Origin: Methanobacteriota archaeon
Lineage (GTDB): Archaea; Thermoplasmatota; Poseidoniia; Poseidoniales; Poseidoniaceae
DNA: 32,320 bases
NCBI GenBank assembly: GCA_002689345.1
Contig: NZFU01000035.1
Coordinates: 1-32,320, forward strand
Reading direction: 5' to 3'
A program made the position numbers and the translations under genes. The notes beneath the pieces are model-generated. The model did no database searches, was not told the origin of the DNA, and saw only the letters and a list, made by a program, of their open reading frames with translations. Positions 1-32,320 of the stretch are shown piece by piece. Within the stretch, counting starts at the first letter, position 1, and every line of letters starts with the position of its first letter.

Positions 1-78
1 ATATCGTTTGTCAAGAGGTTTTGAAGATAAGGGTCACTTAACCAATTACTTTCACATTGCTTTGGTCTTTGAATGCGG

Positions 79-432
79 TCATACTTCCCAATTCAATTGG
101 TATCCTCTGATGAAGAATGAAATTACAACTATTGGTATTCCAATGGCACAAATACCGGCTGGGATGAAAACCCATATTCCACCATACATACCGCCATCAT
201 CACTAAAAATCAGGAACCCAATGAATGTAATTACTGCTATAGCTATAATGGCCAGTCCAATTTTCATACCCATGCTCATGAAAAGTTGTATTCTATTAAC
301 AAATGTGGGAGCATATATTTCATCCCCACCATATGAGAATTCTTCCTCACAATGAGGGCAATCGAACAATCCGGAACCATCATCAGGCAATTCAATTTCT
401 TCCTCACAATGAGGGCATTGAATCTCGACCAT
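79..432 (-). CDS. Zinc-ribbon membrane protein, 117 aa
   Basis: Small membrane protein of unknown function. The N-terminus holds a four-cysteine zinc ribbon (CPHC at residues 6-9 and CPHC at 25-28) in an acidic context. Two hydrophobic segments follow, at about residues 56-76 and 86-108. I chose the ATG at 432 because the protein then begins MVEIQCPHCE, matching the start MVEIVCPHCE of the neighbouring paralogue at 568-1197; upstream in-frame starts at 447 and further out would add an unconserved leader. Zinc ribbons of this kind usually mediate protein or nucleic-acid contacts, but nothing here specifies a partner. A weak TATA-like element (GGATAAG read on the plus strand, 452-458) lies about 24 bases before the start. 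The gene is real by paralogy; its function is not known. Confidence 0.75.
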   Translation of the reverse strand: MVEIQCPHCEEEIELPDDGSGLFDCPHCEEEFSYGGDEIYAPTFVNRIQLFMSMGMKIGLAIIAIAVITFIGFLIFSDDGGMYGGIWVFIPAGICAIGIPIVVISFFIRGYQLNWEV

Positions 433-567
433 GGTAGAACCAGTCATTACATTGGGATAAGGTTTGAGCAGTTTCCAATGCAAAGGGCCCCCCTTTGCTC
501 AGACGTATGAGCAGTGGGTACAGTGTATCTGTCTATTTGGGCCTATTTCTAGTTCCTGAAAAAATAT

Positions 568-1197
568 CTATCCTTGTCTTTTGCTTCTAATCACTTCGCT
601 AATTTTCTCAAACCCAATAATAACAATTATCAATCCAAAACAGGCGGCACTACTGACTATTTCAGTAGTGGTGTATTCAGGGGATGGACAACCTCCCTCA
701 ATTTCAAAAAATGGAGATTCGCCTTTGACGGGGTTGACTCTGATGTCGATAGTTGTGCCAACGGGGTTATCTTCTACATATGCCTCAGCATCCCTTTCAG
801 CATTACATTTTAACGTCGTACTTCTTTCATTACCATCATAAGGGAATTTAATTTCCACTCTATAGTAAGATTGTGACTCACCACAGCAACGCCCTTCATT
901 GGAGATCTCAACAATCTCTACCTGTTCCACGGGCCACGTAGTGGTGTCAGTTTCTTCTATCGATGAAATTGCAGAACCAATCACCATAACTATCAAGAAA
1001 ATTACAATAATAACCGCAATCGCAGCCAATTTGTAGCTCAACTCGATATTTTCAGATTCAATAAAAGAAACATCGCCGTGGCCTGATTCATCTTCCCAGA
1101 TGAAATCTTCTTCACATAGGGGGCATGAGAATTCTCCATATTCACCATCTGGTAATTCTATTTCCCCTTCGCAATGTGGGCAAACAATTTCTACCAT
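568..1197 (-). CDS. Zinc-ribbon protein with DUF3592-like ectodomain, 209 aa
   Basis: Membrane protein with an N-terminal zinc ribbon (Cys 6, 9, 25, 28, the same spacing as the paralogue at 79-432), a membrane helix at about 56-78, an exposed domain at about 85-170 and a second helix at about 181-197. The layout helix, beta-rich domain ending in a G-T-T-I-D-I-R-V-N-P stretch, helix is the pattern of DUF3592 proteins, whose function is unknown. Four cysteines lie in the exposed part (CC at 104-105, C131, C170) and could form disulfides. The start at ATG 1197 is supported by conservation with the paralogue and by a TATA-like box centred about 26 bases upstream, which implies a leaderless mRNA. 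The DUF3592 assignment is by pattern only. Confidence 0.78.
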   Translation of the reverse strand: MVEIVCPHCEGEIELPDGEYGEFSCPLCEEDFIWEDESGHGDVSFIESENIELSYKLAAIAVIIVIFLIVMVIGSAISSIEETDTTTWPVEQVEIVEISNEGRCCGESQSYYRVEIKFPYDGNERSTTLKCNAERDAEAYVEDNPVGTTIDIRVNPVKGESPFFEIEGGCPSPEYTTTEIVSSAACFGLIIVIIGFEKISEVIRSKRQG

Positions 1198-1219
1198 ATT
1201 GGAATCTGTTAATCTCACG

Positions 1220-1227
1220 AATATAAC
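1220..1227 (-). promoter_or_regulatory. TATA-like box for the zinc-ribbon/DUF3592 gene
   Basis: On the minus strand this reads GTTATATT, centred about 26 bases before the ATG at 1197. That is the usual archaeal TATA-to-transcription-start distance, so transcription would begin at or next to the start codon. No Shine-Dalgarno sequence is seen in between, which fits a leaderless transcript. Confidence 0.5.
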
Positions 1228-1317
1228 TTTTCATCCTCCCCACTTATTGTACAGGCCCTATCAAAAGGTAGTGTTTCAAAACACAGGTTATCAATTGAAA
1301 CTACCTTGTCTGCCCAA

Positions 1318-1779
1318 CTAGAAGCCTGCTCCGATGTCATAATGCGGTCCATCACTACCGCAAAACATGTCTTGAGCGATGGCATCGATGAAGAACAACA
1401 GCAGGAAGAAAAGGACGGCAGCGTGTGCGATGCTCCACAAAAAAACTCTCCAGGAATTAATTTCCGAATCAAGTAGTGATTTGAGAAAAATAACCCCATT
1501 GATTGGGATTCCGATAACGCTAATCCACAAGGCAACCCCTCCAATGACCTCAAAGAAATTGTCATTATCGCAATCATCCGGGCCAATGGATAAACTCAAT
1601 TGCATTGAAAGGGCACCGAGAAACGCCATAATCATGAGAACAGCACAAAATTGGTAGTGTTGAAAAAAAACTGGTTGCTGAGGCGTATTATCCTCTAATT
1701 GTTGCCAATGTTGCCTCGGCGAATCGCTTTGGGGAAAAGTGGCCTTGCTTTGACCACCTTGTGTGTCCTCCGTTGACAT
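1318..1779 (-). CDS. Small multi-pass membrane protein, 153 aa
   Basis: Not recognised as a member of a named family. The first 40 residues are hydrophilic and Gln/Ser-rich. Three hydrophobic segments follow at about residues 43-65, 80-100 and 113-133, with a short Cys/Asp-rich loop (GPDDCDNDN) after the first and a Cys-containing tail. The ATG at 1779 is the first methionine and an A/T-rich element lies about 26 bases upstream. The gene is divergent from the secreted-protein gene at 1842, with 62 bases between the starts. It runs in the same direction as the two zinc-ribbon genes, but gaps of 120 and 135 bases suggest each has its own promoter. Function unknown; reality supported by codon structure and clear transmembrane pattern. 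Confidence 0.65.
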   Translation of the reverse strand: MSTEDTQGGQSKATFPQSDSPRQHWQQLEDNTPQQPVFFQHYQFCAVLMIMAFLGALSMQLSLSIGPDDCDNDNFFEVIGGVALWISVIGIPINGVIFLKSLLDSEINSWRVFLWSIAHAAVLFFLLLFFIDAIAQDMFCGSDGPHYDIGAGF

Positions 1780-1801
1780 ATTAACAACTCGATACTTATG
1801 A

Positions 1802-1818
1802 TTAAAATATCTTTATCC
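1802..1818. promoter_or_regulatory. Shared A/T-rich divergent promoter element
   Basis: The 62-base gap between the divergent starts at 1779 and 1842 contains one A/T-rich core. On the minus strand GATATTTTAA (1802-1811) is centred about 27 bases before ATG 1779. On the plus strand CTTTATCC (1811-1818) is centred about 27 bases before ATG 1842. Both spacings fit archaeal TATA boxes serving leaderless or nearly leaderless mRNAs. Assigned by position and composition only. Confidence 0.4.
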
Positions 1819-1841
1819 GGAATCAATATTATCATCACCTA

Positions 1842-3005
1842 ATGAGTCGGACATCTATGCGGGTCAATGTATTGCTGATTGCAATTTTCATTCAAGTACC
1901 TGCTTTTTTCTTCAGTATTCCTGCACAGGCCCAGTTGAATGAACCAGAGATAGAATTAGACTGCAGCTATGAGGGCACTTCATATCCCTTTGAATACACA
2001 TATGGAGTTGGAATGGATTATCACACACCGATAGTGTGTGGAATTGAAAATCCAAGCAGTTATGTTGTAGAGGTTGAGATATCGTGGACTTGGCAATGGC
2101 AAGTGGAAATAACTGATGAAGACGGTGATACCATTGATGAAACCCAGCAAATTGATGCAAATGGTAATTTGACTATAATGTTAGAAATATCGAGTCCCCA
2201 CTTACAAAAAATAGGCGATTATGGAATAGATGTTGCTGTAATCGTAAAAAAATATGGAGCTGGACAAAATGCAATGACTGATTGCTCTAGTTGTGAAGAA
2301 GAATCTACTACTGAAACAGTTGTTATACACCCATACTACTTTTACTCACGTGAACTAGTAGATACACATCAATGGAGGGATGGATGGAAGAATGACGATT
2401 GGTCTTATACAGCCGATGAGCAGAAAGATATGCCTGGAACTTATCCTGATTGTCCACAAGGACTCTTTTGGAGCGTGTTTGAATTCACAATACAGGCTAA
2501 TCATGATGGTTATTTCTCAGTTGAGGCTTGGGCGGGAGAAGAACATGAAGCTTGGTTACTCCATTCAGATGGTAGCAAAATTTCGTTAGACCCGCAGATA
2601 AGATATGAAACTGGCAACACAGTCTCCTTCAAGATAATTTTTGAATGGAATATGACTAGCATTATTGAATCTCACTCAACATTTGAATTAGATCATTATT
2701 CAATTTATTTCTGGTGGAATGGATATGCTGAGATGGATAACAAACAATATTCTAGCATTAGAACATACCATCCTAATCATGAACACGAGATAATATTGGG
2801 TAGCGGTAACGTGTGGAGAGATATTACTCCTGCCGGAAGTGGAGGTTACCTTCAGGAAATGTCTGCGATGCCATGCTGGGGTGTTGAAGAAATAGAACAA
2901 ATAGAAGATAATATTGAGATATTGAATGAAGTCCCAGCGCTATCCTTCCCTAGCACTATCATGATAATCCTGCTATGTGCTATATTGAGGCGTAGGAATG
3001 GATGA
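1842..3005 (+). CDS. Secreted protein with C-terminal sorting-tag-like end, 387 aa
   Basis: Exported protein of unknown function. A signal peptide spans about residues 1-30, with a hydrophobic core and an Ala-Gln-Ala cleavage-type end. The body is rich in Asp, Glu, Trp and aromatic residues and looks like beta-sandwich domains; the first (about 35-165) resembles Ig/CARDB-type surface modules. A Cys pair lies near residues 145-150 (CSSC). The C-terminus is a short tripartite end: VPALSFP, a hydrophobic stretch, then RRR-NG. This resembles archaeal C-terminal sorting signals processed by archaeosortases, although the motif is not the classical PGF type. An ordinary C-terminal membrane anchor is the alternative. 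The ATG at 1842 has a TATA-like element 27 bases upstream. Confidence 0.75.
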   Translation: MSRTSMRVNVLLIAIFIQVPAFFFSIPAQAQLNEPEIELDCSYEGTSYPFEYTYGVGMDYHTPIVCGIENPSSYVVEVEISWTWQWQVEITDEDGDTIDETQQIDANGNLTIMLEISSPHLQKIGDYGIDVAVIVKKYGAGQNAMTDCSSCEEESTTETVVIHPYYFYSRELVDTHQWRDGWKNDDWSYTADEQKDMPGTYPDCPQGLFWSVFEFTIQANHDGYFSVEAWAGEEHEAWLLHSDGSKISLDPQIRYETGNTVSFKIIFEWNMTSIIESHSTFELDHYSIYFWWNGYAEMDNKQYSSIRTYHPNHEHEIILGSGNVWRDITPAGSGGYLQEMSAMPCWGVEEIEQIEDNIEILNEVPALSFPSTIMIILLCAILRRRNG

Positions 3006-3041
3006 ATTGAAGTTATCCAGTTCTAAATTCTTTAAAATTGA

Positions 3042-4445
3042 TTAATTTTGGTTGATTGGCCCATAGATAGGCATTTCAACTTCAACAGCGAAAAGAGGGT
3101 CGGGATCACTTGAGTCATGGTAAGCAACTACAACTCCTCCGTCATTGAGGATTGCTAGGGATGCAAAGTCGAATCTGATGTCGTTACCTGCTCCACTTGT
3201 AGAATCTAAATCTCCAAGTCCAATATATGTCAAAGTATCAGGCTCCATCGATTCGGAATATTCACGAACATGGTAGATCACATCGACATCAGGGCCTTCT
3301 GCGGATTGGTATCTGACATTCAAGACGAAGAGGTCTAGGGCCCCGTTGGCTTGGAATTCCCACTCTTCGATTTGTGCCCAATTCTCATCCGAGTAATTTT
3401 GAGTAGACCAAGTGCTTCCTCCATCATAAGATAGATGATGAGTAAATGTAGTGCCAGCTAAACTCACGCAATGTAATGCTCCAGTGGAATCGATTTGGCA
3501 GTATTCACTAGGGAACTCGGCATTGTGTTTATTCCAATTTAGGGATGTGTCAAGGAATGCAGAAGTTCCATCACTGAAATATTGTGGGAAGTATAATCCT
3601 CCACTTGGTACAGGGAATGCACGCATCTCTTTGTGTGGCTTGTTAACATCATAGTATTCAGGTAAGTCTGAGAAATTAAGGTCCACTTCTTCAGCGCCAG
3701 GATTGCTATTTCGTCCAGCGAATTGGAAGTTGTAGTAATTCAATCCATCAACGCTAATTTGGCCACCTGCATTCTGTGTTTGATGCCAGAAATTGGAAAC
3801 AACCACGCTAGCCCATTCACCACTGCCTATGTTTGAAGAGATTGGCCCCACGACTTCTACTTGCCACGAACGGTCATAGAACGGCTCAGTCATACGGTTG
3901 TAACACCAAGTCCATTCGTCTTCAGATTCGTCATATAAAATTGCATAGAATTTGTCCAACTTCATATCTGCTCCGATATATGGGAACCAGGACATTGAGA
4001 TGATGTCACCATTTGTCGCTTGGACTATGCTACCTTCTCCTAGGCCTTCCTGTCCCGGGTTTGTAGGAACAGGAGTTCTGCACGTAGGGTCGGTGAACAC
4101 TCCTGGTACGTAAGTGTCCCATTCATGTCCTCTATCATGCGACCAAACAGGATATTCTCCTCCAATGTTTAGGATAGTACCTTCGGTCGAAGTGGCGAGA
4201 TAATGTTCACAACAATTTCCGCCGTAATTTTTGTCGAATACAGCCCATGATGTTGAAGTGCTTTGATTCAAATCTAAATCAATAGTAGTAAATTCCCACG
4301 GAGCAATTGCAGGAATAGGGTCAATCATTTGGTAATCAAACCAAATTGGGACTTCCTCTTCCTCTTCAACAATAGTTTCCCCTCCACCAAAACAACCTGC
4401 GAGCAGGGTCGTTAGAGCCAGAAGAAAAGCGATTGTAACTCTCAT
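3042..4445 (-). CDS. Asp-box (sialidase-like) lipoprotein, 467 aa
   Basis: Predicted lipid-anchored surface protein. From the ATG at 4445 the protein begins MRVTIAFLLALTTLLAGC, a signal sequence ending in a lipobox with Cys18, followed by a Gly and Glu-rich spacer. The body holds two recognisable Asp-box motifs (S-x-D-x-G-x-x-W): SHDRGHEW near residue 85 and SYDGGSTW near residue 340. These mark sialidase/BNR-type beta-propellers. Conserved sialidase arginines could not be confirmed, so a binding propeller is as likely as an enzyme. The gene begins one base after the ileS stop codon and is probably cotranscribed with it. An in-frame upstream ATG at 4463 inside ileS would place the signal peptide too far in, so 4445 is preferred. 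Confidence 0.8.
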   Translation of the reverse strand: MRVTIAFLLALTTLLAGCFGGGETIVEEEEEVPIWFDYQMIDPIPAIAPWEFTTIDLDLNQSTSTSWAVFDKNYGGNCCEHYLATSTEGTILNIGGEYPVWSHDRGHEWDTYVPGVFTDPTCRTPVPTNPGQEGLGEGSIVQATNGDIISMSWFPYIGADMKLDKFYAILYDESEDEWTWCYNRMTEPFYDRSWQVEVVGPISSNIGSGEWASVVVSNFWHQTQNAGGQISVDGLNYYNFQFAGRNSNPGAEEVDLNFSDLPEYYDVNKPHKEMRAFPVPSGGLYFPQYFSDGTSAFLDTSLNWNKHNAEFPSEYCQIDSTGALHCVSLAGTTFTHHLSYDGGSTWSTQNYSDENWAQIEEWEFQANGALDLFVLNVRYQSAEGPDVDVIYHVREYSESMEPDTLTYIGLGDLDSTSGAGNDIRFDFASLAILNDGGVVVAYHDSSDPDPLFAVEVEMPIYGPINQN

Positions 4446-4446
4446 T

Positions 4447-7400
4447 TCACGACCTCGAAACATTATACCAAATGGTGGCCCCATCTACTTCAAAGCAATC
4501 TCCGCTTCCTTCACCCATGTTGAAGTTAGCATTACTCGCTCTAGTTTCATTGGTAATCCAAGCACGGTCGGATTCGAACAATTCAGGTGCATCTTTCATC
4601 CATACTTCTAGTGAGATTGTATCTTCAATTGCTAAATTTAAATCCTTTCTCGACGCTTGAATTCTACGTGTAATGTCACGTGCTAATCCTCTTGAAAGTA
4701 ATTCAGGTGTATCGCTCATATCCAATACAAGAGATACCGAACTCTCTGCGATTTGAACTGTTTGTGCAGCGTAACCAGTTCTTTCGACCCGTCTTAATTC
4801 GATGTCATCTGCACCGATTTCATACCCTGCAATCACCAAATTACCTGCTTCAATACTAGCGAGCATTGCTTCACTATCGCCATCAGCAATTCCTTGTAGT
4901 ACAGCGGGAAGGTCTTGGCGACATTTCGCTCCTAAAGTTCTTCGATTTGGAGTGACCTCAACCTTTTGGAATCGATCTAGGTCTTTCTCTAAAGAGATCA
5001 TTTCAACATTCAATTCTTCAGCTAAAATTTCATGGAATGCAGAAAGGTCAGGACCACTAACAATCCATCCTTCAGCACAAGGTAATCTCTGTCTACGGTC
5101 TGCGTCAACCCGGATTCTTCTTCCAGTTTCAGCAAGTTCACGAACCAATTCCATAGTTTCAATAATCTCGGAATCGACCTTTCCAGGCTCAGGCCAATCC
5201 GCCATGTGAACAGATGTGCCTTCGAGATTACGATGGATAGTATCAGACATGAAAGGAGATACAGGTGCCATCAATCGACTGATGGTAACTAGGACTGTGT
5301 GAAGTGTGTGCTGGCAAGCCAGTTTGTCATCACTATCGGCCTCATCCCATAGTCTTCTTCTTGAGCGACGAACATACCAATTTGATACATCATTCACAAC
5401 GAAATCTTCGATGTCTCTACACGCCTTGTGGAAATCCCATTCCTCAAATTGTTTGGTAGTGCCTTCAACAACCTCTGCAAGTCGAGAAAGTACCCAATCA
5501 TCGAGAGGAGTATTCTTTCCTTTAGCAGAAGTAGCAGGGTCAAAGCCATCCAATGCAGCATAATCTGCATGGAAGCGGTGAACGTTCCATAGTGTTAGGA
5601 ACATCTTTCCATAGGTTTCGCGAACACCATTAGGATCGAATTTCATAGGATTCCAAGGAGCCCCTGCTGTTACCATGTACCAGCGTGTAGCATCGGCACC
5701 TTCACGATTGAAATGGTCCCAAGGGTCGACGATATTACCTTTTGATTTCGACATCTTCTTTCCTTCAGCATCCAAAATTAGTCCGAGTGAAAGACATCTT
5801 TTGTAACAAATCGACTCAAACACAGTTGTACTAACTGCTAGTAATGTGTAGAACCAACCTCTGGTTTGGTCAACACCTTCACAGATGTAATCGATAGGGA
5901 AATTACTCTCAAATTTACCTTCTTCACCAAACGGGTGATGCCATTGTGCAAATGAGGCGCAACCTGAATCAAACCAGCAATCCATCACGAATGGCTCTCT
6001 TTTCATATCCCCACTACACTGTGGACAAACTAGAATTGTATCATCGACAAATGGTCGGTGTAAGTCTTCAGCAACAGGACTGCCTTCTTTGGCCATGCTC
6101 GCCATTTCTTCGGTAGAGCCAATACAATGTTGATGATTACAACCTGTACAGATCCATACAGGTAGTGGCGTTCCCCAATACCTCTCACGACTAATTGCCC
6201 AATCCTTTACGTTGCGCAACCATTCTCCAAATCTTCCTTCTCCAACCCAGTCCGGAGCCCATTCAACTTGAGAGTTGAATTCTAGAAGCATATCCTTTAC
6301 TGCAGTCATTCGAACAAACCACGAATCCATTGCATAGTAAAGAAGAGGATGGCCAGTTCTCCAGCAATGCGGATAATCGTGCAGATACATCTTTTCACGA
6401 TATAGCAGTCCCGAATCGTGCATTAATTCAATCACGGTTTCATCACAATCTTTGACATAGCGTCCATCCAGTTTGGGGTGAGTTCCGGCAAGGAATGATC
6501 CATCCATTGCAACAGTGTGTTGAGCAGGTAATCCCACTTCCATACCTAGGTTGTAGTCATCTTCACCATACATTACTGCGGTATGAACAACTCCAGTTCC
6601 ATCGGTGGTGGTAACCCAATCAGCTCCAATTACAGTCCATGCGGTTTCCGAACCATCACGGTCGACAGCTCCAGGGAATAGCGGCTCGTATGAGCGACCG
6701 ATTAAGTCGCTGCCAGGGAAGGTTTCTACCTCTTCACAATGATGGCGAATTACTTCTTTGAATAGGTCCTTTGCTAGAATCAATTCTTCACCGATTTTAG
6801 CACCACCATGGCCTTCCCATTTCTCTGGGTCAGCAGTAACTCTAACCCTGACATATTCAACATCAGGCCCAACCGCTAATCCGACATTGCCTGGAAGTGT
6901 CCATGGCGTTGTAGTCCATGCCAGAATAGAAGCATCACTGTCTTCAAGTTTGAATTTCACATAAACAGAAGGCTCCTCGACTTCTTTGTATCCAAGAGCC
7001 ACTTCGTGACTCGAGTATGATGTACCGGTTTGAGGGCAGTAAGGCAGAACCTTGTATCCTCTGTATAACAGGCCTTTCTCAAACATTTGCTTGAGTGCCC
7101 ACCAGCATGATTCAATGTACTGGTTGTGGAGTGTAACATATGGGTCGTCAAGGTCACACCAGTAAGCCATTCTTTCTGTCATTTCTCTCCAAGCCGCTTC
7201 ATAGGTCCAAACCGATTCGCGACATTCTTTGTTGAATTCTTCCATTCCAAATGCTTCAATCGCTTCATTGCTCATAAGGTCAAGGCGTTTTTGCACTTCA
7301 ATTTCAACAGGAAGGCCGTGTGTGTCCCAGCCACCCTTTCTCTCAACAAAATTTCCTTGCATTGTTTTCCATCGGCAGACTAGATCTTTGAAGGTTCTAG

Positions 7401-7584
7401 CAACAACGTGGTGAATTCCCGGTTTACCGTTTGCAGTAGGCGGGCCTTCTAGGAAAATGAATGGTTCACCATCAGCTCGATTATCGACTGTGGCTTCGAA
7501 TAATTTCTCTTCTTGCCATGTCGATAGTAACCCGGTTTCCAATGCAACCGAATCCAATTCGCTGGTGGTCCGAGGAGTGGCCAT
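4447..7584 (-). CDS. ileS: Isoleucyl-tRNA synthetase
   Basis: Charges tRNA-Ile with isoleucine in the cytoplasm. The class I signature PPTANGKPGIHH is at about residues 47-58, and KMSKS (EGKKMSKSKGN) at about 607-615. Between them is the inserted editing domain, including the TTTDGTGVVHTA segment. A Cys cluster CTGCNHQHC and CPQCSG indicates a zinc site. The tail carries the anticodon-binding domain and a long C-terminal extension. At 1045 residues it has the length of the archaeal/eukaryotic type rather than the usual bacterial enzyme of about 940. The ATG at 7584 is chosen over an in-frame TTG two codons upstream. It is divergent from the giant surface-protein gene at 7718 and followed with a one-base gap by the lipoprotein gene. 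Confidence 0.97.
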   Translation of the reverse strand: MATPRTTSELDSVALETGLLSTWQEEKLFEATVDNRADGEPFIFLEGPPTANGKPGIHHVVARTFKDLVCRWKTMQGNFVERKGGWDTHGLPVEIEVQKRLDLMSNEAIEAFGMEEFNKECRESVWTYEAAWREMTERMAYWCDLDDPYVTLHNQYIESCWWALKQMFEKGLLYRGYKVLPYCPQTGTSYSSHEVALGYKEVEEPSVYVKFKLEDSDASILAWTTTPWTLPGNVGLAVGPDVEYVRVRVTADPEKWEGHGGAKIGEELILAKDLFKEVIRHHCEEVETFPGSDLIGRSYEPLFPGAVDRDGSETAWTVIGADWVTTTDGTGVVHTAVMYGEDDYNLGMEVGLPAQHTVAMDGSFLAGTHPKLDGRYVKDCDETVIELMHDSGLLYREKMYLHDYPHCWRTGHPLLYYAMDSWFVRMTAVKDMLLEFNSQVEWAPDWVGEGRFGEWLRNVKDWAISRERYWGTPLPVWICTGCNHQHCIGSTEEMASMAKEGSPVAEDLHRPFVDDTILVCPQCSGDMKREPFVMDCWFDSGCASFAQWHHPFGEEGKFESNFPIDYICEGVDQTRGWFYTLLAVSTTVFESICYKRCLSLGLILDAEGKKMSKSKGNIVDPWDHFNREGADATRWYMVTAGAPWNPMKFDPNGVRETYGKMFLTLWNVHRFHADYAALDGFDPATSAKGKNTPLDDWVLSRLAEVVEGTTKQFEEWDFHKACRDIEDFVVNDVSNWYVRRSRRRLWDEADSDDKLACQHTLHTVLVTISRLMAPVSPFMSDTIHRNLEGTSVHMADWPEPGKVDSEIIETMELVRELAETGRRIRVDADRRQRLPCAEGWIVSGPDLSAFHEILAEELNVEMISLEKDLDRFQKVEVTPNRRTLGAKCRQDLPAVLQGIADGDSEAMLASIEAGNLVIAGYEIGADDIELRRVERTGYAAQTVQIAESSVSLVLDMSDTPELLSRGLARDITRRIQASRKDLNLAIEDTISLEVWMKDAPELFESDRAWITNETRASNANFNMGEGSGDCFEVDGATIWYNVSRS

Positions 7585-7654
7585 GAGCAATGCGAGATGT
7601 GAACATGTCTTGAAACAGTCGTTTGAGCAATTTTGATTTTTTTACAATAAAACT

Positions 7655-7671
7655 CCACTTCGTAGAAGTGG
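7655..7671. repeat. Short inverted repeat in the ileS / surface-protein intergenic region
   Basis: CCACTTC, loop GTA, GAAGTGG: seven perfect base pairs with a three-base loop. It sits in the 133-base gap between the divergent starts of ileS (7584) and the giant surface-protein gene (7718). It could be a palindromic operator or an RNA hairpin in the ileS leader. No further evidence separates these. Confidence 0.4.
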
Positions 7672-7717
7672 TTGGAAGGGGTTGCTTTGAATTACATTGA
7701 GTTCATCCAGTGAGCAC

Positions 7718-10700
7718 ATGGCGTCACCAAATAGGGGGGTTCAGGCGTTCGCGCTTAGCCTCTTATTCCTTCTTTCAGGCCCTGTGTCACAGTTTTTCAT
7801 GGTAGAAGGACCAATAATTGAATTAGAATCAGATGAAATGTTTGCTAGTGGTTCGGGAGACATCACAGAGGTGACAATAGCTGGCCCCGGTTCCATTGGT
7901 GTTGGGCCATCATTGATACTAGATTCAAATCATGCATTGCAAACCATTTCGTATTCGGTTACAACCGGTGATGGGGTTAGAGCCACAGGCTTTGATTGGT
8001 CGGATTGGGATCAAACCGGATTTTCAACTCAAGGATTGCTAGAAGATACAGATGGTGCATTGATTCTAGGATTCCAAGGGGTGAATTGGGACTTCGACAA
8101 AGGGACTAATGGCTGGACCTCTTCAAATTCTAATTATGGACAACGAAATACTCTCACTTGTGGTGTAAGCGGAGGAAACGGGGCTTCATGGTGGACTAGA
8201 GGCGGCGCAGTATCCGTAACAAGCCCTCAAGTCAACTTAGCGGGTCATCAAGGATTATCGGTTCAAGCATGGATTAAGCAAGGAAATTATCAGTGTGGAG
8301 AAGAGCCTGATTCAAACGAAAATTTCTATCTCGAATACAAGAATTCCAATAATGGCTGGACCCAAATGCAATACCTCGCAGGCGCAACCGCTGGCGGTAC
8401 TGTGACAAATATGAACTACAACCTTCCATCCAATGCCTACCACCCCAGTTTCCAAATTAGGGCACGACAAAATTCTGGTTCGGGAACATGTTGTGATTAT
8501 TGGTTCTTTGATGACATTACTATACCTGGTACCAGTGGTGCTAATCTGACAACTCGATCATTCGGTTGGTCTTCCGGGGCAAATGAGCAAATCGATGAAG
8601 GCAGATATTCACCGATTTATTTAGATGCGATTATACCCGAGGATTCCTACTTGAATTGGACAGTGATGGATGCAGATACCAATAATCCTGTTCCGGGATT
8701 GATCAACCGTTCAGGTAAATGGGTTGACCTTTCAGTAGTCGATTGGCAAACTCACAAATCGTTGTTCTTAAATCTGGAGTTTGTCGCTAATCAATCAGGT
8801 TCCTCTCCTAGATTATATGGTATTTCAGGCGGCGGGAAAATGTATGATAGTTTCAACTCCGACCCTGAAAATACAGGTTGGATATTCAACAACTCTAGCT
8901 GGACTTCATCATCTGATTTTGTTTCAGGAAATCTCAATGCAACCTTACAATCTCCCGAATTAGACATCAATATGCCATTTTCATCATACAAATTTGAATC
9001 TGATGTTCAAGGAGATGTGATGACCTATGTGTCGCTAGATCGAGGGAACTGGACTCAGATTAATACTTCATCACAGCGTATCGAATTAGCAGATTCGGCA
9101 TCGATTATACAGATCAAATATCAGGGATTAGTAAATACATGGTCAGTCGATGATTTCAGATTGCAACTATATCCAAGTAACGCTGTATTATCTCCGAGAA
9201 TGGATATCGATAATGACGGTAGAAACGAATGGACAGCATCTGGTGAAGGAATTGGCACATGGGGTAATCAGGATGTATTCATGGATGGTAATTCTAGTTC
9301 AACTTTCGAAGTAGGATTGAATCCTACCTCCTGGCATAGTCTTCTTGTTCCAAGAGATGCAAAAACCTTCGAATTGTCGGTTGACGATGTAGGAGTTGTT
9401 GGACTTGGAGTACAAACAATCGCATTATGGATTGGAAATACAATGATTGCTCAAACCGGTGGTAACGGTTATGTTGAAGGGTTGAGATTATCTCTTAACG
9501 AATCAGAATTAGACATGCTCAATTATGCAACAGGAAATACAGCTCCAGTCAGAAATGTAGGTGGTTCTGATTTTATTCATGCTAGAATCGAATTAATTTC
9601 AGACGCTGGAACTCATAGATTAGGGGGGCTGACAATAAGTTATGTTGCCCAAGACACAGTCAGTGCTACCGCAATCGATGAAATTGTTATGGCAATGAAT
9701 AGGGCGCGTTTGGATTCCAGTAAAGCGGCCGACCTTCCACTTGTATTCAAGGCAGATTCTGCTTGTTCATTGGAAGTTAGTATCATCTCTTCCACTTCAT
9801 CTGGAGATGTAACAATGGGTGCATTAACCTGGACTAACGATTCACAAACACTTACCCCCTCACAGAAATGGCGTGAAGTAAGTACTAGAGCCCAGGTTCA
9901 TTCATCATCCCCACATAGATTGATTCTGAATATGTATTCTGATGATATGTCTGCTATGTGGTTCATTCCAATATTGGGTGGAAACACAATCACAACCGGT
10001 GATCACGAATCTCTAATTATTTCAGATTCCGGTATCATACACAATAATTCACAAGACATTCACGATATTGTTACCAGTTTTAGAACTGCTCAATCTTTTG
10101 ACGACCAATCAAATCTAAGATTCGAAACTCGCATTCAACTTACAAATGGTGTAATTTCTATGCCTGCAATAGAAAACTGGAATAGTCCGGCAATCGATAA
10201 TGATATGCGTATTGAATCGATGTCAATTTACACGGACAGAGGTATTATTCCATCCGATTCGTTATATCTGAAGGCTGAAGATAATATGACTTTCAATATC
10301 GATATTGGATTTGAAAATGGAGATCTAGATGAAAAACCATTCCCTAATGAATATGAGATTCAACTGACAAGAAATGGTGAACTGATTGCGAATACCACAT
10401 ATTATGAGGGTGACGATTGGGTAGTTGAAACAAAAGCACCATTCACCAGTGGTAATGTGACCTATGAAGCGATTGTAACCCCACTTGCAGGAGGCGGAGT
10501 TGCTGACCCAGTGGTAATTAATCGGACATTCATCATCGATCCGTTGGCACCAGTTGTAACGGGTGCAAATATTCGCTTTTATGACCATTTATTATCATCT
10601 GCAAATCAGCAAATAATAATCAATATCACTGACCAACCAGTATTGCCAACAAATGTAACTTTGATGCTATGGACTGAATGGTCGAATGATAATGATGGAG

Positions 10701-12571
10701 ATGGCTGGCCTAGTGAGGACGAATTTATTGCTCGAACATTATCTCCTGATTCCACTTCTCAACAAACATATGGCTCGTATCATACCTTCATTGATGATAC
10801 CGCTGCATTCCCAGGGGAGAAGGTTGCAGGATATGTGATTGGAACAGACCCCTCAGGACATGCTCTGCTTGAAGGCGGTTCTGGAATGACCGATGACCAT
10901 TTGTTCATGTACCAGATTTTGAATGATGGCTCCCCATTGATTGCCAGTGATGGATTTGAATGGACTGATGGTAGAAAGGCTTGGCTTCATCCCGGTCAAG
11001 AATATGGATTGAATGTCACTTTCACAGAATTAAATGGTATTTCGGATATCAGTGGTATTGAGATTTCTTTAGCGGATAATATCGCTAGTGACCAACTTAC
11101 ATTGCGATGGGATTCCAATACAAGACAATGTATTAGTGAAACCGTTCATATCGCTATTGCATCTTGCAAAGTGAACGACAACAATGGCTTGACTCCAGAC
11201 CCGTATGACCAAGATCTCGTACTCTATCTCGAGATTGTTCCACAGTGGACATTACCGGATTTGGGAGATACTAGAAGAGAGCCAATAGTTCGTATTTTTG
11301 ACCGTGCAGGTAATCTTGACTCAGTGTCTTTCCCTCAAAATCGATGGAGATTTTCCGCAGAAATGATGATTCCTAACGAATTGTCGTTATGGGTTGAAAA
11401 TGGAGCAATCATCGAAGATGGTGCTAGAGTTTCACCAGGCTCTTCAATGGAATTATCTGGAGACCTTGTGTTTATGAGAAGTTTAGAAAAACCACAATTT
11501 GATTGTGACATAGAGGTCCGTCTTAATGGTGTGAAAACCTCAGCTATAGCAATAGATGGCTCATTCACAGCAGCCCTCAATGCACCGATGTCTTCAGGAC
11601 AGCATGCAATGACTTGGAATGTAGATTGTATGCCTGAACAAGGCATTGACATGACCAGTCCTACCGAGGCAGTAAAATGGATTCTAGTAGATGCAGTTGG
11701 GCCTCAAGTGGTGGAATTTTCATCACCAAGAGATTCATCAATTCTTGATACAGAACAACACTTTGTTCGAGTTATAATCTCTGAAAATTATGGTATTGAT
11801 ACCGAATCTGTTGAATTATATTGGTGGGTGACTGGTAAGGGTCAAAATGATGCTATTGCGTCAGGAACATCACCTCTTCAGTTAGATGGTAATGAGAGTG
11901 CAGGTCTACGTTTGGAATTCACTGGCACGGTTGATTTATCTGGAATCTCATCCGAGTTCTTACACGAACAAGTCGTACTGAAAATGAGATTCGAAGGAAG
12001 AGATATTGCGGGTAATCAATTTGAAAGAGATGGCAATAGTGAAAATTTCCCTGCAGGTGTATGGGACTTAGTTCACCATACTCCTGATTTTTCATTAGAG
12101 CAAAGTGGTATTGAATTATCAAAATCGAATTTAGAAGTAGATGAACCAACAATTGTGCAGGTACATATTCGCAATGATGGAATGTTGAGTGGAGATGCAG
12201 AAGTTCTTGTGGAAATTGTTGATTTGAATGGCGCTCGCTCTCAATTGACTAAGACTTCAGTATTTGTTGACGCACAATCAGTCTCTACATTAGTTGTGGA
12301 TTGGAAGCCAAATACTCCAGGAATTCAGAGAGTCGAAGTAACTCTAGACCAGACTACAGACAACTCCGAATTTATCGATGTAAAGCCAGTTCAAGATCGA
12401 GGATTTATGCAAGATTCAATCGGTTCAACAAACCCTTGGATACTTGGAATAACGATGACGATGATTTGTATTGGTCTGCTGTTTGTACTTTCTTGGATGC
12501 GACTTGCTACCGTTAAGCAAGGAGAATCTGATCTGGAATGGGAATATGAAGATGAAGAGTTTGAGGATTAG
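7718..12571 (+). CDS. Giant single-pass surface protein, 1617 aa
   Basis: Predicted cell-surface protein anchored by one C-terminal helix. A signal peptide spans about residues 1-30. Residues about 124-272 form a Gly/Trp/Cys-rich jelly-roll (MAM- or reelin-like), introduced by WDFDKGTNGW; a second similar module lies at about 374-484. Calcium-binding-type Asp loops occur as DNDGRNEW and NDNDGDGWPSEDE. Several Ig/CARDB-like domains follow, the last at about 1450-1550 with the usual IRNDG core. The membrane helix is at about 1573-1594, and the protein ends in a short acidic cytoplasmic tail. Asn-X-Ser/Thr sequons are numerous, suggesting heavy N-glycosylation. The ATG at 7718 is preferred over a TTG seven codons upstream. 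Role unknown; an envelope, adhesion or cell-contact protein is inferred. Confidence 0.85.
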   Translation: MASPNRGVQAFALSLLFLLSGPVSQFFMVEGPIIELESDEMFASGSGDITEVTIAGPGSIGVGPSLILDSNHALQTISYSVTTGDGVRATGFDWSDWDQTGFSTQGLLEDTDGALILGFQGVNWDFDKGTNGWTSSNSNYGQRNTLTCGVSGGNGASWWTRGGAVSVTSPQVNLAGHQGLSVQAWIKQGNYQCGEEPDSNENFYLEYKNSNNGWTQMQYLAGATAGGTVTNMNYNLPSNAYHPSFQIRARQNSGSGTCCDYWFFDDITIPGTSGANLTTRSFGWSSGANEQIDEGRYSPIYLDAIIPEDSYLNWTVMDADTNNPVPGLINRSGKWVDLSVVDWQTHKSLFLNLEFVANQSGSSPRLYGISGGGKMYDSFNSDPENTGWIFNNSSWTSSSDFVSGNLNATLQSPELDINMPFSSYKFESDVQGDVMTYVSLDRGNWTQINTSSQRIELADSASIIQIKYQGLVNTWSVDDFRLQLYPSNAVLSPRMDIDNDGRNEWTASGEGIGTWGNQDVFMDGNSSSTFEVGLNPTSWHSLLVPRDAKTFELSVDDVGVVGLGVQTIALWIGNTMIAQTGGNGYVEGLRLSLNESELDMLNYATGNTAPVRNVGGSDFIHARIELISDAGTHRLGGLTISYVAQDTVSATAIDEIVMAMNRARLDSSKAADLPLVFKADSACSLEVSIISSTSSGDVTMGALTWTNDSQTLTPSQKWREVSTRAQVHSSSPHRLILNMYSDDMSAMWFIPILGGNTITTGDHESLIISDSGIIHNNSQDIHDIVTSFRTAQSFDDQSNLRFETRIQLTNGVISMPAIENWNSPAIDNDMRIESMSIYTDRGIIPSDSLYLKAEDNMTFNIDIGFENGDLDEKPFPNEYEIQLTRNGELIANTTYYEGDDWVVETKAPFTSGNVTYEAIVTPLAGGGVADPVVINRTFIIDPLAPVVTGANIRFYDHLLSSANQQIIINITDQPVLPTNVTLMLWTEWSNDNDGDGWPSEDEFIARTLSPDSTSQQTYGSYHTFIDDTAAFPGEKVAGYVIGTDPSGHALLEGGSGMTDDHLFMYQILNDGSPLIASDGFEWTDGRKAWLHPGQEYGLNVTFTELNGISDISGIEISLADNIASDQLTLRWDSNTRQCISETVHIAIASCKVNDNNGLTPDPYDQDLVLYLEIVPQWTLPDLGDTRREPIVRIFDRAGNLDSVSFPQNRWRFSAEMMIPNELSLWVENGAIIEDGARVSPGSSMELSGDLVFMRSLEKPQFDCDIEVRLNGVKTSAIAIDGSFTAALNAPMSSGQHAMTWNVDCMPEQGIDMTSPTEAVKWILVDAVGPQVVEFSSPRDSSILDTEQHFVRVIISENYGIDTESVELYWWVTGKGQNDAIASGTSPLQLDGNESAGLRLEFTGTVDLSGISSEFLHEQVVLKMRFEGRDIAGNQFERDGNSENFPAGVWDLVHHTPDFSLEQSGIELSKSNLEVDEPTIVQVHIRNDGMLSGDAEVLVEIVDLNGARSQLTKTSVFVDAQSVSTLVVDWKPNTPGIQRVEVTLDQTTDNSEFIDVKPVQDRGFMQDSIGSTNPWILGITMTMICIGLLFVLSWMRLATVKQGESDLEWEYEDEEFED

Positions 12572-12626
12572 TTGGAATGCAAAAGCATAGGAACTAATTT
12601 TTTGTGGAACAAAACGAGGGAGTGAC

Positions 12627-14312
12627 ATGGCATCAAAAATTGCTTTGCTACAAGTCAATCCTGTTGTTGGTGATATCAATGGTAATGCATTGATGATTTG
12701 CGAATTATCAAAATTGGCATCGCAATCAGGTGCAGATTTCGCAGTAACTACTGAATTGGCGATTAGTGGCTATCCTCCAAGAGATCTTCTTTTACAGCCT
12801 GATTTTGTAAAAACTTGTCACCAAGTAGCTAGTACATTACAATCCGAAATTCCAGTATTAGTTGGCACTCCTGTCCCTCCTAAGGATGACCGCTCTTTAC
12901 CTGGCAATGGTGTTGTAAGAGCTGGAGATTCAGTACGCGAAGTTACTCGTAAACAATTGCTACCAACCTACGATGTTTTCGATGAGGCACGTTATTTCGA
13001 GGCAGATGAGAGGCCAGGAATCGCTAGAACAATCGCAGGATTAGACATCGGGGTAACAATTTGTGAAGATGCATGGCAGCATTGCGGTGCAACTCCTAAT
13101 GATTATGATAGCGACCCGATTTCTCAAATTGTAGAATGGGGGCGTCAAGGCGTGGTACTTGATGCAACAGTCAATTTGTCGGCATCACCATACCATGCAA
13201 ATAAATCAGAAATTCGAATTGCAGTTGCTAGAAGTGCAGCCTCTTCACTTAACCATCCTTTCCTATTAGCAAATCAAGTAGGTGGTAATGATGATTTACT
13301 ATTCGATGGACGCTCAGTAATCGCTTGGCCGGATGGGACTGTTGTAGTTGCTCCTGCATGGTCTGAAGGGGTTCTTCTTACAGATTTATCAAACCCGGAG
13401 GGGTGTGATTGGTTAGGGGATGGCGAGGTTACTATTCTAAGTCCGAATCAAGAATTAGAAGAAAATGATGATGATTTACTAGATGCAATAATAATCGGTT
13501 TGTCAGATTATTGCCGTAAGAGCGGTATTTCTAAAATCGTACTTGGACTATCTGGAGGAATCGATTCAGCATTGGCTGCCTGTGTTGCTAGTGCAGCGGT
13601 AGGCTCCGCGAATGTCACCGGAATTTCAATGCCATCAAAGCATTCTAGCCAACACAGTATAGATGATGCCAAAGCCACTGCAGAGGCATTAGGAATTGAA
13701 TTCTCGATACAACCAATTATTGATTTACATAGTGCTGCAGATGCAGAATTATCTGAATTATTAGCCAATGGCAATCCCGTAGCAGGTGAAAATTTGCAAG
13801 CCAGACTTAGAGGATTAATCGTGATGGCTCATGCTAATGCAAATGGTGCTATGGCAATAGCAACTGGAAATAAATCAGAACTTGGGCAAGGATATTGCAC
13901 GCTATATGGTGATATGGCAGGTGGCTATGCTCCTTTAGGCGACCTCTACAAGATGGAAGTTTATGCATTGTCAAAAGAATTCAACAAACGAATCGGAATG
14001 GATGCTGTTACAAATTCAACCTTAACCAAGCCGCCTAGTGCTGAATTAGCGCCAGATCAAAAGGACGAAGATAGCCTTCCTCCTTATCCTGTATTAGATG
14101 AAATTCTGCGCCTACATATTGAAGATGGATTAGATGCAACTGAAATAACAAGCAAAGGATTTGATGACCAAATAGTCAAAGATGTCTTGATTCGTTTATC
14201 TAGGAATGAACACAAAAGATGGCAAATGCCCCCTGCTCCAAGAGTTTCCAAGCGAGCATTCGGTCAAGGCTGGCGTCAACCGTTAGCGGCTCGCCACGAT
14301 TGGCGTCAATGA
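12627..14312 (+). CDS. nadE: Glutamine-dependent NAD+ synthetase, 561 aa
   Basis: Makes NAD+ from deamido-NAD+ and ATP, taking ammonia from glutamine. The N-terminal nitrilase-type glutaminase domain (about 1-260) shows the Glu-Lys-Cys triad: E43 in TTELAISGYPPRD, K109 in RKQLLPTYDVFDE and C146 in GVTICEDAWQ. The C-terminal synthetase domain begins near 285 with the ATP-pyrophosphatase loop LSGGIDSA at about 307-314. Further on is the conserved ATGNKSELGQGY stretch, with a GDMAGGYAPLGDLYK segment after it. Length is typical of the two-domain enzyme. A purine-rich GAGGGAG lies just before the ATG. Many archaea carry only the shorter ammonia-dependent form, so the fused enzyme may reflect bacterial ancestry. 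Its last seven bases overlap the convergent gene at 14306. Confidence 0.96.
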   Translation: MASKIALLQVNPVVGDINGNALMICELSKLASQSGADFAVTTELAISGYPPRDLLLQPDFVKTCHQVASTLQSEIPVLVGTPVPPKDDRSLPGNGVVRAGDSVREVTRKQLLPTYDVFDEARYFEADERPGIARTIAGLDIGVTICEDAWQHCGATPNDYDSDPISQIVEWGRQGVVLDATVNLSASPYHANKSEIRIAVARSAASSLNHPFLLANQVGGNDDLLFDGRSVIAWPDGTVVVAPAWSEGVLLTDLSNPEGCDWLGDGEVTILSPNQELEENDDDLLDAIIIGLSDYCRKSGISKIVLGLSGGIDSALAACVASAAVGSANVTGISMPSKHSSQHSIDDAKATAEALGIEFSIQPIIDLHSAADAELSELLANGNPVAGENLQARLRGLIVMAHANANGAMAIATGNKSELGQGYCTLYGDMAGGYAPLGDLYKMEVYALSKEFNKRIGMDAVTNSTLTKPPSAELAPDQKDEDSLPPYPVLDEILRLHIEDGLDATEITSKGFDDQIVKDVLIRLSRNEHKRWQMPPAPRVSKRAFGQGWRQPLAARHDWRQ

Positions 14313-15991
14313 ATGACAATCCATTCTCCGCTCAACTCACCATGAGACCAGCCATACATTTCCAGACCTAAGGTTGTAGAATCTCCGATGAAATATATCA
14401 TTTCATCATCATACCAAAACCCATCATGAACCCCTAAGCCTAGATTACCAGAAGCATGGTCCCAAATTAATTCTAATCCATTTTCAGTAATTTGATGTAA
14501 TTGCCCCCCTTCGAATGGGTCGTCGATAATTGCGACCAATTTATCTCCAATTACAGCTAGATTTGAAGGGTTTGAGGAATCCATACCCGATATGTGGTCC
14601 GAATGGAGCCATGCATTTTCCCCATCACTTACACATAACTCGTATCCAAAAGATGGGACTCCACAATCAAACCATAATTTCCCGTCATGAATTATTCCTC
14701 CAGTGTTTTGGCCAACATTTTGTAATGATGAATTTAATTCTGCAAGGGTTGATAGGTCGGGGTCAAATGAATATAATCCATTGGAATCAAAGACAATATT
14801 GCCTCCAATTACAGTAGGGCTAATCAATTGCGCAGATACACCCTGTAGTGAGGAAGTCATCCTTTCAATACCACTACTGTCTCCTCTGTGTAATTGAACT
14901 CCATTACCGTCACTGCTCGCCATGAACCAATAATATCCCTCATGATAAATAGCATCGGAATGAATCTCTCCATTCATTATATTTCCATCGATTGAAATGC
15001 CTGAATCAGTATTGAAAATCAAGACTTCATTTGTTGAAGTAATATTAGAAAAAGTTCCTGAAATCCATGTTTCTGATTGAGAGAAAATAGTCATTCCATT
15101 TTGATAAGAAAGCACTAGTTCTTCTCCCACTTTGATCAATTTATCACTCGATGTGATACTGGATGATAAGTTAGTTTCCTTCCATATCGAATCTCCATCG
15201 GTTGACCATAGTTGAGTATTTGCCCCATCGCTAGCATCAAACCAAATTCGATTTTCATGTTCGATAAATCCAAGATTAAATCCTGGTGAGAAATCGATAG
15301 TTGATGAGACCTGGACAACTTGGCCTTGGTCTAATTTGAATAGTAAGCAATTACCATTCAGTACAGCAGCAAATATGAATAAATCATCATTTGCAAATCC
15401 TCCATTACAGGCTGTGGAAAAGGAATTTCCAGCGTCCGGCTCAATGTCAGTAAGTCTTCCACTGAATAGATCTTGGAAGCAAATTTTGATGCTCGAATCA
15501 ATATGTTGTGATGTAGAGTTATTTCCCATTTCGATGATTGCAGCCTTTGGACAGACTTCATACGGCCCTGTGTATGAATCGATGAAAGAAGATTGACCAA
15601 TCACTCCATCCTCTCCATTAGTTCCGTTAATTCCGTTATATCCATCAGTTCCATTCTGACCCCAATAACCACGATTGCCCATCGGCCCCGATTCACCTTG
15701 CTTTCCATGACAGATATTTTTGACATCCAATACTTCCTCGTCATCTAGCAAAGCATCACCGTCATCATCTATGCCAAATTGAACACTGAATCCACCTTCT
15801 TCGCATCCATGTGTACCATAGAGTCCTCCTATTCGTGTGAGTGTAGTCTCTCCATCTTTACCCGATTTAAGTTCATCAAGTTCGTTTGTATTGTATAGTG
15901 CAATACTACTCAGAACTAGAGAAATTACAATTGAAGAAATTGCCATAAATTTCTTGATTCGCTGCTTTTTTGAGGGCTTTTCGTCCTTCAT
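14306..15991 (-). CDS. Membrane-anchored collagen-like / beta-propeller protein, 561 aa
   Basis: Type II membrane or signal-anchored surface protein. A Lys-rich cytoplasmic start precedes a helix at about residues 14-34. At about 53-95 is a Cys-bracketed, Asp-rich module (GCEEGGFSVQFGIDDDGDAL ... EEV ... NICHG) like the short domain (DUF7151-type) that precedes collagen-like tracts in bacterial surface proteins. Thirteen uninterrupted Gly-X-Y triplets follow at 96-134. The remainder (about 140-561) contains repeats of the form hydrophobic-W/F-x-(S/D)-DG ... (E/Q)L-x-x-x-DG, for example IWFDASDGANTQLWSTDGD, which suggest a propeller. The ATG at 15991 is preferred over a TTG two codons upstream. 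Seven bases at the 3' end overlap nadE. Role inferred as an adhesive or stalk-like surface protein. Confidence 0.8.
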   Translation of the reverse strand: MKDEKPSKKQRIKKFMAISSIVISLVLSSIALYNTNELDELKSGKDGETTLTRIGGLYGTHGCEEGGFSVQFGIDDDGDALLDDEEVLDVKNICHGKQGESGPMGNRGYWGQNGTDGYNGINGTNGEDGVIGQSSFIDSYTGPYEVCPKAAIIEMGNNSTSQHIDSSIKICFQDLFSGRLTDIEPDAGNSFSTACNGGFANDDLFIFAAVLNGNCLLFKLDQGQVVQVSSTIDFSPGFNLGFIEHENRIWFDASDGANTQLWSTDGDSIWKETNLSSSITSSDKLIKVGEELVLSYQNGMTIFSQSETWISGTFSNITSTNEVLIFNTDSGISIDGNIMNGEIHSDAIYHEGYYWFMASSDGNGVQLHRGDSSGIERMTSSLQGVSAQLISPTVIGGNIVFDSNGLYSFDPDLSTLAELNSSLQNVGQNTGGIIHDGKLWFDCGVPSFGYELCVSDGENAWLHSDHISGMDSSNPSNLAVIGDKLVAIIDDPFEGGQLHQITENGLELIWDHASGNLGLGVHDGFWYDDEMIYFIGDSTTLGLEMYGWSHGELSGEWIVIH

Positions 15992-16069
15992 ATTCAATGT
16001 AGGGACTTTCTCGGATTAGAGTGTATTCCCTACAAAGTGTTCATGGGTGTGATTCTCTACCCCCTAATC

Positions 16070-17803
16070 ATGGAGTTGCCCGAAAGACTTGCATCTATGC
16101 TTGCGGGCGATGAAGGTTTGACTCGACAAAAGGCTGCTAGATTGGTTGTAGATTTAGCGAAAACCGCTGGTTCAGATGGCTTTGTTAATGTAGACCACAG
16201 TCATGTTTCAGGAGTTTCTGTAATTACAGGAGGTCACGGCTTGAGGCGATTCCTAGCGGATTTAGCTGGAGATGGAACAGTTGTGATTCCTACAACTTTG
16301 AATTCAGCAGGCTGCGATAAGAGAAAAATGGAAGAAATGGATATCGATTATCCTGATTTCTTAGAACAACAATTTGAGATCATTATGGCCTATGAGAGCC
16401 TAGGTCTAGACTCGACCTTATCTTGCACACCTTATGATAGAGGTGTTGAAGGTGAAAATGGAATTGCTTCTTGGGCTGAATCGAATGCTGTTGCATTCTC
16501 TAACTCATGGACAGATTTAGTCACTAATCGGGAATCTGGTCTTTCTGCTTTAGCGACTGCATTAACTGGATATGCTCCACGTTGGGGATTACATCTAAGC
16601 CAAAATCGAGTTCCAAATATTGTGGTTGATGTAGAATGCGAACTATCATCACTTGCCGATTGGTCGATTTTAGGAGATTGGATTGGAAAGCAGGTTCGTC
16701 CAGGGTGGAATGTTCCTTATGGCCCAATGCCATTTATTCGTGGCTTACCAAAATACATCAGTTTTGCATCCAAGAAAGCACTGACAGCGGCTGCGGCAAA
16801 TTATGGCTGCCCAATGCTTTGGGCTGAAGGCCATACAACAACTCCTGATTTATCTGGAAATGAAGAAACTCTAAACTTCACCGAGAATGACCTATCTTCA
16901 AGATACGAGGAACTTGCTCCAAAAGGCCAAGTTGACCTCATAGTCATTGGATGCCCTCAGGCAAGTCTTGAAGAAATTCGAATTACTGCTTCTGCTGTAC
17001 GTTCTCATAGTGAGATGGGCTTAAAGATTCCAAATAATCGGTTGTGGGTTTTCACCTCTGGTCACAATTATGAATTGGCAGAAGCAGATGGCTCAATTGC
17101 AATTTTAGAGGAAGCAGGAGCTGTAATTTTACGTGATACATGTCCCGAAGTTACACCTTACAATCGTAAGCACTACAATCACCTGATGACTAATTCACTC
17201 AAGGCTGAGCATTATCTGACAAGTGGCCTGAATAAGATGCCAACTTCTGTTGGAACAATTCAAGATTGTATCGCTCATGCTTTCGATCCTGATTTGGTAA
17301 CTGGTGAAGTGACTGCTCTCCAACCAAAGGCTCAACCTCAACACGCTTCATCAAAAACACATCAAACTGGAGAGTGTTCAATCAACGGAAGTGGACTTGA
17401 TTCCCAGGAGGATTGGGTAGTAGAAGGTAGAGCGATGGTTACAGATGTTGCAATTACATATCTTGGATATGTAAATCGTGATTCCGGAGTGATTGAAGAA
17501 ACCGGACATCCATTAGACGGAAAAGCGATTGGAGATACGATTCTAATTTATCCAAAAGGTTCAGGCTCAACCGTGGCACCATATGTGCTAATGGGATTGA
17601 TCTATACAGGTAAAGGGCCAAAGGCGATTGTAAATCGAGATGTCTGTTCACTAACACTACCGGCTTGTAGTTTGCTTAATCTTCCTTACAGTCATGGCTT
17701 TGAGACAGACCCATGTCTTGCAGTTAATGATGGAGATTTAATTCGAATAAGCAAGAACTCTGGAGATGTGGTTCTTGAGATTCTTCAACGTGCAGGTGAG
17801 TGA
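16070..17803 (+). CDS. Aconitase X, single-chain; probable phosphomevalonate dehydratase
   Basis: Member of the aconitase-X family, [4Fe-4S] dehydratases. In archaea this family converts 5-phosphomevalonate to trans-anhydromevalonate 5-phosphate in the modified mevalonate route to isoprenoid lipids. Bacterial members instead act on cis-3-hydroxyproline. The large catalytic part spans about residues 1-400; Cys82, Cys119, Cys295 (IGCPQ) and Cys358 (DTCPE) are candidate cluster ligands. The small swivel part (about 448-577) carries the diagnostic PKGSGSTVAPYVL segment. Archaeal large and small subunits are usually separate genes; here they are fused, large first, by a polar linker. I chose ATG 16070 (MELPERLASMLAGDEG) because family members begin this way; upstream GTG 16037 and ATG 16043 are alternatives. 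The epimerase gene follows with no gap. Confidence 0.88.
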   Translation: MELPERLASMLAGDEGLTRQKAARLVVDLAKTAGSDGFVNVDHSHVSGVSVITGGHGLRRFLADLAGDGTVVIPTTLNSAGCDKRKMEEMDIDYPDFLEQQFEIIMAYESLGLDSTLSCTPYDRGVEGENGIASWAESNAVAFSNSWTDLVTNRESGLSALATALTGYAPRWGLHLSQNRVPNIVVDVECELSSLADWSILGDWIGKQVRPGWNVPYGPMPFIRGLPKYISFASKKALTAAAANYGCPMLWAEGHTTTPDLSGNEETLNFTENDLSSRYEELAPKGQVDLIVIGCPQASLEEIRITASAVRSHSEMGLKIPNNRLWVFTSGHNYELAEADGSIAILEEAGAVILRDTCPEVTPYNRKHYNHLMTNSLKAEHYLTSGLNKMPTSVGTIQDCIAHAFDPDLVTGEVTALQPKAQPQHASSKTHQTGECSINGSGLDSQEDWVVEGRAMVTDVAITYLGYVNRDSGVIEETGHPLDGKAIGDTILIYPKGSGSTVAPYVLMGLIYTGKGPKAIVNRDVCSLTLPACSLLNLPYSHGFETDPCLAVNDGDLIRISKNSGDVVLEILQRAGE

Positions 17804-18703
17804 ATGCGAGTATTGGTTACGGGAGGAGCCGGTTTTCTTGGCTCTCATCTTGTCGATGCTCTTGTCGAGCGTGGTGACGAAGTCGTAGTGTTGGATGATT
17901 TATCTCGTGGTTCTAAGTCTCAAATTACAGATGGAGCCAAGTTTGTTCATGGCGATGTACGCTCTATTGATGATTGGAAGGAGGTATGCTCTGGCTTCAG
18001 CCCTCAGATAATCCATCACCTAGCGGCGGTCAATGGCACTCGGAGATTTCACAAAGAAGCAGATTTAGTTGTGGATGTAAATGTGAATGGAACTAGAAAT
18101 GCATTAAAGTTCGCCAAGGAATACAATTCTCGAATGATATTCTATTCCTCTCCAGAATCATTTGGTGAGCAAGAAGAAATGCCATTGTCCAATGATTCAC
18201 CCAGCCTATTTCCTCCGGCACATCTTCATCAACGTCATTCGTATGGTTCCTCGAAACATATCGGAGAATTACTTTGTCAATTTGAAGTAAGAAATGGCTT
18301 AGATGTTCGAATTGTCCGTCCATGTAATGTGTATGGGGCTAGATTACATGGCGATGAAAATGGTCAAGTGGTTTCAATGATGATGGCTGCTAATCCAATC
18401 GTTGTTCATGGCGATGGTGAGCAAACTCGTAGTTTAACATGGATTGCCGATGTAATCGAAGGACTGCTAAAGGTTAGCGACATTGAAGGGTTGACGGGTA
18501 AAGCCTTCAATCTTGGTTCTACTCAAGAGGTTACAATGCTTGAATTAGCCAATCTGATTGCCAAAATGAGGGATGTTGAAGTTGTATTCGGTAAGGAGAA
18601 TTTAGGAGATAGTAAACGTAGACTACCCGATGTCTCGATGAATGATGCCATTCAGTGGCAAGCAACCACTTCTCTGCAACAGGGGCTTTCTCAACTACGA
18701 TGA
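17804..18703 (+). CDS. NAD-dependent sugar-nucleotide epimerase/dehydratase, 299 aa
   Basis: Extended short-chain dehydrogenase family enzyme, expected to act on an NDP-sugar for glycan synthesis. The nucleotide-binding motif TGGAGFLGSH is at residues 6-15 and DDLSRGS follows the second strand, as in UDP-glucose 4-epimerases. The catalytic Ser is in YSSPESFG at about 113-120, and Tyr and Lys are in YGSSK near 146-150. RPCNVYG and the TWIADV segment are typical of the C-terminal substrate domain. It is slightly short for the family (usually 310-340). The ATG directly follows the aconitase-X stop codon (TGAATG), so the two are probably cotranslated. The 3' end overlaps the convergent flavin-reductase gene by 13 bases. 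Exact substrate cannot be read from sequence. Confidence 0.9.
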   Translation: MRVLVTGGAGFLGSHLVDALVERGDEVVVLDDLSRGSKSQITDGAKFVHGDVRSIDDWKEVCSGFSPQIIHHLAAVNGTRRFHKEADLVVDVNVNGTRNALKFAKEYNSRMIFYSSPESFGEQEEMPLSNDSPSLFPPAHLHQRHSYGSSKHIGELLCQFEVRNGLDVRIVRPCNVYGARLHGDENGQVVSMMMAANPIVVHGDGEQTRSLTWIADVIEGLLKVSDIEGLTGKAFNLGSTQEVTMLELANLIAKMRDVEVVFGKENLGDSKRRLPDVSMNDAIQWQATTSLQQGLSQLR

Positions 18704-19464
18704 TGAGTAGCGATGTATCCCCAATCTATTGGACTGGGGGTCAATCTATCCATGCCATGCTGACAAAGCAAGGACAATCCTTCTTCTGGCGGAAGGTAAG
18801 ATGGTACAATCATACTTTCAACACGCAAAGTTAGCAATCTTGCAACAGCTCCTTCGGGTAGAGCATTATCTTCAACCAATCTACACTTCATTACAACTGC
18901 AGCAAGAGGATGTATTGGGCCGTCACTTTCTAGCAGTTCCCATTCACTTCCTTCTGTAGCCTTTCCAGTAAGGTCAGCATCTTTAGCAGATTCAAGTGAT
19001 GGTGATAGGAATTGAAGTTCACAGATTGGATTCTGCTTTAGGTTGAGGTAAGTATCTCTTTGACGCCCGTCTCTGCTCTGAGAAAGAGACATAACAACAA
19101 GGGGCGGAGAATTGGATACAACAGAGATACTTGTGATGGGTGCAACGTTTTCTCTGTCATTATCACGTGTTGAAACGAGTGCTAACGGGCGAGGCGATAC
19201 GGCTGCAGATAACCAATTTGCTCTACTTGGATGGTCTAATTCTGACATATCTATTTCCATTTCAGCAGAAACGTTGTCCCTTGAAAACCAATGGTCAAGG
19301 TCGCCCTTTTCGATTTCCTCTAAAGCATATTGAGTGTAGTTGCGATAAGCATTCCATTCAGCGATGATCTCTTGTTCATCACCTCTTTCCATTTTCCGAG
19401 ATATCGAATCATCGGCATACTTGATGCATCTACGTAAGAAATTGGTAACTACAGTTTTACTCAT
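18691..19464 (-). CDS. Flavin-reductase-like FMN-binding protein, 257 aa
   Basis: Two parts. A helical N-terminal region (about 1-75) is rich in Glu, Arg and Tyr. A flavin-reductase-like split-barrel domain (about 80-257) starts SRANWLSAAVSPRPLALVST, with the PRPLALVST signature and NVAPITSISVVSNSPPLVVMS, characteristic of the family. The substrate is unknown; relatives bind FMN and either reduce it or use it as a prosthetic group. The ATG at 19464 is chosen because GGAGGG lies seven bases upstream and the start overlaps the stop of the upstream acetyltransferase by eight bases (ATGAGTAA). An earlier ATG at 19485 would overlap more and lacks that ribosome site. It is the last gene of the peroxiredoxin / acetyltransferase operon. 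Confidence 0.85.
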   Translation of the reverse strand: MSKTVVTNFLRRCIKYADDSISRKMERGDEQEIIAEWNAYRNYTQYALEEIEKGDLDHWFSRDNVSAEMEIDMSELDHPSRANWLSAAVSPRPLALVSTRDNDRENVAPITSISVVSNSPPLVVMSLSQSRDGRQRDTYLNLKQNPICELQFLSPSLESAKDADLTGKATEGSEWELLESDGPIHPLAAVVMKCRLVEDNALPEGAVARLLTLRVESMIVPSYLPPEEGLSLLCQHGMDRLTPSPIDWGYIATHHRS

Positions 19465-19924
19465 TAGTCGCCCTCCTTGAATCATATTCTTCTCGTTGCA
19501 TCAGAAACTTTGCAGGGTTTCCTGCCCAGACTTGGTGCATTGGTACATCAGTGGTTACTACGGCACCTGCAGCAATAACACAACCGGTATTGAGTCTAAC
19601 TCCTGCAATGATTGTCGAATTCGCTCCAATCACAACATCATCTTCAACAATTACAGGAGACCATTTTCCATTTGAAGGAGGATGCCTATCATTTGTCAAT
19701 GTTGCATTTGGTCCAATGAATACTCCCTCTCCAATTGTGCAGCCATCAGCGATGTATACAGAGCCTTGGATTCTACAATTCTTGCCGATGCATACCTCTT
19801 TACCAATATGGGATAGAGAACCGATATTTGTTCCTGCACCAATATCCTCAGAATCTACCATACAAGGTTGCCAAGCTGTGGCTCCATTTGATAGATCGAC
19901 CTTGCGGCCTCTAAGGTCACTCAT
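19457..19924 (-). CDS. Hexapeptide-repeat (left-handed beta-helix) N-acetyltransferase, 155 aa
   Basis: Predicted acyltransferase of the hexapeptide family. Tandem [I/V]-G-x-x-x-x turns run through most of the protein: IGAGTNIG, IGKEVCIGKNCRI, IADGCTIGEGVFIGPNATL, then VIVEDDVVIGANSTI. The end VTTDVPMHQVWAGNPAKFL is typical of the family. The NDRHPP segment followed by G-K-W-x-P-V-x-V is the layout of WbpD/WlbB-type enzymes that acetylate UDP-3-amino sugars, so a role in surface glycan or N-glycan synthesis is likely. The ATG at 19924 overlaps the peroxiredoxin stop by eight bases (ATGAGTGA); an upstream extension would read through the peroxiredoxin gene in another frame. It overlaps the next gene by eight bases as well. 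Confidence 0.87.
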   Translation of the reverse strand: MSDLRGRKVDLSNGATAWQPCMVDSEDIGAGTNIGSLSHIGKEVCIGKNCRIQGSVYIADGCTIGEGVFIGPNATLTNDRHPPSNGKWSPVIVEDDVVIGANSTIIAGVRLNTGCVIAAGAVVTTDVPMHQVWAGNPAKFLMQREEYDSRRATNE

Positions 19925-20402
19925 CGATTCCCAACTCTCGCATAAGCATTGAAACATGGCCCTTTGCTTTGACGTTATATCGTGCAAAGATAAGTTTTCC
20001 ATCCTCGCCGATTACGAATGTTGAACGGGCACATCCCATGTACTCTTTTCCGTAGTTCTTCTTTAATCTCCAAGTTCCAAAAGCTTGGTGAATAGCCATG
20101 TCCTCATCCATCAATAGTGGGAAGTTAATCCCCTGCTTCGAAATAAAATTATCATGACTTTTAGCCGAGTCCTTAGAGACTCCAAATACTTGGAATCCAT
20201 GAGAAGTAAGCCTTGCCATATCGTCTCTAAAATCACATGCTTGTACAGTACAACCTGGTGTTGAATCTTTAGGATAGAAATACAAAATCACCTTCTTTCC
20301 CTGTGATAGGATTTCTGTTAGATTATGCTGCTCTCCTCTTGAATCAGGTGCGTCAAATAGGGGCGATATATCTCCATTCTCTAGCGTAATTGGTTCTGCC
20401 AT
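19917..20402 (-). CDS. bcp: Peroxiredoxin, BCP/PrxQ type, 161 aa
   Basis: Thiol peroxidase that reduces hydrogen peroxide and organic hydroperoxides. The catalytic segment DSTPGCTVQACDFRD contains the peroxidatic Cys and, five residues later, the resolving Cys, the arrangement of atypical two-Cys BCP/PrxQ enzymes. YFYPKD precedes it, and STFVIGEDGKL is the conserved strand near the C-terminus. Length fits the family. The ATG at 20402 gives the expected N-terminus; a TTG-initiated extension to 20486 is open but unlike the family. It is the first gene of a three-gene operon with eight-base overlaps, and divergent from the gene at 20571 across 168 bases. The gene symbol is by family only. Confidence 0.93.
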   Translation of the reverse strand: MAEPITLENGDISPLFDAPDSRGEQHNLTEILSQGKKVILYFYPKDSTPGCTVQACDFRDDMARLTSHGFQVFGVSKDSAKSHDNFISKQGINFPLLMDEDMAIHQAFGTWRLKKNYGKEYMGCARSTFVIGEDGKLIFARYNVKAKGHVSMLMRELGIDE

Positions 20403-20540
20403 GGTGTGTCCAAGAAGTGATAGCAAATCAAGGCTTTCATCGGCCTTTTTTCCGCCTACTAAATCTCCAATGCCCCTTTTATGCAAAACGGGTAACCTTT
20501 AACGCGAAACGCATTAAATCAGTAGTACCCATCGATTGTC

Positions 20541-20547
20541 TTATAAT
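20541..20547 (+). promoter_or_regulatory. TATA box for the 20571 gene and possibly the whole archaellum run
   Basis: TTATAAT is centred 27 bases before the ATG at 20571, so the predicted transcription start falls at the start codon, giving a leaderless mRNA. No Shine-Dalgarno-like sequence precedes that ATG. Every downstream gene to the window end runs in the same direction with gaps of at most 81 bases, so this may be the promoter of the whole run. Confidence 0.5.
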
Positions 20548-20570
20548 CCGCCCGGTCACAACATAAAGCC

Positions 20571-20996
20571 ATGGCAGCCGGACGTATGTCGCGAAGGTGT
20601 CGCAAGTTCATGCGACAAATTCACAAGGCTACGTCTAGATATGGCTTACAGGAGATAGCATCGAAGATCCAAAGTGATTTAGATCGCCGCAATCTTTCTT
20701 ACGAGGAAGCATTGAATCTTGGCAACATCTTGCAAGACAGGGCAGACACACTTCCTGGAGATGAAATCGTCTATGCGGTTTCAGACCGCGATTCCTATCG
20801 TAGAACTTTAGAATTATATTTGCGAGATGGGGTCTTGACTCAGGCCGAACAATTGTTGCTTTGGGAAGAGAGAAGGCGATTAGGAATTGGCGACTTGATT
20901 CACAACCAATTGATGGAGCAATTGTTAGCCGCTTGGACTAGACAAGGTAAGTCGGTTCAGATCCATGCATTCAAGGGGGGGATGGCAGATGTCTAA
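20571..20996 (+). CDS. Small charged helical protein upstream of giant surface protein, 141 aa
   Basis: Not recognised. The first 30 residues are strongly basic (Arg, Lys, His). The rest is predicted helical with many Leu, Arg, Asp and Glu, for example ELYLRDGVLTQAEQLLLWEE. There is no signal peptide, membrane segment or Cys motif, so it should be cytoplasmic. The ATG at 20571 has a TATA box at leaderless distance. The stop codon overlaps the start of the 1662-residue surface protein by eight bases (ATGTCTAA), implying translational coupling and a shared process. An adaptor or regulator for the membrane protein is a guess from context only. Confidence 0.75.
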   Translation: MAAGRMSRRCRKFMRQIHKATSRYGLQEIASKIQSDLDRRNLSYEEALNLGNILQDRADTLPGDEIVYAVSDRDSYRRTLELYLRDGVLTQAEQLLLWEERRRLGIGDLIHNQLMEQLLAAWTRQGKSVQIHAFKGGMADV

Positions 20997-23900
20997 TCGT
21001 AAGGTAGCATTTTCTATTCTGATTGTTTTATTGTTACAGGTATCTGTACCAATGATTCCAGTAGATGCCACCAGTGGAAGAAGCACCCCCGATTTCACCG
21101 TTTCAGTAATGACTCTTTCATCCGGTGGTTCAATCGATGATGCAGGCCAATACAAACTTGCACCTGGAGACCACATTGTAAGAATGGTTGTTTCAAATAA
21201 TGGTTTAGCAGATGGAACTGCAACTTTGAATCTCATTCACAGAGCATCAGCATCATCTGGCGAGACCACTGTAACTTCGATTAATCTAGGAATTATAGGA
21301 GCGTCATCCTCTTCCAATACCATCCTAGTTAACTGGACTGCGAATTCTGGTGATGGCCAAACATTGTTTGCTAGAGTCGTTTCTAGCGAAGATTCCGATT
21401 TGTCCAATAACGAGAGAACATTGGATTTTGATGTGACTATGCTTCACCGAGGCTCGGTATTGGGAGACACAGTCCCCGGTCCTACTGGTGGATTTACCGA
21501 TGTTCGCTTGAATCATACGATTCATACATTCGATGCTACGGTTAGAAATGATGGAGTCATGGATGTTTCTGCGGTCTTCGAATTGAATTTCACCGACAAT
21601 AATAACGTCGCTAACCAGGTTTCATTTTGGTCTAACACGTTGATATTAGAGCCGGGTAGTTTGCTGTATCCTTCAGTAGGGGGCGGATTATCTGCATCTT
21701 TCGATGCGACATCGATGCTTGGCTCATGGACTCTTGCAGCAAAAGTACACTTCAATGGAACGATGTGGACAAATACAATTGTTAGAGCGGTTGAAACAGT
21801 TACCTTTTCTGATTACATTATCGATGTATCAACTCCCGGTGACAGAGCGATTGAGCCTGGAGCTACTACGACAATGACTTGGCTTATTTCGAATCTAGGA
21901 AGTACAGATGATTTGACAATCGAACTCGGATCCGATTTAGGATGGCATGACGATTCACAAGAAGGTACGGTAATCAATATCGCAAGTGGAGAGTCGACCA
22001 GTATAGTAGTTCCAGTAACAGTTCCTATTGATGCTGTAAAACCGACACTAGAAAATATCTATTTGAATTTGTCAAGTAATTCAATCACCCCTTACACTGC
22101 AAGAAGTGTGGCGCATGTGATGGTTGGCGACCAATACCAAGCAACAGTCATCGCGCCTTTAGGGCCGGTAACAGTAACTCCTGCCCAGACCACATCTCTA
22201 TTATTCACAATCGTAAATAGTGGAAATGTGCCTGCCGCATTCGACCTAGAGACGGGACTATCAGCAGCTGCAGACAATTGGATATTCACACTAAGTTCAA
22301 CCACAACAGATGTAATTCCAGTAGGTGAAAATGTTAGTGTTTCAGTTCAAGTGATTCCTGCTCCAATCTCTTCTCCATTAGATGTAGGTGAGAGAAACGC
22401 TGCAGGAGACAGCCTTTACTCTTGGCTTTCAGCAATTCCTACCGATGGAGGCATTCCTGCCATCAATTCCACACAAATGGTAGTTAGAGCGGTTATTGCT
22501 GTTGACCCTGGGCCAGAAACAGAACAAATTGTTCTCACAGAAGAAGAAGTTGTTCAGGCTAATGGTTCGGGAGGGATTGATCAAATTTTGTCTCTATCAG
22601 TAGAGGTTCGTCATAATTTAGGCGGGGCTGTTACAGGAGGTGTTGATGCTAACATTACAGTAACAACTCCTGTGTTCACGCCAATCAATACCGGAGGGAA
22701 TAATGAAGCAATCCGCTGGAATTCAACTGTAACCCCCTCTTCAGTATCAGGTCTTGAAGTGGGAGAAATATTCCAATCATGGCTTGCAATCGATGGGCCC
22801 GGAGATGAACTTCCTCTTGCAGGCGAATTGATTTTACCTGTAACAGCAACTCCAATTTTGACAGCAGGACAACAAGCTAACGGCGTCTTAGCAAGCAGTG
22901 TTACAAGAAACATCAGTATTCTAGTCCCTAGTGTTACAGATGGAGAAATAATCACTGAAGGCCCTCTAGATGCTGATGTTGGCAACCTAACTAATTTCAC
23001 AATTAAATTAGCAAATACAGGAAACGACCTCTCTTCTTATCGTCTTGTGATCGAAGATGATTTGCCCGACCTGTGGTCAGCGAGTTTGGAAACCTCAGAT
23101 GTTGATAACCCATCTATTGTTGCAAATCTTTCTCCTTCGATGGCAGACCATCCAATAACTGGAAACGCACACATCTCCAATGTTACACTGAAAGTGACAA
23201 CCGACCCTCAAGCACCAGCCGATACACTGCAGCCACTAACCATTAGAGTGGAAGATCGAGACACCGGGCAAGTCCTATCACTCAACACCCTTTTGATTAG
23301 AGTTGAAGAATCGATTAACTTTGAATTACAACCTACTAACCATACTATCGATTTATCTCCATATGAAACTCCATTGACAAGGGTTTACATCAATAATACT
23401 GGAAACGTCGCAACCACATTCTCAGTATGGCTCGATGATAGTATGGAGAACGATGTTGATTTCTCGTTAGAATCTTCAAATGAAATTGTAATCGCCCCCG
23501 GGTACACCGATTCGGTTAAGATTCGATTAACTCCAGATTTAGAGGCAAGCGCTGATGATTCTCACATGATTACCTTGTGGGTTTCTGCTATTGGAGGCAT
23601 GAACTTATCCGCTTCTATCGTTGCAAATATTACAGCAGACCATCATTTGACAATCGATGTACAAGATACCGTTTCAGTGACGCCTGGCGTGAATAAAACC
23701 ATCGATGTGACATTTTCCAATACAGGCAACCTTGAGGAATCGTTGAATGTTACAGCCGTGGTTGAAGGCGGATGGGGTACTTCTTGGGTTGAAAATCAAA
23801 TGGTTTTACCAATTAATGGAAGCCTTGATAATGATTTGACAATAGTGATTCCTGCATTAGGTGGAAATGATTCACTAGCCAATGGCGATACACACAATGT

Positions 23901-25977
23901 CACAATTTCACTGTACCATTCTAGTAATGGTGGATTCTTATCCTCCAGGACAATCACTCTAGTAGTGGCGCCACTATTCCTAGTGGAATTGAATAATTGG
24001 CCTACTGAGATGCTATATCACCGCTATTGGGAGCAAGAATGGAACGTGACAGTGACCAATGTTGGAAACAAGGATGTTATTGTAGATCTAGACTTTGAAG
24101 TTCTAAAACCAGGTCTAGAGATCAACTCTATTGCATGGGAAGTAGATACTGAAGCACCGAATTCGTTGGTACTACCAATCGGTATGCCCGTAAAATTGAG
24201 TTTCATAGTTGATGCAAAAGAATTCGAGCCAGATATTTATCTTGAAGCGCAATTGAGATTGACAATGACTCCAGAAGATTCTGAAATTTCTGGAACTTCA
24301 ATTGCTGAAACTGCTCTAAAGATGTCAAAATTATTCCCTTATCAAGATTACAAGTTGACTCCGAGTGCAGATAATTCAAATCTTTCAGAGAATATTTACT
24401 GGTCTCACTACGACCAGAGTGATGAACAATCTTCCTACTTGATTGAATTATGTGGTGCTGAAAGGCGTGTTAACTTGACCGAATTAGGACTTAGTGAGTC
24501 CGATTTCAAATGGAACTTCGGCCTAAATGTAGATGGGGAAACAGAAACCCTAGATCTTTCCAATGATTGTGACGGTGGAGTCCATTCTACAATCACCCTC
24601 CCACCTAGAGCCGCATGGGATACATCTCAGAATCCATTGAATATCATAATCGATACTCCCGATAAACCGAATATCTTGAGAAACGATGGATATGATTTGA
24701 CATTTAGGTTATACCACCCTGATCAAAATTTAGGATACACAGTTTACACTGAAGCAACTTTTGAGTTCTACTTCAACACCATTGCAATTCCAACAATTGT
24801 AGATTTATCATTCTCAGGCGATGATCTTCAAGAAGGAGTCGAATCTCAAGTTACAGCCACTCTTAGAAACGATGGAACATCCATTGCTTTACAGGTTAGT
24901 GCTGAATTGGTTTGTGATGGAATAGCTGTAGAAGATTCATTGTATCAATTACCAATTTTAGGCCATGAATATTCTGAAACAATATCTTGGGATGTTGAAA
25001 CCGACCATTTAGATTGGTGGGCCCAATCTAGTGATGTATCATGTACGGTTATCCTTGATGCGAAATCATGGGATGGCAAGCAAATGCCTACTCAGACTTA
25101 CAATTTAGATGGCGAGGTTGAATCTTGGTCTCCTGGAATTGGAATCTCTTTCATCGCACTACTAGCATTATTGGGCGCTTCTATTGGATTGTTAAGGCTG
25201 GTTGGCCAGAATGATAAATTCCGATTAGCAGCCATCTATTCCGGTGTCTTGGCACTAGGATTTGCATTCCACTTGATGAGTCTAGTTTCAAGCGAATGGG
25301 GAGGCCCAGCAATACTGTTGATAGCCGCCCTATGGGTCTGGATTATGACTTGGAAGTCTACGGTTGAATTCCAGTTGATTCATGAGGATTATCAACGTGC
25401 ACGAAAAGGAATCAGTACGCTATACAGTGACCATTTCGATGTATTATCGGATGCTAAGCGCCAACTTTCGATTATTCTAGCAATGCCGATATTAGGTATG
25501 ATTGGAGTAATTCTAGGCCTTCCGCCTCAAATGAGTCCTGATTCATCTAACATAATCACTCTTATCGGTTATCTAATCGTAGTTATTGTTGGAGTAATAT
25601 TCCTTGTATGGAATGCAAACAGAATGTATGGTTCACTGTATGGAAGGCTTACTGAAGTTGAAGTTCAAGCCAGCCGCATCGAGAGAGATTTGGGTGACCC
25701 TGCTCGGTTATTGACCGAACTTGCCAGCGATGGATTGGATATCACTTCGATAATTTCTCGGCCTAAACCAAGCACTACAGTAACAGGTTCCGCATCAACA
25801 TCAGATGTCATAGATTGGGACGAAGATCTAGACGTTCTAACCGAAGAAGAGTCGGCAACTGATTCCGATGAGGTCGCATCTGAAGATGAAAATCAAGATG
25901 AAGATACTGGCATCGACATCGAAGATTTGTTCGAGGATGAAGAAGAAGCAAGCGAGGAGGTGAGCGATGATGACTGA
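20989..25977 (+). CDS. Giant Ig-domain membrane protein upstream of archaellum genes, 1662 aa
   Basis: Predicted envelope protein. A signal peptide spans about residues 1-26. The ectodomain (about 30-1375) is a chain of roughly nine Ig-like modules of CARDB or NEW3 type, each with a core such as VVSNNGLADG, TVRNDGVMD, LISNLGSTDD, TIVNSGNVPA, KLANTGNDLS, INNTGNVATT, TFSNTGNLEE, TVTNVGNKDV and TLRNDGTSIA. Five membrane helices lie at about 1378-1405, 1413-1435, 1437-1457, 1491-1511 and 1521-1541, putting the C-terminus inside. The tail has a helical part and an Asp/Glu-rich end (about 1600-1662). Asn-X-Ser/Thr sequons are abundant. ATG 20989 is preferred over 20965 because it begins the signal peptide and follows a G-rich ribosome site. 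It overlaps both neighbours. An envelope scaffold linked to the archaellum is inferred from context. Confidence 0.85.
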   Translation: MSNRKVAFSILIVLLLQVSVPMIPVDATSGRSTPDFTVSVMTLSSGGSIDDAGQYKLAPGDHIVRMVVSNNGLADGTATLNLIHRASASSGETTVTSINLGIIGASSSSNTILVNWTANSGDGQTLFARVVSSEDSDLSNNERTLDFDVTMLHRGSVLGDTVPGPTGGFTDVRLNHTIHTFDATVRNDGVMDVSAVFELNFTDNNNVANQVSFWSNTLILEPGSLLYPSVGGGLSASFDATSMLGSWTLAAKVHFNGTMWTNTIVRAVETVTFSDYIIDVSTPGDRAIEPGATTTMTWLISNLGSTDDLTIELGSDLGWHDDSQEGTVINIASGESTSIVVPVTVPIDAVKPTLENIYLNLSSNSITPYTARSVAHVMVGDQYQATVIAPLGPVTVTPAQTTSLLFTIVNSGNVPAAFDLETGLSAAADNWIFTLSSTTTDVIPVGENVSVSVQVIPAPISSPLDVGERNAAGDSLYSWLSAIPTDGGIPAINSTQMVVRAVIAVDPGPETEQIVLTEEEVVQANGSGGIDQILSLSVEVRHNLGGAVTGGVDANITVTTPVFTPINTGGNNEAIRWNSTVTPSSVSGLEVGEIFQSWLAIDGPGDELPLAGELILPVTATPILTAGQQANGVLASSVTRNISILVPSVTDGEIITEGPLDADVGNLTNFTIKLANTGNDLSSYRLVIEDDLPDLWSASLETSDVDNPSIVANLSPSMADHPITGNAHISNVTLKVTTDPQAPADTLQPLTIRVEDRDTGQVLSLNTLLIRVEESINFELQPTNHTIDLSPYETPLTRVYINNTGNVATTFSVWLDDSMENDVDFSLESSNEIVIAPGYTDSVKIRLTPDLEASADDSHMITLWVSAIGGMNLSASIVANITADHHLTIDVQDTVSVTPGVNKTIDVTFSNTGNLEESLNVTAVVEGGWGTSWVENQMVLPINGSLDNDLTIVIPALGGNDSLANGDTHNVTISLYHSSNGGFLSSRTITLVVAPLFLVELNNWPTEMLYHRYWEQEWNVTVTNVGNKDVIVDLDFEVLKPGLEINSIAWEVDTEAPNSLVLPIGMPVKLSFIVDAKEFEPDIYLEAQLRLTMTPEDSEISGTSIAETALKMSKLFPYQDYKLTPSADNSNLSENIYWSHYDQSDEQSSYLIELCGAERRVNLTELGLSESDFKWNFGLNVDGETETLDLSNDCDGGVHSTITLPPRAAWDTSQNPLNIIIDTPDKPNILRNDGYDLTFRLYHPDQNLGYTVYTEATFEFYFNTIAIPTIVDLSFSGDDLQEGVESQVTATLRNDGTSIALQVSAELVCDGIAVEDSLYQLPILGHEYSETISWDVETDHLDWWAQSSDVSCTVILDAKSWDGKQMPTQTYNLDGEVESWSPGIGISFIALLALLGASIGLLRLVGQNDKFRLAAIYSGVLALGFAFHLMSLVSSEWGGPAILLIAALWVWIMTWKSTVEFQLIHEDYQRARKGISTLYSDHFDVLSDAKRQLSIILAMPILGMIGVILGLPPQMSPDSSNIITLIGYLIVVIVGVIFLVWNANRMYGSLYGRLTEVEVQASRIERDLGDPARLLTELASDGLDITSIISRPKPSTTVTGSASTSDVIDWDEDLDVLTEEESATDSDEVASEDENQDEDTGIDIEDLFEDEEEASEEVSDDD

Positions 25978-26938
25978 AGAAGAGTATGATGTTGGAGCCT
26001 CAGACCTTGAGGATGCTCGTAAAGTAATCCGTGCTTCTCAAACCAGTGCTGATCGTCTCATTCGTGCTAGTAGAGAGTTAGAACACATCGTTTACGGTGT
26101 TTCAAGTGATGAATCATCATTAGCAGCAACCGATTTCGATATCAATGATGCTAGAACTAATCTCGAACAGCACAAGTTATTCCATGCTAAGAGGTCGGTT
26201 AAGCGTGCAGAAAAGGCACTAAGTTCAGTCGAATCAGATGTTTTAGAATTGCGTAGAAACATTGCAATGCTGAATCGATTGCTAAATGAGAAAACACTGA
26301 CTGAAGCAGAATTAGAAATTATTCTACGACGTCTTCGTAATGCGACAGGTGCGGCTGAAATCGGCGAAGTAGGATATGCTGCTGAAGAGGTTGAACAATT
26401 GATTGGCGACTTAGTAGTCGATTCAGCAGTTGCCCTTAATCCGTTCTTATTCCGAAATTTCTGGATGGGAGTTGACACCCGGTGGCCAGCAGGTGGAGAA
26501 ACGGGTGTTATGATTATTCGAATGTGTAATGATGGTACTAGACCGATTCCTGAAATGCGCTTAGCACCGCCGGTCCCTGATGGCTGGCAATGCGTGCCTG
26601 AATCAATTGACCTGCCAATAATGCGTCCAGGGGATGTAATATTGGTTCGTTTCGATGTCAAGCCAGGACTACGTTTTGCATTAGATGAAATTCCACTATC
26701 TCGAAAGTTAGCCATTCAAACTGGTTATGAAGTTACAGCTGGCAAAGTCAAAGTGACTATGAGAGTTCAGAACCGCAGTATGGAAACGGTTCGCGATTTA
26801 TTATTACAACCTTGGATGCCACCAGGGTACAAGGCAGAGGTTCTTCCACTAGTGGAGAAACTCTCTCCAGACGAAATCGGAGTGCTAGTTATGCCACTCG
26901 TGATTGACATGGGCGACGGAGGTGAAACCGCCGCCTGA
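25967..26938 (+). CDS. Coiled-coil / Ig-like protein between surface protein and archaellins, 323 aa
   Basis: Not recognised as a named family. There is no signal peptide and no membrane segment, so it is predicted cytoplasmic. Residues about 8-150 are long amphipathic helices with heptad character (for example KLFHAKRSVKRAEKALSSVE), suggesting a coiled coil. Residues about 160-315 look like beta-sandwich: RMCNDGTRPIPEMRLAP resembles the core of the NEW3/CARDB modules in the preceding protein, and MRVQNRSMETVRDL may start a second. The start overlaps the end of the giant protein by 11 bases, with GAGGAGGTGAG just upstream; ATG 25970 is an equal choice. A cytosolic partner of the giant protein's acidic tail is a plausible inference. 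Confidence 0.8.
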   Translation: MMTEEEYDVGASDLEDARKVIRASQTSADRLIRASRELEHIVYGVSSDESSLAATDFDINDARTNLEQHKLFHAKRSVKRAEKALSSVESDVLELRRNIAMLNRLLNEKTLTEAELEIILRRLRNATGAAEIGEVGYAAEEVEQLIGDLVVDSAVALNPFLFRNFWMGVDTRWPAGGETGVMIIRMCNDGTRPIPEMRLAPPVPDGWQCVPESIDLPIMRPGDVILVRFDVKPGLRFALDEIPLSRKLAIQTGYEVTAGKVKVTMRVQNRSMETVRDLLLQPWMPPGYKAEVLPLVEKLSPDEIGVLVMPLVIDMGDGGETAA

Positions 26939-26962
26939 TCATATTCCACCTTGCGGCGGTTT
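26925..26962 (+). other. Ten-base-pair hairpin between coiled-coil gene and first archaellin
   Basis: AAACCGCCGC (26925-26934) is a perfect inverted repeat of GCGGCGGTTT (26953-26962), with an 18-base loop. The left arm lies in the last codons of the 25967 gene, and the TGA stop is in the loop. GC-rich stem pairing suggests a stable RNA structure that could act as a processing or attenuation site. The region after it to 27006 is purine- and A-rich and could hold a second promoter for the archaellins. Confidence 0.5.
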
Positions 26963-27006
26963 AGCCAGCGAGGGAGGATTGTAGAGATACGAAAAAAATA
27001 AAAAAT

Positions 27007-27013
27007 GAGGTGA
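27007..27013 (+). promoter_or_regulatory. Shine-Dalgarno site of first archaellin
   Basis: GAGGTGA ends six bases before the ATG at 27020. The same core recurs before the second archaellin (27594-27601, overlapping the stop codon of the first) and before ArlG. This indicates leadered, Shine-Dalgarno-driven translation inside this operon, unlike the leaderless first gene at 20571. Confidence 0.65.
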
Positions 27014-27019
27014 AAACCA

Positions 27020-27595
27020 ATGCAAAAGAAAAATATGAACAAAGAAAGCAACGATTGTGGTTCAATCGGTATAGGTGCGATGATTGTATTCATCGCTCTT
27101 ATTCTGGTTGCTGCGGTCGCTAGTGCAGTGATCATCCAAACGGGTGAGAAGTTGCAGCAGAACGCACAGCAGTCGGGAAGCGACACGCAACAGGAAATAT
27201 CGGGTAAAATCTCGATTATTACTGTCTGGGTGGGCGATACCCCTACTGCTAATAACGAAGAGATAACGATGGTGTTTGAATTGGCACCGGGTTCTGAACC
27301 GATGTCAAATAGTGCAGTATTCTGGTCGGTTATCTGTGACGATGGTGCTGGTACTCCAGCATTCGCAGATGGCGATTTGACCGGAGCGACAAACCTGGAC
27401 ACTTCGGCGATTGTAGGCGGCACATTCAACCCTGGTGAAACATACATGGTTGATTTGAATGTAGGGGACGCAGGTAATGGGTGCCCTCCAGCTCTTAACG
27501 AAGAGCATTCAATGATTGTAACTGCTAATGGCGGAGGAACAACTTTCGAAACCCTGAGTTACGTAAGTACTGACAGAGGAGACACAATTGTTTGA
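27020..27595 (+). CDS. arlB1: Archaellin 1 (archaellum filament protein), 191 aa
   Basis: Filament subunit of the archaellum. The N-terminus is a class III (prepilin-like) signal: 14 residues ending in Cys-Gly, with predicted cleavage after Gly14 by an ArlK/PibD-type peptidase, then SIGIGAMIVFIALILVAAVA, the conserved assembly helix. A Gln/Ser-rich segment (QQNAQQSGSDTQQEISGKI) continues the helix as in other archaellins. The outer domain is a beta-sandwich with two cysteines (VICDDG and GNGCPP) that match a pair in archaellin 2. It has no Asn-X-Ser/Thr sequon. Residue -2 to cleavage is Cys rather than the usual Lys/Arg. Third codon positions are more G/C-rich than in archaellin 2. The second archaellin follows after nine bases. 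Confidence 0.93.
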   Translation: MQKKNMNKESNDCGSIGIGAMIVFIALILVAAVASAVIIQTGEKLQQNAQQSGSDTQQEISGKISIITVWVGDTPTANNEEITMVFELAPGSEPMSNSAVFWSVICDDGAGTPAFADGDLTGATNLDTSAIVGGTFNPGETYMVDLNVGDAGNGCPPALNEEHSMIVTANGGGTTFETLSYVSTDRGDTIV

Positions 27596-27604
27596 GGTGA
27601 TATC

Positions 27605-28192
27605 ATGAAGACTAATAATCAAATTAAGAACGACGAAATAGGCTCAATCGGAATCGGTGCAATGATTGTATTCATCGCTTTGATTCTAGTTGCAGCAGTA
27701 GCATCCGCAGTAATTATCCAAACTGGAGAAAAATTACAGCAAAATGCTCAGCAATCTGGAAGTGACACACAACAGGAAATATCTGGTAAGATTTCGATAA
27801 ACTCAGTGTTTGTCTTTGACCCAGATGACTCATTCCTAGTTTACTTCGAAACAGCTCCTGGATCTGAAATTATTCCAGCAGCAGATGTTCAATTCCAATT
27901 GACATGCGAAGATACTAATGGAAACTACGAGTACGTTTCAGGTGATTTCACCGCTGCAGACGATGTCGATGACATCGGTGACGGTGACGGAGACGGTGCG
28001 GTTACAAACCTACTTCCTGGTGTAAGTTATTCCTTAGTAATGGACGCTGACACCGGCGCAACATCATCTTGTGATGCTACAAGCGTTGGAGTCAATGGCG
28101 ACATTACATTCTGGATACACGTTGGAAGCGGTGGCTCAACCTACGAGACTCTGTACATTTCAGACGCTACTAGAGGATCACTGGTTATCTGA
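27605..28192 (+). CDS. arlB2: Archaellin 2 (archaellum filament protein), 195 aa
   Basis: Second filament subunit. The signal of 13 residues ends Ile-Gly, and cleavage before Ser14 is predicted. From Gly13 onward, 53 residues are identical to archaellin 1, although 29 of those 53 codons differ, all silently. The outer domain diverges. It keeps the Cys pair (LTCEDT and SSCDAT) and adds an Asp/Gly loop DDIGDGDGDGAV resembling a calcium-binding loop, absent from archaellin 1. There are no N-glycosylation sequons. GAGGTGAT at 27594-27601 is the ribosome site and includes the end of the preceding stop codon. Downstream is a bulged hairpin before the motor genes. Two archaellins may form major and minor or alternating filament components. 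Confidence 0.93.
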   Translation: MKTNNQIKNDEIGSIGIGAMIVFIALILVAAVASAVIIQTGEKLQQNAQQSGSDTQQEISGKISINSVFVFDPDDSFLVYFETAPGSEIIPAADVQFQLTCEDTNGNYEYVSGDFTAADDVDDIGDGDGDGAVTNLLPGVSYSLVMDADTGATSSCDATSVGVNGDITFWIHVGSGGSTYETLYISDATRGSLVI

Positions 28193-28199
28193 TTCGAAC

Positions 28200-28238
28200 T
28201 GAACCCCAAATTATTGCTCTTAGGAGTAATGGGGTTCA
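28200..28238 (+). other. Bulged hairpin between archaellin 2 and motor genes
   Basis: TGAACCCC (28200-28207) pairs with GGGGTTCA (28231-28238). ATTGCTC (28213-28219) pairs with GAGTAAT (28224-28230) with one G-U pair. There is a five-base bulge on the left arm and a TTAG loop, so fifteen pairs in all. It lies seven bases after the archaellin 2 stop and ten bases before the ribosome site AGGAGGT (28248-28254) of the next gene. No U-run follows, so partial termination, RNA processing or 3'-end protection are all possible. Confidence 0.55.
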
Positions 28239-28260
28239 TTGAGAATTAGGAGGTACTGAT

Positions 28261-29082
28261 ATGGCTTGGCCATTCGGTAGCAGTGATAAGGCGGGAGACG
28301 CTCAAAGCGATCTCTCTGAGGAGCGCTTGCGCGTCATGGCAAATGTTGCCATAGAGCAAGTGCCAATGCCTGAAGAAGGCGAACTCTCAGAGGAAGATGC
28401 TTGGACGATTGCTCCTGGACCTACTAGAGCTCGGCTCAATAATGCAGGAGCCCTGCCAGCCGCAGCAGCAGCCGCTGCTCCAGCGCAGGTGCAAGCGAAT
28501 GTCGATACATCAGGTATTGAGCGACTAATTTCTAGTCGCTTAGACATGGTTGAAGACGTTCTACGCATGGTTGAAGGACGACTTGAAGACGGTATGACTA
28601 CCGTTGTTAGTGCGGATGATGCAGCAACAGAAACTGGTGAAGTCGAACTTAGCGAAGGCGATACAATCGTCACCGCTTCGGGAGAAGTAATCTCTGGCTC
28701 TGCATCTCAACGCCTAATGTCTGAAGATTCAGCCCCTCTATTGGAGTTGTATGAAGCTCAAGCTTTGGCATCTAATCCTTTCCTAATCGCTCCGGCGCAT
28801 TTGGGAGATGGTGCAGATGGAACAGTCGGTGCGCCGACTGTAGCAGCACTTCTACTTGACAATCTGTCCGGTATGGCAGCAGTCTCCTTCACACAGAAGG
28901 CGATGAGTTCTGGCATGCTTACAGCAGATGAAGGAAAGTATGTATTGGCAATTGTCCAAATGGCCGCTCCTGGTGATACAGAGAGCGCTCTAGAGGACCA
29001 TTTGCCACACAGAGAATTGCTAACATTCTCGGCTCTTATCTCCAACTGGAGAAGAGCACGAGCACTCAGAGGTGAAGAGTGA
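28261..29082 (+). CDS. ArlC/D/E-like archaellum cytoplasmic component, 273 aa
   Basis: Position right after the archaellins is where ArlC, ArlD and ArlE lie in euryarchaea; these form the cytoplasmic ring that links the motor to chemotaxis. The protein has no signal peptide or membrane helix. An acidic N-terminus is followed by an Ala/Pro-rich linker (about 64-78), a short helix (about 84-110) and a C-terminal helical domain (about 170-270). That domain's order fits the ArlD/E domain: a helix LLLDNLSGMAAVSFTQKAMS, an SGMLTADEGKYVLAI segment like the family's SEEVRDLLL region, and the end HRELLTFSALISNWR. AGGAGGT lies six bases before the ATG. Similarity is remote, so the assignment depends partly on gene order. 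ArlF follows with no gap. Confidence 0.65.
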   Translation: MAWPFGSSDKAGDAQSDLSEERLRVMANVAIEQVPMPEEGELSEEDAWTIAPGPTRARLNNAGALPAAAAAAAPAQVQANVDTSGIERLISSRLDMVEDVLRMVEGRLEDGMTTVVSADDAATETGEVELSEGDTIVTASGEVISGSASQRLMSEDSAPLLELYEAQALASNPFLIAPAHLGDGADGTVGAPTVAALLLDNLSGMAAVSFTQKAMSSGMLTADEGKYVLAIVQMAAPGDTESALEDHLPHRELLTFSALISNWRRARALRGEE

Positions 29083-29724
29083 ATGGGTAGCGTAGCAGTT
29101 GGAGCAATGGTTGTTGGAACATCCTTGCTTGTAGTATTTGCATTAGCAATGGCTACACTCGAAGCGCAGGTGGAAGATTCCATCGCACAAATCGAGGCAA
29201 CTGCTGAACCCATTACTCAATTCACCATTGAGAACGCGAATAACGTTGATGGAGCAGTGGTATCATTCACTATAAACAATGGCGGAAGCGGCTATTCAGC
29301 CGGCCAAGTCGAAGTGAATGGTAGTACAGGCTCCTTCCTCGCAAACCTACAGATCTCGAGTGGTATTGTAACAGGATTAGATGTCCTAAATTACGGTGCA
29401 TCGTATCTCTACACTCCCTCACTCTATTTCCTCGAGGTCGTAGGTTTTAACACGGGCAACAACCTAAATATTTCAGTCACTATTGGACATTTAATTTTCA
29501 CAAATATTACCAATGATGGAAGTACGGATTTAGATACCGACTTTTCATGGCTGTTTATTGATGGCGGTTCTCCAATTAATCTCTCATCTGGGATAGATGG
29601 TTATTTACCGAATACCATTTTCCCAGGTGAGACTTTTGAATTTATTTATGATAATGCAAATACTGCAGCAACAAGGCTTGCAGTTACAATCGATGGCCAA
29701 ACGAAGGCATCGAGAGTAATTTGA
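29083..29724 (+). CDS. arlF: ArlF, archaellum stator protein with unusual insertion, 213 aa
   Basis: ArlF and ArlG form the periplasmic stator that holds the motor to the S-layer. The start MGSVAVGAMVVGTSLLVVFA gives the N-terminal membrane helix (about 5-25), followed by an extended helix (EAQVEDSIAQIEATAEP) as in the family. The C-terminal beta-sandwich has the usual ITNDGSTDLDTDFSWLFIDG core at about 141-161. Between them, residues about 60-134 are extra: GGSGYSAGQVEV, a variable stretch, then GIVTGLDVLNYGASYLYTPS, resembling GxGYxxxP repeats of adhesins and phage tail proteins. Normal ArlF is about 140 residues, so this is about 70 longer. Sequons are present (NGS, NIS, NIT, NLS). The ATG follows the preceding stop directly. 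F rather than G is judged from order and N-terminus. Confidence 0.78.
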   Translation: MGSVAVGAMVVGTSLLVVFALAMATLEAQVEDSIAQIEATAEPITQFTIENANNVDGAVVSFTINNGGSGYSAGQVEVNGSTGSFLANLQISSGIVTGLDVLNYGASYLYTPSLYFLEVVGFNTGNNLNISVTIGHLIFTNITNDGSTDLDTDFSWLFIDGGSPINLSSGIDGYLPNTIFPGETFEFIYDNANTAATRLAVTIDGQTKASRVI

Positions 29725-29733
29725 GGTGTTAAT

Positions 29734-30228
29734 ATGGCAGATGGCGGCGCTAGTACAATGATTCTGCTTGTAACTTCGTTATTGATTAGTGGGGCCGCAT
29801 CTGTGGTTTTACTAGAATCATGGGGCGAGGTTGCAGAAGCTAGTGGTACTAATGTGAAAGGAAATGTTGCTGATGCAGAAACAGATGTTTCATTCAGTGG
29901 CGATAGAGGTGATGTATTATTGGATACATCAGGCTCCAATCAAGAAATCACATTATATTTCCAAAACTCTGGAATTAGGCCCTTAGATAAATCCTCATTC
30001 ACTATATTCGTTGACGGAGTTTCAGCTACAACGGTTGGAGCTGCAACTCTTTATCCTGCCAACGGAGTTTGGGCTACAGATTATGTTCTGGAAGTTACAG
30101 TAACAGATTCTTCATTCAATTATAATGACAATGATTTGGCATCTGTAACAATCATTGTCCAATCAACCGTTAGCGACGGAGTTAAGGGTACAGATTCAGA
30201 AACAGCTGAGGTGAGACTAAGTGTTTGA
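29734..30228 (+). CDS. arlG: ArlG, archaellum stator protein, 164 aa
   Basis: Partner of ArlF in the stator. The N-terminal membrane helix (about 7-26, STMILLVTSLLISGAASVVL) is followed by a Val/Ala/Glu stretch and a beta-sandwich with the family core ITLYFQNSGIRPLDKSSFTI and FVDG. Length is normal for the family. GAGGTG of the upstream stop-codon region (TTTGAGGTG) serves as ribosome site, repeating the arrangement between the two archaellins. There are no Asn-X-Ser/Thr sequons, unlike ArlF. The 3' end overlaps the ArlH start by eight bases. Assignment rests on sequence pattern plus the F-G-H-I order. Confidence 0.83.
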   Translation: MADGGASTMILLVTSLLISGAASVVLLESWGEVAEASGTNVKGNVADAETDVSFSGDRGDVLLDTSGSNQEITLYFQNSGIRPLDKSSFTIFVDGVSATTVGAATLYPANGVWATDYVLEVTVTDSSFNYNDNDLASVTIIVQSTVSDGVKGTDSETAEVRLSV

Positions 30229-30937
30229 TGAAGCTCCAAAACCGGTTGAAGACGGTTATGAATTTACCCTTGAACAAGACAGTCTTTCCAACGCGATGGG
30301 TGCACGTTTGCCTAACCGAAGTTTATGGATGATTCAAGGAGAGGTAGGTAGCGGTAAATCATTGGTTAGTCAAAGGTTGGTTTACGGACTCTTAGAGAAC
30401 GGCTCAAAAGTTTTAGTCGTAACCACTGAATTAACCACAAGAGGTTGGATAGAACAAATGGAATCAATCGGTTACCCCGTCACCGAGCATATTGCAAAAG
30501 GCAGGCTCCTAGTATTCTCTAGATTTGGTGTAATAGCCGAAGCAAAAGAAGGAGTGGACATCTTTGATGTTCTTGAATCCGAGGCGGTTGAGAAATCCGA
30601 TGTAGTAGTAGTAGATTCATCATCTGCTCTAATGCCAACAGGACTTGAAAACGCACAACAACTCGGTGTATTACAAAGACTGCGACGAGTTTGCAGTGAA
30701 TCACGCTCACTATTGTTAACCATAGATCCAACTGAAATGGATGACAAATTATTGCACAAACTACGTTCATCTTGCGAAGTATTACTCGACATGGCAGCAG
30801 GTTTCGTTGGTGGAGAAATCAAGAGAACAATCATTGTAACGAGATTTTTACGCGCAGCAGGACCTGTTCAAGCAAGTGTTGGTTGGCGTGTTGAGCCTTA
30901 CATGGGCTTCATCGTAGACATTACGGCGGTGAGCTGA
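30221..30937 (+). CDS. arlH: ArlH, archaellum motor regulator (KaiC-like ATPase), 238 aa
   Basis: RecA/KaiC-like ATP-binding protein that sits in the cytoplasmic ring and regulates the ArlI motor ATPase. Walker A is GEVGSGKS at residues 40-47. The strand DVVVVDSS near 127-134 is Walker B with Asp132, followed by Ser rather than Glu as usual in ArlH, so hydrolysis may be weak. TTELTTRGWIEQMES matches the switch segment after the second strand. It starts at a GTG (30221) with GAGGTGAG six bases upstream, overlapping ArlG by eight bases. Its stop shares one base with the ArlI start (TGATG). Size and order are canonical. Confidence 0.94.
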   Translation: MFDEAPKPVEDGYEFTLEQDSLSNAMGARLPNRSLWMIQGEVGSGKSLVSQRLVYGLLENGSKVLVVTTELTTRGWIEQMESIGYPVTEHIAKGRLLVFSRFGVIAEAKEGVDIFDVLESEAVEKSDVVVVDSSSALMPTGLENAQQLGVLQRLRRVCSESRSLLLTIDPTEMDDKLLHKLRSSCEVLLDMAAGFVGGEIKRTIIVTRFLRAAGPVQASVGWRVEPYMGFIVDITAVS

Positions 30938-32320
30938 TGGAAGATGAAGAACTCAAATTCCAACGTGGCGATTTGGATTCGGTTATGGCCGCTCATCCAC
31001 ACGTAGCTCTCTGGGTCAAAGATTTCGAAGCAAAGTATGGAAGTAGGCCTTATTATTACGGCCCATTAGATAGAGACGCTCGAAAAATCCAGCCCATGAA
31101 TCTGATTTACATTACCAAAGAGCCAATTTTCGTTCACATGTATCGCCCTGTTGATGCGGATGGCTCAGAAGGCCAGACACTTTGGTTTGGATTAGAGCCT
31201 CAACTGACTGACGAAGAAGAAAACATCAGACGCACTCTTATCGAAGTACTTCTCCAAGAAGCACCTAGTGCTCCCTCTTTTACAACGGATGATGAATTTG
31301 AAAATATTCTATCTGGTATGATTGATAGGTACACAATTTTAGATTCTGAGGCAAGAAATGCAACACGACGTCAGGGGAGAATGTGGGAAGTTCTTGGAAT
31401 GGATGATAAGAGAATCATCGTTACTAAAGAGCAAAGAGACCGTTTGCGGTACATCATTATTCGAGATTTAATCCGTAACGGTCCATTAGAACCTCTTCTT
31501 TCTGATGAGATGCTGGAAGATATACACTCTGTTGGATTAAAGCATGTTCATATGGACCACAAAGTGTTTGGAATGGTTACTTCAAACATCAGATTCCGTG
31601 AAAGGGACTTGTTAGCAAGATATCTGCGTGCTATGTCTGAGCGTATTGGCCGGCCAGTTTCAGATAACAAACCAATTATCGATGGGGCCTTACTTGATGG
31701 TTCTCGTATTAACATCATATTTTCCGACGACGTATCCATGCTTGGACCGTCATTCACTATCAGAAAGTTCGCTGAGGAAACCATCTCGGTTACTCAACTA
31801 ATCAAATGGGGTACCATGAGTGCACAAGTCGCAGCATACATTTGGATTTGTTTGGAATATGGAATGTCGGTACTAGTGAGTGGTGAAACCGCTTCAGGAA
31901 AAACTACCACTCTAAACGCAATTCTACCATTCATCGATCACAATGTCAAAATATACTCGGCGGAAGATACCCCTGAAGTGAAAGTTCGCCACAAGATTTG
32001 GCAAAGGCTGGTTACTCGTGATTCTAAGAATGAAGAGAGCAGAGTTGAGATGTTCGATTTATTGAAAGCAGCATTACGTTCTCGTCCAAGATACATTATC
32101 ATTGGAGAAATACGTGGGGTTGAGGGAGCAACAGCCTTCCAGGCTATGCAGACTGGCCACCCAGTTATTGCTACTTTCCACGCATCATCTATCGTAAAGA
32201 TGATTCAGAGATTTACTGGTGACCCAATCAATGTTCCAATTCGTTTCTTCGATAACTTAAACTTTGCAATTTTCCAAGAAGTGGTCGAAGCACCAGGTGG
32301 TGGAATTGCTCGTCGTATTA
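30937..32320 (+). CDS. arlI: ArlI, archaellum motor ATPase (partial, cut by window end)
   Basis: Hexameric secretion-superfamily ATPase that powers filament assembly and rotation. The frame is open from ATG 30937 to the window edge (461 codons), with no stop. Visible motifs in order: Walker A GETASGKT (316-323), Asp box AEDTPE (342-347), Walker B YIIIGEIRG (386-394) and His box TGHPVIATFH (406-415). An N-terminal domain of about 270 residues precedes the ATPase core, as in the family. The start overlaps the ArlH stop (TGATG), a one-base overlap typical of coupled translation. Only the last part of the C-terminal domain should be missing; ArlJ is expected next, outside the window. Confidence 0.96.
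   Translation, partial: MEDEELKFQRGDLDSVMAAHPHVALWVKDFEAKYGSRPYYYGPLDRDARKIQPMNLIYITKEPIFVHMYRPVDADGSEGQTLWFGLEPQLTDEEENIRRTLIEVLLQEAPSAPSFTTDDEFENILSGMIDRYTILDSEARNATRRQGRMWEVLGMDDKRIIVTKEQRDRLRYIIIRDLIRNGPLEPLLSDEMLEDIHSVGLKHVHMDHKVFGMVTSNIRFRERDLLARYLRAMSERIGRPVSDNKPIIDGALLDGSRINIIFSDDVSMLGPSFTIRKFAEETISVTQLIKWGTMSAQVAAYIWICLEYGMSVLVSGETASGKTTTLNAILPFIDHNVKIYSAEDTPEVKVRHKIWQRLVTRDSKNEESRVEMFDLLKAALRSRPRYIIIGEIRGVEGATAFQAMQTGHPVIATFHASSIVKMIQRFTGDPINVPIRFFDNLNFAIFQEVVEAPGGGIARRI

Follow-up and report, generated by a model that had tools for sequence, protein, structure and literature searches.

Three adjoining genes, here called A, B, and C, lie directly upstream of the archaellin genes in an archaeon of the order Poseidoniales, and comparison with its relatives showed that their tie to the archaellum operon is not an accident of one genome. 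We propose, with about an even chance of being right, that A, B, and C form an accessory module dedicated to the archaellum, a membrane-spanning brace that would tie the motor to the cell envelope. The DNA analysed, referred to here as the window, is a stretch of 32,320 nucleotides that makes up the whole of contig C59 from a source genome that is 77% complete. Gene starts were set by the longest ORF or by alignment, and conservation figures for blocks of B are frequencies of the commonest residue. The features of the window that are needed below are as follows.

20534 to 20555, + strand: promoter-like element 5' of A (CGATTGTCTTATAATCCGCCC), a candidate transcription start of putative function
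20571 to 20996, + strand: gene A, a 141-aa basic helical cytosolic protein with no convincing match in family searches
20989 to 25977, + strand: gene B, a 1662-aa giant with a signal-like N-terminus, an Ig-like ectodomain, five predicted membrane helices, and the C-terminus predicted inside
25138 to 25695, + strand: membrane domain of B, five helices of which the last extends into the cytosol (AlphaFold2), found in archaellum-bearing lineages only
25366 to 25464, + strand: conserved, predicted cytosolic loop of B (EFQLIHEDYQRARKGISTLYSDH...), the top conserved block (0.78), with many invariant residues
25627 to 25734, + strand: conserved, predicted cytosolic helix of B (YGRLTEVEVQASRIERDLGDPARLL...), following the fifth membrane helix and second in conservation (0.68)
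25735 to 25977, + strand: acidic tail of B, not conserved (0.12), shorter or absent in other genera
25967 to 26938, + strand: gene C, a 323-aa cytosolic protein with a predicted helical bundle and two Ig-like domains, with homologues in other classes
26944 to 26978, + strand: RNA hairpin between C and the first archaellin, from covariation and a folding z of -3.8 against shuffles
27020 to 27595 and 27605 to 28192, + strand: two archaellin genes, PF01917 above cut-off
28261 to 29082, + strand: 273-aa gene at the ArlCDE position, placed by position and conservation, without a match in family searches
29083 to 29724, + strand: ArlF-like gene, weak match to NCBIfam ArlF
29734 to 30228, + strand: ArlG-like gene, NCBIfam ArlG
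30221 to 30937, + strand: ArlH-like gene, NCBIfam ArlH
30937 to the window end at 32320, + strand: ArlI, NCBIfam archaellum ATPase, running off the contig end

The three genes and the first archaellin are all on the + strand, and the ORF coordinates agree with the preliminary description, in which A and B overlapped by 8 bases, B and C overlapped by 11 bases, and the archaellins followed after a gap of 81 bases, from the stop of C to the archaellin start at 27020. The start of B was taken as the ATG at 20989, which is the second in frame; an in-frame ATG at 20965 would give a protein of 1670 aa. A promoter-like element was present at about the same distance 5' of A in 24 relatives, taking the form CCGATTCTTTCAATAACCGGC outside the genus. 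Scans for sigma-70 promoters and for terminators gave no more than chance, the promoter scan being one that does not cover archaeal promoters. The preliminary description had regarded the module as fused in transcription to the archaellum operon, a view that a strong terminator at 26940-27000 would have undermined; we looked for one there and found, 3' of the hairpin, A-rich sequence and a Shine-Dalgarno-like site in place of a T run, which rules out an intrinsic terminator. On the sequence, A through arl is probably one transcription unit, read from a promoter upstream of A.

The hairpin has the form UUCCA-CCC...GGG-A-GGA and is kept across genera of the Poseidoniaceae, with letters of the loop and stem varying with compensating changes. 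In the alignment 86% of cells were paired and 18 changes were two-sided, and 0 of 500 shuffles reached the observed percentage paired, number of two-sided cells, or covariation score; since the rows are related and motif-picked, which favours structure, the slid versions of the alignment, which scored clearly lower, are the better guide. It had no Rfam match. The element may possibly act in processing or stability before the archaellins.

B begins with a signal-like helix followed by Ig-like domains (family matches FixG_C, VWA7 Ig, NEW3, and CARDB), and the AlphaFold2 model of its tail, with a mean pLDDT of 74.9, places after an Ig region five long helices, the last of which continues into the cytosol (122-144, 147-165, 176-211, 217-247, and 257-307 of the part encoded by window positions 24775-25974). 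Family matches and model together bear out the earlier description of B as an Ig chain with five membrane helices. Conservation of the Ig chain was mostly 0.5-0.6, and the most conserved block of the protein lies in the loop that joins the third membrane helix to the fourth and is predicted to be cytosolic. What conservation keeps is the cytosolic face of B, as would suit a membrane anchor to which C, A, or the motor base docks. The acidic inner tail, to which the preliminary description had drawn attention, turned out to be peculiar to this genus. The length of B is steady, at 1664 +/- 36 aa in 58 Poseidoniaceae, and was considered as a sign of a molecular ruler; we rejected this because an unrelated giant protein encoded at 7697-12571 of the window is about as steady in the same genomes, so that length is no evidence for a ruler. 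This second giant, 1624 aa long and unrelated to the module, was matched in 58 of the 58 Poseidoniaceae genomes searched, usually as two copies or pieces.

C is predicted to be a helical bundle followed by two Ig-like domains (mean pLDDT 76.3). The model is soluble, and neither it nor the sequence has a signal or membrane helix, in keeping with the earlier picture of a signal-less protein with an Ig-type C-terminal part that stays inside the cell. Fold comparison with the PDB returned generic Ig matches only, and sequence searches of the PDB with the three proteins returned nothing useful. In genus g10 (L044:8065-9618), C carries a long N-terminal extension of acidic repeats, giving 518 aa in total by the longest ORF.

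In A, residues 70-120 are similar to part of some larger proteins, 330-500 aa in length. Full-length A was found only within the order, with none outside it among 174 genomes sampled across the phylum, and no recognisable A accompanies B and C in genera g13 and g20. Elsewhere in the genome from which the window comes, contig C30 (L192:735-2902) encodes a zinc-ribbon protein with a C-terminal part like residues 70-120 of A, and this gene directly adjoins one for an MreB/salactin-like actin. In genus g14 (L051:2080-5328), A and B are separated by an additional ORF, up to 1082 aa long, whose product has a membrane helix at its N-terminus.

The association with the archaellum was followed in 146 genomes of the order using the ArlI protein orthologue as the archaellum marker. 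Both C and ArlI were present in 84 genomes and neither in 53, with ArlI alone in 6 and C alone in 3 (Fisher p = 4e-29, a value that overstates independence because the genomes are related). Most genomes are incomplete, with contigs that often break in or near the archaellin genes, and eight of the nine mixed cases were contigs cut inside the operon. In five of the six genomes with ArlI alone the contigs were read, and these stop within the arl operon before the position of C; A or part of B was found at the end of another contig in G027, G141, G005, and G138, and nothing further of the module was found in G045 and G013. The three genomes with C alone are likewise cut by contig ends. Wherever C and ArlI were tabulated on the same contig (59/59 cases), they lay 3.2-4.4 kb apart on the same strand. 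The distributions of A and of the B membrane domain follow that of C and ArlI, except for A in g13 and g20, and the overlap of the B and C genes is kept across genera. The B membrane domain is missing from relatives that lack archaella, which argues against a general S-layer protein. In G119, a fragmented assembly without ArlI, a 3.2 kb contig carries A and the beginning of B. Public records, including the MG-II chromosome CM001443 and single-cell assemblies, carry the same genes, with all three at 60 of 80 loci and many of the remaining loci being short contigs. The check proposed with the preliminary description, that the trio should precede the archaellins in other Poseidoniales and be missing from relatives without arl, thus came out in its favour, both in gene order and in the 84/53/9 counts.

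Beyond the order, the profile of C gave weak matches in other classes of the phylum. At those loci the C-like protein is encoded directly 5' of an archaellin, and at several of them C is preceded by a giant Ig protein that is secreted and has five to six membrane helices near its C-terminus. Profile comparison supported homology both for C, across 251 columns (E 2e-10), and for the first part of the B membrane domain (E 1e-6), and a second profile built from the outgroup C proteins yielded further cases. The order B-C-archaellin was found in families f11 and f28, and f12 has C before an archaellin at the start of a contig; B-C pairs lay on contigs without an archaellin in f8, f18, and f26, and a C-like gene stood alone in f7, f22, and f25. 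Homologous B-C pairs thus precede archaellins in other classes, and the earlier characterisation of the module as lineage-specific does not hold. A weak match of the C profile in G201 was, judging by its context, taken as noise.

With a cut for C-type matches at E about 4e-15 or better, 18 of the 18 matching genomes outside the order had arl genes (16 by ArlI, and G172 and G215 by the archaellin beside the pair). Occurrence of the trio in genomes without arl had been named beforehand as an observation that would speak against a link, and every genome with a C-type protein proved to have archaellum genes. In G151 and G162 the B-C pairs lie away from arl and the genome still has an archaellum; no other finding points as strongly to a role for B and C in serving the archaellum as this co-occurrence, which survives the loss of synteny. 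Many archaellum operons of the phylum (families f24, f43, f27, and others) had no such genes upstream, from which it follows that the module is not needed for every archaellum, and loci tentatively taken as Thermoplasmatales were also without the pair. The B-C pair is widespread in the phylum but not universal to archaella.

Some further features of these loci were recorded. In G172 the bases of L193:1-6195, the expected place of the remaining arl genes, are unknown or masked (X), which can explain the missing ArlI of this genome. Four loci outside the order (L180, L182, L186, and L187, of families f16 and f32) have two tandem ArlI-like ATPase genes behind an ArlH-like gene. Genome G193 has two arl loci, L157 and L158, one with a B-C pair and the other without, and at the pair-less locus a chemoreceptor gene adjoins ArlI.

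The operon studied here is the same as the putative MGII motility operon of Tully 2019 (PMC6336850, Fig. 4), where "several orthologous proteins lacking annotations" are noted along with conserved genes adjoining FlaAGHIJ; A, B, and C are very probably among these. In the text passages of that paper the genes are neither described, classed, nor assigned a role, and the extension to other classes is absent. Two marks of an arl-operon component were found for the module: it is encoded in the arl cluster across lineages, with a minority of pairs elsewhere, and it is absent where archaella are absent, as in the 53 genomes of the order with neither C nor ArlI. Among known parts, the stator of ArlF and ArlG is proposed to act with the S-layer from the outer side of the membrane, holding the motor against the envelope (PMC8978795, PMC12448462). 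Both stator proteins are small, resemble archaellins, and are encoded here as well, whereas B, a giant Ig chain, has five membrane helices and exposes a face to the cytosol, and PF01917, ArlF, and ArlG had no match in A, B, or C, so that the three do not belong with that stator. The cytosolic ArlX ring of Crenarchaeota (ArlCDE in Euryarchaeota) occurs in lineages that lack chemotaxis and surrounds the motor ATPase as a scaffold tied to the membrane (PMC8978795). A single membrane helix and the lack of a giant ectodomain set ArlX apart from B, which has five C-terminal helices and such an ectodomain, and C has no membrane helix at all; family search found no similarity to ArlX, and a gene at the ArlCDE position is present besides. 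Family searches likewise found neither MCPsignal nor any other Che domain in the three proteins, which do not qualify as chemoreceptors or chemotaxis adaptors. Archaeal Ig-repeat envelope proteins of the NEW3/CARDB type resemble B in being secreted, membrane-anchored, and built of repeated Ig-like domains, but B has in addition a five-helix membrane domain whose cytosolic face is highly conserved, is accompanied by an Ig partner in the cytosol, and occurs in archaellum-bearing genomes only. None of the known stator or scaffold parts, ArlF/G, ArlX, and ArlCDE, has the make-up of A-B-C.

The main rival to a brace is a signal input, in which the ectodomain of B would sense a ligand or contact with a surface and C and A would pass this on to the ArlCDE/ArlH switch in place of the missing chemotaxis system. 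Poseidoniales are without identifiable chemotaxis genes (PMC6461757, PMC6864105), the cytosolic face is the most conserved part of B, and 9 of 10 module-bearing genomes outside the order had no MCPsignal match, the tenth having it at another arl locus, a count that covers module-bearing genomes only. Since family search found no signalling domain in any of the three proteins, we consider such a role unlikely. Ig chains are also commoner in structural and adhesive roles than in signalling. The adhesive role is the next reading to be weighed, with B as an adhesin or surface glycoprotein that is co-expressed with archaella for particle attachment and is helped into place by C and A. Surface proteins typically carry Ig chains, and the archaella of Poseidoniales have been proposed as adhesive (PMC6461757), yet the conserved part of B is its cytosolic face and not the ectodomain, the pair stays with the archaellum across classes, and the dedicated cytosolic Ig partner is hard to explain, which together make an adhesin improbable.

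The position of the module directly before the archaellin genes might also speak for help in making or exporting archaellins or other arl parts, in assembly or quality control and not in the finished machine. We see only a slim chance of this, as the family searches found no enzyme, chaperone, or transport domain, and neither the giant ectodomain nor the fact that other archaella manage without the module is readily accommodated. Least probable is the chance fusion of a neighbouring operon to arl with no functional tie, a reading to which the genes 5' of A, likewise kept in place within the family, lend something; it is largely refuted by the absence of the module together with arl in related genera, by its recurrence in other classes, and by the restriction of pairs away from arl to archaellum-bearing genomes.

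In the brace that we favour, B would reach outward with its Ig chain, cross the membrane with its five helices, and present the conserved loop and helix to the cytosol, where C and, in this order, A would bind that face together with the motor base in the ArlCDE/ArlH/ArlI region, so that the motor would be tied to the envelope. The scaffold or anchor suggested in the preliminary description fits the predicted topology and the conserved cytosolic face of B, without the restriction to one lineage. Its further suggestion that the genes replace the contacts between stator and S-layer is possible. Thermoplasmatales swim with archaella and without an S-layer (PMC12448462), and the absence of the pair from the loci tentatively assigned to them indicates that it is no general S-layer substitute.

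How the motor is held so that the filament turns, and not the motor itself, is an open question that is sharpest where there is no S-layer (PMC12448462). Tentatively, and with somewhat less than even confidence, we suggest that B-C is an old and undescribed transmembrane brace in Thermoplasmatota, a second stator or anchor that would link the cytosolic motor base to the outside in lineages mostly without chemotaxis and perhaps without an S-layer. The conserved hairpin provides an RNA element at the boundary before the archaellin genes, and the B and C families can serve as markers for archaellum-bearing members of the phylum. For the question of how the motor is held, these results supply named, testable genes in an archaeal group that is among the most abundant of the surface ocean.

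Follow-up and report, generated by a model that had tools for sequence, protein, structure and literature searches.

How an archaellum is held in place where no S-layer is known is raised as an open question in sections of recent papers (PMC12448462, PMC13319060). The picture proposed for model archaea is one of ArlG filaments that extend to the S-layer with ArlF as their cap; when this layer is lost, the archaellum is still assembled but no longer rotates (passages of PMC8978795 and PMC13319060); part of the latter paper raises the anchoring question also for the bacterial envelope of Chloroflexota. The locus studied here lies in a stretch of 32,320 nucleotides (the window, i.e. all of the DNA that was analysed) from a Marine Group II archaeon (Poseidoniales/Poseidoniaceae), whose genome is a bin of 74 contigs that is 77% complete. 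The question of ArlF anchoring is shared with Thermoplasmatales without an S-layer (Oxyplasma, Thermoplasma), which we take to belong to the same phylum as the source organism. In the section of a 2025 study that compares AF2 models of ArlF from S-layer-less Thermoplasmatales, no distinct binding motif is described (PMC12448462), whereas ArlF of the window has an added domain. The archaellum operon of Marine Group II is reported in parts of PMC6461757 and PMC6336850, the main texts of which do not contain the term 'FlaF'. With a limited set of search wordings, no literature report was found of an ArlF insertion in the phylum, of inserted domains in archaellins like the ArlF case, or of the cell envelope or S-layer of Marine Group II. 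What appears to be new is thus a known stator protein that carries a known phage domain type: a module familiar from phage structural proteins has become part of a cellular motor component, apparently on two occasions and at one site. The clear added domain, together with compact ArlF proteins of the same order as natural controls, makes the anchoring testable. The operon genes concerned are:

29083-29724, plus strand: arlF, archaellum stator protein with insert, 213 amino acids (operon position; sandwich fold match to Sulfolobus FlaG/FlaF).
29734-30228, plus strand: arlG, operon partner, 164 amino acids, without insert (NCBIfam ArlG, E 7.4e-16, 58.5 bits, below the cut-off of 110).
30221-30937, plus strand: arlH, KaiC-like (Pfam ATPase/KaiC, E 6.8e-11).
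30937-32319, plus strand: arlI, cut by the window end (Pfam T2SSE, E 1.7e-37).

The product of 29083-29724 is ArlF by position and fold, as an earlier note on this DNA had proposed. The arlG gene begins 9 bases after the end of arlF and is followed by arlH and arlI. Structure comparison of the AF2 model revealed an archaellin-like sandwich after the N-terminal helix, and the top three rows for the sandwich part of the full model were Sulfolobus FlaG (5tuh, Z 10.5) and FlaF (4zbh and 4p94, Z 9.9 and 9.7). Since the Z scores for FlaF and FlaG are tied and the neighbouring gene scores as ArlG, the choice of the name ArlF over ArlG is based on gene order. With the NCBIfam ArlF profile (NF052590, curated cut-off 110 bits), the window ArlF (P0001) scored 17 bits and compact relatives 28 bits. 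P0001 is matched only from residue 140 (residues 140-202 on profile positions 69-132, E 0.0052); the compact relative L058 covers nearly the whole profile (residues 1-123 on positions 1-133, E 2e-6). None of the 292 phylum genomes sampled reached the cut-off; it excludes the entire phylum sample, so the name depends on the fold together with gene order. ArlF/FlaF of Sulfolobus acidocaldarius (PDB 4p94, 4zbh), a stator protein that binds the S-layer, shares with the window protein the N-terminal helix, the sandwich (Z 9.7-9.9) and the place in the arl operon, but its A-B hairpin is without an insert.

The borders of the insert were set by alignment with compact ArlF proteins of the same order (133 and 131 amino acids), which divides the gene as follows:

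29086-29205, plus strand: N-terminal helix, residues 2-41 (AF2 model).
29221-29250, plus strand: sandwich strand A, residues 47-56, ITQFTIENAN (AF2 model; alignment with compact ArlF).
29251-29493, plus strand: whole inserted module, 81 amino acids, predicted six-stranded beta-barrel of the gp18 domain I type (AF2 models, structure searches).
29251-29361, plus strand: insert unit 1, residues 57-93, GxGY intact, NNGGSGYSAG (alignment, profile comparison).
29362-29493, plus strand: insert unit 2, residues 94-137, degenerate, NYGASYLYTPS (alignment, profile comparison).
29494-29721, plus strand: remaining ArlF sandwich from strand B onward, residues 138-213 (alignment; AF2; NCBIfam ArlF profile match).

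An extra segment had been placed at residues of about 60-134 in the earlier note, and comparison with the compact proteins confirmed it at about 57-137. It does split the ArlF domain, but between strand A and strand B rather than between helix and sandwich as had been supposed: the insert occupies the A-B hairpin, with strand A (ITQFTIENAN) before it and strand B (HLIFTNITN) after it. In the AF2 model strand A is predicted to continue unbroken into the insert (E47-66), and the last strand of the insert unbroken into strand B (E129-144). The two GxGY copies that had been read from the sequence hold for unit 1, which is a true GxGY (GGSGY), whereas unit 2 is degenerate in the window genome (GASYLYTP); it lacks the GxGY spacing and is decayed in the genus of the window (g1). 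Two clear GxGY units are present in relatives, e.g. L216. Aligned as profiles, the two units gave an E value of 7.5e-5 with an HH probability of only 34%, which is suggestive of kinship. DNA repeats were looked for inside the insert and none were found, and thus there is no sign of a recent duplication. An assembly chimera was ruled out by the presence of the insert in 24 of 24 g1 genomes read.

The fold of the insert was predicted within the full protein and alone. The alignments comprised the window protein plus 54 of 74 loci (A3; X-bearing, unreadable and near-copy rows were excluded) and 45 rows (A5). The full ArlF model (55 sequences) had a mean pLDDT of 84.3 and a pTM of 0.65; the model of the insert alone (45 sequences; pLDDT 76.2, pTM 0.61) is of moderate confidence. 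An extra ordered domain was predicted when the protein was compared with Sulfolobus ArlF, rather than the single plain sandwich that would have spoken against an insertion. The insert alone is predicted to form six strands and a short helix, and this barrel superposes on residues 96-190 of the T4 tail sheath protein gp18 (VIA-align: Z 8.1, rmsd 3.1, 81 of 83 residues aligned). The runners-up were another phage sheath (Z 6.0) and, as the first unrelated fold, pyruvate kinase (Z 3.0). In the full model, insert residues 60-136 match gp18 99-188 (Z 8.7, rmsd 2.5, 76 aligned). A Foldseek search of the PDB with the insert alone gave T4 tail/gp18 entries at all of ranks 1-9, with a weak best E value of 0.14 and probabilities of 0.51-0.98. 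Domain I of gp18 (PDB 3fo8, PF22639) is described in a passage of PMC3004832 as a six-stranded barrel with a helix (residues 98-188) that is itself inserted into domain II. The ArlF module would share with it the barrel, the short helix and the insertion in another beta domain, but it sits in an archaeal motor stator and the sequence identity is 14-15%. The Pfam family of gp18 domain I (PF22639) matched 1 of 26 inserts (E 0.0047), the window insert not being that one. Overall, the models indicate that the A-B hairpin of ArlF has been opened to hold a two-unit GxGY module that is predicted to fold as a gp18-domain-I-like barrel.

Kinship of the insert with phage proteins was assessed with profiles. 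When 26 inserts were scanned, 20 PHROG families were matched at E <= 0.01, mostly phage structural proteins; the best matches were to a baseplate wedge (6.6e-7), a structural protein (3.4e-6) and a virion structural protein (1.5e-5), and a head closure family was matched by 8 of the 26. The insert profile finds the solved tailspike Dpo31/Dpo36 (E 3.7e-6), covering unit 1 and the start of unit 2. With a phage-only profile the repeated GxGY units were found to be homologous to phage units: the window insert scored 29.7 bits, versus at most 8.5 in the 496 shuffles listed, and the ArlF sandwich, ArlG, one archaellin and the giant Ig-like protein encoded upstream (see below) gave at most 0.6 bits or no match. 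A profile built without genus g1 gave 38.8 bits versus at most 10.2 in 1000 shuffles, and one of phage and giant-protein modules 40.0 bits versus at most 13.7 in 1000 shuffles. As the shuffle controls lie far below the window insert, the match to the GxGY module is not due to chance. The proposal of a GxGY module of phage structural type inside ArlF is thus borne out by fold and by profile scores over shuffles; a profile search of the insert alone, suggested at the time as a check, did find GxGY similarity. Phage baseplate wedge, head closure and tailspike repeats (PHROGs 438, 460, 697, 19630; Dpo31/Dpo36, PDB 28lx/8ck1) share the two-unit GxGY module with ArlF by profile homology, but the phage proteins have a long tandem series of units where the window ArlF has one pair. 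Other searches returned little: Pfam gave no family for ArlF or the insert (matches to SymE and NAGLU_N at E 0.03-0.15 were regarded as noise), the best E value in a single-sequence search of solved structures was only 0.051, and a tblastn search of 50,697 phage records with two of the inserts yielded no match, perhaps because the inserts are short or masked as low complexity. The phage relatives were recovered by profile methods where tblastn gave none.

The distribution of the insert was determined in the order. The arlH gene was found in 199 of 318 genomes and 16 of 22 genera. A survey of ArlF length, another check suggested beforehand, covered the 95 genomes in which ArlF was read and showed both forms to be present (67 inserted, 28 compact). 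In family f1 the insert is found in all 52 genomes read whole (ArlF 209-408 amino acids); further f1 genomes matched the full profile, and a g2 ArlF cut at its 5' end (L043), which is outside the count, shows the insert. In the sister family f2, genus g14 has the insert in 15 of 15 genomes read (230-242 amino acids), and genera g15 (13 genomes), g17 (2), g19 (7) and g21 (6) are compact in 28 of 28 (131-147 amino acids). ArlF was read in 15 of 20 g14 and 13 of 14 g15 genomes, the rest lying mostly at contig ends. Outside the order, the best 30 ArlF-profile matches of a phylum search span 131-145 codons without insert; the profile favours uninserted proteins, and rare inserts there could escape it.

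Several ArlF loci deviate in length or copy number. Complete ArlF proteins of g5 and g7 (f1) measure 336-408 amino acids, and their enlarged insert seems to hold a further nested segment (L050, L051, L065-L068). Five ArlF proteins were scanned against PHROGs: L050 and L051 of g7 match phrog_460, and two from g5 and one from g9 gave no match at E <= 0.01. In L118, arlF and its upstream neighbour (homologue of 28261-29082) appear to be fused in frame, and an ArlF open frame of 594 amino acids is present in G231:C110. In the bin of genome G300, arlH and arlF are each present twice, on separate contigs (L204, L214), which means either that the bin is mixed or that there is a second operon. One g9 bin contains, besides its own ArlF (L049), an ArlF resembling those of g1 (L009, G048:C29), which is probably a contamination.

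To place the gain of the module, an ArlH tree was built from 60 sequences out of 113, with no genus represented by more than six genomes and insert state assigned by genus; its g9 row (L009) seems to be g1 contamination in the g9 bin. Family f2 resolves as ((g15,g17),(g19,(g14,g21))), with support of 100/97 for g14 plus g21 and of 96/79 for g19 beside them. The minimum number of changes in insert state is two. Because g14 is nested among compact genera, two gains are the simplest history: with a compact outgroup they require 2 changes, as against 4 for one ancestral gain in the order followed by three losses (g15/g17, g19 and g21). The single gain would account for the use of the same hairpin in f1 and g14, but it is rather unlikely, given also that the best 30 ArlF-profile matches from outside the order are all without insert and that the g14 modules are no nearer to the f1 modules (11-28 bits) than to phage or giant-protein modules (12-29 bits). 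These scores fit an independent capture, for which modules of 80 residues offer weak evidence. Overall, the module was probably acquired twice, from a pool carried by phages and secreted giant proteins.

The earlier note had suggested that the insert could pair with a giant protein encoded upstream of the operon:

20965-25977, plus strand: giant Ig-like membrane protein, 1670 amino acids, candidate anchor partner (presence with the archaellum across genomes).

Its C-terminal membrane helices were judged by eye. Of 29 archaellated genomes, 26 gave a match to the protein (f1, 12 of 13; g14, 3 of 5; compact ArlF, 11 of 11), as did none of 19 genomes from six genera without detected arlH; the same query did match distant archaellated f2 genomes. 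As its presence follows the archaellum, the protein appears linked to it and is a fair candidate for the structure gripped by the stator, and might itself serve as an anchor of the archaellum. A specific tie between the insert and this neighbour was rejected, as the protein occurs in all 11 genomes with compact ArlF, and the insert is therefore not needed for such a pairing. For the suggested pairing, the joint occurrence of the giant protein and the archaellum is indirect support only. Four f2 genera have compact ArlF in the same operon and alongside this giant Ig protein, so that the module is not required for an archaellum. Pairing with a second module-bearing protein was not supported in the source genome, where a search at E <= 0.1 of the 77% complete bin located the module only in ArlF.

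What the module does was considered from its place in ArlF. Strand A starts beside the membrane helix and leads away from it. This order of strands should place the A-B hairpin, together with the module, at the membrane-distal tip of ArlF, which is the end thought to meet the S-layer in other archaea. We consider the chance about even that the module gives the stator an additional contact with the envelope. It would offer a rigid contact surface and help ArlF/ArlG to hold the motor against torque in the Poseidoniales envelope; possible partners include the giant Ig protein linked to the archaellum, some other glycoprotein of the coat and a second ArlF. More tentatively, and with the balance somewhat against it, the Poseidoniales may, on two independent occasions, have placed a phage-tail-sheath-type barrel in one and the same ArlF hairpin as an anchor that grips a non-S-layer coat or the giant Ig protein. 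If true, this would be a convergent remodelling of the footing of a rotary motor with virus-type parts.

The unbroken run of strands A and B into the barrel amounts to a rigid extension, which would suit a stiffener or spacer. In that case the module would lengthen or stabilise ArlF-ArlF or ArlF-ArlG packing without any envelope contact, as might suit a thicker or softer pseudoperiplasm. The variable length that such a role predicts is seen in the longer inserts of g5 and g7, but these are explained equally well by more binding surface, and we regard a stiffener or spacer of this kind as a lesser though real possibility. An adhesin is improbable. For the module to bind particles, algae or other cells it would have to be exposed outside the cell, with the archaellum serving for attachment; in other archaea ArlF is a protein of the motor base, a poor site for an adhesin, and the one window archaellin tested has no such module. 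On the other hand, similar modules are found in proteins of the phage tail, baseplate and tailspike, as well as in secreted giant proteins of the sister family, and passages of Rinke et al. (PMC6461757) propose that archaella of Marine Group II serve adhesion more than motility, with adhesion taken as their main role because chemotaxis genes were not found.

Constraint on the insert bears on whether it has a function at all. In 21 of the 25 loci L001-L025 (N-bearing sequences were left out; all are g1 ArlF genes, one being g1-like from the g9 bin), the median dN/dS was 0.106 for residues 1-56, 0.142 for the insert and 0.143 for residues 138-213; these figures are rough, as many pairs are near saturation and 42-92 of the 210 pairs per region were unusable. 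The mean identity in g1 was 0.83, 0.75 and 0.64 for the same regions. Judged from these codon comparisons, the insert is plainly under purifying selection, like the sandwich. A neutral passenger, tolerated in a permissive surface hairpin and with unit 2 decayed in the genus of the window, is therefore highly improbable in view of a dN/dS equal to that of the sandwich, an identity in g1 above that of the sandwich and the presence of the insert throughout the f1 genomes read. The added envelope contact remains our preferred reading.

Modules of this kind were also noticed elsewhere. Two giant proteins of f2 (L236 and L239, open frames of 2444 and 2389 amino acids) contain two such modules each, and L239 additionally carries a MAM-like domain. 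The loci L237 (G017:C57) and L238 (G145:C12) are likely tailed-phage contigs that were binned into archaeal genomes. For L238 this assignment is based on its similar units only; the 1529-residue protein of L237 matches phrog_701 over its length with 2479 bits.
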